Positions 1 through 64,000 of a stretch of DNA of 64,000 nucleotides are shown one piece after another (the stretch's first letter is position 1; every line of letters begins with the position of its first letter). The stretch is taken from positions 1 to 64,000 of the forward strand of contig JAUYAK010000129.1 in assembly GCA_030693515.1 (NCBI GenBank), read 5' to 3'. Origin of the DNA: Opitutaceae bacterium (GTDB lineage: Bacteria; Verrucomicrobiota; Verrucomicrobiia; Opitutales; Opitutaceae). Under the pieces are notes generated by a model. The model was given only the letters and a program-made list of their open reading frames with translations, had not been told where the DNA came from and ran no database searches. Position numbers and translations under genes: made by a program.

Positions 1-919
1 CGGTGCCGCGCGGCGCGCCGGCGCGCGCCCACGCGTGGACGGTCGCAATCTCGGCGGGCGTGGCGCCAAGCTCGTTGGCAAACGCGCCGAACTGCGGGTC
101 GGCATGCCACGGCGACATGCGCTTCTGGAGCAGCGAGGCGCGCACGGAGCTGGCGCGGGTCGCGAGATCATCGAATTTGGCGTAGCTGTGCGGAGCGATG
201 TTGCCCGGCGAATGGCAGCTCACGCAGCGGCGCAGGACGACGGGCGCGACGTCCGTCGCGTAGTTGATCGAGGGCGCGGGCAGCAGATCCAAAAACGGCG
301 CGACGGCGGACATCGGGACGCCGGGCTGGGCCGGCGTGCGGCCGGCGAGGACGGCGGCCACGGCTTCGGCGGCGAAGTTATCTGTGGGTGCGGCGAGCGA
401 GGCGGGGTCCGCGTTGTCGAGCGGGCCGCGATAGGCGATAAACGAAAACGGCACCGCGCCGATCACGAACGTCTCCAGCTCCCGGGTCACGCCGAGCTCG
501 GTCGCGACGAGTTGCGCATCGTCGAGGAGGACGGGCGTGTCGTTGTTGGTCAGGGTCTGTTCGGCCGCGACGGCGGCGCGGAGGGTGCCGGCGCCGGAGT
601 CGATTTGCCAGATGATGACGTCACTCGCGGAAAAGCGGGCCCGGAGCGCGCGCAACGCGGCTGCGGTCTGCACGGCGCGCGCGCTGCCCGCCGAGGTGAA
701 GACGAGGACGGTGGCCTTGGCCGTGGTGTCGTAGTAGAGTTCGCGCGTGACGCCGCGATGATCGGTGAGGCGGAAATTGGGCACGATGCCCCCGGGCACG
801 AGCGCCCCGGAGGCCGCGGTGGCAAACGCCCGCGTGTCGAGCGGCGCCATCGCATGGGGCGAGGCGAACACCGGAGCCGAGGCGAGCAGTGCGTAAAGAA
901 AGGGTTGGGGTAAACGCAT
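1..919 (-). CDS. Redoxin/cytochrome c fusion protein, C-terminus beyond the window
   Basis: Read from an ATG at 919 with no stop before the left edge, so the C-terminus lies outside the window. A short hydrophobic N-terminus resembles a signal peptide. Residues about 30-170 look like a thioredoxin-fold redoxin module (GGIVPNFRLTDHRGV, then TVLVFTSAGSA). The peroxiredoxin active-site Cys is not obvious, since Ser-Ala stands where Cys is expected. A c-type haem motif follows (RRCVSCHSPG), then a segment ending PWHADPQFGAF and AWARAGAPRG. That arrangement is known from periplasmic verrucomicrobial and planctomycete proteins that usually continue into a copper-type monooxygenase domain. The frame is the only one giving a continuous protein. 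Function is unknown; a periplasmic redox role is inferred. Confidence 0.8.
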   Translation of the reverse strand, partial: MRLPQPFLYALLASAPVFASPHAMAPLDTRAFATAASGALVPGGIVPNFRLTDHRGVTRELYYDTTAKATVLVFTSAGSARAVQTAAALRALRARFSASDVIIWQIDSGAGTLRAAVAAEQTLTNNDTPVLLDDAQLVATELGVTRELETFVIGAVPFSFIAYRGPLDNADPASLAAPTDNFAAEAVAAVLAGRTPAQPGVPMSAVAPFLDLLPAPSINYATDVAPVVLRRCVSCHSPGNIAPHSYAKFDDLATRASSVRASLLQKRMSPWHADPQFGAFANELGATPAEIATVHAWARAGAPRGT

Positions 920-978
920 GACGGATGATTTTGGGAAAAACAGAAAAACGCGAGTTTGGGCCGGTGAAATCGGGCTGC

Positions 979-1009
979 AAAAAAGGCCGGCCCGAAGGCC
1001 GGCCTTTTT
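979..1009 (-). terminator. Intrinsic terminator after clpP
   Basis: Perfect 8-bp stem GGCCGGCC/GGCCGGCC with a TTCG tetraloop as read on the minus strand, followed by six T residues. It starts 20 bp after the clpP stop codon. A run of five A residues before the stem gives T residues on the other strand too, so it could act in both directions. Confidence 0.92.
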
Positions 1010-1028
1010 GCGCGGGGGACGCGAGGAC

Positions 1029-1685
1029 TCAGACTTTGTCCACGATGCGGTCCGCCAGGCCATAGGCGATGGCCTCGGTCGCGTTCAGGTAGAAATCGCG
1101 GTCGGTGTCCTTGTTGATCTGTTCGATCGACTGGCCGGAGGTGGTCGCGAGGATCTGGTTCAGCTCGGCGCGCAGTTTTTCCATTTCCTTGGCCTGGATG
1201 TTGATGTCGCTCGCGGGCCCGATCATGCGTCCGGAGATGAGCGGCTGGTGGATCAGCACGCGGGAGTGCGGGTAGAGCAGGCGCCGGCCCTTGGCCGCGC
1301 CGCAAAGCAGAATCGAACCCATCGAGGCGGCCATGCCGGTCACGACCACCGTGATCGGCGAAGTGACGAGCTGCATCGTGTCGAAGACCGCCATGCCTGC
1401 AGTGATGGAGCCGCCGGGGGAGTTGAGGTAAAACGTGATCTCTTTGCCGGGGGCGACGGACTCGAGGTAGAGGAGCTTTTCGGTGAGATCCTTGGCGGTC
1501 GCGTCGGTGACGGCACCCCAGAGGAAGATTTTCCGCTGATCGAGGAACTTGCGCTGGATCAGCATCGCCACGGGGCCACCCTGCTTCTTGGCCGGGGCCT
1601 CCTCCTTCTCGTCCTCGTCATCTTCATCGTCGTCGAGACGCGGGAGCGGGGCGGAGAGTCCGGGCTGGAGATTGTCGAAATGCAT
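1029..1685 (-). CDS. clpP: ATP-dependent Clp protease proteolytic subunit ClpP
   Basis: 218-residue serine protease subunit that forms the double-heptamer chamber used with ClpX or ClpA-type unfoldases in the cytoplasm. The catalytic Ser121 lies in GMAASMGS and His146 in VLIHQP; the Asp lies in the DTDRD segment near residue 195. The FYLNSPGG oxyanion region is present. The ATG at 1685 was chosen because the longer reading upstream crosses a REP-like repeat and has no ClpP similarity. Residues 18-29 form a run of Asp and Glu ahead of the protease fold, in the place of the usual short propeptide; this is unusual. No clpX or tig lies next to it. A strong terminator follows. Confidence 0.95.
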   Translation of the reverse strand: MHFDNLQPGLSAPLPRLDDDEDDEDEKEEAPAKKQGGPVAMLIQRKFLDQRKIFLWGAVTDATAKDLTEKLLYLESVAPGKEITFYLNSPGGSITAGMAVFDTMQLVTSPITVVVTGMAASMGSILLCGAAKGRRLLYPHSRVLIHQPLISGRMIGPASDINIQAKEMEKLRAELNQILATTSGQSIEQINKDTDRDFYLNATEAIAYGLADRIVDKV

Positions 1686-1759
1686 AAGGCGGCGAACGTG
1701 GAGCGCGTTGGGGCGGTTGGCAAGTGCGGGAGCATGGCTCCGTGCGTGCGGGCTGCACG

Positions 1760-1831
1760 TGTGGGAGCGAGCTTGCGCGCGACTTTTGTGTGGTGTGGCC
1801 GCAAGGGGTCGCGAGCAAGTTCGCTCCCACA
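1760..1831. repeat. REP-like inverted pair between clpP and the protease gene
   Basis: Two 24-bp copies face each other at 1760-1783 and 1808-1831 and match at 22 of 24 positions. Each contains a small inner palindrome of the form GCGAGC-TT-GCTCGC, degenerate in the left copy. The layout is that of paired REP (BIME) elements, which are typically moved by RAYT transposases. No RAYT gene is present in the window. Confidence 0.8.
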
Positions 1832-1855
1832 GGCAGGCAGGCGACCGGCTCCGGC

Positions 1856-3376
1856 TCAGTTCTTTTTCTCGGTCCACACCGCCATCATGTCGGGCGAGCC
1901 CTGCGCGCGGACGCCGTTGTCGTTCAGGATGTCCTCGGTGGCGGCGAGCATCTCCTTGCGCGGAAACACGAGGTTTTCCATCCGGCGGCCGGCAAAATCG
2001 AGGACGACAAATTCGTCCTTCAGGTCACGCAGCGTGGCGACGAGGTGCGCGAGGTTCTTGATCGCGGTGTCGTTGACCTTGGTGAGCACGCGCGACTGCG
2101 CCGGCGAGTAGTCCTGCGAGAGCTTGTGCGGGAAAAACGGTGACGCGACGACCACGAGCGCCTCGCCGGGAAACGCCGGCCGGTCGGCCCGGCGGGTGGC
2201 GAGGGGGTTGCCCATCGCGGAAAGAGCAGCCCAGGAGTTGTTGTTGAGGCCGCCGAGGAAGTGCTGCGTCGCCGAGGAAAACACCAGCGGGCCATAGACG
2301 AAGTAGGACGGGTAGGCTCCATCGAGATCAGGGATGAGCAGCGGGCGGCGCGTCGGCACGGGCAGCTCGACTTTCCGCTCCTCGCCGCCGCGCACGATGG
2401 TCAGCGGCACGCGGCCGTCGCGCGCGTGCTTTTGAATCAAGTATTGGAAGCGCAGGCGCAGGTCGCCGACGCGGACCATGCCCTCGTTGTCTACCTTCAC
2501 GCCGGCGATCTCGCTGATGATGTCCCACATTTTGAGCGGATAGGCGGGATCGGTGCTGTCGGTTTCGGTGACGATCATGCCGGTGATGTGGCGCGGCGCC
2601 TTGAGGTAAGGACGCAGCGCGGCGTTCTCAAACGTCTGCAGCGAGTCGAACATCGCGGGCTTGCCGTCGTATTTCCCGTCGGCGACATCGGCGAGGAACA
2701 GCTCGATCTCCTCGCACGGGATGATGTAGCCGATGTTGTCGCCGCCACCGAGCCGGCTAAACGCCAGGCCGATCATCTTGTCGCCGTCCACGGCGGGGCC
2801 GCCGCTGTTGCCGGGATTGATCGCGGCGTCGATCTGGATGCGCAGGCCGGAGGTCGAGAGGCCGTAGCCGGTAAACTCGATGCGCGAGACGATGCCCTTG
2901 GTGATCGAGAGCGTGGTGCCCCCGGTCGGGAAGCCGTAAACCATCACGGAGTCCTTTACCGCTGGCAGCTTGGTGGCGCGCGGCAGGGCGGGGCGGTTTT
3001 CAAAGAAGCTCTCGTCGTCCAGCTTGAGCACCGCGAGGTCGATGCCCTGGGCGATTGATTCGACGGTGGCGGAAATCTTGTCACCCGACTGGTTGGCCTG
3101 CACCTGCACCTGGCTCGCGTAGAGGACGACGTGAGCGTTGGTCAGGATGCGGCGCCCCTCGATGATGACGCCGGTGCCGGACGATTCACGCGGGCCCTGC
3201 TTGGTCCAGGGCTTGTAAGGATCGGGGAAACGCGAGGTCGAAAAAATCTTCACCACCGAGCCCTCGACTGCGATCGACTTGGCGGGGGCTTGCGCGCGGG
3301 CGAGTGCGGGTGCGAAAGCCAGTGTGCAGAGGGAAACGAGGAGAGCGATGGGGTGGTATCGGAGGGCGGAAAGCAT
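1856..3376 (-). CDS. Secreted Deg9/HtrA-like trypsin-fold serine protease
   Basis: 506 residues with a signal peptide (about residues 1-30, ending ALARAQA). The triad is His82 (ILTNAHVV), Asp113 (GIDLAVLKLD) and Ser191 (NPGNSGGPAV). The body has two PDZ-like halves rather than a plain DegP layout. The motifs VYGFPTGG, QIDAAINPGNSGGP and IGYIIP resemble plant Deg2/Deg9-type proteases. Likely a periplasmic quality-control protease. The ATG at 3376 was chosen over alternative TTG and GTG codons a few residues upstream because it sits directly before the signal sequence. It is transcribed in the same direction as guaD upstream and clpP downstream. Confidence 0.9.
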   Translation of the reverse strand: MLSALRYHPIALLVSLCTLAFAPALARAQAPAKSIAVEGSVVKIFSTSRFPDPYKPWTKQGPRESSGTGVIIEGRRILTNAHVVLYASQVQVQANQSGDKISATVESIAQGIDLAVLKLDDESFFENRPALPRATKLPAVKDSVMVYGFPTGGTTLSITKGIVSRIEFTGYGLSTSGLRIQIDAAINPGNSGGPAVDGDKMIGLAFSRLGGGDNIGYIIPCEEIELFLADVADGKYDGKPAMFDSLQTFENAALRPYLKAPRHITGMIVTETDSTDPAYPLKMWDIISEIAGVKVDNEGMVRVGDLRLRFQYLIQKHARDGRVPLTIVRGGEERKVELPVPTRRPLLIPDLDGAYPSYFVYGPLVFSSATQHFLGGLNNNSWAALSAMGNPLATRRADRPAFPGEALVVVASPFFPHKLSQDYSPAQSRVLTKVNDTAIKNLAHLVATLRDLKDEFVVLDFAGRRMENLVFPRKEMLAATEDILNDNGVRAQGSPDMMAVWTEKKN

Positions 3377-3424
3377 GGCGCGGCACACCAAACGGCGGGG
3401 GCGCGGAACGCCAGTGTGTTTTTG

Positions 3425-3444
3425 CGCCCTGCCGCGGTAGGGCG
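3425..3444. repeat. Small hairpin between guaD and the protease gene
   Basis: CGCCCT/AGGGCG arms around a GC-rich centre. On the strand transcribed through guaD it is followed by A residues rather than T residues, so it is not a normal intrinsic terminator for that gene. Confidence 0.4.
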
Positions 3445-3446
3445 AA

Positions 3447-3917
3447 TCAGTAGCGCACCTTGTCCGTCTTGGCCGCCCATTCGCGGAAGGCGCCCTGCGC
3501 CTCGTCGCGCAGGAGCGGCCGCATCGCGATCGCGCGTTGCTCGGGTGGCAGCGGGATCTGCTGGTAGATGAATTCGTCGTCGAAGCCGATGGCGGCCGCG
3601 TCAGCGCGGGTGTTGGCGTAGAAGACCTGAGGGATCCGGGCCCAGTAGATCGCGGCGAGGCACATCGGGCACGGCTCGCAGCTCGTGTAGAGCTCGCAGT
3701 CGTCGAGTTGGAACGTCTTCAGCTTGGCGCAGGCCTCGCGGATCGCGGTCACCTCGGCATGGGCGGTGGGGTCGTTGGTGGAGGTGACGCGGTTGTTGCC
3801 GTGGGCGACGATTTCGCCGCGGCGCACGATCACGCAGCCGAAAGGGCCGCCGCGTCCGCTGCGCATCCCGGCCTCGGCCTCGGAGAGGGCCGCGCGCATA
3901 TGATTTTCGGCACTCAT
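3447..3917 (-). CDS. guaD: Guanine deaminase (cytidine-deaminase fold)
   Basis: 156 residues, the same length as Bacillus subtilis GuaD. Zinc ligands His53 (in AHAEV, with the catalytic Glu55), Cys83 and Cys86 (in EPCPMC) are all visible. The enzyme would convert guanine to xanthine in the cytoplasm and so feed xanthine dehydrogenase encoded downstream in the same region. The ATG at 3917 was chosen because the deaminase fold begins there; the longer reading adds 24 unrelated residues that overlap the start of the malate synthase gene. It diverges from that gene across 70 bp. A tRNA adenosine deaminase (TadA) is the main alternative, but the length and the purine-catabolic context favour GuaD. 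Confidence 0.88.
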   Translation of the reverse strand: MSAENHMRAALSEAEAGMRSGRGGPFGCVIVRRGEIVAHGNNRVTSTNDPTAHAEVTAIREACAKLKTFQLDDCELYTSCEPCPMCLAAIYWARIPQVFYANTRADAAAIGFDDEFIYQQIPLPPEQRAIAMRPLLRDEAQGAFREWAAKTDKVRY

Positions 3918-3987
3918 GAATTTTTTGGTGCGCGCACCGTGAATATCCTGGTGACACGTGACAACGCCCAAACCACGCTGCGCGCCC
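3918..3987. promoter_or_regulatory. Divergent control region guaD/aceB with a 12-bp palindrome
   Basis: This 70-bp region must hold the promoters of both purine-side genes. GGTGCGCGCACC at 3927-3938 is a perfect 12-bp palindrome, and GTGACACGTGAC at about 3951-3962 is a partial repeat. They are candidate operators for a purine-responsive regulator. No such regulator gene was found in the window. Confidence 0.4.
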
Positions 3988-5573
<1,586 letters not shown>

Positions 5574-5577
<4 letters not shown>

Positions 5578-5625
5578 GGCCGGCGCTTGTCGCCGGCCGC
5601 GGACGCCGACGAGCGGCGTCCCTAC
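5574..5625. repeat. REP-type double hairpin at the aceB stop codon
   Basis: Two perfect 8-bp stems with 5-nt loops (GGCCGGCG-CTTGT-CGCCGGCC and GGACGCCG-ACGAG-CGGCGTCC) sit back to back, framed by an outer GTAGGG/CCCTAC pair. The second hairpin resembles the inverse of the first. The element includes the aceB stop codon and ends 2 bp before the uraD ATG, so it could affect mRNA stability or uraD translation. Confidence 0.85.
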
Positions 5626-5627
5626 AA

Positions 5628-6140
5628 ATGCCCACCCTCGCCGAACTCAACTCCCTCGATTGCGCCGGTTTCATCGCCGCCCTCGGCCATCTCTTTGAGC
5701 ATTCGCCGTGGGTGGCCGAAGAGACGTGGCCGCGGCGGCCTTTTCGTGATGCTGTGCATCTTCACGCGGAACTCTGCGCCACGATGCGCGGCGCGACGCG
5801 CGAGCGGCAGCTCGCCCTCATCCGCGCGCACCCTGACCTTGCCGGCCGGCTCGCGCAGCAGAATCAACTCACCGCCGAATCGACGCGCGAGCAGGCGAGC
5901 GCGGGCCTGAACCGGCTCAGCGCAGACGAGTTGGCCGGATTTCAGCAGCTCAACACCGCCTACCTCGCGCGCTTCGGGTTTCCTTTTGTGATCTGCGCCC
6001 GCCTCAACCACCGCGCCGCGATCCTTCAGGCGATGCGCGCGCGGCTCGAAAATTCCGCCGAGGTCGAGTTTGCCACCGCCCTCGCCGAAATTGAAAAGAT
6101 CGCGCAACTGCGTCTGACCGACCTGCTCCCTAATTCTTGA
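5628..6140 (+). CDS. uraD: 2-oxo-4-hydroxy-4-carboxy-5-ureidoimidazoline (OHCU) decarboxylase
   Basis: 170 residues, normal for the family. It decarboxylates OHCU to S-allantoin, the last step of urate breakdown to allantoin. The family signature is clear: RAHPDLAGRLA with catalytic His68, LTAESTREQASAGL with Glu88, and RFGFPFVICAR. It precedes uraH, the enzyme for the step before. There is no evident Shine-Dalgarno sequence because the start codon is immediately preceded by a REP hairpin. Confidence 0.95.
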   Translation: MPTLAELNSLDCAGFIAALGHLFEHSPWVAEETWPRRPFRDAVHLHAELCATMRGATRERQLALIRAHPDLAGRLAQQNQLTAESTREQASAGLNRLSADELAGFQQLNTAYLARFGFPFVICARLNHRAAILQAMRARLENSAEVEFATALAEIEKIAQLRLTDLLPNS

Positions 6141-6210
6141 GCGCCGATGTTTTCTAAAATTTGCCTGCTATTGTCCGCGTCATCCGCGTAATCCCCATCG
6201 ACACACCCCC

Positions 6211-6555
6211 ATGCACCCCAAACTCACTTCCCACGTCCTCGACCTCACCATTGGCAAACCCGCCGCCGGGATGCGCATCGAACTCTGGAATCTCGACGGC
6301 AAGCCGCATCTCCTGAAGGCCGCCGTGACCAATGCCGACGGCCGCACCGATGCGCCGCTGCTGGAGGCCGCGGAGATGGCGGTGGGCCGCTATGAGCTGC
6401 TCTTTTTCGTGAAGGATTATTACGTGACGCACCATCGCGACAGCCCGTTCCTCGACCGTGTGCCCGTCCGTTTCGCGATCGCCGACGCCGCGGTGGGCTA
6501 TCATGTGCCGCTGCTCGTCACGCCTTGGGCCTACCAGACCTACCGCGGGAGTTGA
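6211..6555 (+). CDS. uraH: 5-hydroxyisourate hydrolase (transthyretin-like)
   Basis: 114 residues, a typical size. It hydrolyses 5-hydroxyisourate to OHCU. The signature residues His8 (LTSHVLD), Arg45 (ADGRTDAPL), His98 (YHVPLLVTP) and the C-terminal YRGS tetrapeptide are all present. There is no signal peptide, so it is cytoplasmic. It lies 70 bp after uraD in the same direction. No urate oxidase, which would make its substrate, is encoded nearby. Confidence 0.96.
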   Translation: MHPKLTSHVLDLTIGKPAAGMRIELWNLDGKPHLLKAAVTNADGRTDAPLLEAAEMAVGRYELLFFVKDYYVTHHRDSPFLDRVPVRFAIADAAVGYHVPLLVTPWAYQTYRGS

Positions 6556-6598
6556 ACGACGGCTTTACTCGGGGTGGCGGCTGCTGCACCTTTTCACC

Positions 6599-6817
6599 AT
6601 GAACATCGCCCTTCCGCTTCAGAGCATGACGGTGGCCGAGAAACTGGAAGTGATGGAGGTAATTTGGGCCGATCTTTCCCGGGACGAGACGAATCTCGCT
6701 TCGCCGGCCTGGCACGAGCAAGTGCTGCGTGAGCGCCAAGCCGCCGTGACGGAAGGCCGTGAAGTCCCGCTGGATTGGGAAACGGCCAAGCGGCGTTTGC
6801 GCGATCTGCGGGCATGA
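6599..6817 (+). CDS. Antitoxin of a RelE/ParE-type module (addiction-module family)
   Basis: 72 residues, acidic and basic in patches. It matches the short addiction-module antitoxins that begin with a conserved (L)TxxEKLxxMExxW segment, here MTVAEKLEVMEVIWADL, and continue with SPAWHEQVLRER and DWETAKRRLR. These are proteic partners that neutralise the toxin gene immediately downstream. The ATG at 6599 was chosen because the reading before it overlaps uraH in another frame. Its stop overlaps the toxin start (ATGA). The pair interrupts the purine catabolic gene order. Confidence 0.85.
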   Translation: MNIALPLQSMTVAEKLEVMEVIWADLSRDETNLASPAWHEQVLRERQAAVTEGREVPLDWETAKRRLRDLRA

Positions 6818-7104
6818 ACCTGCTCATCCTGCCGTCGGCGTGGGATGACCTCGCCGACGGATTCCGGTTTTACGAGCGGCAGGCGCCGGGCCTCGGGGAT
6901 TATTTTCGCGATTCCCTGATCGCCGACATCGAGTCACTGGCCGTGAGCGCCGGTGCTCACCGACAGATTTTCGGCTGGTATCGGTCGCTCGCGCGAAAGT
7001 TCCCGTTTGCGATCTATTACTCGCTTGATGAGCAGACAATCTTGGTGCGCGCGGTGCTGGATTGCCGGCGCGATCCGACATGGACCCGCCAGAAACTGCG
7101 ATGA
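6814..7104 (+). CDS. RelE/ParE-family toxin
   Basis: 96 residues with the ParE/RelE fold pattern: PSAWDDLADGFRFYERQAPGLGDYFRDSL, then RKFPFAIYYSLDEQTILVRAVLDCRRDP, which is the typical beta-sheet core. Family members either poison gyrase (ParE) or cleave mRNA on the ribosome (RelE). Which one applies cannot be told from the sequence. The start overlaps the antitoxin stop by four bases and its stop codon overlaps a potential allC start, so toxin, antitoxin and allC appear translationally linked. Confidence 0.85.
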   Translation: MNLLILPSAWDDLADGFRFYERQAPGLGDYFRDSLIADIESLAVSAGAHRQIFGWYRSLARKFPFAIYYSLDEQTILVRAVLDCRRDPTWTRQKLR

Positions 7105-8330
7105 AGGCCGGCAAGCTTTTCTCCATGCTCGCTGAACTCGGCCGCGTGAGCGACGAGCGGGGCAGGCTCACGCGCACGTTTCTTTCGCCGGCGATGCGCC
7201 GGGCCAATGCCCTCGTCGGTGGCTGGATGAAAGAGGCCGGGCTCGTGGTGCGCGAGGACGCGGTGGGCAATTTGATCGGACGCGTCGAAGGTGCGGATCC
7301 AAAGGCGAAGACGCTCCTGCTCGGCTCCCACCTCGACACCGTGCGTGATGCGGGGCGCTTCGACGGGCCGCTCGGTGTGCTGTTGCCGATTATGGCGCTG
7401 GGCGAATTGAAACGGCGTGGGATCGCTCTGCCGTTCTCTGTCGAGGTGATCGGATTTTCCGAGGAGGAGGGCGTGCGGTTTGCGAGCGCCTACCTCGGGA
7501 GCGAGGGCTACACGGGCCGGCTGAAGGCCAGGACGCTCGCCTTGCGCGACGACGCAGGCGTCAGCGTGCGCGAAGTGCTGAAGAAGTTTGGCGGCGGGAA
7601 ATTCTCCCTGCCCAAGCCGGCGCACCGGCGCGGTGATTTGCTCGGCTATGTCGAGGTTCACATCGAGCAGGGGCCCGTTTTGGAAAAAGCGAAGCTCGCG
7701 GTCGGCGTGGTGTCGGCCATCGCGGGGCAGAGTCGCTTCAAACTCACATGGACGGGCCAAGCGGGGCACGCGGGCACGACGCCGATGGACTTGCGGCGCG
7801 ACGCGCTCGCGGGCGCGGCGGAGTTTGTCACCGGGGTCGAGATGATTGCTCGGCGCACGCCGGGGCTCGTGGCCACCGTGGGTGCGCTCACGGTCGCGCC
7901 GGGTGCGGCCAATGTGATTCCGGGCGAGGTCGTCCACACGCTCGATGTGCGCCATGCCCGTGATGCGGTGCGGCGCGCGGCCCTCATGCAGCTGGGCCGG
8001 CTGGCGACCTGCATCGCGCGTGAGCGCGGCTTGCGACGGCGCTGGCAGCGCACGCAGGAGAATCGGGCGGTCGCCTGTTCGCCTTCGCTCACCGCCCAGC
8101 TGGCGCGCAGCGTGCAGGCCGTGCAGGGGCGCAGTCTCTCGCTCGTCAGCGGCGCCGGGCACGATGGCGTGGTGATGGCGGCACTCACGCCCGTCGCGAT
8201 GCTGTTTGTCCGCTGCCGTGAGGGACTCAGCCACCACCCCGACGAGCATGCCTCGCCTGGGGACCTCGGCGTGGCGTTGCGCGTGATGGTGGACTTTCTT
8301 CAGCGGATGGCCCAGCAAGACGCCCAATGA
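7101..8330 (+). CDS. allC: Allantoate amidohydrolase (M20 zinc amidase)
   Basis: 409 residues, as usual for AllC and N-carbamoyl amino acid hydrolases. Metal-binding positions include His78 (GSHLDTV), Asp89 (RFDGPLGV), Glu122 (SEEEGVRF) and a later His in VHIEQGPVLE; the dimerisation domain is marked by SRFKLTWTGQAGHAGTTPMDLR. It would convert allantoate to ureidoglycine plus CO2 and ammonia. The ATG at 7101 was chosen because it overlaps the toxin stop codon; an in-frame ATG at 7080 is also possible. The family includes beta-ureidopropionases and carbamoylases, but the allantoinase gene next door favours allantoate. Confidence 0.88.
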   Translation: MKAGKLFSMLAELGRVSDERGRLTRTFLSPAMRRANALVGGWMKEAGLVVREDAVGNLIGRVEGADPKAKTLLLGSHLDTVRDAGRFDGPLGVLLPIMALGELKRRGIALPFSVEVIGFSEEEGVRFASAYLGSEGYTGRLKARTLALRDDAGVSVREVLKKFGGGKFSLPKPAHRRGDLLGYVEVHIEQGPVLEKAKLAVGVVSAIAGQSRFKLTWTGQAGHAGTTPMDLRRDALAGAAEFVTGVEMIARRTPGLVATVGALTVAPGAANVIPGEVVHTLDVRHARDAVRRAALMQLGRLATCIARERGLRRRWQRTQENRAVACSPSLTAQLARSVQAVQGRSLSLVSGAGHDGVVMAALTPVAMLFVRCREGLSHHPDEHASPGDLGVALRVMVDFLQRMAQQDAQ

Positions 8331-9736
8331 AACGCACGGGGCCAATTATCCGGGAGAACACGAAGACGATTCACGAGCCGGAGCGGCTCGACTTGATCGT
8401 GCGCGGCGGGCGCGTGGTGACGCCCGAGGGCATCATCGACGCCGAGATCGGCATCGTGCGCGGGAAAATTGTGCGGCTGGCCCCGCGCGTCGCGGATGCG
8501 ACCGAGGCCGAGCTCGACGCGCGCGGGAGTTATGTCTTTCCGGGCATCGTCGATGCGCATGTGCACTTCAACGAACCCGGGCGCGCCGACTGGGAGGGCC
8601 TCGCGACCGGATCGGCCGCGCTCGCGGCGGGTGGCGGCACAATGTTTTGCGACATGCCGCTCAACTCCGAGCCGCCGGTGCTGAATGCGGCCGCGCTGCG
8701 CGAGAAGCGCCGCCTCGCCGAGGAAAAATCCTGCACTGATTTTGCGCTCTGGGGCGGACTCACGCCGGGCAATCTCGATCAGCTCGCCGGCCTGCGCGAC
8801 GCTGGAGCGATCGGGCTCAAGGCTTTCATGTGCGACAGCGGCATCGCGAGTTTCGCGCGGGCCGACCCCAAGACGCTGCGCGAGGGCATGAAGCGCGCCG
8901 CCAAGCTCGGCCTCCTCGTGGCCGTCCACGCGGAGGACGACGTGCTCGCGGCGAAGCTCACCGCGGAAATGAAGACCGCGGGCCGCATCGATGCGCGGGC
9001 GTGGCTGGAGTCCCGGCCGGTGGAGGTGGAGCTGGCTGCGATTCGCACGGCGCTTGAGCTGGCTGGTGAGACGCGTTGTGCGCTGCACGTCGTCCATGTG
9101 AGCAGCCCGGAAGGCGTCGCGCTGATTGCCGAGGCGCGCGACCAGCGCGTGGATGTGACGGCGGAGACCTGCCCGCACTATCTTTTGTTCAACGACAAGG
9201 ATGTCGCGCGCCTCGGCTCGCTCGCCAAATGCGCCCCGCCGATCCGGGATGAAAAGCGCCGCAAGGGCCTCTGGGCTAGTCTGCGCGCCGGGGACATCCA
9301 GACCATCGGCTCCGATCACTCACCTTCGCGGCCGGAGATGAAGGACTCGGCGAACATGTTTGCGGTCTGGGGCGGCATCGCCGGGGTGCAGCACGGGTTC
9401 GAGCTGCTCTTCTCCACCTGCGAGAAGACCGCGGAGCAGGACCTGCCTCTCCTCGCCGCCGTGCTCGCGGGCAACGTCGCGCGGCGGTTTCGCATCGACG
9501 ACCGCAAGGGTCAGATCGCCTTCGGGCGCGACGCGGATTTTTGCCTGATTGAGTTCGGCAAGGCCCGGACCATCGAGGCCGAGGATCTTTGGACGCGGCA
9601 CCGGATCAGCGCCTACGCGGGCGAGCGCAGCCGCGCGCGCATCACTCATACCTACGTGCGCGGGAAACCCGTCTACGCCGAGGGCCGGTTGACGAACCTG
9701 CCGCAACCAGGTCAGTTTCTCGCGCCTCATCGCTAA
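8327..9736 (+). CDS. allB: Allantoinase
   Basis: 469 residues of the dihydroorotase/allantoinase amidohydrolase family. Metal ligands are visible: His78 and His80 (VDAHVHF), the carboxylated Lys in GLKAFMC, His in VAVHAEDD and VVHVSS, and Asp in GSDHSP. It opens the allantoin ring to give allantoate. It overlaps allC by 4 bp (ATGA), so the two are probably translationally coupled. A dihydropyrimidinase is the alternative, but the FNEPGRADWEG segment after the HVH motif and the ureide neighbours support allantoinase. Confidence 0.93.
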   Translation: MKRTGPIIRENTKTIHEPERLDLIVRGGRVVTPEGIIDAEIGIVRGKIVRLAPRVADATEAELDARGSYVFPGIVDAHVHFNEPGRADWEGLATGSAALAAGGGTMFCDMPLNSEPPVLNAAALREKRRLAEEKSCTDFALWGGLTPGNLDQLAGLRDAGAIGLKAFMCDSGIASFARADPKTLREGMKRAAKLGLLVAVHAEDDVLAAKLTAEMKTAGRIDARAWLESRPVEVELAAIRTALELAGETRCALHVVHVSSPEGVALIAEARDQRVDVTAETCPHYLLFNDKDVARLGSLAKCAPPIRDEKRRKGLWASLRAGDIQTIGSDHSPSRPEMKDSANMFAVWGGIAGVQHGFELLFSTCEKTAEQDLPLLAAVLAGNVARRFRIDDRKGQIAFGRDADFCLIEFGKARTIEAEDLWTRHRISAYAGERSRARITHTYVRGKPVYAEGRLTNLPQPGQFLAPHR

Positions 9737-9742
9737 ACCACC

Positions 9743-10486
9743 ATGAGCTTTCCCTACGGACAGACCCGCACGCGTGTCGCCGCGCGCCACGCCCTCATCG
9801 CCCCGGATGGCCAGGTGAAAAGCTCCGTGCCCGGCATCACGGGCGCCGCCACCGTCATCGTGATTAACGCCGCGATGGGCGCGCGCTTCGCGCAGGTGCT
9901 CGTGACCTTCGAGGCGGGGGGGCGCGCGGATTTCGCCGGCAGCGAAGTCGAGACCGCGGGCTACTTCGAGACGGGCGGAGGGACCTTGAGGATCGGCTTG
10001 GAGAAGGCGAAGTGCGATGCGGGTGGTTTCTTCTTCGCGCCCGCTGGCGCCGACTGGTCGATCACGGCGCCTCAGGCCGGCACGCGGGTCACACTCTTCC
10101 AGAAAAAATACCAGCCGATCGCCGGTGTGGGCGCGCCCCGCGCCATCGTCGGCGACGCCGCCAAGGTAAAGGGTCAGCCTTTCCTCGGCGACCCGGATGC
10201 GCGCCTGAAAGTGCTGCTGCCCGACCGGCCGGAATTCGATCTGGCGATGAACATCTTCACCTACCGGCCCGGCGCGACCCTGCCGTTTGTCGAGACGCAC
10301 GTGATGGAGCATGGCCTGCTGATGCTGGCGGGCCAGGGCGTCTATCGGCTCGAGGAATCGTGGTATCCCGTCGCCGCCGGCGATGCGATCTGGATGGCGC
10401 CTTTTTGCCCGCAGTGGTTTGTCGCGATGGGCAAGACGCCCGCGAGCTACCTCTACTACAAGGACGTAAACCGCGCGGCGCTGTGA
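9743..10486 (+). CDS. allE: (S)-ureidoglycine aminohydrolase (double cupin)
   Basis: 247 residues in two cupin halves, close to E. coli AllE (about 260). The C-terminal cupin carries the metal ligands Glu184, His186 and His190 (VETHVMEHGLL) and Gln224 (CPQWF), matching the Mn2+ site of AllE. It releases ammonia from S-ureidoglycine to give S-ureidoglycolate, directly after AllC. It starts 6 bp after allB, so it is in the same operon. No ureidoglycolate lyase, amidohydrolase or dehydrogenase gene follows in this window. Confidence 0.94.
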   Translation: MSFPYGQTRTRVAARHALIAPDGQVKSSVPGITGAATVIVINAAMGARFAQVLVTFEAGGRADFAGSEVETAGYFETGGGTLRIGLEKAKCDAGGFFFAPAGADWSITAPQAGTRVTLFQKKYQPIAGVGAPRAIVGDAAKVKGQPFLGDPDARLKVLLPDRPEFDLAMNIFTYRPGATLPFVETHVMEHGLLMLAGQGVYRLEESWYPVAAGDAIWMAPFCPQWFVAMGKTPASYLYYKDVNRAAL

Positions 10487-10558
10487 GCGAGGCGCGGCCG
10501 GAGCCTGCCACTCCGGCTCCTCCCTTGCGTGGCGCGCGCTCTGCTGTTTCCTCGGCTC

Positions 10559-13500
10559 ATGGAAAACGGTGCTGCGGGTTTTGAGTTTGTCCTCAATGGC
10601 CAACCCGTGCGCGTCGGCGGCGTGCCCGCCACCACCACGCTGCTCGACTGGTTGCGCGACGCCGGGCGCACCGGCAGCAAATGCGGCTGCGCCGAGGGCG
10701 ACTGCGGCGCCTGCACCGTCGCGCTCGTGGATCGTGATGCGGCGGGGCGCCCGGCCTACCGCGCGATCAACAGCTGCATCGCGCTGCTGCCGATGTTTGC
10801 CGGCCGCGAAGTGGTGACGGTCGAGGGCCTCGCGACCGGCGAGGCGCTGCATGCCGTGCAGCGGGAGATGGTCGAGCACCAGGGGTCGCAATGCGGCTAC
10901 TGCACGCCGGGCTTTGTCGTCTCGCTGTTCGAGGCCTACTACCGGAGCGAGGTTTCGCAGCCGTGTCAGATCAACGACCAGTTGTGCGGGAACCTCTGCC
11001 GTTGCACCGGCTACCGCCCAATCCGCGACGCGGCGGTCGCGGCGCTCGCGGGCCGCGGCGTCGCGGTGGACGACCGCTTTGCCGCGCGGCTCAAACAGCC
11101 CGTGCCGGTCCCCGAGGGCGTCAGCTACACAGCGGCCGGCGAGCGCTTTTTCCGTCCGACATCGCTGAGCGAACTTTTCGACCTGAAGCGCCAACATGCC
11201 GACGCCGTGCTGGTCGCCGGGGCCACCGAGATCGGAGTGGAGCTGAACAAGAAGTTCAAAAAATTTCCTCTCCTGATTTCAGTCGAAGGCGTGCCGGAGT
11301 TGACGCGCATCACGGCCTCGCCGACGGAGTGGCGGGTCGGCGCCGGCGCCACGCTCACCGCGATCGAGGAGAAGATCGGTCCGGAGTATCGCTCGCTGGC
11401 CAAGATGCTCGCGGTCTTCGCCTCGCGCCAAATCCGCAACCGCGCGACGCTCGGCGGGAATATCGCGACCGCCTCACCGATCGGCGACAGCGCGCCCGTG
11501 CTGCTCACGCTCGACGCGAGCGTTGTGCTGGCTTCGGCCGCAGGCGAGCGCACGGTGCCGCTCGACGCATTCTTCACCGGCTATCGCAAGACCCAGATGC
11601 GGGCCGAGGAGATCATCCGTGAGATCGTGGTGCCGCGGGCTGCGTTGGCGGCGGGGCTCACGCGAAAGGCGGACTACCAGAAGGTGTCCCATCGGCGCGA
11701 ACTCGACATCAGCATCGTCGCCGCGGCGTTTTGCCTCGATCTTGATGCGGCGGGCGTGGTGCGGCGGGCGCGCATCTCCTATGGCGGCGTGGCGGAGCGG
11801 ACGTTGCGCGCGCGACGCGCGGAGGCGGCGCTGGAAGGCAGAGCGGTAGCGGACGCGAGTGCGGCGGTCGCGGCGGCCCTGCGCGAAGAGTTCAAGCCGA
11901 TCGATGACGTGCGGGGCAGCGCCGATTATCGCCGCGGCCTGGTGGTCGGGCTGTGGGAGAAATTTGTTTCCGGTGAAACCAGCCTCGCGATCGATCTGCC
12001 GCCGGATTTTACGAGCAGCACGCCGTGGGAAGTATCGGAGGCCTCGCGGCACCTGCGCCACGAGAGTGCGATCGGGCATGTCACGGGCCGCGCGCACTAC
12101 GTGGAGGACACCGCGCGCCAGCGGCCGATGCTGGAGGTGTGGCCCGTCCTCGCGCCGCATGCGCACGCCAGGATTCTTCGCCGCGATGCCACCGCGGCGC
12201 GCGCGGCGCCCGGGGTGGCGGCCGTGCTGATGGCGGAGGATATTCCGGGGCACAACAATGTCGGCGTGTCGCGGCACGACGAGACGCTCTTCGCTGCCGA
12301 CGAGGTGATGTATCACGGCCACCTCGTCGCGCTGGTTGTCGGCGACTCGATTGCCGCATGCCGGGCGGCGGCGGCGCTCGTGCAGGTGGACTATGAGCCG
12401 CGGCCCGCGCTGCTCACGATCGCGGACGCGGTGGCCGCGGAGAGCTTTCACAATCCCCAGCGCACGCTCGGGCGCGGCGAACCCGACGCGGCGATGGCGG
12501 CGGCTCCGCGACGGCTGGCAGGCGAATTTTCGATGGGCGGGCAGGAGCACTTCTATCTGGAGACGCAGGCGGCATGGGCGGAGTGGGGCGACGATGGCGA
12601 TGTGTTCATCAGCTCCTCCACGCAGCACCCCTCCGAGATTCAGGCCATCGTCTCCGAGGTGCTGAAAGTGCCGCGGCACAAGATCGTCGTGCAGTCGCCG
12701 CGCATGGGCGGCGGCTTCGGCGGCAAAGAGACGCAGGGCAACACGCCCGCGGCACTCGTCGCGCTTGCTGCACGCGTGACCGGCCGGCCGGTGCGCCTGC
12801 AGCTCGACCGCGACCTCGACATGATGATGACGGGCAAGCGCCATCCGTTTCATTCGCGCTTCGAGGTTGGGTTTGCGGAGGACGGCCGCGTGCTCGCACT
12901 CACGGCGGATCTGGTCTCCAACGGCGGGTGGTCGCTCGATCTTTCCCAGCCGGTGCTGGAGCGCGCGATGTTTCATGTGGACAACGCCTACTATATTCCA
13001 GCGCTGCGCGTGACGGGCCGCGTCGCCAAGACCCACGTCGCATCGAACACCGCCTTCCGCGGGTTCGGCGGCCCGCAAGGCATGCTCGTGATCGAGGAAA
13101 TCATGGACCGGGTGGCGCGGGCGACGGGGCTGCCGCCGGAGATCGTCCGCGAGCGGAATTTTTATCACGGCACCGGTGAGACCAACCGGACGCACTACGG
13201 CGCCGAGGTCGGTGACAGCCGGCTGCAAGCGATTTGGGGACGCGTGCTGGCAGAGTCCCGGTTTGCCGAGCGGCGAGCCGCCGTCGAGGCCTGGAACCGG
13301 GCGCATCCGCGCGCGCGGCGCGGGCTCGCGATTACACCGGTGAAGTTCGGGATTTCCTTCACGCTGACACATTACAACCAAGGCGGCGCGCTCGTGCACA
13401 TCTACCAGGACGGCACCGTGCAGGTGAACCACGGTGGCACCGAGATGGGGCAGGGGTTGCACACGAAGATCCTCGGCGTGGCGATGCGCGAGCTCGGCCT

Positions 13501-14323
13501 GCCCGCGACCGCGATCCGGCTCATGCGGACGAGCACGGACAAGGTGCCCAACACCTCCGCCACCGCTGCGAGCGCCGGGGCGGACCTCAATGGCGCGGCG
13601 GTGCGCAATGCCTGCGTGACGTTGCGCGAACGGCTCGTGCCCGTCGCCGCGAAGCTCCTCGGCGCGCCCTCCGAGACGATCGCGTTTGCGGGCGGCTTCG
13701 TGTTTTCGCGGACAGATGCGGCGAAGCGAATCGCATTCGCGCAGCTCGCGGCCAGCGCCTACGCCGCGCGCGTCAGCCTGTCGGCGACGGGCTACTACTC
13801 GACCCCGGGCATCCACTGGGACTGGGCGACGGGCCAGGGCCAGCCCTTCGCCTACTACGCCTGCGGCGCGGCGGTCGCCGAGGTCGAGGTCGACGGCTAC
13901 ACCGGGATGACGCGCGTCATGCGCGTGGACATCGTCCACGATGTGGGCGACTCGCTGAACCCCGGCGTCGATCGCGGCCAGATTGAGGGCGGCTTTGTGC
14001 AGGGCATGGGCTGGCTCACGAGCGAGGAGCTGAAGTGGGATGCCAAGGGCCGCCTCCTCACGCACAGCGCGAGCACCTACCAGATTCCCGCGATCAGTGA
14101 TGTGCCGATGGAGTTCAACGTCACCCTGCTGCCGAACGCCGCCAACGAGCGTGCGGTGCACGGCAGCAAGGCCGTGGGCGAGCCGCCGCTCATGCTCGCG
14201 ATCGCGGTGCGCGAGGCGATTCGCGATGCCGTGGCGAGCTTCGGTCGGTCTGGCGGCCAAGTGCCGCTCGCCTCACCCGCCACCGGCGAGGCGGTGTGGC
14301 GGGCGATTCAGGCGCGTGGCTGA
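10559..14323 (+). CDS. Single-chain xanthine dehydrogenase (2Fe-2S, FAD and molybdopterin domains fused)
   Basis: 1254 residues. The N-terminal plant-type 2Fe-2S domain has Cys44, Cys49, Cys52 and Cys73. The second [2Fe-2S] domain has CGYC (Cys112, Cys115) and CRC (Cys147-149). The FAD domain starts near residue 195 (VLVAGATEIGVELN, then RATLGGNIATASPIGD). A molybdopterin half follows from about residue 500, with MGGGFGGKE, NTAFRGFGGPQG and KAVGEPPLM carrying the catalytic Glu. It oxidises hypoxanthine or xanthine to urate with NAD+. Bacterial enzymes are usually split into XdhA and XdhB; here both are one polypeptide, as in eukaryotes. It lies 72 bp after allE. Start taken at 10559, where the ferredoxin domain begins. 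Confidence 0.93.
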   Translation: MENGAAGFEFVLNGQPVRVGGVPATTTLLDWLRDAGRTGSKCGCAEGDCGACTVALVDRDAAGRPAYRAINSCIALLPMFAGREVVTVEGLATGEALHAVQREMVEHQGSQCGYCTPGFVVSLFEAYYRSEVSQPCQINDQLCGNLCRCTGYRPIRDAAVAALAGRGVAVDDRFAARLKQPVPVPEGVSYTAAGERFFRPTSLSELFDLKRQHADAVLVAGATEIGVELNKKFKKFPLLISVEGVPELTRITASPTEWRVGAGATLTAIEEKIGPEYRSLAKMLAVFASRQIRNRATLGGNIATASPIGDSAPVLLTLDASVVLASAAGERTVPLDAFFTGYRKTQMRAEEIIREIVVPRAALAAGLTRKADYQKVSHRRELDISIVAAAFCLDLDAAGVVRRARISYGGVAERTLRARRAEAALEGRAVADASAAVAAALREEFKPIDDVRGSADYRRGLVVGLWEKFVSGETSLAIDLPPDFTSSTPWEVSEASRHLRHESAIGHVTGRAHYVEDTARQRPMLEVWPVLAPHAHARILRRDATAARAAPGVAAVLMAEDIPGHNNVGVSRHDETLFAADEVMYHGHLVALVVGDSIAACRAAAALVQVDYEPRPALLTIADAVAAESFHNPQRTLGRGEPDAAMAAAPRRLAGEFSMGGQEHFYLETQAAWAEWGDDGDVFISSSTQHPSEIQAIVSEVLKVPRHKIVVQSPRMGGGFGGKETQGNTPAALVALAARVTGRPVRLQLDRDLDMMMTGKRHPFHSRFEVGFAEDGRVLALTADLVSNGGWSLDLSQPVLERAMFHVDNAYYIPALRVTGRVAKTHVASNTAFRGFGGPQGMLVIEEIMDRVARATGLPPEIVRERNFYHGTGETNRTHYGAEVGDSRLQAIWGRVLAESRFAERRAAVEAWNRAHPRARRGLAITPVKFGISFTLTHYNQGGALVHIYQDGTVQVNHGGTEMGQGLHTKILGVAMRELGLPATAIRLMRTSTDKVPNTSATAASAGADLNGAAVRNACVTLRERLVPVAAKLLGAPSETIAFAGGFVFSRTDAAKRIAFAQLAASAYAARVSLSATGYYSTPGIHWDWATGQGQPFAYYACGAAVAEVEVDGYTGMTRVMRVDIVHDVGDSLNPGVDRGQIEGGFVQGMGWLTSEELKWDAKGRLLTHSASTYQIPAISDVPMEFNVTLLPNAANERAVHGSKAVGEPPLMLAIAVREAIRDAVASFGRSGGQVPLASPATGEAVWRAIQARG

Positions 14324-14336
14324 GGGGGGCGCGCGA

Positions 14337-14867
14337 TCAGCGCGCGGCTGAGCGCTTCACCACCCAGTCAACGATGGCCGCCTCGTCCTTCTCGTGGCGC
14401 CAGACGAGGGCCAGAAATTCGGCGGGGACGATGTCGTGCTCGTGGAAAAACGCCCGATCACCGCCGCAGCCATACATGAGCGACGCGGGCAGTTCACCGC
14501 GGAGCTTGGCGCGGGCCTTGGGCAGCAGGCGGGGGAGCCAGGCGATGCCGCGCACGCTCTCGGACTTTGCGGGCATCGTCGCGGGATCGAGCACGGTGGC
14601 GGAAAGGCGGCCGCCCTGCACGGTGAGGAAGTAGTCGCGCCGGACGAGCTCGATGGCGAGGGCTTGGTTGGGGCCGGGCTCGCCATCGTAGCCGTGAAAG
14701 TCCTCGGCGTAGTCGTAGAGATTGTTGGCGAAAAGTCCGTTGGCGGTGAGGAACGTTTTTTCCTCAGGCGTGCAGATGGCGTCGGCGCTGCGCACGCCGG
14801 CGGCATAACGGGCCACGGCTTGATCGTGGAGGGTGCGGAAGCGGTCGGGGAAGGTGTAGTGTTTCAT
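14337..14867 (-). CDS. Conserved hypothetical protein, DUF5069-like C-terminus
   Basis: 176 residues without a signal peptide or membrane segment. The N-terminal half (HYTFPDRFRTLHDQAVARY and LYDYAEDFHGYDGEPGPNQA) is not recognised. The second half, from about residue 105, reads RGIAWLPRLLPKARAKLRGE then YGCGGDRAFF and a closing EAAIVDWV. This resembles the small DUF5069 family, which is common in Verrucomicrobia and has no known function. It is convergent with xanthine dehydrogenase with only 13 bp between stops. No purine-related role is visible. The ATG at 14867 was chosen because the longer reading upstream is low in conservation and starts inside the intergenic region. Confidence 0.7.
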   Translation of the reverse strand: MKHYTFPDRFRTLHDQAVARYAAGVRSADAICTPEEKTFLTANGLFANNLYDYAEDFHGYDGEPGPNQALAIELVRRDYFLTVQGGRLSATVLDPATMPAKSESVRGIAWLPRLLPKARAKLRGELPASLMYGCGGDRAFFHEHDIVPAEFLALVWRHEKDEAAIVDWVVKRSAAR

Positions 14868-15033
14868 GGTTTGAAAGTGAACGACTCGAACCAAGGCGCG
14901 AAACGCGAGGTTGCAAGCGGCGACGCGGCCCAGGGGCTGGCGCGCAAGGTGCAACGTGGTGACCTCGACACGCGAGGGCTGGGGCGCGATCCCTGAAAGC
15001 GCGTTGAGGTCAACGCGCTCCACCTCCGGTCGT
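14868..15033. other. Intergenic stretch between RNase R and the DUF5069-like gene
   Basis: This stretch holds the promoter of the DUF5069-like gene. The only structure seen is a perfect 10-bp inverted repeat at 14997-15018, listed separately. No small gene or RNA gene was recognised. Confidence 0.5.
14997..15018. repeat. 10-bp perfect inverted repeat after the RNase R gene
   Basis: AGCGCGTTGA and TCAACGCGCT are separated by GG. It lies 16 bp past the RNase R stop codon on that gene's strand. There is no T tract, so it is more likely a REP-like element or a Rho-independent-like stabiliser than a classical terminator. Confidence 0.6.
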
Positions 15034-17463
15034 TTAGCTCGCCGGGCGGAAATCGATCAGGCGCTTGAAGCGGTCGACGGACTCGACGACGACCGGGAGG
15101 CGGAGGTTGAGTTCGTAGCGTTTCTTGCGCTTGCGGCCGATGAGCGCGCCGGCCTCCTCGTCGAACCAGTAGTGATCGTCGCCGAGCGTGCCGGCGGCCA
15201 CGAAGCCGAAGGTCATCGACGCGACCAGCTCGATGAAGAAACCGTTGGCGCGCACGTCGGTGACGATGGCTTCGAAGCGGGTCTTCGGTGTCTTCTCCAG
15301 CTCGCGCTCGAAGAACTCGAGGAGCTTCACCTTCACGCTGTCGCGCTCGGCCTCGGTGCTGTTGACCTCGGTGAGGCTGAGGTGCTCGCCCATGCGCTCC
15401 ACCTGGGAGAGCGTGTAGGCGGGGCCGGTGGCGTGCGCGATGTGCTGGCCGAGCACGCGGTGCACGACGAGATCGGAGTAGCGGCGGATGGGCGACGTGA
15501 AGTGCGTGTAGTCCTGCTTCGCGAGGCCGAAGTGGCCGTCGGTCGTGTGCCGGTAGGCGGCCTTCTTCAGGCTGCGGAGGAGCTGGGTGCGCAGCGTGTA
15601 GCCCTGCGCGTGGGTGTGGAGCACGGCGAGCACGCGGACGAGTTCTTCGCGGCGGGTGAGATCGCTGGCCTTGATTCCGTAGCTGCCGAGGAGATCGCGC
15701 AGGTCGGCGAGCTTGGCGGGGTCGGGCTCGTCGTGGACGCGGTAGAGGGAGGGGAGCTTGCGGGTGCGCGTGAGGCGGGCGACGGCTTCGTTGGCGGCGA
15801 GCATGAACTCCTCGATGAGCTGGTGGCTTTCGTCGTGCTCGATCTTTTCGAGGCGGTCGGCGTAGCCCTTTTCATCGACGAAGATTTTCGTCTCGGGCAT
15901 GTCGAGATCGAGGCTGCCGTGCGCCATGCGATCCTTGCGCAGGCGGGCGGCGATTTTCCAGAGGGCGCGGGTCCAGCCCTGCAAATTGCGCAGCTCGGAC
16001 TCGCTCAGTTCGCGCAGGGCGCGGCCCGTCGATCCGGTCTGGTGCTTGGGCGGCAGGGGGAGCGAGCGGATGCGCTCAAGATCGTCCTCGAAGAGCAGCG
16101 CGTAGGCTTGCTTGTAGGTGAGGCGCTTGCGGCTGCGGATGACGGTGTTGGCGTAATCCGTGGCGGTGATGCGGCCCCTCTTGTCGAAGGTGAGGAAGAC
16201 TGCCTTGCACAGGCGGTCCTGCGCCTCGACGAGGGAGCAGAGGCCGTTGGAGAGTTTTTCCGGCAGCATCGGCACGACCACCCCGACGAGGTAAGTGGAG
16301 TTGCCCCGGCGCTGCGCCTCGCGATCGAGCGCGGTGCCGGGCTGCACGTAGCTGGAAACATCGGCGATGTGGATGCCGACGCGCACGGTGTCGTGCTCGA
16401 GCGTCTCGTAGGAGAGGGCGTCGTCGAAGTCCTTGGCGTCGTCGGGGTCGATGGTGAAGACCGGCTTGTCGCGGTAGTCGAGGCGGCCGGCGGCATCGCG
16501 GGCGGGCACGCGATCGGGCAGGGCGGCGGCCTCGCGCTCGACGTCGGCGGGGAATTCCGTGGCGAGATCGTATTTGTGGAAAATGCCGAGGAGTTCCGCG
16601 CGTGGCTCGTGCGTGCGGCCGAGGCGCTCAATGATGGTGCCGGTGATCGCATCCTCACGGCGGCGCCACGGGGCGAGGCGGACAATGACTTTGTCACCCA
16701 CGCGCGGGGCGGGATCGACGTCGCTGTCGGCCGGATCCTCGACGCGAATTTCGAAGGAGAAGCGCGGGTCGTCGGCCGCGACGATGTAGCCGCGGCGGGT
16801 GGCGCGCAGATCGCCGACGATGGTGTCGCGCGCGCGTGTGACGACGCGGACGACGGCACCGATCTTTTCGCCGGGGCGGCGGCCTTTGCGGCCGGGAATC
16901 ACGCGCGCGATCACGCGGTCGCCGGGGAGGGCGACGCCGGTATCCTCGGGGAAAATTTGCACCGAGGGCAGCTCCGGCTCCTGTTCGCGGATGACGAAGG
17001 CGGTGCCGCCGGCCCGAAACTGGATGCGGCCGAGCAGCTCGCCGGGTCGCAAAGCGGGCATGGAGTCGGTCGCTGCGGCGGCCCCGGCCGCAGAGGTGGC
17101 GCGTTCACCCTGAGTCCGGCGGGTGGAGGCGGACCGGGAAGTGGAGCCGGCTGATTCGCGGGTGAAAGCCAGCGGATCGGCGCCCTTGGGACTGGGCGGC
17201 GGCAGAGCGGGGCCGCGGCGCGACGGCGTGAAGACGCCACGGGACGCGGTCGGGCGCGGCGTCTCGGCCACGGCGCCGGCGCGGACGATGCGGCCGTTGG
17301 CCGCGCGGGAAAATTCGCCGCTCTTCAGCAGCAGGCGGACCTCGTGGGTGAGCTGGCCGCGATCCTTTTTCTTCAGATCGAGGCGGCGGGAGAGCTCAAA
17401 TTCGTTGACGGGAAGATACGCGGGGGCTCGCAGGAGCGCGAGCAGGCGGTCGCGGAGTGACAT
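15034..17463 (-). CDS. rnr: Ribonuclease R (RNase II family 3'-5' exoribonuclease)
   Basis: 809 residues, usual for RNase R. It begins with a winged-helix domain (residues 1-62). A Pro/Ser/Ala/Thr-rich linker of about 70 residues follows, then cold-shock domains (GELLGRIQFRAGGTAFV onward). The RNB catalytic domain has the metal-binding signature DPDDAKDFDDAL at residues 339-350 and RRYSDLVVHR. A C-terminal S1 domain follows (RFEAIVTDVRANGFFIEL). It degrades structured RNA in the cytoplasm. The long low-complexity linker between the helix-turn-helix and cold-shock parts is longer than in E. coli RNase R. Start at 17463; the reading upstream continues antisense to glgA and is not coding. Confidence 0.95.
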   Translation of the reverse strand: MSLRDRLLALLRAPAYLPVNEFELSRRLDLKKKDRGQLTHEVRLLLKSGEFSRAANGRIVRAGAVAETPRPTASRGVFTPSRRGPALPPPSPKGADPLAFTRESAGSTSRSASTRRTQGERATSAAGAAAATDSMPALRPGELLGRIQFRAGGTAFVIREQEPELPSVQIFPEDTGVALPGDRVIARVIPGRKGRRPGEKIGAVVRVVTRARDTIVGDLRATRRGYIVAADDPRFSFEIRVEDPADSDVDPAPRVGDKVIVRLAPWRRREDAITGTIIERLGRTHEPRAELLGIFHKYDLATEFPADVEREAAALPDRVPARDAAGRLDYRDKPVFTIDPDDAKDFDDALSYETLEHDTVRVGIHIADVSSYVQPGTALDREAQRRGNSTYLVGVVVPMLPEKLSNGLCSLVEAQDRLCKAVFLTFDKRGRITATDYANTVIRSRKRLTYKQAYALLFEDDLERIRSLPLPPKHQTGSTGRALRELSESELRNLQGWTRALWKIAARLRKDRMAHGSLDLDMPETKIFVDEKGYADRLEKIEHDESHQLIEEFMLAANEAVARLTRTRKLPSLYRVHDEPDPAKLADLRDLLGSYGIKASDLTRREELVRVLAVLHTHAQGYTLRTQLLRSLKKAAYRHTTDGHFGLAKQDYTHFTSPIRRYSDLVVHRVLGQHIAHATGPAYTLSQVERMGEHLSLTEVNSTEAERDSVKVKLLEFFERELEKTPKTRFEAIVTDVRANGFFIELVASMTFGFVAAGTLGDDHYWFDEEAGALIGRKRKKRYELNLRLPVVVESVDRFKRLIDFRPAS

Positions 17464-17532
17464 GTGATGGGAAGAGGCGCGCGGCGTCGGCGCCGTGCTT
17501 TGGGATTGGCCTGACGAAAGAGGCTGCCATAG

Positions 17533-18984
17533 ATGCGCGCGATGAAAATCGTCCACGTGGCGAGCGAGCTTTTTCCCTACATGAAGACTGGCGGTCTCGC
17601 GGACGCCGTGGGCGCCTTGAGCGCCGCGCTCGCGGATGACGGGCACGAGGTCTCGGTGTTTCTCCCGGGCTACCGCGCGGCCTGCGAGCATGGCGACGCC
17701 GCGGCGGCCGCGCGCCGCCTGCGCTTCAAGGTCGAGCTGGCGGGCGATTTCCTCGCGGGCGACGTGCGCGCGTTTTCGCCGCGGAAAAACCTCACGGTCT
17801 ATCTCATCTGCCGCGAGGAATTCTTCGACCGGCGCGCGCCCTACGGCAACGGCGAGCGCGACTACGACGACAATTCGGACCGGTTCATCTTCTTCTGCAA
17901 GGCCGTGGTCGAGATGCTCCGCCTCGCCGATCTCCAGGCCGACATCGTGCACTGCCACGACTGGCAGGCGGCGCTCGTGCCCGTGCTGCTGCGCGATTCC
18001 GAGCGGCGCCACGGCGTGACGCTGGCCCTCAAGACGGTCTTCACCATTCACAACATCGCCTACCAGGGCGTGTTTCCCGCCAAGACCTTTGCGCGCACCA
18101 ACCTGCCCGAGGAACTCTACCATATCGACGGCCTTGAGTATTATTCGCAGGTCAACCTGATGAAGGGCGGCATCCTCTTCGCCGATCGCGTGACGACGGT
18201 GAGCCCGCGCTACGCGCGCGAGATCCAGACGGCCGACTTTGGCTGCGGTCTCGACGGCGTGGTGCAGACGCGGGCCGACGACATCGTGGGCCTGCTGAAC
18301 GGCGTGGACACCGGGGTCTGGAACCCCGCTACCGACGCGTTGCTGCCCGCGCGCTACTCGGCGGGGAACCTCGCGGGCAAGAAGGTCTGCCGCACCGAGC
18401 TGCTCAAGCGCTGCGGCTTCGTCGTCGAGACGACCGGGCCGATCTTCGGCATCGTCGCGCGTCTCACGGAGCAGAAGGGCATGGACTTCGTCCTGGGCAA
18501 CGCGGACTTCTTCCTCGCGCAGGATTGTCGCCTGGTGGTGCTCGGTTCGGGCGACAAGCGGCTGGAGACTCACCTCCGCGAACTCGCCGCGGTCGCGCCG
18601 CAAAAAATCTGCTTCGCCGCCAAGCTGGACGAAGGCATGAGCCACCTGATCGAGGCGGGCGCGGATTTTTTTGTGATGCCCTCGGTCTTCGAGCCGTGCG
18701 GGCTCAATCAGATGTATTCCCAGGTTTACGGCACGGTGCCGATTGTGAGCCGCGTGGGCGGCCTGGCCGACACTGTCATTGATGCGGACGAGAATCCCGC
18801 CGCCGGCACGGGCCTGATGTGCGAGCCCGAGGTGCTGAGTCTGCGCGATGCCTTGCAGCGCGCGCTGATGCTCTTCGCGGATCGGCCGCGCTACGCGGCG
18901 GTGCAGCAACGCGGGATGGCGCGGGATTTTTCGTGGAACGTCGCGGCGCGCGCCTACGAGCAGCTTTACCAAGATTCGCTGTGA
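17533..18984 (+). CDS. glgA: Glycogen synthase (ADP-glucose dependent, GT5)
   Basis: 483 residues, close to the 477 of E. coli GlgA. The N-terminal KTGGLADAVG (residues 18-27) binds ADP-glucose; the C-terminal FEPCGLNQMYSQVYGTVPIV carries the conserved Glu and nucleotide-sugar loop; and YNHHD-like elements appear as HCHDWQAAL. It extends alpha-1,4-glucan chains. No other glg genes are nearby. The ATG at 17533 has AAAGAGG 9 nt upstream; a second ATG at 17542 is possible. It diverges from rnr across 69 bp. Confidence 0.95.
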   Translation: MRAMKIVHVASELFPYMKTGGLADAVGALSAALADDGHEVSVFLPGYRAACEHGDAAAAARRLRFKVELAGDFLAGDVRAFSPRKNLTVYLICREEFFDRRAPYGNGERDYDDNSDRFIFFCKAVVEMLRLADLQADIVHCHDWQAALVPVLLRDSERRHGVTLALKTVFTIHNIAYQGVFPAKTFARTNLPEELYHIDGLEYYSQVNLMKGGILFADRVTTVSPRYAREIQTADFGCGLDGVVQTRADDIVGLLNGVDTGVWNPATDALLPARYSAGNLAGKKVCRTELLKRCGFVVETTGPIFGIVARLTEQKGMDFVLGNADFFLAQDCRLVVLGSGDKRLETHLRELAAVAPQKICFAAKLDEGMSHLIEAGADFFVMPSVFEPCGLNQMYSQVYGTVPIVSRVGGLADTVIDADENPAAGTGLMCEPEVLSLRDALQRALMLFADRPRYAAVQQRGMARDFSWNVAARAYEQLYQDSL

Positions 18985-18992
18985 GCTGACGA

Positions 18993-19010
18993 GGCGCGCA
19001 TCCGCGCGCC
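18993..19010. repeat. Hairpin between glgA and the photolyase gene
   Basis: GGCGCGC/GCGCGCC 7-bp stem with a 4-nt loop, 9 bp after the glgA stop. No T tract follows, so termination here is uncertain. Confidence 0.45.
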
Positions 19011-19036
19011 GTTGCGACACGTAGCATCGGCCGAAC

Positions 19037-20500
19037 ATGAGCGTCACGCTGCTCTGGTTTCGCCATGACCTGCGCTTGCAGGATAATCCCGCGCTGCACG
19101 CCGCCCTCGCGCGCGGCCAGCCGGTCATCCCGGTCTTCATCCTGGACGACGAGGGTGAGGGCCGATGGCCGATGGGCGGCGCGGCCCGCTGGTGGTTGCA
19201 CCATAGCCTGGCGGCGCTGGACGCGGCGCTGCGCGAACGCGGCAGTCGCCTCACCTTTGCGCGCGGCGACTCGGCGGCGGTGCTGCGGGAGCTGGTGCGC
19301 ACGACCGGGGCCGACGCGGTCTATTGGAACCGGCGCTACGAGCCGGCGATTATTGCGCGCGACAAGGCGATCAAGGCCGAGTTGACCGGAGCCGGGCTGG
19401 AGGCGAGGAGCTTCAACAGCGCGCTGCTCCACGAGCCGCACACCATTGTGAACAAGGCGGGCGGGCCCTTCCAGGTCTTCACGCCTTTCTGGCGGCATTG
19501 CCTGACCCTGCCGGTGACGGAGCCCATCAAGGTCAATCTCGCCAAGCTGCCTTCCATGGGCGAGGGGCCGCGCTCACTCGAGCTTTATGAGCTGGCGTTG
19601 CTGCCGCGCATCCCATGGGCCGCGGGCTGGCGCGAGACATGGACGCCCGGCGAGGCGGGCGGCCTGAAACGTCTGCGGCATTTTGCGGCGCGCGCGATGG
19701 AGCATTACGCGGAGACGCGGAACTTTCCCGATCGCGACGGCACGTCGATGATCTCGCCGTGGCTGCATTTCGGCGAACTCTCGCCGCGCCAAGTCTGGGC
19801 CGCGGTCCAGGCGCAGTCGAAAGGGAGTGGCGTGTTTCCGCCCAGCAAGGGCGCGGCGGTTTTTCTGAGCGAGGTCGGCTGGCGCGAGTTTGCGCACCAC
19901 CTCCTGTTTCATTTTCCGCACACGCCGGAGCGGCCGCTGCGGGCGGATTTCGAGAAATTTCCCTGGGCCACTGATCCCAAGGGCGAGAAACTCCGCGCGT
20001 GGCAGCGCGGCCTCACCGGCTACCCGATCGTCGATGCCGGGATGCGGCAACTGTGGCGCACGGGCTGGATGCACAATCGGGTGCGGATGATCGTGGCGTC
20101 GTTTCTCGTGAAGCACCTGCGGCTGCCGTGGACGCACGGGGCGGCGTGGTTTTGGGATACGCTCGTCGATGCCGATCTCGCGAGCAACACCCTCGGCTGG
20201 CAGTGGAGCGCGGGCTGCGGGGCGGACGCGGCGCCGTATTTCCGGGTGTTTGCGCCGGTGCGGCAGGGAGTGAAGTTCGACTCCGCGGGCGACTATGTGC
20301 GCCGCTGGGTGCCCGAGCTGGCCCGGCTGCCGGCAGAAAACATCCACGCCCCCTGGGAGGCTCCGGCGCAGGTCCTGGCCGAGGCGGGCGTGACGCTCGG
20401 GAAAAACTACCCACATCCGATCGTCGATCACGCGACCGCGCGAGCCGAGGCACTGGCGGCCTTCAAGGCCTTGCGGGGCGCCGGGGTCGTCGAGCGATGA
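19037..20500 (+). CDS. phr: Deoxyribodipyrimidine photolyase
   Basis: 487 residues of the cryptochrome/photolyase family. The N-terminal antenna Rossmann domain begins LLWFRHDLRLQDNPAL. The C-terminal FAD domain has the hallmarks TGYPIVDAGMRQLWRTGWMH, NRVRMIVASFLVKHL and DLASNTLGWQWSAGCG. It repairs cyclobutane pyrimidine dimers using blue light. The WFRHDLR start and the CPD-type motifs favour a class I CPD photolyase rather than a cryptochrome-DASH. It is probably transcribed alone or with glgA upstream (53-bp gap containing a hairpin). Confidence 0.94.
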   Translation: MSVTLLWFRHDLRLQDNPALHAALARGQPVIPVFILDDEGEGRWPMGGAARWWLHHSLAALDAALRERGSRLTFARGDSAAVLRELVRTTGADAVYWNRRYEPAIIARDKAIKAELTGAGLEARSFNSALLHEPHTIVNKAGGPFQVFTPFWRHCLTLPVTEPIKVNLAKLPSMGEGPRSLELYELALLPRIPWAAGWRETWTPGEAGGLKRLRHFAARAMEHYAETRNFPDRDGTSMISPWLHFGELSPRQVWAAVQAQSKGSGVFPPSKGAAVFLSEVGWREFAHHLLFHFPHTPERPLRADFEKFPWATDPKGEKLRAWQRGLTGYPIVDAGMRQLWRTGWMHNRVRMIVASFLVKHLRLPWTHGAAWFWDTLVDADLASNTLGWQWSAGCGADAAPYFRVFAPVRQGVKFDSAGDYVRRWVPELARLPAENIHAPWEAPAQVLAEAGVTLGKNYPHPIVDHATARAEALAAFKALRGAGVVER

Positions 20501-20589
20501 CGGCGAAGGGCCGGTGGCCGGATTGATCGGCAGCAGGCCGGCGTGAACACCACAGTTGAAATCCCCCGCGCCGCTGCTACGGCTCGGGC

Positions 20590-21723
20590 ATGAAATCCCT
20601 TTTTCCCCTGGGTGTAGTGGCGGGCTTGGCTTGGTTTGGCGGCATCTGCGGCGTCGCGCGGGCGGCGGCGGTCCCGGTTTATTTCGGCACCGGCGGTCCC
20701 GGGGCCAAGGGCATCTACCGCGCCAGCTTCGACTCTGCCACGGGCAAGCTTTCGGCGGCGGAGCTGGCGGCCGAGGTCGGCTCGCCGGGCTTCCTCGCGC
20801 TGCATCCAGACGGCACGAAGCTCTACGCCGTCGCCAACTTTTCCGGCGGCCCCGGAGCCATCGGCTACCGCATCGGCGCGGGCGGCGCGCTCACGGTGCT
20901 CAACTCGGCGCCGACGGGCGATGGCGGCGGGGCGCACATCGCGGTGCATCCGACGGGCAAATTCCTCCTCACCGCGCAATACGGCAACGGCTCCACGGCG
21001 CTCTTCCCACTGGACGCGGACGGGAAGCTCGGCGCGGCCAAGGTTTACAAACATGAGGGCGGCTCGAAAGTCGTGCCGGGCCGGCAGGACAAGTCGCACG
21101 CACATTGGGCCGGCTTCTCGCCCGACGGCCGTTTCGCGCTGGTGCCCGACCTCGGGCTCGACGGCATCGTGATCTACCGCGTGAATCTCGACGCGTTGAT
21201 CTTGGAGAAGCACGGCTTTGCAGCCTCGGTCCCAGGCGGGGGCCCGCGCCACATGCGGTTTTCTCCGGACGGGAAATTCATCTACCTGCTCAACGAACTC
21301 TCGCTGTCGGTCTCCAGCTTCGCGTGGGACGCCGCGAATGGCACCGCCCGGCGCCTGGCCGACGTGCCCAACCTCACCAGCGAGGCGAAGGCCAAGGAAG
21401 CCTTCAATGCCGCCGCGGAAATCCTGGTGCACGGCAGCGGACGCTTCGTCTATGCCTCGAACCGCGGTCACGACACCGTGACGGTGTTTCAGGCGGATCC
21501 GGCCACCGCGGCGCTGAAGGTGATCCAAGTGCAGCCCGTGCGCGGGGCCTTTCCGCGCAACATCAACCTGTCCCCGGACGGCGGCTGGCTGCTCGCCGCC
21601 GGCGCGGATTCAAACACGGTTTCAGTCCATAAGGTGAACCCGCAGAGTGGCGAGCTCACCTACCAGACCAAGGGTGTGATCAACGTGCCGGCGCCGATCT
21701 GCATCCTCTTCGCGCGGCCATGA
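20590..21723 (+). CDS. Secreted seven-bladed beta-propeller lactonase (6-phosphogluconolactonase-like)
   Basis: 377 residues with a signal peptide (about residues 1-25, ending ARAAA). The repeats GSPGFLALHPDGTKLYAV, GGGAHIAVHPTGKFLLT and GGGPRHMRFSPDGKFIYLL are typical of the lactonase (PF10282) family that includes E. coli YbhE. Most secreted members have no proven substrate; extracytoplasmic lactone hydrolysis is inferred. The gene ends 13 bp before the stop of the convergent TonB-dependent receptor. Confidence 0.88.
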   Translation: MKSLFPLGVVAGLAWFGGICGVARAAAVPVYFGTGGPGAKGIYRASFDSATGKLSAAELAAEVGSPGFLALHPDGTKLYAVANFSGGPGAIGYRIGAGGALTVLNSAPTGDGGGAHIAVHPTGKFLLTAQYGNGSTALFPLDADGKLGAAKVYKHEGGSKVVPGRQDKSHAHWAGFSPDGRFALVPDLGLDGIVIYRVNLDALILEKHGFAASVPGGGPRHMRFSPDGKFIYLLNELSLSVSSFAWDAANGTARRLADVPNLTSEAKAKEAFNAAAEILVHGSGRFVYASNRGHDTVTVFQADPATAALKVIQVQPVRGAFPRNINLSPDGGWLLAAGADSNTVSVHKVNPQSGELTYQTKGVINVPAPICILFARP

Positions 21724-21735
21724 CGCTGGCGGGGC

Positions 21736-24123
21736 TCAGCGCTTCGCGGTGCGATTAATCGTGTAGCTCAGGAAGATCGCGCGCTTCTCGCCGATGAGGC
21801 GGTTGACGCGGAGATAATCGCGGTCGAAGAGGTTGTTCACGTTGAGCGCCACGCTGTGGTCAATGCCGGCCATCTGCGGCAGGCGGTAGCGCAGGCCGAG
21901 GCTCCAGAGGTTGAACGACGCCACCCGCAGGCGCCACTGGTTGGTGGAACGCGTGACGACGCGCTGGCCGTTGACGGTGGCGTAGGTGTCGCCCGCGTTG
22001 GGCGCCTCGGTGGGGGTGGAGGCGACATAGCTAACGCCAAGGTTGGCCGAGAAGTTTTTCCACGCTCCGGTGGGCGGAGAGAACTTCACGTAGGCGCTGC
22101 CGTTCTGCGGCGAGATGCCGTTGACGCGCCGGCCGATGGCGGCGGGGAAGGCGGAGCCGAAGTCGGTGTAGATGGAATAGACGTGGCCCCAGCTGCCGCC
22201 GGCGTAGAACGCATCGTTGATGCGCCAGTTGACATCGATTTCGTAGCCGCGGACGAGCTGGTTGCCCTCGCGGCGGGAGACGAGGACAAAGTTGCCGGAG
22301 CCGAGCGGGGTCTCGACGTTGTCGGTCACGCTCACATTTTCGCGGTTCGCATAGAAGCCGCTGACCGTGTAGTTGAGGCGATCATTGAGCAGCGCGCCTT
22401 TGAAGCCATAGTCCCAGCCATCGGCGACCTCGGACTTGAATGTGGGATCGAAATGCGCCTGGGCGTTGTCGTTTTGCGAGACGAAGTAGCTCTGGCTGTA
22501 GCTCGCGAAAACGCGAAAGCCGGGGGTGACTTTGTAATTGAAGCCGGCGTTGGGTTTCAGGAAGTCCACATCCTTGTCGATCATCGTGCCGGGCACGTAG
22601 CCGGCGAATCCGATGAAGTCGCGGTCGCGGAAGCGCACGTGGTCGTAGCGCGCGCCGGCGAAGGTCAGGAGCCGGCCCTCGAAGAGCGAGGTCTGTTGGC
22701 GCAGGAGGCCGCCCAGGACGGTGGTCCGGCGCTTTTGATGGCGGGTCTTGACGGTCTGCGAGGGGTCGAACCATTTCGGGAAATAGCCGATCGCACTGAC
22801 GGGCACGAGGGTGTTGCGGTCGAGGGTGACGGTGCGGACGGCGTTCCACGCGACGAGGTCGGGGTTGCCGGCGGCCGCGTAGTTGAGCGCGGGATCCCAG
22901 CGATAATAGTCGTTGATATCGGTGGTGACGAGGGTGCGGTGTTCGAGCTTGCCGCTGTTGGTCCGGTATTGGGCGAGAAGGTCGCCCTGGAAGCCGCCAC
23001 CATCCTCGATGATGCGGGTCGTGTTGGGTGTGGCGCCGCGGGCGCTGGTGATGGCGGGCAGGGTGCCGTTGGCGGCAGGGGCGGGATTGATGCTGATGGC
23101 GCCCCAGCCGGTGTTCTGGTTGAAGTCCCAGCGGCGCGCCCAATAGCGGTTGGCCCCGAGGCGGGTGCTCCAAGTGGAGTTTAGTTTCTTGTCGTAGAAG
23201 GCGTTGATGCCCGTGTTGCCGCGGTCGAGCTGGCTCACGGGGCCGAAGGCGTTGTAGCGTGCGAGGCTCGTGGCGTAGCCGATGGCTTCGTCGTCGAGAT
23301 TGCTGGCGGTGCCCTTGAGGTCGGTGATGAGCGGCGCCGAGCTGTTGGGCGCGTGGCGCATCTGGAGAAAATACTCCAGCGAGACCTGGAGGTTGGAGCC
23401 ATCCGGGAAGGTGTGGCCGAGAGCGAGGTAGTATTCCTGGTTGCGGTTGCGCGCATACTCCATGTCGAACTCCTTTTGGTAGTGGGAGCCCGTCAGGACG
23501 TAATTGGTCTTGCCGAGCGCGGTGGTGGCCAGGTGCCCCGTGCTCTCGAGCGTGATGCGCTCCGTGCCTTCGTCGCCGTAGTTGAAGGTGAGTTTCTGGC
23601 TCTCGCGCGACTTGGGCTGTTTCGAGATCATGTTCATCATGCCGCCGGGCGAGGTGCGTCCGTAGATGGCGGCGTTGGAGCCCTTGATGATTTCGATACG
23701 ATCCACATTGCTGGAACCGTAGCGGCCGAGACGGAAGAAGCCGTCGCGCAGCTGCGACGAGGAGCTGAAGCCGCGCAGGTTGAAACTGCCGCCCACATCA
23801 AGGCCGGTAAAGCCGCCGATCTGGACGACATTGTCCGAGAGCTCGAAGATGCCGAAGTCTTCGAGGAACTCGCTCGTCATCACGTTCACCGTGTAAGGCA
23901 AGTCGATGATCTTGGTGGCGACGCGCGAACCGGTGAGGGTCTCGGAGGGCGCGTAGCCGCGGTTTTCGTCAGCAGTCACGGAAAACTCCGAGAGACGGAT
24001 CACATCGTCGGAGGCCGGGCGGGCGGGAACGGGCGCAGGCGCTACTTGCGCGGGGAGCAGGGTGGCTGCTCCGAAGAGGATGAGTGCGAGAGCGGAACGG
24101 GCAGTCTCGGGCGGGTTTTTCAT
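21736..24123 (-). CDS. TonB-dependent outer-membrane receptor (siderophore-receptor-like)
   Basis: 795 residues: signal peptide, then a TonB-box-like region (VIRLSEFSVTADENRGYAP) typical of Opitutaceae receptors. A plug domain covers about residues 55-170 (GSRVATKIIDLPYTVNVMTSEF, split by family-conserved DVGGSFNLRGF and GSNAAIYGRTSPGG). A 22-strand-type barrel closes with the segment around LFDRDYLRVNRLIGEKR. The receptor lacks the carboxypeptidase-like N-domain found on the other two receptors in the window. A divergently placed LacI-family regulator suggests the substrate is a sugar or sugar-like ligand rather than iron. It is convergent with the lactonase gene. Confidence 0.93.
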   Translation of the reverse strand: MKNPPETARSALALILFGAATLLPAQVAPAPVPARPASDDVIRLSEFSVTADENRGYAPSETLTGSRVATKIIDLPYTVNVMTSEFLEDFGIFELSDNVVQIGGFTGLDVGGSFNLRGFSSSSQLRDGFFRLGRYGSSNVDRIEIIKGSNAAIYGRTSPGGMMNMISKQPKSRESQKLTFNYGDEGTERITLESTGHLATTALGKTNYVLTGSHYQKEFDMEYARNRNQEYYLALGHTFPDGSNLQVSLEYFLQMRHAPNSSAPLITDLKGTASNLDDEAIGYATSLARYNAFGPVSQLDRGNTGINAFYDKKLNSTWSTRLGANRYWARRWDFNQNTGWGAISINPAPAANGTLPAITSARGATPNTTRIIEDGGGFQGDLLAQYRTNSGKLEHRTLVTTDINDYYRWDPALNYAAAGNPDLVAWNAVRTVTLDRNTLVPVSAIGYFPKWFDPSQTVKTRHQKRRTTVLGGLLRQQTSLFEGRLLTFAGARYDHVRFRDRDFIGFAGYVPGTMIDKDVDFLKPNAGFNYKVTPGFRVFASYSQSYFVSQNDNAQAHFDPTFKSEVADGWDYGFKGALLNDRLNYTVSGFYANRENVSVTDNVETPLGSGNFVLVSRREGNQLVRGYEIDVNWRINDAFYAGGSWGHVYSIYTDFGSAFPAAIGRRVNGISPQNGSAYVKFSPPTGAWKNFSANLGVSYVASTPTEAPNAGDTYATVNGQRVVTRSTNQWRLRVASFNLWSLGLRYRLPQMAGIDHSVALNVNNLFDRDYLRVNRLIGEKRAIFLSYTINRTAKR

Positions 24124-24232
24124 GGTAGTGATGCGTGGGGTGGGTGGTGCCGCGGAAGCGGTGGGCTCAACCGGGACGATTTCATTTGCGCCCTTCGGAC
24201 AAAAGAACCGTGTTGCTTATATCCTTAAGCAT
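24124..24232. promoter_or_regulatory. Divergent TonB receptor/LacI control region
   Basis: 109 bp between two divergent genes. TGCTTA and TAAGCA form a 6-bp inverted repeat with a 6-bp centre at 24214-24231, just before the regulator start. This is a candidate operator for the LacI-family protein. The region is visibly richer in A+T than the surroundings near 24200-24232. Confidence 0.45.
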
Positions 24233-25279
24233 ATGGGCGCCCTGGTCACCATGAAGCTCATCGCCGCGCGAGCGGGCGTCACCCAAGCGACCGTGTCGAT
24301 GAGCTTGGCCAACCACCCGCGAATCCCGGTGGCGACGCGGGAACGCATTCAGGCGCTGGCGAAAGCATTGGGCTATCGGCCGAATCCTTATGTTTCGACC
24401 TTGATGCGGCTGCGGCGGCAGGGGAAGCCGCTGCCGGACAAGCCGGCGCTGGCCTTGGTCTGCGCGCTGCGGACGGCCGACGGTTGGCGCAACCACGAGT
24501 CCCAAACTATCCGGCAGATGCGCGAAGGGGCGCTCGAACGGGCGACGCTGCGCGGCTATCGGGCGCAGGAATTTTGGCTGCATCGCGAAGGGATGTCCAA
24601 CGAGCGGTTTTCCGAAATGCTACGGGCGCGGGGCATTCAAGGCCTGCTGCTCAGTCCCTTGGCGGAAGGCGATCCGCCGCCGGATTTGCACTGGGACTAT
24701 TTTGCCGCGGTCAGCATGAGTGTGCCCCTGCCGGGCCGGACGATCATGACGGTGTGCAATGATCACTTTGGTTCGTGCGTGCTGGCCGTGCGCGAATGCC
24801 ACAAACGTGGCTATCGGCGGCCGGGGTTGGCGTTGCGGGAGGTGCATCGCCATCGTTTTCAAGGCCGCTGGCAGGCGGGTTATCTCGCGGCGGGCGAGAT
24901 GATGCGCGATCTGACCTTGGTGGAGCCGTTATGGGTGGACGACTGGAATGAGGCCGTGGGGGTGCAAGTCGGCCGCTGGCTAGAAAGGGAACGACCGGAT
25001 GTCGTGATCAATTTGGGCGGAGCGCGGTTGCGCGACCTGATCGAGGGGACGGGCCGGCGGATTCCGGAAGATATCGGGTTTGCGTGGCTCGCTTGTCCGG
25101 AAAAAGACGATCCGTTGAGCGGGGTGTGGCAAAACGGGCGACTGATCGGCGTGAGTGCAGCGGATGCACTCATCGGCCTGGTCGAAAGCAACGAACGTGG
25201 CATGCCGGACCATGCGACGACGATTATGCTGAATGGAAAATGGAATGAGGGCGGGACGCTGCGGCTCCTGCCGTCATGA
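24233..25279 (+). CDS. LacI/GalR-family transcriptional regulator
   Basis: About 348 residues. The N-terminal HTH (MKLIAARAGVTQATVSMSL, then a hinge helix, RIQALAKALGYRPNPYVSTLM) is a clear LacI domain; the periplasmic-binding-like effector domain follows. The ATG at 24233 and the ATG at 24251 are both plausible starts; the longer is given. It faces away from the TonB receptor gene, which is the usual position for a local repressor or activator. No ligand can be assigned. Confidence 0.9.
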   Translation: MGALVTMKLIAARAGVTQATVSMSLANHPRIPVATRERIQALAKALGYRPNPYVSTLMRLRRQGKPLPDKPALALVCALRTADGWRNHESQTIRQMREGALERATLRGYRAQEFWLHREGMSNERFSEMLRARGIQGLLLSPLAEGDPPPDLHWDYFAAVSMSVPLPGRTIMTVCNDHFGSCVLAVRECHKRGYRRPGLALREVHRHRFQGRWQAGYLAAGEMMRDLTLVEPLWVDDWNEAVGVQVGRWLERERPDVVINLGGARLRDLIEGTGRRIPEDIGFAWLACPEKDDPLSGVWQNGRLIGVSAADALIGLVESNERGMPDHATTIMLNGKWNEGGTLRLLPS

Positions 25280-25304
25280 AGGGCTCGTCTACGAGGCTGG
25301 GTCG

Positions 25305-26729
25305 CTATCGCGAAGGTTTCGTTTTGGCCGAGACCGTTGGCCGCGGGATTTTCTCCGCAATCTCCTCCAGCGGATAGGTGATAATTTCGGCCAGAGTGGG
25401 GTGATACCACGGCGCGCGCAGCAGATCGAAGACGGTGGCTTTCATCGCGAGCGGGCCGCTGAAAGCGTGGATCAGTTCGCCGGCATCCTTGCCCACGATC
25501 TCGGCGCCGAGGATGCGGCCACGCTTGGGCTCGGCGATGACCTTCACGTAGCCGTAGTTGGCCTCCATGAGGATCGATTTGCCGTGATCGTTGAACGGAT
25601 AGCTCGCCACCAAGTAAGGCGTGCCGCGCTCGTCGAGTTCACGTTCGAGGAGCCCAATCGTCGCGAGCTGAGGATCGGTGAAGACGACATTGAGCAGCAG
25701 CGACCAGTCGATAGGCTTCAATTTTTTCACTCCCGCGGCGTGGCGCGCGGCGAGTTCACCCTGCTGGATTGCGATGTGGACGATCTCCGCCGGGCCGGAG
25801 CAATCGCCTGCCGCGTAGATGTGCGGGATGGAGCTCTGCTGCCACGAGTTGATGACGATCTGGCCGTCCGGACGGGTGGCGACACCGGCGGCCGGGAGAT
25901 TGAGCGGCGCGGTGTTGGGATCGCGGCCGAGGGCGTTGAACAGATGCGCGGCCCGGCGGACGATTTTGCGGCCGTCGTGGACGAACTCCACCTCGACGCC
26001 GCGGCCGGCGCGCGCGACGCGCCTGAGTTCCGTGCCGGCGAACAGTTCGATGCCATCGTCCACCAGCGACTGTTGCACGACGGTCGAGGCCGCGGGCGAG
26101 TGGTCGCGGAGGATGTTGGCGCTGCGCTGCACGAGCGTGACACGCGCGCCGATGCGTTGGAGGAACTGAGCCAGCTCGCAGGCCACGATGCCGCCGCCGA
26201 GCACGATCACGCTCTTCGGGATGAAATCCAGATCGAGCACGTCGTCGCTGGTCCACGCAGGCGTGGCCGCGAGACCCGGCACGGGCGGCACGCTCACTTT
26301 GGAACCTGTGCCGATGAGGATGTGCTTCGCGCGGATACGGCCGCCCGTAGAAAGTTCGAGGGTGTGCGCATCGACGAAGCGGGCGTGAGCGCGGATGAGA
26401 TCGAACTTGGCGCTGGCGAGGGCTTCCTGTCGGTAGCGGGCAAACTCGCGGATGATTTTTTTCTTTCGCGCGTGGATGGCCTTCATGTCGGCGCGCGCCG
26501 CAGGGATTTTCAGGCCGAAGGCCTTGCCCTTCTGCGCGAGGTGCAGCACCTCGGCCATGTAGAGCAGGGTCTTCGAGGGCATGCAGCCGCGCAGGATGCA
26601 CAGTCCGCCCAGCTCGCGGGCGCCGTCGATCACGGCGGTCTTCAGGCCGAGCGAAACGGCGACGCGGGCGGCGTTGAAGCCGGCGCTGCCGCCGCCGAGG
26701 GCTACAAAATCGTAGGTGCGGGTTTTCAT
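25305..26729 (-). CDS. Pyridine nucleotide-disulfide oxidoreductase (mercuric-reductase/dihydrolipoamide-dehydrogenase type)
   Basis: 474 residues. The N-terminal FAD-binding GGGSAGFNAA, the redox-active disulfide Cys44 and Cys49 (GGLCILRGCMPSK), the NAD motif VLGGGIVACELAQFLQRIGA, and the C-terminal HPTLAEIITYP that supplies the active-site His are all present. Class I flavoprotein disulfide reductase with an NAD(P)H donor. The sequence lacks a heavy-metal-associated N-domain and any mer neighbour, so a Hg2+ reductase role is not supported. The start at 26729 overlaps the stop of the upstream DJ-1 gene by 4 bp (ATGA), suggesting one transcription unit. Confidence 0.9.
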   Translation of the reverse strand: MKTRTYDFVALGGGSAGFNAARVAVSLGLKTAVIDGARELGGLCILRGCMPSKTLLYMAEVLHLAQKGKAFGLKIPAARADMKAIHARKKKIIREFARYRQEALASAKFDLIRAHARFVDAHTLELSTGGRIRAKHILIGTGSKVSVPPVPGLAATPAWTSDDVLDLDFIPKSVIVLGGGIVACELAQFLQRIGARVTLVQRSANILRDHSPAASTVVQQSLVDDGIELFAGTELRRVARAGRGVEVEFVHDGRKIVRRAAHLFNALGRDPNTAPLNLPAAGVATRPDGQIVINSWQQSSIPHIYAAGDCSGPAEIVHIAIQQGELAARHAAGVKKLKPIDWSLLLNVVFTDPQLATIGLLERELDERGTPYLVASYPFNDHGKSILMEANYGYVKVIAEPKRGRILGAEIVGKDAGELIHAFSGPLAMKATVFDLLRAPWYHPTLAEIITYPLEEIAEKIPRPTVSAKTKPSR

Positions 26730-27277
26730 TTCGCGGCAGGGAAGCAGATGGAGTCGCCAATCCCGGCGGCTATTCCGGGGGAATACAGTTTCTCCACGAG
26801 CAGGAGGCCGAACTCGATCGCGGTGCCTGCGCCGCGCGAGGTGAGCAGGCGTCCGTCGGTCACACAGCGCTCCTCCGCGAGAATCTGCGGTAGTTCGGCG
26901 GCGACGCTCGGGTGCGCCGTGTAGCGCCGGCCGGCGAGGAGCCCGGCATCGTGCAGCACGGTGGGCGCCGCGCAGATGGCGGCGACCCAACGGCCCCCGG
27001 TCCAGTGGCGCAGCACGATCTCGCGCACGCGTGGATCGGCACGGAGGTGCTTCACGCCGGGGCCGCCCGGCAGGAAAACGAGATCAAAGTCGCGCGGGCC
27101 GACGGCGCCGAGTGGCGTATCGGCATGGAGCGTGATGCCGTTGCGCCCCGTGACATGGATGCCCTCGCCGACGGTGGCGACGACGACCTCGGCGCCCGCG
27201 CGCCGCAGCAGATCGACGGGGGCGATGGCCTCCACCTCCTCGAAACCCTCGGCAATAATGGTCAGGACGGATGGCAT
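26726..27277 (-). CDS. DJ-1/PfpI-family protein (YajL-like)
   Basis: 183 residues of the DJ-1 superfamily. The N-terminal IIAEGFEEVEAIAPVDLLRRAG supplies the conserved Glu near residue 14, and the nucleophile elbow WVAAICAAPTVL holds Cys102. The bacterial family (YajL, ThiJ) is implicated in oxidative stress and in glyoxalase or deglycase activities; those activities are debated. The gene overlaps the downstream flavin disulfide reductase, so the pair is probably a stress-linked operon. The ATG at 27277 fits the family N-terminus. Confidence 0.92.
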   Translation of the reverse strand: MPSVLTIIAEGFEEVEAIAPVDLLRRAGAEVVVATVGEGIHVTGRNGITLHADTPLGAVGPRDFDLVFLPGGPGVKHLRADPRVREIVLRHWTGGRWVAAICAAPTVLHDAGLLAGRRYTAHPSVAAELPQILAEERCVTDGRLLTSRGAGTAIEFGLLLVEKLYSPGIAAGIGDSICFPAAK

Positions 27278-27352
27278 GGCGTGATACTTGGAGCGAAGGC
27301 AATGCCGGGCCGCACTTGCCGCAACTGATCATTTGCCCCGAGACTGCCGGCC

Positions 27353-28237
27353 ATGGACACGCTCGCGGGCAAACGCCTGGTGATTTTCGGCTGCGGCTAC
27401 GTCGGCGCGGCGGTGGCGCAGCGCGCCGTGGCCGCAGGCGCGCGGGTGATCGCCCTCACGCGCAACGCCGAAAAGGCCGCGGCGTTGCGCGCGGCGGGCA
27501 TCGAGACGGTCGTGGCCGAGCTGGCCGATCACCGGTGGCATGCTGCGATTGCGGGCGCGCCGGACGGCGTGCTCAACTGCGTGAGCTCAGGGGGCGGCGG
27601 GGCCGAGGCCTACCGGCGCAGCTACGTGGACGGCCTGCGCTCCATCATCGAGTGGGCGCGCGCACGCGGCCCGGCAGAGACGTTGATCTATACTAGCAGC
27701 ACCTCGGTCTATGCGCAGGGCGAAGGGGTGATCGTGGACGAGTCGATGCCGACCGTGCCTTCGAGCGATCGCGCGGCGGTGCTGATCGAGGCGGAGCGGC
27801 TCGTGCGCGAAGGCGGAGCGGCCGCGCGGCGCTGGTGGATTCTGCGCCTGGCGGGCATCTACGGGCCGGGGCGGTTTCATCTGCTGGAGCAAGTGCGCGG
27901 GGGTGAAGTCGCGGGCGTCGGCACGCATCATCTCAACCTGATCTATCGCGACGATATCGTGGCTGCGGTGCTCGCGGCCTTCACGGCGCCGGCTTCGCAG
28001 GGCAACGAGGCGCTGAATCTAGCCGACGACGGCCGCGCTTTGAAATCGGAAATCGTAGGGTGGCTGGCGACGGAGCTCGGCGCCCCGCCGCCGCGGTTTA
28101 CCGGCGCGCCGACGGGAGGTCGCCGCGCTGTCACCCCTGACCGCGTGATTGCCAACGCGCGGGCCAAGGCGGTGCTCGGCTGGCGGCCGGCGTGGCCGAC
28201 GTTTCGCGAGGGCTACGCCAGTTTGTTGTCGCCTTGA
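27353..28237 (+). CDS. NAD-dependent epimerase/dehydratase-like SDR protein (YeeZ-like)
   Basis: 294 residues with an extended SDR Rossmann N-terminus (RLVIFGCGYVGAAVAQRAV). A Ser/Tyr region (LIYTSSTSVYAQGEG) and a YGPGR-like loop (LAGIYGPGRFHLLEQV) follow. The typical YxxxK pair is not clearly conserved, a feature of YeeZ-type proteins, which are poorly characterised. It diverges from the DJ-1 gene across 75 bp. It has no obvious functional tie to the recombination genes that follow. Confidence 0.85.
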   Translation: MDTLAGKRLVIFGCGYVGAAVAQRAVAAGARVIALTRNAEKAAALRAAGIETVVAELADHRWHAAIAGAPDGVLNCVSSGGGGAEAYRRSYVDGLRSIIEWARARGPAETLIYTSSTSVYAQGEGVIVDESMPTVPSSDRAAVLIEAERLVREGGAAARRWWILRLAGIYGPGRFHLLEQVRGGEVAGVGTHHLNLIYRDDIVAAVLAAFTAPASQGNEALNLADDGRALKSEIVGWLATELGAPPPRFTGAPTGGRRAVTPDRVIANARAKAVLGWRPAWPTFREGYASLLSP

Positions 28238-28311
28238 TTCGCGGCGCGCTTCTCAACTTTTGCCCCATTTCATGCGCTCCGGCGCAATCGAACCTCAACC
28301 CACTTCACACC

Positions 28312-28620
28312 ATGGCAGGACTCGGCAAACTCGTTAAGCAGGCGGAAAAAATGAAGCGCGGCCTCGACACGCTGCAGCAGCAGCTGGAGGCGAAGCACCT
28401 CGAAGTCTCAAGCGGCGGCGGCGCGGTGAAGATCATCATCACCGGCAGCGGCCAGTTTCTCTCGCTGGCCATCGCCCCGGAGTTCCTCAAGGAGGACGCG
28501 AAGATTGTCTCCGCCGCGGTGCTGGCGGCAGTGCAGGACGCCGCGAAGCAGGCCAAGGACCACCACGAGGCCGAGATGCAGAAGATCACCGGCGCGTTCC
28601 AGATGCCGGGGATGTTTTGA
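28312..28620 (+). CDS. YbaB/EbfC-family nucleoid-associated protein
   Basis: 102 residues, matching the family size. It starts MAGLGKLVKQAEKMKRGL, followed by EVSSGGGAVKIIITG and a conserved C-terminus. These small dimers bind DNA and often precede recR, exactly as here (18-bp gap). The ATG at 28312 was chosen because the longer frame upstream belongs to a non-coding leader. Confidence 0.93.
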   Translation: MAGLGKLVKQAEKMKRGLDTLQQQLEAKHLEVSSGGGAVKIIITGSGQFLSLAIAPEFLKEDAKIVSAAVLAAVQDAAKQAKDHHEAEMQKITGAFQMPGMF

Positions 28621-28638
28621 GCACGCGGCGGGCGGGCG

Positions 28639-29235
28639 ATGACACCGGCTTTTGAAAAACTCCAGCAGCACCTGAAGCAGCTGCCAGGGCTCGGCTACCG
28701 CTCCTCGGAGCGGATCGCGCTGCATCTGCTCGTGGAGAAACCCGCGCGGCTGGCCTCGTTGGTCTCCGCACTCGAAGCGGCCGCGGCGGCGGTGCGGCGC
28801 TGCGATCGCTGCGGCAACCTCGCCGAGGGACCGTTGTGCGGCATCTGCGCCGACGAGCGGCGCGACCGGGGCCTCGTCTGTGTGGTAGAGCACGTGCCGG
28901 ATCTCGTGGCGATCGAGCGGAGCGGGGCGTTTCGCGGCACTTACCATGTGTTGCACGGGAAGCTGTCGCCGATTCACGGCGTTGGCCCCGGCGACCTCAA
29001 TGTCGCGGCCCTGCGCGGACGGATCGAGGCGGGGGAGGTGGGGGAGCTGATTCTGGCGCTGCCCAACGATGTGGAGGGCGAGGCGACCTGCCACTATCTG
29101 ACGGAACACCTCGCGGGTGCGGGCGAACTCAAGACCACGCGCATCGGCTTCGGCCTGCCGAGTGGCGGCGGGGTTTTGTATGCAGACAGCGTGACCCTGA
29201 AGAGCGCGCTCGAGGGTCGGCGCGGCTACCACTAG
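28639..29235 (+). CDS. recR: Recombination protein RecR
   Basis: 198 residues, the standard size. An N-terminal helix-hairpin-helix (LKQLPGLGYRSSERIALHLL), a zinc finger with four Cys (CDRCGNLAEGPLCGIC), then a Toprim domain (VVEHVPDLVAIERSG to LALPNDVEGEATCHYL) and a conserved GLPSGGGVLYADSVTL end are present. It works with RecO and RecF in single-strand-gap repair. The usual partner dnaX is not upstream, but ybaB is. The transposon begins only 28 bp after its stop, so any genes formerly cotranscribed downstream would be separated. Confidence 0.96.
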   Translation: MTPAFEKLQQHLKQLPGLGYRSSERIALHLLVEKPARLASLVSALEAAAAAVRRCDRCGNLAEGPLCGICADERRDRGLVCVVEHVPDLVAIERSGAFRGTYHVLHGKLSPIHGVGPGDLNVAALRGRIEAGEVGELILALPNDVEGEATCHYLTEHLAGAGELKTTRIGFGLPSGGGVLYADSVTLKSALEGRRGYH

Positions 29236-29255
29236 CAGCGGGATGGTGCGCTACC

Positions 29256-29263
29256 TGAGGGAC
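29256..29263 (+). repeat. Left 8-bp target-site duplication
   Basis: TGAGGGAC directly precedes the left terminal inverted repeat and is repeated exactly at 32896-32903 after the right one. A longer duplication of 13 bp is also consistent because the flank and the repeat both contain CTACC. Confidence 0.9.
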
Positions 29264-29281
29264 GGTAGTGTCCTAGTTTGA
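29264..29281 (+). repeat. Left terminal inverted repeat of the transposon
   Basis: GGTAGTGTCCTAGTTTGA, 18 bp, is the exact reverse complement of 32878-32895. It starts with GG, as in many IS1595-family ends. Confidence 0.95.
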
Positions 29282-29327
29282 GCGGGCGCTGGTGCTGGAG
29301 CTAACTCTGGACGTCGGAAGGCCGCTC

Positions 29328-30449
29328 GTGTTGATCGAAGGGGTGTCCTACCCCTACCCAATTTACAGCCGAAACCGCGTCGATAAGGCGGGCGATGTTT
29401 TGGTTAATAATAAGGAATGGAATCAATACCTGCTTTGGGATGATTTGGATGAAGCAATTGGCATCATCAACAACTGGCGGGCCGCGCACGCCTATCCGCT
29501 AAACGCGCTAACAACACGACTAAAGGCCACGGCCTATGAGGTGTCGCCGCAGGCTTTGATTGCACAGCGGCTCAAGCGTATCGAAGCCATTAAGTTCAAG
29601 ATGGAGCGGAGCCGGGAGAGTGGTCGAGTCTTTGGGCTTTCAACCATGCAGGATATCGGTGGCTGCCGAGCGGTGTTTCCCACCGTCAAACACGTTGAGG
29701 CGTTGCGAGACTTCTACTGTTCTGCCGGAGAACGAAATCGGAATCGAGGCTCGGAACTCACAAAGATGTTTGATTACATCAAGGAGCCCAAGCCGGATGG
29801 TTATCGTGGTGTCCATTTCGTCTTTAGGTATCGGGGCCAAACACGAAGTTCACTTCGAGGAAAAGGTTCCACGGCGTGGGATCGGTCAAAGTTCGATGGC
29901 CTGAAAATCGAGATTCAAATTCGCTCGATCCTTCAGCACCAATGGGCGAGCGCCGTAGAAACAGCGGGCCGCTACACACGCCAGAATATCAAAGGGAGCG
30001 CCGGGGAAGCAAAATGGTCGCGTTTCTTTTCACTCACGGGCTCGGCAATTGCGATGCTCGAAGATCGCCCGACCATTGCCAAGACTCCTACGACGCAAGC
30101 GGGACTAATCGGCGAAATCCAAAAACACGGAGAACAGCTTGAGTTGCTCAGGTCTTACACGTCACCGAACATCATTTTCCCGAAAGGGGGCAAAGAAGGA
30201 GACGTTTTCGTCCTAGTGGTTGATCCCGAACGTGGGCAGGTGGAAGCACGACCCTTTCAACGCCGCCGTTTGGTGGCCGCCCAAGAAGCATATTTCTCTA
30301 CGGAGAGAACGATTCGGTCTCAAGTTGGCGTGGAAGCGGTTCTGGTTGGTGTGAACTCCGAGGAACAGCTAAAGATCGCTTATCCAAGCTATTATCTGGA
30401 TGCCCGTGATTTTGTGAAGACCATCATGGGGTTTACTGCACGACGCTAA
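29328..30449 (+). CDS. RelA/SpoT-domain nucleotide pyrophosphokinase-like protein (transposon cargo)
   Basis: About 373 residues. The synthetase core is intact: RLKRIEAIKFKMERS, MQDIGGCRAVF with the Asp, DYIKEPKPDGYRGVHF with the Tyr that stacks on the acceptor, and LKIEIQIRSILQHQWASAVE with the catalytic Glu. There is no HD hydrolase domain, and TGS or ACT domains are absent, so it resembles small alarmone synthetases and the toxic toxSAS/CapRel-type proteins. A C-terminal part of roughly 150 residues is unassigned. The GTG at 29328 is preceded by GGAAGG at a 6-nt spacing; GTG codons at 29292 and 29343 are alternatives. It overlaps the convergent RHH gene by 17 bp. Whether it makes (p)ppGpp, ppApp or modifies tRNA cannot be told. 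Confidence 0.85.
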   Translation: MLIEGVSYPYPIYSRNRVDKAGDVLVNNKEWNQYLLWDDLDEAIGIINNWRAAHAYPLNALTTRLKATAYEVSPQALIAQRLKRIEAIKFKMERSRESGRVFGLSTMQDIGGCRAVFPTVKHVEALRDFYCSAGERNRNRGSELTKMFDYIKEPKPDGYRGVHFVFRYRGQTRSSLRGKGSTAWDRSKFDGLKIEIQIRSILQHQWASAVETAGRYTRQNIKGSAGEAKWSRFFSLTGSAIAMLEDRPTIAKTPTTQAGLIGEIQKHGEQLELLRSYTSPNIIFPKGGKEGDVFVLVVDPERGQVEARPFQRRRLVAAQEAYFSTERTIRSQVGVEAVLVGVNSEEQLKIAYPSYYLDARDFVKTIMGFTARR

Positions 30450-30651
30450 CGTCTGGCGCGGTTTTCTCTGCACGACGCTTGCTTCCAGCCTGGTCTAGCA
30501 GGGTTTCGCGAACCCAGTTAGACAGAGTTTTCTTGGCCCTGTGTGCCGTGTCTTCGAGTTGTTTTCGCTCCGCAGGAGTGAACCTGACGCCAAGGATTTT
30601 TCCCTTGGCCTCTGCCTTCGCAAGTTTTGGGCGCCCAATCTTAGGTTTCAT
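30433..30651 (-). CDS. Ribbon-helix-helix (CopG/Arc-like) DNA-binding protein
   Basis: 72 residues, basic. KILGVRFTPAERKQLEDTA is the RHH strand-helix pattern, and KTLSNWVRETLL is the second helix. An N-terminal Lys/Arg-rich GRPKLAKAEAK may contact DNA. It is convergent with and overlaps the RelA/SpoT gene by 17 bp, and is divergent from the transposase gene. The ATG at 30651 lies 2 bp from a palindromic site likely to be its own operator. It may repress itself and the transposase; it could also be an antitoxin-like regulator for the RelA/SpoT protein, though it is not in an operon with it. Confidence 0.75.
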   Translation of the reverse strand: MKPKIGRPKLAKAEAKGKILGVRFTPAERKQLEDTAHRAKKTLSNWVRETLLDQAGSKRRAEKTAPDVSVVQ

Positions 30652-30718
30652 GTTGTTTAACAAAAAAGCTTGCACGCACCGTATTGTTGTTAAACATAAA
30701 AGCAATCCAATAACTCCG
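30652..30718. promoter_or_regulatory. Divergent promoter region with two palindromic operator-like sites
   Basis: TTGTTTAACAA at 30653-30663 and TGTTAAACA at 30688-30696 are each palindromic about one base. Together, TGTTTAACAA and TTGTTAAACA form a perfect 10-bp inverted repeat with a 23-bp spacer. They flank a candidate -35 (TTGCAC at 30670) for the transposase. Two-site palindromic operators are usual for RHH autorepressors, and the RHH gene starts right beside the first site. Confidence 0.6.
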
Positions 30719-31549
30719 ATGGCCAACGTCCTCCCAATCGAAAAGAAAGCCGCAGCAGTCTCCATGCTCTGCGAGGGTGCGAGCATCCGCAGCGTTGAGC
30801 GCATCACGGGCATTCACCGCGACACGATCATGCGCCTTGGCGTCCGCATGGGCGAAGGCTGCAAGCGGATCATGGACGAGAAGCTCCGCAATCTGGATTC
30901 CCGTGTCATCGAAGTTGACGAGGTGTGGGGTTTCGTGGGCATGAAGCAGAAGACTGCGAACAAGCAGGGTGCCGCCGACAACATGGGCGATGTCTGGACT
31001 TGGATCGCATTGGACGCCGAAACGAAGCTCGTGCCGTCCTTCGCCGTAGGTGACCGCAATCAGGTGATGGCGGACCTTTTCATCGAAGACCTTGCCTCCC
31101 GGCTTGCCCATCGTGTGCAAATTTCCAGCGATGCCCTTCGTGCCTACCAAGGCGCCATTGAGCGCGCTTTCGGCACAGACGTGGACTACGGGACCGTAGT
31201 GAAGACGTTCAGTAGCGCTCAACTGGAGGAGCAACGCCGTTACTCCCCGCCAGAAGTTGTGAAAGTGGAGCGGGTCGCCGTCAGCGGCAATCCTGACGCC
31301 GGCCTGATTTCCACTAGCTACATCGAAAAGCAAAACCACACCCTGCGGATGCATTGCCGCCGTCTTTCCCGCCTCACGAACGCGTTCAGCAAGAAGCTCG
31401 AAAACTTCAAGGCTGCCGTGGCGCTTCACTACGGCTACTACAACTTCATCAAGATGCACAAAAGCATCCGCTGCACACCTGCGATGGCCGCTGGCGTTGT
31501 CAGTTCGCCGTGGACTGTCGCCGAGCTAGTCGAAATGATCGAGGGATGA
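30719..31549 (+). CDS. IS1/IS1595-type DDE transposase
   Basis: 276 residues. An N-terminal helix-turn-helix (MLCEGASIRSVERITGIHRD) precedes a DDE core with Asp67 (VIEVDEVWGF), Asp138 (ISSDALRAY) and Glu203 (STSYIEKQN). The C-terminal segment RRLSRLTNAFSKKLEN followed by YYNFIKMHKSI and TPAMAAGV is a strong family signature. These proteins are often annotated IS1 family; the 8-bp duplication fits IS1595 as well. It is a single ORF with no frameshift, in contrast to the classical IS1 InsA-B' arrangement. It looks complete. Confidence 0.93.
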   Translation: MANVLPIEKKAAAVSMLCEGASIRSVERITGIHRDTIMRLGVRMGEGCKRIMDEKLRNLDSRVIEVDEVWGFVGMKQKTANKQGAADNMGDVWTWIALDAETKLVPSFAVGDRNQVMADLFIEDLASRLAHRVQISSDALRAYQGAIERAFGTDVDYGTVVKTFSSAQLEEQRRYSPPEVVKVERVAVSGNPDAGLISTSYIEKQNHTLRMHCRRLSRLTNAFSKKLENFKAAVALHYGYYNFIKMHKSIRCTPAMAAGVVSSPWTVAELVEMIEG

Positions 31550-31827
31550 GCGACCGGATCGAGAAACTGCGGGACGCGGTGCAAGTGATGCACCGCTGTT
31601 CCGCCACGCACGCCCAGTCTGTGCCAGTCCGCGAGATGTTCGGCGGCAAGGTCGCATGGGAGGGTGTCGTCGAAGCCTTCACGATCACCGGCCATCCCAA
31701 GGCGAAACGCTGCTATGCGTGGAGCTATCAGGACGGCAAGGAGACGCAGTTTGTGACCGTCCTAGAGATTCCGCCGGTTAAGGACGCTCCGACCGCCGTT
31801 CGCGCCTCAATTGCAGCCAAAAGATGA
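31546..31827 (+). CDS. Small hypothetical protein coupled to the transposase
   Basis: 93 residues starting MSDRIEKLRDAVQVMHRC, with a central SVPVREMFGGKVAWEGVVEA and a two-strand-like segment KRCYAWSYQDGKETQFVTVL. The ATG overlaps the transposase stop by 4 bp (ATGA), so the two are translated together. From memory, similar short ORFs accompany transposases of this type in other bacteria, where they have no assigned function. It could be an accessory transposition protein. Not recognised by any named domain. Confidence 0.8.
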   Translation: MSDRIEKLRDAVQVMHRCSATHAQSVPVREMFGGKVAWEGVVEAFTITGHPKAKRCYAWSYQDGKETQFVTVLEIPPVKDAPTAVRASIAAKR

Positions 31828-31955
31828 CGAAGATATGGAGTGTTGCGCATTCACAAACCTACTGAGCGTTTTCGCCCTCTTGCGCATTTGGTGAACAAAA
31901 TTAAGGTTGCAGCGTCAGAAGGTATATCTTTCAGAAACACGAGCTGCGCTTAAAA
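31828..31955. other. 128-bp gap before the HicB-like gene
   Basis: An A+T-rich stretch that must carry the promoter of the HicB/HicA-like pair. TTGCGCATT occurs twice in direct orientation at about 31846 and 31879, a candidate regulator site. No gene was seen. Confidence 0.4.
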
Positions 31956-32312
31956 ATGAAACAACGAATCCAACTTAGGAAAAGCGCTGGTAAGACCATC
32001 GTGGAATCGGAAATCGCTTGGAAAATCGCCGAGGAGCCCGCGATTTCGCGTTTTGTTGCGGTCTGCCCTGCCTTGAACATCACGCTTCGCGCCAACACAC
32101 GCGAAGAGCTTTTTTCACTAATCCCCGAGAGCCTTGAGTCTCTTTTTTCGAGCTTGGACAAGCACGGTGATTGGGACGCCTTTTTCAAGGAAATCAAATG
32201 GGCCAAGCAGGAGAGCCGCGCACTTCAAAATGCCCGGCGAAATTCTCCCGGTCTTCCCCCGTTAAGAATTGAATCGGTAACGCCCCATGATCTTCAACTC
32301 GCAGCTTGTTGA
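31956..32312 (+). CDS. HicB-like antitoxin candidate (transposon cargo)
   Basis: 118 residues. The centre, RFVAVCPALNITLRANTREELFSLIPESLESL, matches the HicB pattern of a partial RNase-H fold (xVAxxPxL... then a periodic helix). It lies directly upstream of, and overlaps by 26 bp, a short basic ORF with a HicA-like H-x-Y/F-K-x-x-G stretch. A C-terminal extension of about 40 residues is not recognised and no clear DNA-binding domain is visible. The order HicB then HicA is the less common one. A divergent family member is likely. Confidence 0.6.
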   Translation: MKQRIQLRKSAGKTIVESEIAWKIAEEPAISRFVAVCPALNITLRANTREELFSLIPESLESLFSSLDKHGDWDAFFKEIKWAKQESRALQNARRNSPGLPPLRIESVTPHDLQLAAC

Positions 32313-32541
32313 AAAACTGCGCGAGTTGGGGTTTCACTTCGATACCAGTTCAAAGCGCGCCCACACATACAAAAAGAAGGGCGCAACAACGCGCGTGACC
32401 TTCAACACGCGAGATCAGTATGAGGACCGGGACGCGAGGTCTCATGTTGTTCAGGCCGGAATGAACCCGGCGGATGCTCAAGTTTGGGTTACGCAATTGT
32501 CGCAGGCCAATGCTGCGCCCCCAGCTCCGCCCGCGCCCTAG
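32287..32541 (+). CDS. HicA-like mRNA-interferase candidate (transposon cargo)
   Basis: 84 residues. LVEKLRELGFHFDTSSKRAHTYKKKGATTRVTF follows the HicA double-stranded-RNA-binding fold: a helix, a turn, then a strand with a single conserved His (here His26 in RAHTYKKKG). A Pro/Ala-rich tail follows. It is translationally linked to the HicB-like gene by a 26-bp overlap. The extension after residue 45 is not typical, so the assignment rests on position, size and the His-containing hairpin. Confidence 0.55.
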   Translation: MIFNSQLVEKLRELGFHFDTSSKRAHTYKKKGATTRVTFNTRDQYEDRDARSHVVQAGMNPADAQVWVTQLSQANAAPPAPPAP

Positions 32542-32834
32542 CGGCGCGGTAGTCTGATAGGGTAGAGGGCCGCGAGTTTGAGAAGCGGGGATGTGCGCTT
32601 CGTGCGTCGGGGGGCCAGCTCGCCCTTGCTTCTGGCATCCGGCGTCACAATCCACCGCTCCGGGCACGAACGGCCCGTTGAGCCTTCGATCGGCATCGGG
32701 AAGGAATAGCGGATGCAGACGCCACGATGCGGCGCCTCGCGCCTTGGTTTCCGCGCCGGGTTGGGCACGTAGGCAATCCCGCCCTTTGCTTTGAATCGCT
32801 GGCGTATCAGATCGGCGCGCATCTCCTTGTCCAT
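32538..32834 (-). CDS. Possible 98-residue transposon cargo protein of unknown function
   Basis: Reads MDKEMRADLIRQRFKAKGGI, then YVPNPARKPRREAPHRGVCI and YSFPMPIEGSTGRSCPERW. The codons show a GC-rich third position and an ordinary amino acid balance, which argues for real coding. It occupies the only stretch of more than 300 bp left free on the plus strand of the transposon and ends against the HicA-like stop codon. No ribosome-binding site is clear and no family is recognised. It may be a remnant of older DNA carried by the element. Confidence 0.4.
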   Translation of the reverse strand: MDKEMRADLIRQRFKAKGGIAYVPNPARKPRREAPHRGVCIRYSFPMPIEGSTGRSCPERWIVTPDARSKGELAPRRTKRTSPLLKLAALYPIRLPRR

Positions 32835-32877
32835 ACGCCGGGATTCGTGCCAACTTCCCGCGTCCGCAATTCTGGAT

Positions 32878-32895
32878 TCAAACTAGGACACTACC
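32878..32895 (-). repeat. Right terminal inverted repeat of the transposon
   Basis: TCAAACTAGGACACTACC, the exact reverse complement of the left repeat at 29264-29281. Confidence 0.95.
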
Positions 32896-32903
32896 TGAGG
32901 GAC
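32896..32903 (+). repeat. Right 8-bp target-site duplication
   Basis: TGAGGGAC, identical to 29256-29263. With the flank, the uninterrupted target would read CCTGAG-GGA-CTCAGG, a small palindrome. Confidence 0.9.
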
Positions 32904-32910
32904 TCAGGGC

Positions 32911-32939
32911 TTGACACTCGGAAGTGTGCTCCGTGTTGT
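32911..32939 (+). promoter_or_regulatory. rpsP: Candidate sigma-70 promoter for rpsP
   Basis: A perfect TTGACA at 32911-32916, then a 17-bp spacer and TGTTGT at 32934-32939 as a weak -10. It lies 43 bp ahead of the rpsP ATG and only 15 bp outside the right end of the transposon, so rpsP keeps its own promoter. Confidence 0.55.
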
Positions 32940-32982
32940 CCTCGGTTTTTCCCAGTAAGCATCGCTCTGAAAATCATCTGAC

Positions 32983-33240
32983 ATGGCTCTCAAAATCCGT
33001 CTTACCAAGGTTGGTTCCGTCCACCAGCCGCTCTACCGCGTGATCGTCAAGGAGGCGCGTTCGCGCCGTGATGGCGATGCGGTCGAATACCTCGGCACTT
33101 ACACGCCGGCGATCAAAAGCAACCCCATCAAGCTCAACCTTGAGCGGGTCGACTACTGGATCAGCAAGGGCGCGAAGCCGACCGACACCATGCGCTCCAT
33201 GATCAAGAAGGCGCGCAAGGCCGCGGCGCCTGCCGCCTGA
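32983..33240 (+). CDS. rpsP: 30S ribosomal protein bS16
   Basis: 85 residues, a normal size. It opens MALKIRLTKVGSVHQPLYR, followed by GDAVEYLGTYTP and LERVDYWISKGAKPTDT, all family signatures. It binds 16S rRNA in the small subunit. Usually followed by rimM and trmD; here trmD follows directly after 104 bp with a terminator-like hairpin between. Confidence 0.97.
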   Translation: MALKIRLTKVGSVHQPLYRVIVKEARSRRDGDAVEYLGTYTPAIKSNPIKLNLERVDYWISKGAKPTDTMRSMIKKARKAAAPAA

Positions 33241-33288
33241 GGCACCGCGTTCGCCGCGCTCGGCGCTGGCGAAACACCGCCCCATACC

Positions 33289-33315
33289 AGCCTCGGAGAT
33301 AATCCGGGGCTTTTT
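33289..33315 (+). terminator. Terminator or attenuator between rpsP and trmD
   Basis: AGCCTCGGA / TCCGGGGCT form a stem with one G-U pair, followed by TTTTTCATTTT. It would end or attenuate transcription after rpsP. Confidence 0.7.
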
Positions 33316-33344
33316 CATTTTCGCTCACCGCCTCGTGGTCCGCC

Positions 33345-34019
33345 ATGCCGCTTCTGGTTGATGTCCTGACGCTTTTCCCCCGCATGCTCGACGGCGTGTT
33401 GGCGGAAAGTATTTTGGGCAAAGGCATCGCCGCGGGGCACCTCACCGTGCGCGTCCACGATCTCCGGGCGTGGACGACCGACAAGCATCGGACGACGGAT
33501 GATCGGCCGTTCGGTGGGGGAGCGGGGATGGTGCTCAAGCCCGAGCCGGTGTTTGCCGCCATCGAGCAGTTGCAGACGCCGGGCTGCCGGCGGATCTACC
33601 TCACGCCCGATGGCACGCCGCTATCGCCCGTGCTTGCGCAGAGTCTTTCGCGCGAGCGGCACCTCATTTTTCTGAGCGGCCACTACGAGGGCATCGACCA
33701 ACGCATTCGCGACCGCGTCATCGACCAGGAAATTTCGATTGGCGATTATGTGCTGACCAACGGCACGCTGGCGGCCGCTGTCGTGGTGGACGCGCTGGCG
33801 CGCTTCATTCCTGGCGTGCTCGGGGAGGAAAAGTCATTGACGCACGAATCCTTCAGCAGCAAGTTGCTCGACTTTCCTCAATACACGCGTCCCGCCGAGT
33901 TTCGAGGTATGTCTGTTCCAGAGGTTCTCCTCTCGGGCAACCATGCCGAAATCGAAAAATGGCGAGTCGCGCGACAGGTGGAAAAAACCCGGCAAGTCCG
34001 GCCCGATTTACTCACATAA
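33345..34019 (+). CDS. trmD: tRNA (guanine-N1)-methyltransferase
   Basis: 224 residues, slightly short for the family (about 245-255). It begins with a family start VDVLTLFPRMLDGVL, has PFGGGAGMVLKPEP, and the SAM-binding trefoil knot around LSGHYEGIDQRIRD and EISIGDYVLTNG. It methylates G37 of tRNAs that read CNN codons, preventing frameshifting. rplS follows after 9 bp, so the two are cotranscribed. The conserved gene rimM is missing between rpsP and trmD. Confidence 0.96.
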   Translation: MPLLVDVLTLFPRMLDGVLAESILGKGIAAGHLTVRVHDLRAWTTDKHRTTDDRPFGGGAGMVLKPEPVFAAIEQLQTPGCRRIYLTPDGTPLSPVLAQSLSRERHLIFLSGHYEGIDQRIRDRVIDQEISIGDYVLTNGTLAAAVVVDALARFIPGVLGEEKSLTHESFSSKLLDFPQYTRPAEFRGMSVPEVLLSGNHAEIEKWRVARQVEKTRQVRPDLLT

Positions 34020-34028
34020 CTCATAGCC

Positions 34029-34463
34029 ATGAACCTGATCATCAACGAAATCACCGCCTCGCAGGTGCGGAAAGACATCACGCCTTTTAAGGTCGGCGAC
34101 GGCGTCCGCGTGCACACCAAGGTGCGCGAGGGCGACAAAGAGCGCGTGCAGATCTATGCTGGCATTGTGATCGCCCGCAAGGGTTCGGGCATCCACGAGA
34201 CGTTCACGGTCCGCCGCCTCAGCTACGGCGAAGGCGTCGAGCGCGTCTTCCCGGTGAATTCGCCCAACATCGACAAGGTCGAGGTCGAGCGCGAGTCGGA
34301 GCCGATGCGCGCCCGCCTTTACTATCTCCGCAAGCGCACCGGCAAGGCCGCCATGGCGATCAAGGAGAAGGACCGCGCCGCCGAGATTCACGCCCAGCAC
34401 GAGGCCGAGAAGGCCGCCCGCGCCGCCGCGAAAGCCGCTGCGGCTCCCGCCGCCGCGAGCTGA
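34029..34463 (+). CDS. rplS: 50S ribosomal protein bL19
   Basis: 144 residues. The family core is seen in [20 protein letters not shown] and [20 protein letters not shown]. An Ala/Lys-rich C-terminal extension (about residues 118-144) goes beyond the usual 115-120 residues. It sits at the 30S-50S interface. It is the last gene of the rpsP-trmD-rplS unit; a strong intrinsic terminator follows. Confidence 0.96.
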
Positions 34464-34491
34464 GTCTCTCGATCACTGCGACAGCTTTTGG

Positions 34492-34520
34492 AAAAGGCGG
34501 GCCCTGCGGCCCGCCTTTTT
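34492..34520 (+). terminator. Intrinsic terminator after rplS
   Basis: GGCGGGCC-CTGC-GGCCCGCC perfect 8-bp stem followed by five T residues, with four A residues before the stem. Confidence 0.95.
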
Positions 34521-34620
34521 CTTTGCCGTGATCGCGCGCATGATGACGCAAACCAACGCTGCGACCCGAAAACCTCCCTTGCCAGTCGCGATCCGCGCCG
34601 CAAATCTTCGCCTTCTTCGC

Positions 34621-36183
<1,563 letters not shown>

Positions 36184-36311
36184 CAGGAACCGGCTTTGGG
36201 AAAAACCGTGGCGTGAATGGAATCTCCACTCTCGCTCGCGCCGCGCACCCACGCTGAACCCCAACGGGGCCCACGCGCCCGGTCCTATCGTCCACTGCCT
36301 TGTAATCCGCG

Positions 36312-37025
36312 ATGACCGAGCCCGGCGCAGCACCTCTCCCCCCGCGCATCCTGGTCGTGGAGGACGAACCCAAGACCCGCGAATCGCTCGCCGAAGGCCT
36401 GCGCCTTGAGGAATGGGAAGTCCAGACCGCCAGCACGGCGGAGGATGCCATCGCAATCCTAGGGCGGACCGCTTTCGACTTGGTGGTCCTCGATTGGATG
36501 CTGCCGCAGAAAGACGGCATCGACGTCCTGCAGGACCTGCGCGGACGAGGCCTGCAGGTGCCGGTGCTGATGTTGACGGCCCGGACGGCGCTGTCCGATC
36601 GGGTGGAGGGCCTCGACAGCGGCGCGGATGACTACCTCCTCAAACCGTTTGCCCTGGCGGAGCTGGTGGCGCGGTGTCGCGCGCTCCTCCGGCGGCCGGG
36701 CGCAGGTTTCGAGCGCTGGTTGCGTTGCGGGGATCTCCAGCTCGATACCCGCGCGCGGATCGCGATGCGCAGCGAGCGGGAAATCGCCCTGACGCCGCGC
36801 GAGGTCGACGTGCTGGAATACCTGCTGCGGCACCAAGGGCAGATCGTGACGCGCGCGATGCTCGAGCGCGATGTTTGGAAGCAGGAGCATCGGATGACCT
36901 CGCTCGACAACGTGATCGACGTGCAGATCATGCGGCTGCGGCGCAAGGTCGATGGCGACGCCGCCGATCGCCTCATCCACACGATCCGGGGCGTCGGCTA
37001 CCGGATCGCAAAGGAGAGCGCATGA
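36312..37025 (+). CDS. OmpR/PhoB-family response regulator
   Basis: 237 residues. Receiver domain: VVEDEP acidic pocket (Glu17, Asp18), phosphoacceptor Asp61 (VVLDWMLP), Thr89 and Lys111 (LLKPF). A C-terminal winged helix has LTPREVDVLEYLLRHQGQIV and DVQIMRLRRKVD and HTIRGVGYRI. Its stop overlaps the start of the sensor kinase gene (ATGA). The pair probably controls the TonB receptor gene just downstream. Confidence 0.95.
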   Translation: MTEPGAAPLPPRILVVEDEPKTRESLAEGLRLEEWEVQTASTAEDAIAILGRTAFDLVVLDWMLPQKDGIDVLQDLRGRGLQVPVLMLTARTALSDRVEGLDSGADDYLLKPFALAELVARCRALLRRPGAGFERWLRCGDLQLDTRARIAMRSEREIALTPREVDVLEYLLRHQGQIVTRAMLERDVWKQEHRMTSLDNVIDVQIMRLRRKVDGDAADRLIHTIRGVGYRIAKESA

Positions 37026-38434
37026 GCATGAGCTGGTGGCTCCGGAGGCCGATCCGCGCACGCCTCACACTTTTCTACGCGATCGTGGGAGCGCTCCTCC
37101 TCGCCTGCTTCAGCGCGACCTTGTATTATTATGTGCATCAAGTCGTGGCCCGCCCGCTGACCCATCAGCTGGCGAAGGACAAGGAGGAGATCGAGCGCCG
37201 TCTTACGATTCAGCCGGATGGCACCACGCTGTGGAATGGCCATGAGGTTGCCATGGGCGCGACTTGGACCGCGGCGTATCCGTGGTTCGAGCTGTGGGAC
37301 GATCATGGAAAACTGCACCGCCGTTTCTGGCCTTTTCCCGACGGCCGCGTGCAGCGCCGACCTTTTGCCCCAGAGCCCGGCACCGAAACGCTTTCGATTT
37401 TCCGCATCGCGCCTGATTTGCGGCTGCGGGTGCTCTCCGCACCCTTCGCGCCGCCTGGCCAGGAGAGAAAGTGGATGCTGCGCGCGATGCGGATTCATGA
37501 GCCTGCGGCCGATGCACTGGCGGCGTTGCGTTGGATCATCTTCTTCGCCCTCCCGGTGGTGATCGTGCTGCTCGCCGTCGCGGGCTACACCATCACCCGG
37601 CACTGGCTCCAACCGCTCGAAACCATGCTCGCGGAGGCCGATCGCATCAGTGCCGATGAGCTGAAGCGCCGCTTGCCGGTGGAGAATCAGCACGACGAAC
37701 TCGGCCGCCTCTCCCGCGTCTTCAATCGCATGCTCGACCGGCTGGAGGGATCGTTTGCCGCGTTGGATCGCTTCGTGGCTGACGCGTCTCATGAACTTCG
37801 GACGCCTCTCACGACGCTGCGCAGTGTCGGCGAGGTCGCTTTGCGGCGCGACCGCACCGCCGAGGCGTATCGCGAGGTCATCGGCAGCATGCTCGAGGAG
37901 GCGCAACGGCTGGAACTGCTCACGGGCCGGCTGCTGGAGCTGGCCACGGCGGAAAGTGGCGCGGCCGACGTGCATCGCGTCGACCTCGCCATCGACAGCT
38001 ATGTCGCCACTTGCGTGCACGACTTCGGCATTCTGGCGGAAGCCCGTGAACAGCACCTCGCGGTGGACACGGTGCCCTGCCGCGCGAAGGTCGATCCCGT
38101 CCTTTTGCGTCAGGCCCTGCAAAACCTGATCGACAACGCGATCAAATATAGCCCGGCCGGAGCGACGATCCGCGTGGGCGTCCGGGAGACAGGGCCGGAT
38201 ATCGAGATTTCGGTGACCGATCAAGGACCGGGCATCGCCGCCGTGAACGAGGGAAATCTGGCCAAGCGCTTTTTTCGCCCGGACCGCGGGCGCGACCGCA
38301 GCCGGGGCGGCTTCGGACTCGGGCTCTCGATCACCCAAGCCTACATGCGTGTGCTCGGTGGTGCCCTTGAGTATCAAAGGGCCGCGGCCGGCGGCAGCAC
38401 CTTTCTGCTTCGGTTGCCGAAGTCGTCAGTTTGA
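37022..38434 (+). CDS. Membrane sensor histidine kinase
   Basis: 470 residues. Two membrane segments (about 15-38 and 170-190) enclose a periplasmic sensor of about 130 residues of unknown ligand. A HAMP domain (190-245), HisKA with His257 (ADASHELRTPL), and an HATPase domain with N box NLIDNAIKYS, DQGPGIA and GFGLGLSI follow. It autophosphorylates and passes phosphate to Asp61 of the partner regulator. It is translationally coupled to the regulator upstream. Confidence 0.95.
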   Translation: MSMSWWLRRPIRARLTLFYAIVGALLLACFSATLYYYVHQVVARPLTHQLAKDKEEIERRLTIQPDGTTLWNGHEVAMGATWTAAYPWFELWDDHGKLHRRFWPFPDGRVQRRPFAPEPGTETLSIFRIAPDLRLRVLSAPFAPPGQERKWMLRAMRIHEPAADALAALRWIIFFALPVVIVLLAVAGYTITRHWLQPLETMLAEADRISADELKRRLPVENQHDELGRLSRVFNRMLDRLEGSFAALDRFVADASHELRTPLTTLRSVGEVALRRDRTAEAYREVIGSMLEEAQRLELLTGRLLELATAESGAADVHRVDLAIDSYVATCVHDFGILAEAREQHLAVDTVPCRAKVDPVLLRQALQNLIDNAIKYSPAGATIRVGVRETGPDIEISVTDQGPGIAAVNEGNLAKRFFRPDRGRDRSRGGFGLGLSITQAYMRVLGGALEYQRAAAGGSTFLLRLPKSSV

Positions 38435-38667
38435 ACTCGGCGGCATCGTCCTGACAAAACTGTCAGGCTGCGTCGCTTGTGCCTGAGCGGCGCAACAGTC
38501 TATTCAATTGCTCCAAGGGCGTTTTGTTTTGCGCTGCCACGGCCGGTCCGGTCTGCAGACCTGCGAGAAGCCCTGCGGCGGGAGGTGCTGCCATCTTGGA
38601 TTGTAGCACTCCGCCGGTCACCCGACATGCCGTATGCCTCCATGCACGGCTCCAACCCCAGGCAACT
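38435..38667. other. 233-bp stretch between the sensor kinase and TonB receptor genes
   Basis: CCTGACA/TGTCAGG (7-bp perfect inverted repeat, loop AAAC) lies at 38449-38466, 14 bp after the kinase stop codon. It has no T tract and could be an operator for the response regulator. The rest carries no recognised gene; a receptor promoter is expected here. Confidence 0.45.
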
Positions 38668-41600
38668 ATGAACTACATGAAGCTGTTCTACCTCGCAGCG
38701 CGCGCCTTCTCCCTCGGCGCGATCTGTTTTCTCCTCAATCCGGCCGTTGGCGCGCAGACGCCAGGGACGGGCACTATCGAGGGACGGGTTTACAACCCCG
38801 CCAGCAAACAATATGTCCGCAACGCCGAAGTCCGGATCGAAGGCACCAATCTGGTGGACTACACCGAGAACGACGGCTCCTTCCGCTTCACCGGCGTCCG
38901 CAGCGGTCCCGCGACGGTGCTGGTGACCTACACCGGCTACGTTTCCGTGAAAGAATCATTCGTCGTCACGCCCGGCCAAGTCGCATCGCGCGAGATTCAG
39001 ATCGTCACCACGCAGACCCAGGCGCCCGCGAAAAGCGGCAAGGATAGCGTGGTGCAATTGCAGGCCTTCACCGTCTCGACCGAGCGCGAGGGCAACGCCA
39101 AGGCCATCATGGATCAGCGGCGCAACATGGATATCACGACCTCGGTCTCGTCGGATATTTTCGGCGACGTCACCGACGGCAACGTGGGCGAGTTCCTGAA
39201 ATACCTCCCCGGCGTGGATCTCGACTACGTCGAATCTGAGGCGCGCGGACCGCGGCTCGGCGGCATGGACGGGCAGTATGTGGGCGTCGCCTTCGACGGC
39301 ATCCGCACCGCGAGCGCCGATGCCAACCGCGGCGGCGGCGAGGCCTCCCGTGCGACGAGCTTCGAGGGCTTTTCCATCACCTCGATCGAGTCGATCGAGA
39401 TCAGCCGCACGACGAGCGCCGAGTCGGACTCGGACTCCCCGGCCGGCACCATCAACATGAAGACGCGGCGCGCGTTCGATCGCAAAGGGCGGCGCTATGC
39501 GTTCAACGCGAGCGTCAACTTCAACGCCGAGGAATTCACCCTCAACCGCACTGCCGGACCGCGCGATGGCACTTCCTACAAGTGGAAGCCGAATCTTTCG
39601 CTCGAGTATTCGGAATCGTTCCTCAATCAGCGGCTCGGCATCTTGCTCTCGGCCAGCCGAGCCAATTCCTACACGGAGCAATATCAGGTCAACAACACCT
39701 ACAATCGCAACGCCACGGCCGCCGATCCGCGTTCACACGTCATCCGGCAGATCGACTTCAAGGACGGCCCGAAGTTTATCCAGAAGGACGCACTGATGCT
39801 GACTGCGGATTTCCGCGCCACGCGCCGGCTCGTCCTCTCGCTCAACGCGATCTACACCTACACGGAAGGTGAGTTTTGGAACCGTAATTTCACCTGGGTT
39901 GCGGCCAACGACAACGCGAACGTGAACAACGGCCGGTCCCGTGTGGGCGGCGACGGCGTCCTGAACGTCATCGCGACCCGCGCTCCCAGCGGCACCGTGA
40001 ACAACGTCGCGACGCTGAACACCGGAGGCGGCACCTCCGCGAAGCTCACCTACACGCGCACCTTTGCCCCGAAATTCGAATACAAACTCGACGCGCTGAC
40101 CATCGACGGTGCGTTCACCTTCTCCAAATCGCGCAATAACTACGAGGCCAACGAACGTGGCTGGATCGAGTCGGAGGCCGGTGGCGTGCCCAGCAGCTGG
40201 ACGGCGACCCGGCCCCACGCCGAGTCGTGGGAGTGGACAATCCGCCAGACCTCGGGCGGGGACTGGTATGATCGTGGAAATTTCGTGAACACGAACGCCC
40301 GCGACGGCGGCACCCGCGTCAACAACTCCGGTCGCGAATGGGTGACTGAGATCTGGAACGGCCAGGCCAACGCCACATGGGCGCTGCCCTTCGATCGGTT
40401 TCCCACGAAGCTGAAGTTCGGCGGAAAATGGAACGAGGAGTCGCGCAAGAACTACGACACCGGCTCCTGGATGGTCTATTCCTACATCGGGCCCGGCGGG
40501 AATACCGTAACGCTGAATCCCACCACCCAGGTTTTCCAGAACGCCACCACCGGCAACTGGGCCAATCTCGGCTACATCTCGCCGCATCCTTTCGATATGG
40601 GGACGACCAACGCCCTGACGGTTTATAACGGCGCCGGCACGCCCGGCATGCCCCCCCGTATCGACCGCCAGCGCGTCTTGCAGCTGTTTCGGACCAGTCC
40701 GGACCTGTTCGTCCACACCTCGACGCCCGACAATTTCTACACGTCGTTTGTCAGCTCCCGCCGCAACTTCCGCCAGACCGTCACCGCCGGCTACACGCAG
40801 GCCGACGTGGCGTTCTCGCGGAAGCTGACCTTGCGCATGGGGGTGCGCATGGAAAACACGTTCAATGAATTCACCGAGTTCGATCCCCGCCTCCGCAGCG
40901 AGATCGTGGCGGCCGGGTATCCGGTCAACAATGCCGGTCGGGCGCTCACCATCCCGGGCCTGCAGTATCAGTTCTTCAGCAAGCCTCAGGCAGTCCGGGA
41001 ATCTGAGTATAGGAATTGGTTTCCCTCGGCGGTGCTTAAATTCAAGCCGACCCCGAACCTCGAGTTCCAGCTCGGCGCCAACAAGGCGATCTCGCGTCCG
41101 CCGGTCGACAATCTGACCGGCATCCGGAACATCCTCGAGGACATCCAGCGCATCGACAGCCCCAACGCCGATTTGCAGCCGGAATACTCCAAGAACTTCC
41201 AGACGCGCCTCGCCTATTATTTTCAGGGGCGTGCCCCCGGCCAGATGTCGATTGCGCTTTCACAGAACGATATTCGGAACCTGCGCGAGACGTTCGACTT
41301 CACCGCCGAGGAATTCGGCGAGGATGATCCGGAATTTTCCACCTACACCTTCCGTTCCACTCGCAACAGCGCCGAAACGCGCCGGTTCCGGAACATGGAG
41401 CTGGCTTACAACCAGACGCTCGGCTTTTTGCCCGAGCTGTTCCGCGGCACCAACGTCAACATCGCCTACACCCGCACCTACGCCAGCCAGCGCCGCAACA
41501 ACCTCGCGCCGCATCGAGTGACCACCCGGCTGGGCTACGCCTATCGCCGTTTCAACGGCTCCATCGGCATGGTGTGGCGCGACGACTCGCCCGACGGCAT

Positions 41601-41820
41601 CTACGGCCGCTACAAGGGGGCGATCACGCAGTTCGATCTCGCGGCTACTTGGAAGCTCTCGAGCCGCTATTCCATCTACGTTCAAGGCCGCAACATCACC
41701 GGCAAGCCGGTGCTGTGGTATCAGTCGCCCCCCGGTGTGGCCGAGGGCGTGACGCCGCACCTCCGCGTGATGCAGGAATACGGGGCGAACTGGGTGATAG
41801 GTTTGCGCGGCACATTCTAA
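38668..41820 (+). CDS. TonB-dependent receptor with carboxypeptidase-like N-domain
   Basis: 1050 residues: signal peptide, a carboxypeptidase-regulatory-like beta-sandwich (TIEGRVYNPASKQYVRNAEV to TYTGYVSVKESFVV), a TonB-box-like VVQLQAFTVSTEREG, a plug (DGNVGEFLKYLPGVDLDYVE, then a DGIRTASADANRGG loop) and a large barrel ending in the segment around IYVQGRNITGK and GANWVIGLRGTF, with a C-terminal Phe. Such receptors import large or scarce substrates, often glycans, across the outer membrane. Located directly after a two-component system, suggesting ligand-responsive control. ATG at 38668; a second ATG at 38677 is possible. Confidence 0.93.
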   Translation: MNYMKLFYLAARAFSLGAICFLLNPAVGAQTPGTGTIEGRVYNPASKQYVRNAEVRIEGTNLVDYTENDGSFRFTGVRSGPATVLVTYTGYVSVKESFVVTPGQVASREIQIVTTQTQAPAKSGKDSVVQLQAFTVSTEREGNAKAIMDQRRNMDITTSVSSDIFGDVTDGNVGEFLKYLPGVDLDYVESEARGPRLGGMDGQYVGVAFDGIRTASADANRGGGEASRATSFEGFSITSIESIEISRTTSAESDSDSPAGTINMKTRRAFDRKGRRYAFNASVNFNAEEFTLNRTAGPRDGTSYKWKPNLSLEYSESFLNQRLGILLSASRANSYTEQYQVNNTYNRNATAADPRSHVIRQIDFKDGPKFIQKDALMLTADFRATRRLVLSLNAIYTYTEGEFWNRNFTWVAANDNANVNNGRSRVGGDGVLNVIATRAPSGTVNNVATLNTGGGTSAKLTYTRTFAPKFEYKLDALTIDGAFTFSKSRNNYEANERGWIESEAGGVPSSWTATRPHAESWEWTIRQTSGGDWYDRGNFVNTNARDGGTRVNNSGREWVTEIWNGQANATWALPFDRFPTKLKFGGKWNEESRKNYDTGSWMVYSYIGPGGNTVTLNPTTQVFQNATTGNWANLGYISPHPFDMGTTNALTVYNGAGTPGMPPRIDRQRVLQLFRTSPDLFVHTSTPDNFYTSFVSSRRNFRQTVTAGYTQADVAFSRKLTLRMGVRMENTFNEFTEFDPRLRSEIVAAGYPVNNAGRALTIPGLQYQFFSKPQAVRESEYRNWFPSAVLKFKPTPNLEFQLGANKAISRPPVDNLTGIRNILEDIQRIDSPNADLQPEYSKNFQTRLAYYFQGRAPGQMSIALSQNDIRNLRETFDFTAEEFGEDDPEFSTYTFRSTRNSAETRRFRNMELAYNQTLGFLPELFRGTNVNIAYTRTYASQRRNNLAPHRVTTRLGYAYRRFNGSIGMVWRDDSPDGIYGRYKGAITQFDLAATWKLSSRYSIYVQGRNITGKPVLWYQSPPGVAEGVTPHLRVMQEYGANWVIGLRGTF

Positions 41821-41838
41821 GTAAGGAGCCGAACCGTG

Positions 41839-41883
41839 ATCAGCGGCGAGCACGCAACGGGCGTGCCGCCGCTGATTGCTTTT
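41839..41883 (+). terminator. Intrinsic terminator between convergent receptor and ispA genes
   Basis: ATCAGCGGCG/CGCCGCTGAT form a 10-bp perfect outer stem, with a GCACGC/GCGTGC inner stem, followed by TGCTTTT. Confidence 0.85.
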
Positions 41884-41906
41884 CTGGCGCTCGCGCTTGG
41901 CGCGGA

Positions 41907-42791
41907 TTATTTCGTGCGTGCCGCCATGCTGGCCAGCAGGAGATCGAGGAAGTGCGCTTCCGGCCGCAGTGAGCGGAGCAGGGCGCTGGCCCGGGCCGAG
42001 TGATCCTGGGCGGCGGCGCGAGCGGCGGGCAGGCCGCGCTGCGTCACGTAGGTTGCTTTGCCCGCCTTCGCGTCCTTGCCTGCGGTCTTGCCGAGCGTCG
42101 CGGTGTCGGCGGTCGCGTCGAGAATGTCGTCGATGATCTGAAACGCCAGGCCGAGGTGGCGGCCCATCATCCGCAAGGCGGCGAGGGCGGGCTCCGGCGC
42201 GTCGCCGACCAGGCCGCCCAGCACGAGCGAGGCTTCGATCATGGCGGCGGTTTTGTTGAGGTGGATGAACTCGAGTTCGTCGGGCGTGGCCTGGCCCTTT
42301 TTTTCCGCGAGGAGATCTTCCATCTGGCCGCCGATGAGGCGCCGGCTGCCGGCGGCATCGGCGAGTTCGCGCACGAGCTGGGCGGCGAGGGGAGCGGGGT
42401 AGTGCTCGGACAGGAGCGCAAAGGCGTGCGTGAGCAGCGCGTCGCCGGCGAGGAGTGCGGTCGCCTCGTCGAATTGCTTGTGCGCGGTGGGGCGGCCGCG
42501 GCGGAGGTCGTCGTTGTCCATGCACGGCAGATCGTCGTGGATGAGCGAGTAGGTATGCACGCACTCGATCGCGATCGCCGCGGGGAGCGCGGTCTCATGG
42601 TCGGGCTTCGCGCCGAACAATTCGGCGGCGGCGAGCACGAGCACGGGGCGGAGACGTTTGCCACCGGCCTCCAGGCTGTAGCGCATGGCCGTGTGCAGGC
42701 GGGTGGGGCGGGCGTCGGCGCGCGGCACAAAGCGGTCGAGGCCGTGTTCGATACGGGAGGTGTGGCGCTTGAGTTCGGCGGCGAAGTCCAT
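41907..42791 (-). CDS. ispA: Short-chain polyprenyl (farnesyl) diphosphate synthase
   Basis: 294 residues, normal size. The GGKRLRP motif (43-49), first Asp-rich motif HDDLPCMDNDD (Asp86, Asp87, Asp92) and second QIIDDILD are all present, with KAGKATY after it. It makes geranyl and farnesyl diphosphate from isopentenyl and dimethylallyl diphosphate. The ATG at 42791 was chosen over a GTG at 42830 because the protein similarity starts at the ATG. No dxs or xseB neighbour is visible in the window. Confidence 0.94.
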   Translation of the reverse strand: MDFAAELKRHTSRIEHGLDRFVPRADARPTRLHTAMRYSLEAGGKRLRPVLVLAAAELFGAKPDHETALPAAIAIECVHTYSLIHDDLPCMDNDDLRRGRPTAHKQFDEATALLAGDALLTHAFALLSEHYPAPLAAQLVRELADAAGSRRLIGGQMEDLLAEKKGQATPDELEFIHLNKTAAMIEASLVLGGLVGDAPEPALAALRMMGRHLGLAFQIIDDILDATADTATLGKTAGKDAKAGKATYVTQRGLPAARAAAQDHSARASALLRSLRPEAHFLDLLLASMAARTK

Positions 42792-42915
42792 CGGGGGCGG
42801 GGGAGTAGCGCCGGATTGCCGGTGCGTCACAAAGAAAAAATGTGCGAACTCCGCGGAGACCTAATCCGCACTCGCCAACCCCACGGACGCCGCCCATAAC
42901 GCGCGGCATCCCGCT

Positions 42916-43200
42916 ATGCCGACCTACGAGTATGCCTGCCAGAAATGTGGCCACGAATTTGAGCAGTTCCAGTCGATGCGCGACGAGCCGCTCAAAAAAT
43001 GCCCGAAGTGCAAGAAAGCCGGGCTCAAGCGCCTCGTCGGCGGCGGAGCTGGCCTGATTTTCAAGGGCACCGGCTTCTACATCACCGATTACAAGAAGAA
43101 GTCTGGCGGCGAGGCCCAGTCCTCGGACAGCAAGCCGGCCGCCGATCCCAAGCCCGCCCCCGCCGCGGTCAAATCCACCGCCGATTCCGGCAAAAAATAA
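42916..43200 (+). CDS. FmdB-family zinc-ribbon protein
   Basis: 94 residues. MPTYEYACQKCGHEFEQFQS, then CPKC: four Cys (8, 11, 29, 32) form the zinc ribbon of the FmdB family, of uncertain (regulatory) role. A flexible Lys/Ala/Pro-rich tail follows. It lies 8 bp ahead of the next ORF, so they are probably cotranscribed. It diverges from ispA. Confidence 0.92.
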   Translation: MPTYEYACQKCGHEFEQFQSMRDEPLKKCPKCKKAGLKRLVGGGAGLIFKGTGFYITDYKKKSGGEAQSSDSKPAADPKPAPAAVKSTADSGKK

Positions 43201-43208
43201 TCTCCACC

Positions 43209-43940
43209 ATGAGCCGCCGAACCTTTGGCAACGTCCGTGGCCCGAGCTGGGCCGAAGTCATTTTGGGGGCTGTGTTCAGTCTGGGGCTGGGCGCCGTTCT
43301 CGGCGCCGTCTTCCTTGCCCTTCATCCGATCGAAGTCGTGAAGGAGCTGCCGCCCGAGGCCGAGCGAAAGGCGGGCGTGGTTTACCACCTCGATGGTTCG
43401 CGCGATGTCAACAAAGCCCGGCTCGCGTCCACCAAGAAGAAAGCGTTCCTCGAGGGCCAGTCGGTCACACTCACGGAGGACGAACTCAATGTGCTCGCCG
43501 GCCCTGCGCCGGCACCGCGCCGCCCCGCGGCCAAGGGGCCCGCGGCGGCGAAGGCTCCGGCAGCCAAGCCGGCTCCATCGGCGCCGAGCGGCAGCGGAGC
43601 CGGGGCCGATGAGGCGGCCTTGGTTCGCGGCACGCCCAATTTTCGGCTGCGCGAAGACGACGTGCAAATTTCCGTCCCGGTCACAGTCAATGCCCTCGGC
43701 TTGGGCTCGGTGGTGACCGTGCGCGCGAACGGTCAGTTTGTGAGGCAAGGTGATGTTTTCATCTATGAAATCGGCGATCTCTATGTCGGATCGCTGCCGG
43801 TCCACCGGCTGCCGTTCTTATGCTCGTATGCCCGCGAGCAATTTTCGGCGCAGGCGTTGCCCGAGGGCCTCGGCGCCGTGTGGAGCAAGGTCGCCAAAGT
43901 GACCGTGGGGAACGGTTCGCTCCAACTCACGATGCCGTGA
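43209..43940 (+). CDS. Membrane-anchored protein of unknown function
   Basis: 243 residues. One N-terminal membrane segment (about residues 16-38, GAVFSLGLGAVLGAVFLAL) followed by an exported domain with an Ala/Pro/Lys-rich low-complexity stretch (about 98-136) in its middle. No named family is recognised. The C-terminal half (NFRLREDDVQISVPVTVNAL, FVRQGDVFIYEI) suggests beta strands. Its stop overlaps a GTG of the next ORF, so the two may work together. Function unknown. Confidence 0.75.
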   Translation: MSRRTFGNVRGPSWAEVILGAVFSLGLGAVLGAVFLALHPIEVVKELPPEAERKAGVVYHLDGSRDVNKARLASTKKKAFLEGQSVTLTEDELNVLAGPAPAPRRPAAKGPAAAKAPAAKPAPSAPSGSGAGADEAALVRGTPNFRLREDDVQISVPVTVNALGLGSVVTVRANGQFVRQGDVFIYEIGDLYVGSLPVHRLPFLCSYAREQFSAQALPEGLGAVWSKVAKVTVGNGSLQLTMP

Positions 43941-43945
43941 AGCGG

Positions 43946-45067
43946 ATGCTGCGCGCGTGGGCGTGGCTGGCCGCCGGTGCGGCCGCGGTGACCGCAGGCC
44001 GGAGCGCCGAGCCGGTGCCTGTGATGGTGCAGAGTTCGCCGGGCCGGTTTGAGATTTCGGCGGTTGATTCGACGGCCGCCCATGCGGTGGCCGCGCTGGC
44101 GGAAGAGGCGTGGCGCTGGTTGGCGGCGCCGCTCGATCTCCCGGCGGCGTTTACGACTCCAGTCTATGTGCGCGTCATCGCATCGGCGCCGGAGCCTTTT
44201 GCGGTGACGGCGGAGTTTGGTGGCGTCGTTTCCGTGCGGGTCGATGCGGAGGCCCAGCCGGCGCAACTGCGGCGGGCGCTCGTGCAGGGGCTGCTGTTGC
44301 GTCTGGCCGTCTCCCATCACGGCGTGAATCAACGGCTGGCCGTGCCGCGCTGGCTTGAGGAAGCCGGCGCGGGCTGGTGGTTGACGCGGGCCGAACCCGC
44401 CCAGCTCGATGCCATGAAGCAGGCCAGCGAACGCCAGCCGCCGCCGGCGCTCGAAACGCTCTTGCGATGGCCGCACGGCGGCGGGCGGCGGCCGGATTTC
44501 TCGGCCGCCGCCGTGTGGCTGTTGACGGTGTTGCAAACCGAGTCGGGCCGCAGTCGCGAATGGCCGGCGCTGCTCGGGCGCCTGCTGCGGGGCGATAATT
44601 CGGAAGCCGCGCTCGCCGCGTGCTATCCCGGGCGTTTCACCACGCTAGCGGAGCGCGAACTGTGGTGGCAGACGTGCTGGCACCATGCCGTGCGCGCGCG
44701 TCCGCTGCCGGCGATTTCGATAACCGATTCGCGCGTGCAACTCGGCGCGCTGGCCCGCTTCGTCTTTGCGGCCGGCACGGACGAGGCGGATGTCGTGCTG
44801 CCGCTCGCGGCTGTGCTGGCCCGTGCGGCAGAGCCGATCGTGGCGGCGGAGCTCGCCCGGAGGTCAGGCGAACTCTCGCGCGTGCTCGCGACGCTGCACC
44901 CCTTTTACCGTAATGCCGGACTCTCGCTTGCGGACGCGCTGAACGCGCGCACCGCCGCACTCGGAAAACGCGAGACGGCCGCGGTGGCGTTTGCGCGGGA
45001 CTGGAGTGATGCGCTCGTGCTGGAAGCCGCGAGTGCCGCCGCGCTCGACGCGGTGGAGCAGCACTAG
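43946..45067 (+). CDS. Exported protein of unknown function
   Basis: 373 residues starting MLRAWAWLAAGAAAVTAGRS, a signal peptide-like N-terminus. The rest is Ala/Leu-rich helical; a segment QRLAVPRWLEEAGAGWWLTR lies where a gluzincin metalloprotease would have HExxH but the His pair is missing, so peptidase activity is not supported. GTG at 43937 overlapping the previous stop is an alternative start. It sits between the anchored protein and murJ, possibly cell-envelope related. Confidence 0.7.
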   Translation: MLRAWAWLAAGAAAVTAGRSAEPVPVMVQSSPGRFEISAVDSTAAHAVAALAEEAWRWLAAPLDLPAAFTTPVYVRVIASAPEPFAVTAEFGGVVSVRVDAEAQPAQLRRALVQGLLLRLAVSHHGVNQRLAVPRWLEEAGAGWWLTRAEPAQLDAMKQASERQPPPALETLLRWPHGGGRRPDFSAAAVWLLTVLQTESGRSREWPALLGRLLRGDNSEAALAACYPGRFTTLAERELWWQTCWHHAVRARPLPAISITDSRVQLGALARFVFAAGTDEADVVLPLAAVLARAAEPIVAAELARRSGELSRVLATLHPFYRNAGLSLADALNARTAALGKRETAAVAFARDWSDALVLEAASAAALDAVEQH

Positions 45068-45118
45068 GTTGTCGTCTGGCTTGCCAATGCTGGCGCGGCC
45101 CCGCGAAGCTCGCCGCCC

Positions 45119-46708
45119 GTGTCCAAGAGTTTCAAAAACATCAGCGTCGTCGCGTCGGCGACCATGGTGTCGCGTTTTCTGGGGCTCGCGCGCGATATGC
45201 TCGTGACGGCCGTCTTCGGCGTCTCGGCGCTCGCGTCGTCGTTCTACACGGCGTTCACGCTGCCGAATTTGTTTCGCCGCTTGCTGGGCGAGGGCGCTCT
45301 GACGGCGGCGTTTGTGCCCACCCTCAACGAGGAATTGCGTGCACGGCAGCGGCCGGGGGCATTTGCGCTCGTGAACAATGTCGCGAGCTGGCTGCTCGTC
45401 GTCAGCGGCGGCGTGGTCCTGGTTTCAATGCTGGCGCTGCTGGCAGCCATGCGGCTGGGGCCCGAGGCCCAGGCGCTCGGTTTGCCCGCCGGCACCGTGC
45501 GCCGCTGGATCGAGGCAGCGGACCTCGCGGTGATTCTCTTTCCCTATCTCGCCTGTGTTTGCCTCGCGGCGGTTTTTAGCGCGGCGCTCCAGACCTTCGA
45601 TCGGTTCCTCGAGCCCGCGCTGTCGCCGATCTGGCTCAACGTCGCCATGCTCGCGTTGCTCGGGGGCGCGGCCTACGGCGGCTGGGCCGCGACAGCGGAG
45701 GGCCGCATGCTGTGGCTGTGCGCCGGAGCCCTGCTCGGCGGCGTGCTGCAGCTGGTCGTGCCGGCGCTCGCGCTGATGCGCGAGGGCTGGCGTCCGCGCT
45801 TTGACTTCACGGTCGGCGATCCGTTGCGCCAGATCCTGCGGCTGATGGGGCCGACGGTTTTCGGCTCGGCGATTTACCTGATCAACATGGCGGTGTCGCG
45901 CTTCGTGGGGCACTCGCTCAACGACTCCGCCGTCACGGTGCTCAACCTCGCATCGCGCCTGATGGAGCTGCCCATCGGCGTCTTCGCGGTGGCGATCTCG
46001 ACGGTGATTTTTCCACTCATCTCAAAGTTTGCCGCGGCGGGCGACTGGCCGAACCTCGCCGCCGCCTACCGCAAGGGCATGCGCCTCATCTTGGTGATCA
46101 ACGTCCCCGCGGCCGTGGGCCTGGGGGTGCTCGCGGCGCCGATTATCCGGCTGCTTTTTCAGCGTGGCGCCTTTGATGCGGCCGACACGGCGCTCATGGC
46201 GCCGGTGCTCATGGTGTATGCGCTGGGGCTGCCGTTCTTCTCCTTTGTGAATCTCGTGCTGCGCGCGTTCTACGCCCAGAAGGACACGGCGACGCCAGTC
46301 CGCGCGGCGGTGCTCAGCTTTGTGGTCAACCTGGCCTTGAGCGCCGCGCTCATGCGCCCGCTCGGCACGGTGGGCCTCGCCATCGCGGGCAACGTCGCGG
46401 TCGTGGCCCAGGCGTGGTATCTCCAGCGCGCGCTCACGCGCAAGCACCCGGAATTCCGCTTCGGCCATCTCGCGCGCGATCTGGGCAAGGTGATCGCGGC
46501 CAGTGCGGTGATGGGCGTGGCGGTAGCGCTGGGTTGGCGCGCCTGGGCGCAGGCACTGCCGGCGACCGGCGGCGCGGTGCTCGGGGGCATTGCGCTGCAT
46601 GTCGTGGCGGGCGTGGCGATTTACGGTGGGCTGCTCTGGGCCATGAAGATCGAGGGGCGCGATGATCTCGCGGCGGTGTGGGTGAAGCTCAGGACGCGGT
46701 TCGGCTGA
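45119..46708 (+). CDS. murJ: Lipid II flippase MurJ
   Basis: 529 residues with about 14 membrane segments. Family marks include KNISVVASATMVSRFLGLARDM, FTLPNLFRRLLGEGALTAAFVP and LINMAVSRFVGHSLNDSAVT. It moves the undecaprenyl-linked peptidoglycan precursor across the inner membrane. The start is a GTG at 45119. Six bases separate it from the transporter gene that follows. Confidence 0.94.
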   Translation: MSKSFKNISVVASATMVSRFLGLARDMLVTAVFGVSALASSFYTAFTLPNLFRRLLGEGALTAAFVPTLNEELRARQRPGAFALVNNVASWLLVVSGGVVLVSMLALLAAMRLGPEAQALGLPAGTVRRWIEAADLAVILFPYLACVCLAAVFSAALQTFDRFLEPALSPIWLNVAMLALLGGAAYGGWAATAEGRMLWLCAGALLGGVLQLVVPALALMREGWRPRFDFTVGDPLRQILRLMGPTVFGSAIYLINMAVSRFVGHSLNDSAVTVLNLASRLMELPIGVFAVAISTVIFPLISKFAAAGDWPNLAAAYRKGMRLILVINVPAAVGLGVLAAPIIRLLFQRGAFDAADTALMAPVLMVYALGLPFFSFVNLVLRAFYAQKDTATPVRAAVLSFVVNLALSAALMRPLGTVGLAIAGNVAVVAQAWYLQRALTRKHPEFRFGHLARDLGKVIAASAVMGVAVALGWRAWAQALPATGGAVLGGIALHVVAGVAIYGGLLWAMKIEGRDDLAAVWVKLRTRFG

Positions 46709-46714
46709 AGTCTC

Positions 46715-47710
46715 ATGTCCGCCCCGGCAAATAAAAATTTCCGGCCCGACTGGTTTCTGTCGGCAATGTTTGCGGCGGTCGCCCTCGCGGCGCTGGCGCC
46801 CGGAGTCGGGGCGACGGGCGGGCCGTTGCGGGCGGAGATCGTCACCAAGTTCGGCGTGATGGCGGCGTTCTACGTTTACGGTCTCACGTTGTCGTTTGCC
46901 GCGCTGCGCGGCGGGGCGATGCACTGGCGGCTGCACCTGGCGGTGCAAGTCGCGACGTTCTTGTTTTTTCCGCTGCTCGCCGCCGCCGCGCTCCGCCTCG
47001 CGGGGCCGCGGCTCCCTGCCGACCTCGCGCTCGGGCTCGTCTATCTGTGCGCGATGCCGTCCACCATATCGTCCGCGGTGGCGCTTACGGGGGTGGCGCG
47101 CGGGAATGTGCCGGGCGCGGTCTTCAATGCCACGCTGTCGAGCCTGCTGGGCGTCGTCCTCACGCCGCTGTGGCTGCACGCGCTCGGCGGCGTGGCGGGC
47201 ACGCCCGGCGGTCTCGAGCGCGCGATGCTGGACATCGCGCGGCTGCTCCTGCTCCCGATGATCGCGGGGCAATTGTGCCGGTCGTTCCTCGCGGAGTGGG
47301 CGGCGCGCCATCGCCCGAAATTGCAGCTCACCGATCGGCTGCTGATCCTGTTTCTCATCTACGCGACGTTTTGCGACTCGTTCGAGCGGGGGGTGTGGCG
47401 CGGCCAGGGGTGGGCGCTGCTGATCGGCGTGACGCTGGGTTCGGCGGTGCTGTTTGGCGTGTCCTCGGTCGTGATTGCGTGGGTGGGGCGCGCCTTGGGC
47501 TTCTCGCGTGCCGACCGCACCGCGCTGCTGTTCTGCGGGACGCAAAAGAGCCTCGCGCAGGGGGCGACGATGTCGCGCATTCTCCTCGCGGGCCATCCCG
47601 CCGCGGGCCTCGTGCTGCTGCCGCTGATGATTTACCATGCGCTGCAGCTCGTCGTGGGCGGGGTGCTGGCGCCACGCTGGGCCAAGGCGGCCGAACCGGA
47701 CTCCTCATGA
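46715..47710 (+). CDS. Bile acid:sodium symporter-like transporter (YfeH type)
   Basis: 331 residues with about ten membrane segments. The conserved pattern includes LCAMPSTISSAVALTGVARGN, where a discontinuous helix would bind sodium, and TALLFCGTQKSLAQGATMSRI. The family (SBF-like) has unknown or varied substrates in bacteria. It is 6 bp after murJ and overlaps the next gene by 4 bp, so it is part of a short operon. Confidence 0.87.
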   Translation: MSAPANKNFRPDWFLSAMFAAVALAALAPGVGATGGPLRAEIVTKFGVMAAFYVYGLTLSFAALRGGAMHWRLHLAVQVATFLFFPLLAAAALRLAGPRLPADLALGLVYLCAMPSTISSAVALTGVARGNVPGAVFNATLSSLLGVVLTPLWLHALGGVAGTPGGLERAMLDIARLLLLPMIAGQLCRSFLAEWAARHRPKLQLTDRLLILFLIYATFCDSFERGVWRGQGWALLIGVTLGSAVLFGVSSVVIAWVGRALGFSRADRTALLFCGTQKSLAQGATMSRILLAGHPAAGLVLLPLMIYHALQLVVGGVLAPRWAKAAEPDSS

Positions 47711-47991
47711 CAACCGATCCTGTCCAAGTGATCCACCGCGCGGCCGTTCACCGTTTCGAGGCGACCGTCGAGGGGCATCTTGCTGTGGCCGAGTATGAAA
47801 TTGCCGGCGATGGAGCCGTCACCTTCACCCACACGCATGTGCCGCCGGAGTTGCGCGGGCGCGGGATCGCGGAGCAACTCGTGCGCGCCGCCCTCGCGTG
47901 GGCGCGGGCCGAGGGCCGCCGCGTGGTGCCGGCGTGCTCTTATGTGGAGGCGTTCATCCGTCGCCACGCCGAGTTTCAGGTTCTGCTATGA
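47707..47991 (+). CDS. Small GNAT-like N-acetyltransferase (YidJ/PF14542 type)
   Basis: 94 residues. VTFTHTHVPPELRGRGIAEQLVRAALAWAR is the GNAT acetyl-CoA-binding loop (RGRGIA), and VVPACSYVEAFIRRHAEF is the conserved end. These small proteins bind acetyl-CoA; substrates are unknown. ATG overlaps the transporter stop (ATGA), so they are coupled. Confidence 0.88.
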   Translation: MTTDPVQVIHRAAVHRFEATVEGHLAVAEYEIAGDGAVTFTHTHVPPELRGRGIAEQLVRAALAWARAEGRRVVPACSYVEAFIRRHAEFQVLL

Positions 47992-48056
47992 GGGCTGGTG
48001 CCGGCGCCTAAGAAAAACGGAGGTCGCACGTGGTAAGGGCAACAACACCCCCCGCC

Positions 48057-48500
48057 ATGAATGCTTACGAAATCCCCGCCCCGGAAACGCGGAAGGCCCG
48101 CGTGGAAATTATCCCGCTCATCGACGTTGTTTTCTTCCTGCTCGCGACCTTCGTGCTCTTCACGCTCTCGCTGCAACGCATGCGTGTCGTCGAGGCGCCA
48201 TTCGCGCAGGGCAGCGACCGGCCGACCCCTCCACCCGGAGATGACTTCGTCGCAATCCAGGCCTCCGCGGAGGGCACTTACTTCTGGAAACGCGGCGCGG
48301 CCGCGACCGCCGAGCCCATTTTCGCGGCGGAGCTGCGGCCGCGGCTGGAGGAACTGCGCCGGAGCACGGCCACGCCGCGCGTGATGGTGCGCGCGGACCG
48401 CGGCGCCACGCTGGGCGCGGCGGTGCTCGTGCTTGATGAGGTGCGCCGCGCCGGCATCACGCAGGTCGCGGTCGAGACGATGACGACGCCGTCGGGCTGA
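48057..48500 (+). CDS. ExbD/TolR-family biopolymer transport protein
   Basis: 147 residues. One N-terminal membrane segment (about 17-40) with the conserved Asp23 in PLIDVVFFLLATF, then a periplasmic domain (PRVMVRADRGATLGAAVLVLD). ExbD works with ExbB and TonB to energise outer-membrane receptors, or, as TolR, with TolQ. No exbB/tolQ or tonB lies beside it. Three TonB-dependent receptors are encoded in the window, but the rest of the motor must be elsewhere. The ATG at 48057 precedes the membrane segment. Confidence 0.88.
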   Translation: MNAYEIPAPETRKARVEIIPLIDVVFFLLATFVLFTLSLQRMRVVEAPFAQGSDRPTPPPGDDFVAIQASAEGTYFWKRGAAATAEPIFAAELRPRLEELRRSTATPRVMVRADRGATLGAAVLVLDEVRRAGITQVAVETMTTPSG

Positions 48501-48512
48501 AGCGCGCCCCGG

Positions 48513-49457
48513 TCAGGCGAACAGGCTACGCATTTCGTTCAGGAAATGCGGCACGGCGACGGCGGAGTCTTCCTTAGCCTCGTATTCGAGGGCGACCCAA
48601 CCCTGGTAGCCGCCGTCGCGCAGGAGCCGCGTGAAGCGCTTCAAGTCCGCGGGCTTCTTCGTCCGGGGCTGATCGCCGTCGATCTCGACCTTGAACTGGA
48701 CGTTGACGGAGTAGGGGACGCACGCGGCGAAATCCTTGTAGGGATCGGGCGTGCGGAAATTGCCCGAATCGAGGTTGATGCCGATCCACGGGCTCTTGAC
48801 GGCTTTGACCATCGGGAGCAGCGCGGCGGCGCTGCCGATGGAATCGTGGTTCTCGAGGCCGAGGAAGATGCCTTTTTTTCCGGCGTAGTCGCAGCACTCC
48901 TCCAGTGAGGCGATCACCACTTTGTCGGCCTCGGCGCGGGCGAAGCCCTTGGGTTCAACGCCCGCAAACACGCGGATATGCGGGGCCCCGAGCAGCGCCG
49001 CGCGGTCGATCCATTTCTTGGTCGTGGCGATCTCCTCGATGATTTTGGGGCTGCCCTTCGGGTGCGAAAAATTATTGCCGATGGCGGTGCCGCTGACAGC
49101 CACGCCGCGGAGAAAAGCGTGGCGGCGCAGGCGGAGCAGGTAGTCGTCGCTTTCCTCGGCGAAGAAATAGCTCGTGAGTTCAGCGCCCTCGCAGCCGTGC
49201 GCGGCGCAGTAATCGATGAACTTGAACATGTCGGTCGCGCGGCCGGCAGGCACCTTGTCGTTGGGCTTGCCGCGCATGATGGGGAAGTTTTCGCGGAAGG
49301 AGTAGGCCGCGAGACTGAGCCGCAGGAGGGGCTTGCCTTGGCGATTGAAGGGGTTCGCGCCTGCCGGTGCGGCGGCCGTGCTGCGGAACGGCAGTGTGGC
49401 GGCGAGGCTGGCGGCGGCGGTGAATTTAAGGAAATCGCGACGAGGGAGGGTGGGCAT
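48513..49457 (-). CDS. Tat-exported sugar phosphate isomerase/epimerase-like TIM barrel
   Basis: 314 residues. The N-terminus MPTLPRRDFLKFTAAASLA is a twin-arginine signal (RRDFLK). The body is xylose-isomerase-like AP-endonuclease-2 fold (SLAAYSFRENFP, GNNFSHPKG, FLGLENHDSIG, NLDSGNFRTPDPY, GWVALEYE), a family often in verrucomicrobial sugar-degradation loci. The metal-site Glu in GLENHD and a later Glu are visible. The substrate is unknown. It diverges from the large tetrahaem gene. Confidence 0.9.
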   Translation of the reverse strand: MPTLPRRDFLKFTAAASLAATLPFRSTAAAPAGANPFNRQGKPLLRLSLAAYSFRENFPIMRGKPNDKVPAGRATDMFKFIDYCAAHGCEGAELTSYFFAEESDDYLLRLRRHAFLRGVAVSGTAIGNNFSHPKGSPKIIEEIATTKKWIDRAALLGAPHIRVFAGVEPKGFARAEADKVVIASLEECCDYAGKKGIFLGLENHDSIGSAAALLPMVKAVKSPWIGINLDSGNFRTPDPYKDFAACVPYSVNVQFKVEIDGDQPRTKKPADLKRFTRLLRDGGYQGWVALEYEAKEDSAVAVPHFLNEMRSLFA

Positions 49458-49588
49458 GTGAGTGGGGGCTGTGGGGGGAGACGCGAGCCAAACGAAACCG
49501 TGACGGGGCGCACGACACTTTTTCCGCCAAGTGTGACCTTCGTTTGGCTTGTCGCGGCTGCGCGGGGCGTGACGATGGCGGCTCCCCT

Positions 49589-52500
49589 ATGCGCCTCGAT
49601 TTACGCCGTGCTCTGGTTCTCGGTTTTGCCGCCCTCTGTATCGCCACCGACCTGAACGCAGGCGATGCGGCGAAGAAGCAGGGGGCTCGCGGCCAGTGGT
49701 GGCGTGAAATCGACACGGGGCCGTTTATCTCGGACACGATATTCACCGCGCCGGGGGGCGCGGTGGCTGCGCTCAAGGGGCTCGCGATCAAGGTCGGCCC
49801 GCGGCGCGAGGCGACGCTGGTCTTCGACACCGAGCTGCTGTGCTGGCGCGCAGGATTCGACGGCGGGGTGCTGCTCGCCGGCACGCCGTGGGATGGCGGC
49901 CACGGGGGCAACACGCACTATCCCGCGGGAGGAGACGGTTTCTTTTTCCATAACCCCACGGGCCGCGGGGCGGCGGCGGGTGGTGACTGGCGGGACGGAG
50001 CGGCGGGGCCGCTGCCTCATGGCGTGGCGCGTTATCGTGGGCTTTTCCGTCACGGCTCGGAGGTCGTGTTGCATTACACGGTCGGGGGCGTGGATGTCTA
50101 TGAACGCCCGACGCTCGAGACGATCAAGGGCGTGCGGGCGCTTGTGCGCACCGTAAATGTCGGCCCAACGCCTGCCGCCGACCTCGAACTGCTCCTCGCC
50201 ACGGCGAACGCGCCGAGGCTTAAGCCCGGCGCCAACGTCCAACTCGTCGGCGCTCCGACGGGCGTGACGCTTCGCACGGACGCCGAGGGCCGCACTGTCG
50301 TTGCGATCGCGCGGGGCACGGCGGCGGCGCACTTCGCGATCGTTTACGCCGAGCGGTCGCTCGAAGCGGCGTCGATGGTGGTGGCGGACCTCGCGCCGCT
50401 GCGGCGCGGCGGACCGGGCCTTTTTCCGCAGGCGTTTGCCGTCAAGGGTCAGCTCGATCCCCAGGCGGCGAAGCGGACCTATGCCGTCGATACGATCCCG
50501 CTCCCGTCGGACAACCCGTGGAAATCTCCGCCCCGCTTTGGCGGCTTCGATTTCTTCGCCGACGGCAAACGTCTCGCGGCTTCGACGTGGAACGGCGACG
50601 TGTGGATCGCCGAAGGCATCGATGGGGATCTGGCGAAGGTGACGTGGCGGCGCTTTGCGAGCGGTCTGTTCCAGACGCTCGGCCTGAAGATTGTGGACGG
50701 GATCATCTACACGCAGGGCCGCGACCAGATCACGCGGCTCCGAGATCTGGACGGCGACGGGGAGGCGGACCACTACGAGTGTTTCAACAACGACGTTCAA
50801 ATCACGCCGGGTTTCCATGAGTTCAGCTTCGACCTCGAGACCGACCGCGAAGGGAATTTCTATTTCAGCAAGGCCATGCCCGTGAACCAAGGCGGCCGCG
50901 GCTTTGCGCCCTGGACGCCGCACAACGGCGCGGTGCTCAAGGTCAGCGCGGACGGCTCGAAACTCGAGCGCGTCGCATGGGGTCTGCGCGCGCCGGGCGG
51001 GCTCGGCGTCAGCCCCGATGGCGTGATCACGACCGGCGAAAACGAGGGCTCGTGGGTGCCGGCGTGCAAGATCACGTGGACGCCGCCCGGCAAGCTTACG
51101 TTCAATGGCGTGGTGCCCGGCACGTGGGAGCGTGGCGAGTGGCGCGGCCCGTTGCCCGGCGCGCCGACGGACTATGATCGTCCGCTCTGCTGGCTGCCCT
51201 ACGCGGTGGACAATTCCAGCGGCAGCCAGACGTGGGTGCCCTCCGGCACCGCGTGGGATCCGCGGCATGCGGGGGAGATGTTGCATCTCTCCTATGGCAA
51301 GTCGGGGGTGTTTCGCGTGCTGCGGGATGAAGTCGATGGCGTCGTGCAGGGCGGCGTCTATCGGCTGCCGATCGAGGTGAGCGCGGCGGTGATGCGCGCC
51401 CGGTTTCACCCCGTGAACGGCCAGCTTTACGTGGCGGGTTTCCGCGGCTGGCAGACCAACGGGCGCGATGCCATCCACCGCGTCCGCTACACGGGCGTGA
51501 CGACCCCGGTGCCCACGGGCCTGCGCGCCCATGCCAACGGCCTTGTGGTGGAATTCTCCGCGCCGCTCGATCCCAAGGTGGCCGCCGATCCCGCGCGTTA
51601 CTCGATCAGCAAGTGGAACTACGTCTGGGGTCCCCAATACGGCTCGGGCCGTTTCTCCGTCGATCAACGTGACGCCGCGGCGGAGGCCAAGGCGCTGACC
51701 GTCGCCTCCAAAGGTTCGCACAACATCATCGACCCGGTGGCGGTCGCGGCGGCCCGCCTGCTCGACGACGGCCGTTCGGTCTTCCTCTACGTCCCGAAGA
51801 TGACGCCCGCGATGCAGCTGGAGTTGAAGCTCGATCTCGCGGACGCCCAAGGCGCGTCCCTGCGCGAGACGATCTACCACACAGTGCACGTGCTGCGGCC
51901 GGACTTCGCCGTGCCGGGGGTGCGCTGGGATGAGATCAAGGTGGCGGCGTCGGCGCCAGCCGGCGAACCGGGCCTCGCGCTGAGCTTCAACTCCGAGATC
52001 ACCGACACGGTGCGCGTGGACCAGCTCGCGCTCACGGTGCCGGAAGGCGCGGCGCCCTCGGTGTTCGTGACCCCGCGCGCGGGATCGTTTGGCGCGGCCT
52101 GGCAGGGTTCGCTGATCGTGCCGGAGCGTGACGACTACACGTTTTCTTTCGAGGGCAACGGCCACGTCACACTGCAAGTCGGCGGGCAGACGATCCTCAG
52201 CGGCGATCTGCCGCTCACCGCGCAGGCCCCCGTGACCCTCGCCAAGGGCGCGCACGCGATCTACGCGAGCTACCGGAGCCCGCGGACCGGCGAGGCGCGC
52301 GTGCGGCTGATGTGGACGAGTCCGCAGTTTCGCCCGGAGCCGGTGCCGGCGGCGGCGTTCCGTTTTCTCCCGCCGTCCGAGATGCAGGCGTGGAGCAAGG
52401 CGCGCGCGGGCCGCGAGATTTTCACGGCGGCAATGTGCGTGCGCTGCCACCAGAGCGGGCGGGGCGGCCTGCCCGCCGATGCGACGCCGGAGTTGCGGGT

Positions 52501-53752
52501 GAGTGCGCCGGATTTTTTGGGCATCGGAGCACGACTCGAGTCCGGCTGGATCGCCGAATGGGTGGCGGCTCCGCAGGGCTTTTGCCCGACGGTCGCGCCG
52601 CGGCAGGCGGGCGACGTGGCGGCGCACCTCGCGGCTCAGCTACCGGTGCAGGCGGCGACCGTGGCTGTGCCGATGGATACGGCTAGCATCACCGCCGGAG
52701 CCGCCCTCGTGGAAAAACTGCACCTTGGTTTCTGGATCGAGCCGCTCACGCGGGCGCGCAAGCACACCGACGCGGGGCTCGTGGAATTTCTGCGCGAACC
52801 GGCGCGGCATCATGCCGACACCGTGTTTCCCGACGTGCGTCTGAGCGATCACGAGGCGCGCCAGGTCGCGGCCTATGTGCGTTCGCGCCAGCCCGCGGCG
52901 GCGCGACCGCCGGCCGGCGACGCGAGCGTGGGGGCGGCAATTGTCACCCGCGTCTGCGCCGCGTGCCACGATCCCGGCTCCGGCGTAGCGGGCGTGTCCG
53001 CGAGCCTGGAGCAGATTGCCTACAGCGACTGGACGGTGCGCGGCTGCGTGGCGGAGCAGCGCGGGAGCGCGCCAGATTATCGTTTCACGCCGGAGCAGGT
53101 GGCGATGCTCATCGCCCTGCGCAACGCGGATCGCGATGTGGGCATGCAGTCGCTGCGGCGGTTTGCCCCGGCGGAGTATGCGGCGGCGCAGCTCAAGGCG
53201 CTCAACTGCGCGCAGTGCCACGCGGGCGGCGGCGAGCACAAGCTGCCCGACATCGCGCTGGCCGGGGAAAAATTTCAGCGCGAGTGGCTCGCCCAGCTGA
53301 TCGCGGGGGGGCAGGCGGAAAAAATCCGTCCCTGGCAGGAGGCGCGCATGCCGGCGTTTGCGAGCCGCGCGGCCAACCTCGCACTGGGCCTCGCCGCCCA
53401 GCACGGGGTCCCGACCAAGCCCGAAGCCGTGCCCACCGCATCCAACCTGATGGCGGTGGGGGCACAGCTCGCCGGCGAAGGCGGCTACTCCTGCATCGCG
53501 TGCCACGACGCCGGCGGACGCAAGGCCCTCCAAGTCTTCGAAGGGCAGGGGCCCAACCTCCGGCTCGCGGGCGAACGGCTGCGCTACGATTATTATCAGC
53601 GCTGGATGCACTGGCCGCAGCGCATCGCACCCGCGACCATCATGCCTCGTTACACGAAAGACCGCGATCGCGCCCTCCTTGATGTTCATTTGGGCGGCGA
53701 CGCTGAGCGGCAGTTCGAGGCGATATGGCAGTGGACGCGAAGCCTGCGATAG
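49589..53752 (+). CDS. Large secreted PVC-type tetrahaem protein with PA14 domain
   Basis: 1387 residues: signal peptide (ATG at 49589), then a beta-propeller-like half (about 290-660) with FGGFDFFADGKRLAASTW and GLFQTLGLKIVDGIIYTQGRD. A PA14-like carbohydrate-binding domain covers about 817-915 (GSFGAAWQGSLIVPERDDYT). Four c-type haem motifs lie near 950 (CVRCH), 1123 (CAACH), 1206 (CAQCH) and 1301 (CIACH). These are typical of verrucomicrobial and planctomycete proteins tied to polysaccharide oxidation or surface electron transfer; no activity is proven. Length and four haems are large even for the family. Confidence 0.85.
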   Translation: MRLDLRRALVLGFAALCIATDLNAGDAAKKQGARGQWWREIDTGPFISDTIFTAPGGAVAALKGLAIKVGPRREATLVFDTELLCWRAGFDGGVLLAGTPWDGGHGGNTHYPAGGDGFFFHNPTGRGAAAGGDWRDGAAGPLPHGVARYRGLFRHGSEVVLHYTVGGVDVYERPTLETIKGVRALVRTVNVGPTPAADLELLLATANAPRLKPGANVQLVGAPTGVTLRTDAEGRTVVAIARGTAAAHFAIVYAERSLEAASMVVADLAPLRRGGPGLFPQAFAVKGQLDPQAAKRTYAVDTIPLPSDNPWKSPPRFGGFDFFADGKRLAASTWNGDVWIAEGIDGDLAKVTWRRFASGLFQTLGLKIVDGIIYTQGRDQITRLRDLDGDGEADHYECFNNDVQITPGFHEFSFDLETDREGNFYFSKAMPVNQGGRGFAPWTPHNGAVLKVSADGSKLERVAWGLRAPGGLGVSPDGVITTGENEGSWVPACKITWTPPGKLTFNGVVPGTWERGEWRGPLPGAPTDYDRPLCWLPYAVDNSSGSQTWVPSGTAWDPRHAGEMLHLSYGKSGVFRVLRDEVDGVVQGGVYRLPIEVSAAVMRARFHPVNGQLYVAGFRGWQTNGRDAIHRVRYTGVTTPVPTGLRAHANGLVVEFSAPLDPKVAADPARYSISKWNYVWGPQYGSGRFSVDQRDAAAEAKALTVASKGSHNIIDPVAVAAARLLDDGRSVFLYVPKMTPAMQLELKLDLADAQGASLRETIYHTVHVLRPDFAVPGVRWDEIKVAASAPAGEPGLALSFNSEITDTVRVDQLALTVPEGAAPSVFVTPRAGSFGAAWQGSLIVPERDDYTFSFEGNGHVTLQVGGQTILSGDLPLTAQAPVTLAKGAHAIYASYRSPRTGEARVRLMWTSPQFRPEPVPAAAFRFLPPSEMQAWSKARAGREIFTAAMCVRCHQSGRGGLPADATPELRVSAPDFLGIGARLESGWIAEWVAAPQGFCPTVAPRQAGDVAAHLAAQLPVQAATVAVPMDTASITAGAALVEKLHLGFWIEPLTRARKHTDAGLVEFLREPARHHADTVFPDVRLSDHEARQVAAYVRSRQPAAARPPAGDASVGAAIVTRVCAACHDPGSGVAGVSASLEQIAYSDWTVRGCVAEQRGSAPDYRFTPEQVAMLIALRNADRDVGMQSLRRFAPAEYAAAQLKALNCAQCHAGGGEHKLPDIALAGEKFQREWLAQLIAGGQAEKIRPWQEARMPAFASRAANLALGLAAQHGVPTKPEAVPTASNLMAVGAQLAGEGGYSCIACHDAGGRKALQVFEGQGPNLRLAGERLRYDYYQRWMHWPQRIAPATIMPRYTKDRDRALLDVHLGGDAERQFEAIWQWTRSLR

Positions 53753-53928
53753 CTGCTTGCCGAGACCGGCGAGGCTCCGCGTTGGGCGAATGAACATTTC
53801 ATTGCGCATAAATGTTTCGCTGGATTTCGGGCTAGGACTCGCCAACTCTCCGCCGGTTACTCCGTTCTTACCCTGACGCCGCTGCACCACCCGACCCGGC
53901 GGAAATTTCTGTTCCGACCAAGACAACC
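53753..53928. promoter_or_regulatory. 176-bp control region upstream of the TonB receptor gene, with an A+T-rich inverted repeat
   Basis: AACATTT (53793) and AAATGTT (53810-53816) are perfect 7-bp arms inside an outer GCGA/TCGC pair (53786-53820). It is much richer in A+T than its surroundings. It could be an operator for the receptor gene, or a stem after the tetrahaem gene. No small gene was seen here. Confidence 0.5.
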
Positions 53929-56900
53929 ATGACCACAAACCCTGCTATCCCGCGCCTTGGCCTGTTGGCCAAGCGTCTGTTCCTGTCGGTGCTGCTGCCA
54001 TTGGCGGCACTCCTGACCCCGGCGGCCGCCGCCGAGAATAACGCCGTCATCAGCGGCATCGTGACCAACAAGACCACGGGCAACGGCCTCATCGGCGCCA
54101 AGGTTGAGATCCCCAAGCTCGGCCTCACCGCGCTCGTGGACAACACCGGCCGCTACCTGCTCAACGTGCCCGGCGGCACGCACGAGCTGGTCGTGACCTA
54201 CACGGGCTTGGATGAGCAGCGCGCGTTGGTCACCGTCGCGGCCGGCCAGCCGGTGCTGCGGAATTTCGAGATGAGCAGCGCAGTCTTCATGCTCGATGCC
54301 TTCAAGGTGGCCAGCGAGAAGGCCGGCCAGGCCTCGGCGCTCACGGCGCAGCGCAACGCGGACAATCTGAAGAGCATCGCCTCGATGGACGCTTTGACCG
54401 ATTTGCCAAACATGAACGCCACCGAGCTCGCGATTCGCCTCCCCGGCGTGACTTTCGGCGATCCTGGCGACGAGGTCGTGGAGCAAATCAGCGTGCGCGG
54501 CATGGGCACGGGCACGACCTCCATCACGATCGACGGCGGCGGCATGGCGTCCTTCAGCGCGCAGGGCCGCACAACGCGTATGACGGCGTTCACGGGCGCG
54601 ATGTTCGAGTCGCTCGAACTGACCAAGGGCCAGACGCCCGACCGCCCGGTGGATTCGCTCGGTGGCAGCGTGAACTTCAAGACCCGCTCGCCCCTCTCCA
54701 TGCGAGAGAAGCGCCGCCTGACGCTTGACGCGCAGTATCGCACCGCGCCCTCTTTCACCGAGCAAGTGCCGCTCCGCGAGCAGCACCGCAACCACGGTCT
54801 CTTCAATGTCCAATACACCGAGAAGTTCGCGATCTTCGGCCAGGAGACCGAGAATCTCGCCGTTTCCGTGAACACTTTCTATAGCGAGAACGCGTTCGGA
54901 TATTTCCAAACCAATCGTGACTACCAGCAGGTCAACACCCAGCCCGCCTACCTGTGGGACTATCGCACGCGCGACAACTTCAACGTCCGAAAGCAACGCA
55001 GCATCAGCACCAAGTTCGACTATCGGCTGACGCGCGACGATCTGCTCAAGCTGAACGTCGTGATCTACAACGCCCCCGAGCCGATGCGCCGCCAATACAA
55101 CATGCGCGCGTTTGCCGGCAGTCAGACCACCGTGCCCAACGCCACCACCTCAGGTGTCGTCCCCGGCTTCACCGATCGCATCACGACCGTGCGCGCCGTG
55201 CCCACCGCCGCCAATGCCACCTCCGCCACGACCGCTCCAGCCCTCATGGATCAGGGCACGACCAACATTAACCGCGACCAGCGCGGTCGCCACATCGACC
55301 TCGGCGGCGAGCACAAGTGGGGCCGATTCGAGTTCGATTGGGCGGCGCTCTGGAGCCGCGTGCGCTACCGCACGCTCGGCAATGAGGCGAATCTCACCCA
55401 CCGCATCGGCAACGTTCCGCTGATCGGCCCCAACGGCCGCCGTAACGACGTCGCCGGCACCGCCGTCAGCCCGCTCGACAACCTAGTCGGCCCTAACGGT
55501 GAGACCGGTGTGGGCTGGATCCTTGATCGCACGCAGGATGATCTCTACCCGCGCTTCATTCAGAACGGCGGGCTCGACTTCACGAACCCGCGGAACTGGC
55601 GCCCCACCGTCAACGGTCTGACAAGCAACTCCGGCAACCTCGACGTGAACCTCATCCGCGAACTGCGCGGCAACGTGAAATACCGCCTGCCCATCTTCGA
55701 GGAATACCCGACGTTCCTTAAGACCGGATATTCCATCCGCGATAATAAGGTCGAGCTCTACCGTGCCGGCCGCCGTTGGAGCTACATCGGCCGCGACGCG
55801 CTGCCGAACATCCCGAACTTCGTCACTTGGGACAAGCTGAAGACCGGTCGCAACCTTCCGTATTGGGAGGGCGCGCAATTCTACAACAACGGCCGCCTCG
55901 TGAATCCGGCGCTCTGGGAGGAAGACATCTATTTCTTCCACCAGAATCGCATCCAAAACACCAACCGCACCCAAGAGATCATCACCGGCTACTACGGCAT
56001 GATCAACGGCAAGGTGGGCCGCTTCGGCTACCTCGGTGGCGTCCGCAGCGAGAACACCGTGACGGTCGGACGGGTCAACGTCCGCGCACGCACGCTCTCC
56101 ACCAACGCGGAGCGCGCGGCCGACCCGGTGGGCTCCGCGATTCGCGACTACCTGAACCCGGTCAAGAACGCTGGCGAATACACTGAGAATTTTCCGAGCA
56201 TGCACACGTGGTATGATCTCACGCCGAATCTCCGCCTGCGCGCGGCTTGGAGCACTGGCATGGCCCGCCCCTCGCTCGGCAATGCCGTCGCTGGGCTCGG
56301 CATCAACGAGACCCAGCAGACCATCACGTTTGGCAATCCCGCGCTCAAGCCGACCAAGTCCAAGAACTGGGACTTCGCCGCCGAATACAGCTTCGGCACC
56401 GCGAGCTACGTCAAGGTCGGCTGGTTTCACAAGCGGATCGAAGACTACATCCGCGCCAACCAGTCCATCGGGGTCGTCGGCGTGGGCGCCGACAACGGCT
56501 TCAACGGTCAATACGAGGGCTACGAAATCCTCGCCAATTCCAACGCCGGCAATGCGTTCACGCAGGGCTGGGAAGTCGAGTATGTGCAGAACTTCCGTTT
56601 CCTGCCAGGCGTGCTGCGCACCCTGCGGTTCTCGGGTAACTTCACGAAGCTCATGGCGCACGGCGACTATGGCACACCCGGGGTTTACCTGACCACGCAG
56701 CAAGTGAACGGCTTCATTCCCTTCACGGCCAACGCCAACCTCGGCTGGGATTATAAGAAGTTCGGCGTCTCAGTGAGCTACAACTATACCGATGGCAGCA
56801 TCCGTGGCGCCTTCAATGTCGCCCAACCCTCGCGCAACCGCTACATGATGCCGCGCAGTATGTTCAACACGAACCTGCGGTATAACCTGCCGCGGAACAT

Positions 56901-57030
56901 GACGCTCAGCCTGGGGGTGCAGAACATCTTCAACGAGCCGCAGCGCTACTACCGCTCCGTGCAGGATCAGCTGGAGACCTTCCTGATCCAAGGCACGACG
57001 CTTACGCTCAACTTGCAGGCTCGCTTCTGA
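53929..57030 (+). CDS. TonB-dependent receptor with carboxypeptidase-like N-domain
   Basis: 1033 residues. Signal peptide to about residue 35 (LTPAAAAE), a carboxypeptidase-regulatory-like domain (VISGIVTNKTTGNGLIGAKV, YTGLDEQRALVTV), then FMLDAFKVASEKAGQASA as a TonB-box-like region. The plug runs from about 145 (LPNMNATELAIRLPGVTFGD) and the barrel ends in QARF. It is followed after a terminator by a secreted amidase, NamZ and a symporter gene. It could import peptidoglycan fragments; this is inference from neighbours. Confidence 0.93.
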   Translation: MTTNPAIPRLGLLAKRLFLSVLLPLAALLTPAAAAENNAVISGIVTNKTTGNGLIGAKVEIPKLGLTALVDNTGRYLLNVPGGTHELVVTYTGLDEQRALVTVAAGQPVLRNFEMSSAVFMLDAFKVASEKAGQASALTAQRNADNLKSIASMDALTDLPNMNATELAIRLPGVTFGDPGDEVVEQISVRGMGTGTTSITIDGGGMASFSAQGRTTRMTAFTGAMFESLELTKGQTPDRPVDSLGGSVNFKTRSPLSMREKRRLTLDAQYRTAPSFTEQVPLREQHRNHGLFNVQYTEKFAIFGQETENLAVSVNTFYSENAFGYFQTNRDYQQVNTQPAYLWDYRTRDNFNVRKQRSISTKFDYRLTRDDLLKLNVVIYNAPEPMRRQYNMRAFAGSQTTVPNATTSGVVPGFTDRITTVRAVPTAANATSATTAPALMDQGTTNINRDQRGRHIDLGGEHKWGRFEFDWAALWSRVRYRTLGNEANLTHRIGNVPLIGPNGRRNDVAGTAVSPLDNLVGPNGETGVGWILDRTQDDLYPRFIQNGGLDFTNPRNWRPTVNGLTSNSGNLDVNLIRELRGNVKYRLPIFEEYPTFLKTGYSIRDNKVELYRAGRRWSYIGRDALPNIPNFVTWDKLKTGRNLPYWEGAQFYNNGRLVNPALWEEDIYFFHQNRIQNTNRTQEIITGYYGMINGKVGRFGYLGGVRSENTVTVGRVNVRARTLSTNAERAADPVGSAIRDYLNPVKNAGEYTENFPSMHTWYDLTPNLRLRAAWSTGMARPSLGNAVAGLGINETQQTITFGNPALKPTKSKNWDFAAEYSFGTASYVKVGWFHKRIEDYIRANQSIGVVGVGADNGFNGQYEGYEILANSNAGNAFTQGWEVEYVQNFRFLPGVLRTLRFSGNFTKLMAHGDYGTPGVYLTTQQVNGFIPFTANANLGWDYKKFGVSVSYNYTDGSIRGAFNVAQPSRNRYMMPRSMFNTNLRYNLPRNMTLSLGVQNIFNEPQRYYRSVQDQLETFLIQGTTLTLNLQARF

Positions 57031-57044
57031 TTCTTGCGTTCCGA

Positions 57045-57087
57045 ATCGGGTGGCTGGGGCTTGCGCCCTTGCCACCCGATTTTTTTT
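57045..57087 (+). terminator. Intrinsic terminator after the TonB receptor gene
   Basis: ATCGGGTGGC/GCCACCCGAT (10-bp perfect stem) followed by a run of seven T residues. Confidence 0.92.
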
Positions 57088-57102
57088 GGTCACATCAGAC
57101 TG

Positions 57103-58494
57103 ATGCGCCCGTATTGTTTGCGAATCCTCTTCGCGGTCGCCATGGCCGGACTATGCGCGCGATTGCCCGCCGCGGAGACGGGCGTCGTCCTCGGAGCTGG
57201 AGAATGGCGGGCGCTGGCGCCGCGGGACGAAATTCGCCCGGCTTTTTCGTTCGAGCCCGGTGACGACGGACGCGAACTGCGCCTCGTAATAAAGGCTGAT
57301 GCACGTGAAGGCCTGCACGGCTATTGGTCGCGCGCGTTGCCGGTCGTGGGCGGGCAACATTACCGGTTCAGTGTTCAGCGCAAAGCCAGCGGTCTCGCCG
57401 CCCCGCGGCGCAACGCCGTGGTGCGGGTGCTCTGGCGCGACGCCGCCGGCAAATCCGTGCCGACCGACGAGCCGCTCGTCCGCGGCGTGCTCCCGGGCTT
57501 CAAACCCACGGCCGAGCCCGAGTATCCCGGCGAAACCAATGATCGCGGCGACGGCTGGGTCGAGGTTACGGGCACCTATCGGGCGCCGCCCGCAGCTACC
57601 CGCGCCGTGATCGAGCTTCACCTCCAGTGGGCGGCCAACGCCCGCGTCGAGTGGCGCGGCGCCTCCCTGGTTGCCACTGATCCGCCGCCCGCGCGGCTTG
57701 TGCGCCTAGCCTCCGTCCACTATCGCCCCAAGGGCGGAAAATCTCCGCTGGAAAACTGCCGCGAGTTCGCGCCTCTCATCGCTGACGCCGCGCGCCAGCG
57801 CGCCGATCTCGTCGTGTTGCCGGAGACGCTGACTTTTTATGGCCTGCGCCGGAGCTACGCCGATTGCGCGGAGTCGATCCCGGGACCGTCGACCGATTAT
57901 TTCGGCGCGCTCGCGAAGGAGCATGACCTCTACATCGTCGCCGGCCTGCTCGAGCGAGAGGGCGCGCTCGTTTACAACGTCGCCGTGCTGCTCGCGCCCG
58001 ACGGGAGCATTGCGGGCAAATACCGCAAGGTCGCCCTCCCGCGCGGCGAAATCGAGGGCGGCATCCAGCCAGGGTCCGACTATCCGGTGTTCGAGACCCG
58101 CTTTGGCAAACTCGGGATGATGGTGTGCTACGATGGATTCTTCCCCGAAGTTGCCCGGCAACTGACCTTGCGCGGCGCTGAGGTGATCGCGTGGCCGGTG
58201 TGGGGCTGCAATCCGCTCCTCGCCAGCGCGCGTGCCGTCGAGAACCATGTCGTTCTCGTCAGCAGCACCTACGAGGATGTCTCGCGCAATTGGATGCTCA
58301 CCGCCGTCTATGATCGCTCGGGGCAGACCCTCGCGCGCGCCGAGACGTGGGGCACGGTCGTCGTTGCGGAGGTCGATCTCGCGCGTCGCACGCTGTGGCC
58401 GAGTCTCGGCGATTTCCGCGCCGAGATCGCGCCGCACCGGCCCGCGTGGGCCGGTGAACCCGCGGCGGCGCACGGGCATGAAGTGGTGAAATGA
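57103..58494 (+). CDS. Secreted nitrilase-superfamily carbon-nitrogen hydrolase
   Basis: 463 residues. A signal peptide (ending CARLPAAE) precedes a roughly 200-residue beta-rich N-domain, possibly carbohydrate-binding, and then a nitrilase-fold domain with the Glu241-Lys309-Cys342 triad (VVLPETLTFY, GKYRKVALPRGE, MMVCYDGFFPE). An amidase for an exported substrate is expected. Its start lies just after the receptor terminator, and its stop overlaps namZ by 4 bp (ATGA). Amide bonds in peptidoglycan fragments would be one fitting substrate, given the neighbour. Confidence 0.87.
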   Translation: MRPYCLRILFAVAMAGLCARLPAAETGVVLGAGEWRALAPRDEIRPAFSFEPGDDGRELRLVIKADAREGLHGYWSRALPVVGGQHYRFSVQRKASGLAAPRRNAVVRVLWRDAAGKSVPTDEPLVRGVLPGFKPTAEPEYPGETNDRGDGWVEVTGTYRAPPAATRAVIELHLQWAANARVEWRGASLVATDPPPARLVRLASVHYRPKGGKSPLENCREFAPLIADAARQRADLVVLPETLTFYGLRRSYADCAESIPGPSTDYFGALAKEHDLYIVAGLLEREGALVYNVAVLLAPDGSIAGKYRKVALPRGEIEGGIQPGSDYPVFETRFGKLGMMVCYDGFFPEVARQLTLRGAEVIAWPVWGCNPLLASARAVENHVVLVSSTYEDVSRNWMLTAVYDRSGQTLARAETWGTVVVAEVDLARRTLWPSLGDFRAEIAPHRPAWAGEPAAAHGHEVVK

Positions 58495-59708
58495 AAGCGG
58501 GCGTCGACGTATTCTTCTCGGACGATCGGCACCGCGCCGCTCTGCGTGGCAAACGTGTGGGCCTCATCACCAATCCCACCGGCGTCGATGCCGCGCTCGT
58601 CAGCACGGCGGCGCGCTTTCGCGCGTCGCGCGAATTCGAGCTCGTCGCGCTCTACGGTCCCGAGCACGGCGTGCGCGGCAATGCGCAGGCGGGCGAGTTT
58701 GTCGCGTTCTACGACGACGAACATTTCGGCCTGCCCGTCCACTCGCTCTACGGCCAGGCGCTCGCGCTGCCGGCCGATCCGTTGGCGGACATCGATGCGA
58801 CGATGCGCGCGTTCGACACGCAGCACGAAGGCAAGCAGGTCGCGCCTGAGATGCTGCGCGGCGTCGAAGTGCTCGTGTTCGACCTGCAGGATGTCGGCAC
58901 CCGCGTTTACACTTACATCGCCACGATGGCCTACGCGATGGGTGCCGCGGCCGCCGCCGGCATCCCGTTCATCGTGCTCGACCGCCCCAACCCGATCAAC
59001 GGTGCGGACATGGAGGGGCCGATCCTCGAATACCCGCGGCACAGTTCATTCATCGGTCTCTATCCGATTCCGCTGCGGCACGGGATGACGACCGGGGAAC
59101 TGGCCCGGCTCTTCAATGCCAGGTTCCTGCCGAATAAATGTGATCTCACGGTCGTGCCGATGACTGGCTGGAAGCGCGGTGATTGGTTCTCCGACACCCC
59201 TCTGCCGTGGGTTGCGCCGTCGCCCAACATGCCGACGCCCAACACCGCGACCGTCTATCCGGGCCAGGTGCTGCTCGAAGGCACCAATCTCTCCGAAGGC
59301 CGCGGGACGACCCGGCCCTTTGAGTGGTTCGGCGCGCCGTGGATCGACGGCTTCGTGCTCGCCCGCGAACTCAACGCCCTGGCCCTGCCCGGTGTCGCGT
59401 TTCGCGAGACGTGGTTCGCGCCGACGTTCTCGAAATTCTCCGGGCAGCGCTGCGGCGGCTGCCAGCTACACGTCACGAACCGTGAGGCCTACCGCTCCGT
59501 GACGACCGTGCTCGCAATCCTCGATGTCATCCAACGACTCCACGGTGCGAAGCTCCAGCTGCACCCCGACTACTTCGACAAGGTCATGGGCACCTCGCTC
59601 GTGCGCGAGGCGTTCGAGCGCGGCGAACCGTTTGCGAAAATCGCGGCCTCGTGGGAGCCCGGCTTGGCGGAGTTTGCGCGGCTCCGCGCTCCATTCCTGC
59701 TCTACTGA
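58491..59708 (+). CDS. namZ: NamZ-type exo-beta-N-acetylmuramidase (DUF1343)
   Basis: 405 residues, a normal length for the core of the DUF1343 family. The core reads GKRVGLITNPTGVDAAL, LYGPEHGVRGNAQAG, VLVFDLQDVGTRVYTYI and LEGTNLSEGRGTTRPFEW. Family members remove terminal MurNAc from peptidoglycan fragments. No signal peptide is seen, because the start is fixed by overlap with the upstream amidase; many NamZ proteins are exported, so this one may work in the cytoplasm on imported fragments. Its stop overlaps the convergent symporter gene by 7 bp. Confidence 0.9.
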   Translation: MKAGVDVFFSDDRHRAALRGKRVGLITNPTGVDAALVSTAARFRASREFELVALYGPEHGVRGNAQAGEFVAFYDDEHFGLPVHSLYGQALALPADPLADIDATMRAFDTQHEGKQVAPEMLRGVEVLVFDLQDVGTRVYTYIATMAYAMGAAAAAGIPFIVLDRPNPINGADMEGPILEYPRHSSFIGLYPIPLRHGMTTGELARLFNARFLPNKCDLTVVPMTGWKRGDWFSDTPLPWVAPSPNMPTPNTATVYPGQVLLEGTNLSEGRGTTRPFEWFGAPWIDGFVLARELNALALPGVAFRETWFAPTFSKFSGQRCGGCQLHVTNREAYRSVTTVLAILDVIQRLHGAKLQLHPDYFDKVMGTSLVREAFERGEPFAKIAASWEPGLAEFARLRAPFLLY

Positions 59709-61240
59709 GCGCCGGTCCTAGGCTTCATCGCCCAAGCGACCGCGAGCGTCACGCTCGTGCCGATGAGCGTAAACCACGGCCAGAAAATCTCGCCGCCAAA
59801 CGTGCCCTGCCACCATGCGCTCGTGGCCGGCAGCTTGGCCGGCCAGTAGAGCAGGTTCATCACGACCACGGATGAAATCATCCCGACCATGGCCGCGCGC
59901 ATCCCGACGCCCCGGCCGAACAGCGCGAGGATCAAGCCGCCGAGCAAAGCGCCGCTCGTGAGCCCGCGCAGGGAAAAGGCCGCATTGAGCACAAACGTCA
60001 CCTCGCGCGTCAGCCACGCGACAAAGATCAGGGCCGCTGACCAGAAGAGCGTCGAGTGCTTGCTGAAGCGCAGGAACCACGCCTCGTCGCGGTGCGGCAG
60101 CAGCGGTTTCAAAAAGTCCATCGTCGAGACCGACGCCAGCGCCGAGATCGCCGAACTGATCGAGGACATCGCGGCGGACAGGATCGCCACGATGAGGAAA
60201 CCCCGCATCACCGGCGGCATCTCCGTCACGATGAAGATGGGAAAGACAAAGTCGTTGGACTTGATGCCCGGGCTGCCTTCCGGGAGCGGAATCTGGAAGA
60301 TGTGGTGCTGGTAGAACACCCACAGCATCACGCCCACGAGCAGGAAAATGAAAAACAGCGGGAAGATCACGACCGCGCTGAAGACGAGGGCTTTCCGGCC
60401 CTCGGCCACATTGCGGCAGGCGAGCACGCGCTGCGCGATCAATTGGTCCGCCCCATGCGAGGAGAGCACCATCACCGTGCCGCCGATGATGCCCATCCAA
60501 AGGTTGAAGGGTGGGGCGAGCGAGAAGTTCAGGTTGAGCCACTCCAGCTTGCCGGCCCGCGCCGCCTCGCTGATCGCCGCGGTCCACCCGCCGTCGATCA
60601 GTGTGGGAATGTAGAGCAGGGCGTAGAGGCCGCCGCCGACGAACAGCACCATCTGCACGGCATCGGTCCAGACGACGGCCTTCATTCCGCCCACATAGGT
60701 GTAGGCCAGCGAGAGCAGGACAAAGAGCAAAATCGCCCCTAGAATCGGATCGACCAGGCCGCCGAGGCTGCACACGTCCTCGCCCAGCATCAGGCGGATC
60801 GGGATGCAGGCGACATAGACGCGGACGCCGGCCGAGAGCGGCTCCAGAAACAAAAAAAACGCCGCCGCCAGCCGCCGCGCCCCGCGCCCGAGATGCTGCT
60901 CCAGCAATTGGTAGGGCGAGAAAATCTCGCCCTTCATGTAGTGGGGCACGAGCACGACGGCGAGAATCACGCGGGCGATCACGTAGCCGATGATCATCTG
61001 GATGAAGCCGAGGTTGCCCCCGGCGCCAAACGCGATGGCCGGCACGCCGATGATGGTCAGCGCGCTCGTCTCTGTTGCCACAATGGAGGCACCGATGCCC
61101 CACCACGGGATGTCGCGCCCGCCGAGAAAATAGTCGCGCGTGCTGCGCTGATCCCGGCCGAACCAGACGCCCAGCGCGATCATGGCGCCGAGGTAAACGA
61201 TGATGACGATCCAGTCGCTGACGCCGAAATAGCCGTTCAT
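59702..61240 (-). CDS. Sodium:solute symporter (SSS family)
   Basis: 512 residues with about 13 membrane segments. Opens with a family pattern (DWIVIIVYLGAMIALGVWFG, then FLGGRDIPWWGIGASIVATE) and continues with GVPAIAFGAGGN and the typical sodium-binding region. SSS proteins import sugars, amino sugars, amino acids or nucleosides with Na+. The convergent 7-bp overlap with namZ suggests a linked role in uptake of its product, MurNAc or a related sugar; the substrate cannot be told from the sequence. Confidence 0.92.
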   Translation of the reverse strand: MNGYFGVSDWIVIIVYLGAMIALGVWFGRDQRSTRDYFLGGRDIPWWGIGASIVATETSALTIIGVPAIAFGAGGNLGFIQMIIGYVIARVILAVVLVPHYMKGEIFSPYQLLEQHLGRGARRLAAAFFLFLEPLSAGVRVYVACIPIRLMLGEDVCSLGGLVDPILGAILLFVLLSLAYTYVGGMKAVVWTDAVQMVLFVGGGLYALLYIPTLIDGGWTAAISEAARAGKLEWLNLNFSLAPPFNLWMGIIGGTVMVLSSHGADQLIAQRVLACRNVAEGRKALVFSAVVIFPLFFIFLLVGVMLWVFYQHHIFQIPLPEGSPGIKSNDFVFPIFIVTEMPPVMRGFLIVAILSAAMSSISSAISALASVSTMDFLKPLLPHRDEAWFLRFSKHSTLFWSAALIFVAWLTREVTFVLNAAFSLRGLTSGALLGGLILALFGRGVGMRAAMVGMISSVVVMNLLYWPAKLPATSAWWQGTFGGEIFWPWFTLIGTSVTLAVAWAMKPRTGAQ

Positions 61241-61275
61241 GGGGCGTCGTGATGGAGCAAGAAGCCGCCCGGGTT

Positions 61276-61299
61276 GGCGAGCCTTTGCTTCGCGGCTCG
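61276..61299. repeat. Inverted repeat in the divergent symporter/lipoprotein gap
   Basis: GCGAGCC/GGCTCGC 7-bp arms with a 10-bp loop, in the 95-bp gap between two divergent genes. Could be a REP-like element or an operator. Confidence 0.4.
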
Positions 61300-61335
61300 C
61301 GTCTGGCAGGCAGGTTCGTTTCGTTTTTCTTCTTC

Positions 61336-64000
61336 ATGCGCTCCATCCCTGCCCCTTTTCTCCGGTTCACGGCGGTGTTCCTCGGCCTGCTGGCGTGCGC
61401 CGCCGCGCAGCAAACCCGCAGTGCCGACTATAACGCGACCGGTTCGCGCGGCTTGGCTCTCTACAAATGGTCCGGCGCGATCAACGTCCCCGATCCCGTC
61501 GCGGTCGCCGTGGACCCGCTGGGCCGCGTCTATGTCTCCGCCACCACGCGGCGCAAGGTCGGCGACCTCGACATCCGCGAGCACACGATGTGGATTCCGG
61601 ACGACGTGGCGCTGACGAGCGTCGAGGACAAGCGGGCGTTTTTCCGCCGCGAACTCGCGCCGGGCAAACTCCGCACGCCACGCGGCTCGCTCAAGGATCA
61701 CAATGGCGACGGCTCCATCGACTGGCAGGACCTCACTTTTCACACGGAGCGCATCTATCAGATGCGCGATACGAACGGCGATGGCACGGCGGACAAGATC
61801 ACGGTCTTCGCCGAGGGTTTCAACACCGAGGTCACGGGCATCGCCGCGGGCGTGGGCTGGCACGACGGCTGGCTCTACGCCACCATCGCACCCGACTTGT
61901 GGCGGTTCAAGGACACCAACGACGACGGTGTGGCCGATGTGCGCGAGATCGTGGCGACGGGCTTTGGCGTCCACCTCGCCTACGCCGGCCACGACATGCA
62001 CGGCCCCATCCCCGGGCCGGACGGCCGCATCTACTGGAGCATCGGCGACAAGGGCCTGAACGTGCTCTCACGCGAAGGCGTGCGGTTCGCCTTTCCCAAC
62101 GAAGGCGCGATGATGCGGGTCGAGCCCGACGGCTCGAACTTCGAGGTGTTCGCGCGCGGCCTGCGCAACGTGCAGGAGCCCGCGTTCAACGACTACGGCG
62201 ATCTGCTCGGCGTGGACAACGACGCTGACCAGCCCGGCGAGCGCGAGCGCTTCATCCACATCATCGAGACGAGCGACACGGGCTGGCGCTGCAATTTCCA
62301 ATACATGAAGATGGACAGCCCTTGGATGCGCGACGGCCTGTGGAAGCCGCGCTTCGCCGGCCAGCCCGCCTATCTGTTGCCCGCGCTCGCGAGCTATTCG
62401 GACGGACCCGCGGGCTTCAAGATCGAGCCGGGCACGGCGCTCGGCTCCGCTCAGCGCGGGATGCTCCTCCTGAACGAATTTCCCTCGGGCAAGATGCGGG
62501 CCTTTCGCGCCGCACGCGACGGCGCCACCTTCGCGATGAAGGATGCCACCATCCTCAATGACGGCATCATGGGCATCGGCCTCGCCTGGCACCCGGACGG
62601 CTCGCTCTTCATGGCCGACTGGATCGGCGGCTATCCGCTCGACGGGATCGGCGCGGTGTGGCGCGTGGATGCGAAGGACGGCATCGACCAGGCGGCGCGC
62701 ACCGAGACGCACCGTCTTTTGGCGGCGGGCTTTGAAAAACGTAACGAAGCCGAATTGACCGCGCAGCTCGCGCATCGCGATCAACGCGTGCGGCAGGGCG
62801 CGCAATTTGCGCTGGCGAAGCGCAACGCCAAGACCGCGCTTTTGAAACTCGCGGGCGACGGCCAGGCGAACCACCTCGCCCGCGTGCATGCCCTGTGGGG
62901 CTATGGCCAGCTGCTGCGCCGCAGCGCCGCGGAGTCGGGCCCGATGGCCGCGCTCCTGCGCGACGGCGATGCTGAGATCCGCGCGCAAGCGGCCAAGGTG
63001 CTGGGCGATGCCGCGACCTCCGGCGCGAAAGGCGCAGGCAAGGCGCTCATCCCGCTCCTCGCCGACGCCGAGCCCCGCGCGCGCCTGCAGGCCGCGATTG
63101 CCTTGGGCAAATTTCGCGAGCCCGCGGCGGTCGAAGCGCTCTTCGCCCTCGCCGCACGCGAAGGCACCGAGCCCGTGATGCGGCAGCCCATCGTCGCCGG
63201 TCTCGCCGGCTGCGCCACCCCCGCGGTCCTCGCCGCGCGGAAATCCGATGCCTCGCAAGGTGTCCGCCTGTCGGCCGTGATCGCTCTGCGCCGCCAAGCG
63301 GCTCCGGAAATTGCAGTGTTTCTCGAGGACGCGGATCCGCTTGTCGCCGCCGAGGCCGCGCGGGGCATTCACGACGACACGTCGATCCCCGCCGCACTGC
63401 CGCAACTGGCCGCGCAACTCGCCGGGGCTCCGCGCCACGACGCTATTGCGCGTCGGGCGATCAATGCGGCGCTGCGCTTGGGCACGGCCACTGAGGCCGC
63501 CCGCGTGCTGGAGTTTGCCCTCACGGAAGCGACCCCGCGCCCGTTGCGCGCGGAGGCACTCAATGCCCTCAAGGTCTGGGCCAACCCACCGCGCCTCGAT
63601 CTCGTCGATGGCTGGGCGCGGACTTTCAATCCGCAGCGGATTGACGGTGTGCTCGCGCCGCGGCTCGAGGCGCTGCTCGCACTCACCGACCCCGGGCTGA
63701 AGACCCTCGCGATCGAGATCATGGTGGCGCACACGCTCAAGGCCGCCCCGGCGCAGATCGCGGCGATTGTGGCGGAGGCAAAGGCCTCGGGCGAACTGCG
63801 GGCGCAGGCCCTGCGGTTGCTCGGCGGCGACCAGCGCCAAGACCCGGCCTTCGGCCGCGCCTTGGATGTCGCGCTCGCGGCCGGCTCGCCGGCACCGCTT
63901 TACCGCGCGGGTCTTTCCCTGCTGTTGCCCGACCTGTCCGCCCGCCTCGTGGCGGAGACGCGCACCGCGTTGGCGAGTCGCAGCACGGCGGAAAAGCAGC
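61336..64000 (+). CDS. PVC-type haem-binding-protein-like lipoprotein with HEAT-like repeats, C-terminus beyond the window
   Basis: Reads continuously from the ATG at 61336 to the right edge (888 residues). The N-terminus FLGLLACAAAQQ has a lipobox (LLAC). A beta-propeller-like half follows with VDPLGRVYVSATTRRKVGD, DTNGDGTADKI and GHDMHGPIPGPDGRIYWS. Then helical HEAT-like repeats run from about residue 460 (HRDQRVRQGAQFALAKRNAK, GDAEIRAQAAKVLGDAAT). In PVC-group relatives a c-type haem domain follows the repeats; here it would be beyond the edge. It diverges from the symporter gene. Function is not established. Confidence 0.82.
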   Translation, partial: MRSIPAPFLRFTAVFLGLLACAAAQQTRSADYNATGSRGLALYKWSGAINVPDPVAVAVDPLGRVYVSATTRRKVGDLDIREHTMWIPDDVALTSVEDKRAFFRRELAPGKLRTPRGSLKDHNGDGSIDWQDLTFHTERIYQMRDTNGDGTADKITVFAEGFNTEVTGIAAGVGWHDGWLYATIAPDLWRFKDTNDDGVADVREIVATGFGVHLAYAGHDMHGPIPGPDGRIYWSIGDKGLNVLSREGVRFAFPNEGAMMRVEPDGSNFEVFARGLRNVQEPAFNDYGDLLGVDNDADQPGERERFIHIIETSDTGWRCNFQYMKMDSPWMRDGLWKPRFAGQPAYLLPALASYSDGPAGFKIEPGTALGSAQRGMLLLNEFPSGKMRAFRAARDGATFAMKDATILNDGIMGIGLAWHPDGSLFMADWIGGYPLDGIGAVWRVDAKDGIDQAARTETHRLLAAGFEKRNEAELTAQLAHRDQRVRQGAQFALAKRNAKTALLKLAGDGQANHLARVHALWGYGQLLRRSAAESGPMAALLRDGDAEIRAQAAKVLGDAATSGAKGAGKALIPLLADAEPRARLQAAIALGKFREPAAVEALFALAAREGTEPVMRQPIVAGLAGCATPAVLAARKSDASQGVRLSAVIALRRQAAPEIAVFLEDADPLVAAEAARGIHDDTSIPAALPQLAAQLAGAPRHDAIARRAINAALRLGTATEAARVLEFALTEATPRPLRAEALNALKVWANPPRLDLVDGWARTFNPQRIDGVLAPRLEALLALTDPGLKTLAIEIMVAHTLKAAPAQIAAIVAEAKASGELRAQALRLLGGDQRQDPAFGRALDVALAAGSPAPLYRAGLSLLLPDLSARLVAETRTALASRSTAEKQ

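What the first reader, a model, noticed from the sequence alone, without database searches (positions are those of the whole stretch)
30652..30718. Two palindromic sites between the RHH gene and the transposase gene
TTGTTTAACAA and TGTTAAACA sit about 34 bp apart on centres and make a perfect 10-bp inverted repeat. They frame the likely transposase promoter and one touches the RHH start. An RHH repressor that shuts down both its own gene and transposition would explain the arrangement. It would be a simple self-limiting switch for the element.
Basis: partly seen in the sequence, partly recalled or inferred. Interest (0 to 1): 0.58.

Follow-up and report, generated by a model that had tools for sequence, protein, structure and literature searches.

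The report
Transposon repressor with matched operators
Two short palindromes in front of a bacterial jumping gene are very probably the landing sites of a small repressor carried by the same mobile element; across related elements repressor and landing site change together, so each element seems to run its own private off-switch.

Summary
TGTTTAACAA (30654-30663) and TTGTTAAACA (30687-30696) form a perfect 10-bp inverted repeat, centres 34 bp apart; 4 of 2000 shuffles contain one. They lie in a 3632-bp IS1-like element with 18-bp terminal repeats and 8-bp target duplication. Relatives show a conserved module: core, 7-8 bp, -35 box, 12 bp, second core over the -10. It exceeds the 99th percentile of shuffles in 50 of 63 loci with the ribbon-helix-helix (RHH) gene and 2 of 33 without; the window copy itself fails this automatic cut because its -35 box is weak. 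Core letters co-vary with the DNA-reading strand of the RHH protein; the residue matching Arc Asn11 is the top RHH column (z 11.5), and the trend holds in nearest-relative pairs. So the RHH protein very probably reads these sites and represses the transposase; binding was not measured. Unexpectedly, the elements insert at a fixed distance (8-bp duplication plus 7 bp) upstream of host -35 boxes: 19 of 56 elements against 0.3 at control offsets, as unrelated TnGBS/ISLre2 elements do. Ingredients are known kinds; the combination was not found in my searches.

The parts
29256..29263 (.). left copy of the 8-bp target duplication TGAGGGAC
29264..29281 (+). left terminal inverted repeat GGTAGTGTCCTAGTTTGA
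   Evidence: 18 of 18 complementary to 32878-32895
29292..30449 (+). passenger gene with RelA/SpoT domain, candidate anti-phage family PDC-S33
   Evidence: PF04607 4.7e-13; PADLOC PDC-S33 1.7e-92
30433..30651 (-). RHH gene, 72 aa; Gly21 matches Arc residue 11
   Evidence: PF21983 1.1e-7; AlphaFold2 mean pLDDT 82; RHH chains lead the structural list
30653..30663 (.). operator O1, core TGTTTAACA 30654-30662; wider direct-repeat unit 30651-30669
   Evidence: module in relatives
30670..30675 (+). candidate -35 box TTGCAC of the transposase promoter, placed by comparison with relatives; 3 of 6 to consensus
   Evidence: nothing reported there by the promoter scan
30687..30696 (.). operator O2, core TGTTAAACA 30688-30696; wider direct-repeat unit 30685-30703; overlaps the -10 position
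30719..31549 (+). IS1-like transposase, one uninterrupted frame, 276 aa
   Evidence: ORF; NF033558 7e-20, below its cut-off; PF03400 5.4e-7, above its cut-off
31546..31827 (+). orf93, conserved 93-aa companion gene overlapping the transposase stop
   Evidence: found in 82 of 97 loci
31956..32834 (.). further passenger ORFs: 31956-32312 +, 32287-32541 +, 32538-32834 -; no family above cut-off
32878..32895 (-). right terminal inverted repeat
32896..32903 (.). right copy of the target duplication TGAGGGAC
32911..32939 (+). host promoter hit by the element: TTGACA 32911-32916, 17 bp, TGTTGT 32934-32939, exactly 7 bp after the duplication; next ORF 32983-33240 (rpsP-like, recalled)

Best explanation
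The two palindromes are operators O1 and O2 of the RHH protein encoded by the same transposon. A dimer reads each 9-bp core (TGTTTAACA here) with its two-stranded sheet; the N-terminal GRPKL arm may lie on the A-run beside the core. O2 covers the -10 box and O1 lies just upstream of the -35 box, so occupancy keeps RNA polymerase off and holds down the transposase and the 93-aa protein behind it. In the window layout O1 also abuts the RHH start codon, so the gene should repress itself; where RHH lies behind the transposase, the loop closes through the shared promoter. These one-frame transposases do not make the frameshift-dependent InsA repressor of classical IS1, so the RHH protein would stand in for InsA. 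Shown by computation: the conserved architecture, its association with the RHH gene, and co-variation of core and reading strand. Inferred: binding, repression, autoregulation, role of the arm.
For: Module above the 99th percentile of 1920 shuffles in 50 of 63 RHH+ loci, 2 of 20 RHH- with orf93, 0 of 13 RHH- without orf93 (Fisher 1.2e-12). Best inverted pair 9.86 of 12 in 64 RHH+ versus 8.55 in 33 RHH- loci, p 9e-8. Of the RHH columns, the one of window Gly21 is most associated with core bases (z 11.5), then three in or next to the same strand (8.1, 6.2, 5.8); strand versus site given transposase r 0.274, p 0.0005 (n 52). Gly21 aligns with Arc residue 11 (1myl_A, Z 5.6, rmsd 1.7, 45 aligned). 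Arg there goes with 4-6 G/C of 8 central bases in 12 of 12, others 0-4; Gly with T at core position 4 in 3 of 3 and no other row. In 26 disjoint nearest-relative pairs the cores differ by 5.8 of 18 when that residue differs (15 pairs) and 1.8 when it is the same (11 pairs), p 0.0006. Window and L032: transposases 88% identical, residue Gly versus Pro, core TGTTTAACA versus TGTAATACG.
Against: No binding data. 13 of 63 RHH+ loci fall below the cut, including the window copy. L063 has a good pair with no RHH in the 6 kb held; L095 also passes. Relatedness is not fully removed: transposase versus site given strand keeps r 0.216, p 0.005, the best of 221 transposase columns reaches z 8.3, and the rest of the RHH protein given strand keeps r 0.215, p 0.009. 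Tree-based independent pairs go the expected way in about 5 of 6 and never the other way, but are too few (median p 0.0625). Some rows break the simple code: L072 and L090 have Gln, L059 Pro, with G/C in the core.
Confidence: 0.8

Rival explanations
1. The transposase, or a shorter form of it as InsA in IS1, binds the sites and represses itself; the RHH gene is a passenger.
For: IS1 precedent: InsA represses the IS1 promoter (PMC12428005, passages). Transposase distance still correlates with site distance given the RHH strand (r 0.216, p 0.005).
Against: Only 2 of 33 RHH- relatives have the module, though all 33 have the transposase and 20 also orf93. Given the whole RHH distance the transposase correlation falls to r 0.121, p 0.066. 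The window and L032 transposases are 88% identical with unlike cores.
Confidence: 0.08
2. A host regulator uses the sites to couple transposition to cell state.
For: Sites overlap the promoter in the way of many host operators.
Against: Core letters follow the RHH protein inside the element, and elements in one genome can differ: window TGTTTAACA, G000:C24 TGTATACGG.
Confidence: 0.05
3. The RHH protein is a relaxosome accessory like NikA/MobC and the repeats are part of a transfer origin; promoter overlap is incidental.
For: Best Pfam match is NikA-like (1.1e-7); NCBIfam hits MbpA and MobA lie far below cut-off; NikA is the best sequence match in PDB (1.6e-5).
Against: No relaxase family among the seven element ORFs tested. 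Both sites keep fixed places relative to the -35 box.
Confidence: 0.04
4. Chance or simple duplication in an A/T-rich intergenic stretch.
For: The stretch is 36% G+C and the sites are also a 17/19 direct repeat.
Against: 4 of 2000 shuffles; recurrence at fixed positions in distant relatives.
Confidence: 0.02

Closest known systems
IS1 of Escherichia coli with repressor InsA (PMC12428005, passages seen)
   Same: IS1-type transposase; the element makes its own repressor of the transposase promoter.
   Different: InsA is the unframeshifted part of the transposase reading frame and binds the terminal repeats; here the repressor is a separate RHH gene and the sites are internal, the transposase is one frame, and a conserved 93-aa gene follows.
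TnGBS / ISLre2 / part of ISKra4 (PMC3942029, abstract and two sections read)
   Same: Insertion at a fixed distance upstream of sigma-A/70 promoters: 15-17 bp there, 15 bp here (8-bp duplication plus 7).
   Different: Those transposases are Mutator-like (p-MULT 3 and 4); the window's matches IS1 models. Here the promoter lies on either side of the element.
RHH repressors and antitoxins: Arc, CopG, PutA, AtaR, TacA, NikA (structures)
   Same: RHH fold; small dimeric DNA-binding proteins, several autorepressing (recalled).
   Different: Linked to a transposase and orf93; no toxin partner of that kind identified.
Phage repressor immunity groups (recalled, no call)
   Same: Related elements that differ in matched repressor-operator pairs.
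   Different: Transposon and RHH protein; independence between co-resident elements is not shown.

Membership tests
IS1 family | transposase matches curated IS1 models | tested here: inconclusive
   PF03400 30.5 bits, cut-off 24.1 (met); NF033558 71.8 bits, cut-off 100 (not met)
IS1 family | two overlapping frames with frameshift and InsA repressor | tested here: not met
   transposase open in one frame of 276 codons; feature taken from PMC12428005 passages. So called IS1-like, not a typical IS1.
IS1 family | terminal inverted repeats and target duplication | tested here: met
   18-bp perfect repeats, 8-bp duplication; typical IS1 duplication of about 9 bp is recalled
RHH DNA-binding proteins | RHH fold and sequence | tested here: met
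   (TacA1 Z 6.4, rmsd 1.9, 51 aligned; AtaR Z 6.2, rmsd 1.2, 48 aligned)
RHH DNA-binding proteins | binds a palindromic operator | not testable with these tools
   co-variation only
RHH antitoxins (AtaR/TacA type) | toxin gene in the same operon | tested here: inconclusive
   no known toxin family among seven element ORFs; ORFs at 31956-32541 match no family above cut-off
NikA/MobC relaxosome proteins | relaxase encoded nearby | tested here: not met
   no relaxase among the seven element ORFs tested; the rest of the window was not scanned
Promoter-targeting transposons (TnGBS-like target choice) | insertion at a fixed distance upstream of the -35 box | tested here: met
   19 of 56 elements at offset 7, control mean 0.32, maximum 1; -10 peak at 17 bp; weaker repeat in viral ends, 4 of 58; 0 of 6 in another set of other IS1-like groups
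Promoter-targeting transposons (TnGBS-like target choice) | Mutator-like (p-MULT 3/4) transposase | tested here: not met
   best curated matches are IS1 models; no Mutator/IS256 family listed. It works like TnGBS in target choice but is not filed as one.

The most novel reading that the evidence does not exclude
These promoter-targeting IS1-like elements form immunity groups: RHH gene and operators are exchanged as a unit between elements with nearly the same transposase, so each element silences itself and not its neighbours. In addition O1 sits where the element's own promoter would be hit by a sibling (gap of 7 or 8 bp to its -35 box in 37 of 50 module loci; target duplications end 7 bp before host -35 boxes), so the bound repressor would also shield the element from insertion: repressor and target-immunity factor in one protein.
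Probability: 0.2. Interest if true: 0.8.

Novelty: new variant of a known kind. Interest (0 to 1): 0.6.

Why it matters
It would be a further way for an IS1-type transposon to limit itself, besides InsA and frameshifting, and it supplies about 50 natural repressor-operator pairs whose specificity appears to turn largely on one residue, a ready test of how ribbon-helix-helix proteins change target. It would also add a second, unrelated transposase lineage to the few bacterial elements known to insert at a fixed distance upstream of promoters.

Tried and rejected
Rejected readings: chance; site of the transposase (module in 2 of 33 relatives without RHH); transfer origin (no relaxase among the element ORFs tested). 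The simple promoter scan found no sigma-70-like site in the intergenic region, so the promoter was placed by comparison with relatives.

Weak or leading nowhere: a search of 387 genomes of the phylum found copies in 4, the window's own among them. A second set of 47 loci (31 extra copies from 16 of the 33 genomes, one from the window's own genome, 15 viral loci) proved mostly to be other IS1-like groups: transposase found in 46, RHH in 3, orf93 in 2; of 6 delimited elements 0 had a 5/6 and 1 a 4/6 -35 box at offset 7. So that set does not confirm the target choice; it hardly samples this subfamily. Viral-contig ends repeat the peak but weakly (4 of 58); of 8 further genome ends 2 fit, one of them a second view of L024. 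Tree-based sign tests did not reach significance. Whether elements in one genome differ in operator type was only looked at by eye in six genomes (4 differ, 2 alike); this proves nothing. orf93: no match of Z 6 or more among the PDB chains compared (best 5.8, rmsd 3.5, 68 aligned); an unlisted family is not excluded.

Rows dropped: of 19 viral loci, four (L126, L127, L129, L130) were not taken on. For co-variation 11 of 64 RHH+ loci without a full automatic core call (L036, L046, L049, L051, L057, L066, L073, L075, L093, L116, L128) and the near-duplicate L070 were left out; cores of WIN, L024 and L045 were set by hand. For one search L070 was left out. For the target test L012 (same as L032), L070, and elements with duplication under 7/8 or ends under 14/18 were left out. 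A first regex for the reading strand misplaced several proteins and was replaced by an HMM alignment.

Papers: searches gave 0 papers; 34, 36, 48, 78, 79, 80 and 91 were seen as listings only, except PMC12428005 (passages) and PMC3942029 (abstract, outline, two sections). The library lacks most subscription papers.

Full report
What is there. The window (contig 9 of a 6.6-Mb genome) holds an element bounded by GGTAGTGTCCTAGTTTGA at 29264-29281 and its exact reverse complement at 32878-32895, with the 8-bp duplication TGAGGGAC on both sides; length 3632 bp. It carries a RelA/SpoT-domain gene of the candidate defence family PDC-S33, a divergent RHH gene of 72 codons, an IS1-like transposase in one frame, a 93-aa gene overlapping the transposase stop, and further small ORFs. 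The genome is probably of Opitutaceae: its same-genus neighbour G001 has a 15281-base contig that agrees in length and match with JANXSC010000204.1, titled Opitutaceae bacterium.

The observation. Both sites exist as described and are unlikely by chance. They are an inverted repeat and at the same time a 17/19 direct repeat, because each core is itself nearly palindromic.

Relatives. A scan of genome contigs gave 180 relatives of which the best 80 were kept; viral contigs gave 19, of which 15 were used. With the window and its second copy G000:C24, 97 loci were examined. An RHH profile finds the gene in 64 of 97. Two layouts occur: opposite to the transposase with its start next to site 1, as in the window (mostly in records titled Verrucomicrobia), and on the transposase strand about 0.9-1.9 kb after the transposase start (mostly Acidobacteria). 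The automatic tally is 31 opposite and 33 same strand; L024 is counted as same strand only because its locus is reversed, and L046 lies upstream. The titles are those of metagenome bins and may be wrong for single contigs.

Module. In RHH-bearing loci the transposase promoter has the form core1 (nGTnnnnCn), a gap, -35 box, 12 bp, core2 (inverted). Among the 50 loci above the cut the gap is 7 bp in 21 and 8 in 16, the core-to-core distance 34-36 in 41, and core2 starts 18 bp after the -35 start in 37; core2 thus overlaps the -10 position. The module score exceeds the 99th percentile of 1920 shuffled controls in 50 of 63 RHH+ loci, 2 of 20 RHH- loci with orf93 and 0 of 13 RHH- loci without. The best inverted pair is also higher in 64 RHH+ than 33 RHH- loci (9.86 versus 8.55 of 12, p 9e-8; single-locus p of 0.05 or less in 28 of 64 versus 4 of 33). 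The window copy scores low in the automatic test because TTGCAC has 3 of 6 consensus bases; its cores and spacing fit by hand.

Who reads the sites. Cores differ: TGTTTAACA, TGTAATACG, TGTAACACA, TGTACTACA, TGTAATGCA, TGTGGCACA, TGTAGCACA, TGTACCCCA and others. Over 52 elements the RHH column most associated with the central core bases is the residue two before the conserved strand arginine (window Gly21, z 11.5), followed by three in or next to the same strand (z 8.1, 6.2, 5.8); the best of 221 transposase columns reaches 8.3. Structural alignment equates Gly21 with Arc residue 11 (model 16-60 on chain 6-50), a DNA-contacting residue of Arc as recalled. Arg there goes with 4-6 G/C of 8 central bases (12 of 12; others 0-4); Gly with T at core position 4 (3 of 3, no other). 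Partial Mantel: strand given transposase r 0.274, p 0.0005; transposase given RHH r 0.121, p 0.066; but transposase given strand r 0.216, p 0.005, so relatedness is not fully removed. In 26 disjoint nearest-relative pairs cores differ three times as much when that residue differs (5.8 versus 1.8 of 18, p 0.0006), at similar transposase distance (0.29 versus 0.24). On a tree, Arg and G/C-rich core change together in about 5 of 6 supported pairs and never oppositely, too few for significance. An A-rich run follows core1 in 41 of 53 rows, and GRP near the N-terminus is invariant in 30 aligned proteins; GRP resembles an AT-hook (recalled), hence the guess about the arm.

Mechanism. Shown: the sites belong to the transposase promoter, are tied to the RHH gene and co-vary with its reading strand. 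Inferred: the protein occupies both sites, covers the -10 box and represses; in the divergent layout it also represses itself. In IS1 the repressor InsA comes from the transposase frame without frameshift and binds the ends (PMC12428005, passages). The one-frame relative here has no such product, so a separate repressor would fill the gap.

Cassette exchange. Window and L032 transposases are 88% identical, with similar ends, yet RHH residue and operators differ. In 7 of 36 delimited elements (six distinct) an exact third core lies at -249 to -266; in the six printed, it lies beyond the 3' end of the divergent RHH gene. With mismatches allowed, 6 of 25 divergent elements have a direct copy of the core2 region upstream at p of 0.01 or less; the window has none (11 of 23, p 0.93). 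This fits movement of RHH and operators as a unit in some elements only.

Target choice. In 56 delimited elements, at least 5/6 TTGACA stands exactly 7 bp outside the duplication in 19 (20 of 112 flanks), on either side; other offsets have 0-2 flanks; over offsets 12-39 the mean is 0.32 elements, maximum 1. At 4/6 it is 31 of 56 against 4.25, maximum 9. In 30 flanks long enough, -10 agreement peaks at a 17-bp spacer (A2 and T6 in 10 of 30, other spacings 0-5), so the targets are promoters. Viral ends repeat it weakly: 4 of 58 at offset 7, 16 summed over 45 other offsets; a further set of 6 elements, mostly of other groups, gave 0. The window element sits 7 bp upstream of the -35 box before the ORF at 32983 (rpsP-like, recalled); L012/L032 sits at the same distance before the like promoter in a same-genus genome, with another duplication sequence, so these two may be one old insertion. 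TnGBS-type elements insert 15-17 bp upstream of -35 boxes (PMC3942029); here the element end is 15 bp away. Core1 holds nearly the same place before the element's own -35 box, which prompts the shielding idea in the novel case; nothing here tests it.

Verdict. Each ingredient is a known kind; the combination was not found in the searches made, which cover open-licence papers only.

Noticed in passing
29256-29263 / 32896-32916; relatives: The elements insert with an 8-bp duplication exactly 7 bp upstream of host -35 boxes (19 of 56 elements), like TnGBS/ISLre2 elements of another transposase superfamily.
   Followed up: partly
31546-31827: A 93-aa companion gene follows the transposase in 82 of 97 loci; AlphaFold2 model pLDDT 95 (helix, four strands, helix) without a clear PDB match (best Z 5.8). 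It could serve targeting or transposition.
   Followed up: partly
L013 1369-1444, L024 2576-2651 (-), and upstream of the transposase in L035, L049, L050, L053, L078, L084, L099, L106, L107, L109, L110, L117: tRNA-like genes on the transposase strand close to its promoter in 13 of 92 loci, 0 of 92 in a downstream control; ARAGORN calls two with an odd four-base anticodon ttac. Several loops could read stop codons (by eye). None found in the window element.
   Followed up: partly
29292-30449: Passenger gene is a RelA/SpoT-domain protein of the candidate anti-phage family PDC-S33 (E 1.7e-92), so the element may ferry a defence gene.
   Followed up: no
L012 / L032 (same-genus genome G001): A relative sits at the same distance upstream of the like promoter; its transposase has one in-frame TGA and it lacks the window's RelA/SpoT gene in the stretch seen.
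   Followed up: no
L024, L037, L069, L078, L098, L109 at -249 to -266 from the transposase start: A third exact operator core lies beyond the 3' end of the divergent RHH gene, next to the tRNA-like 3' end where one is seen, as if the RHH cassette were flanked by operator copies.
   Followed up: partly
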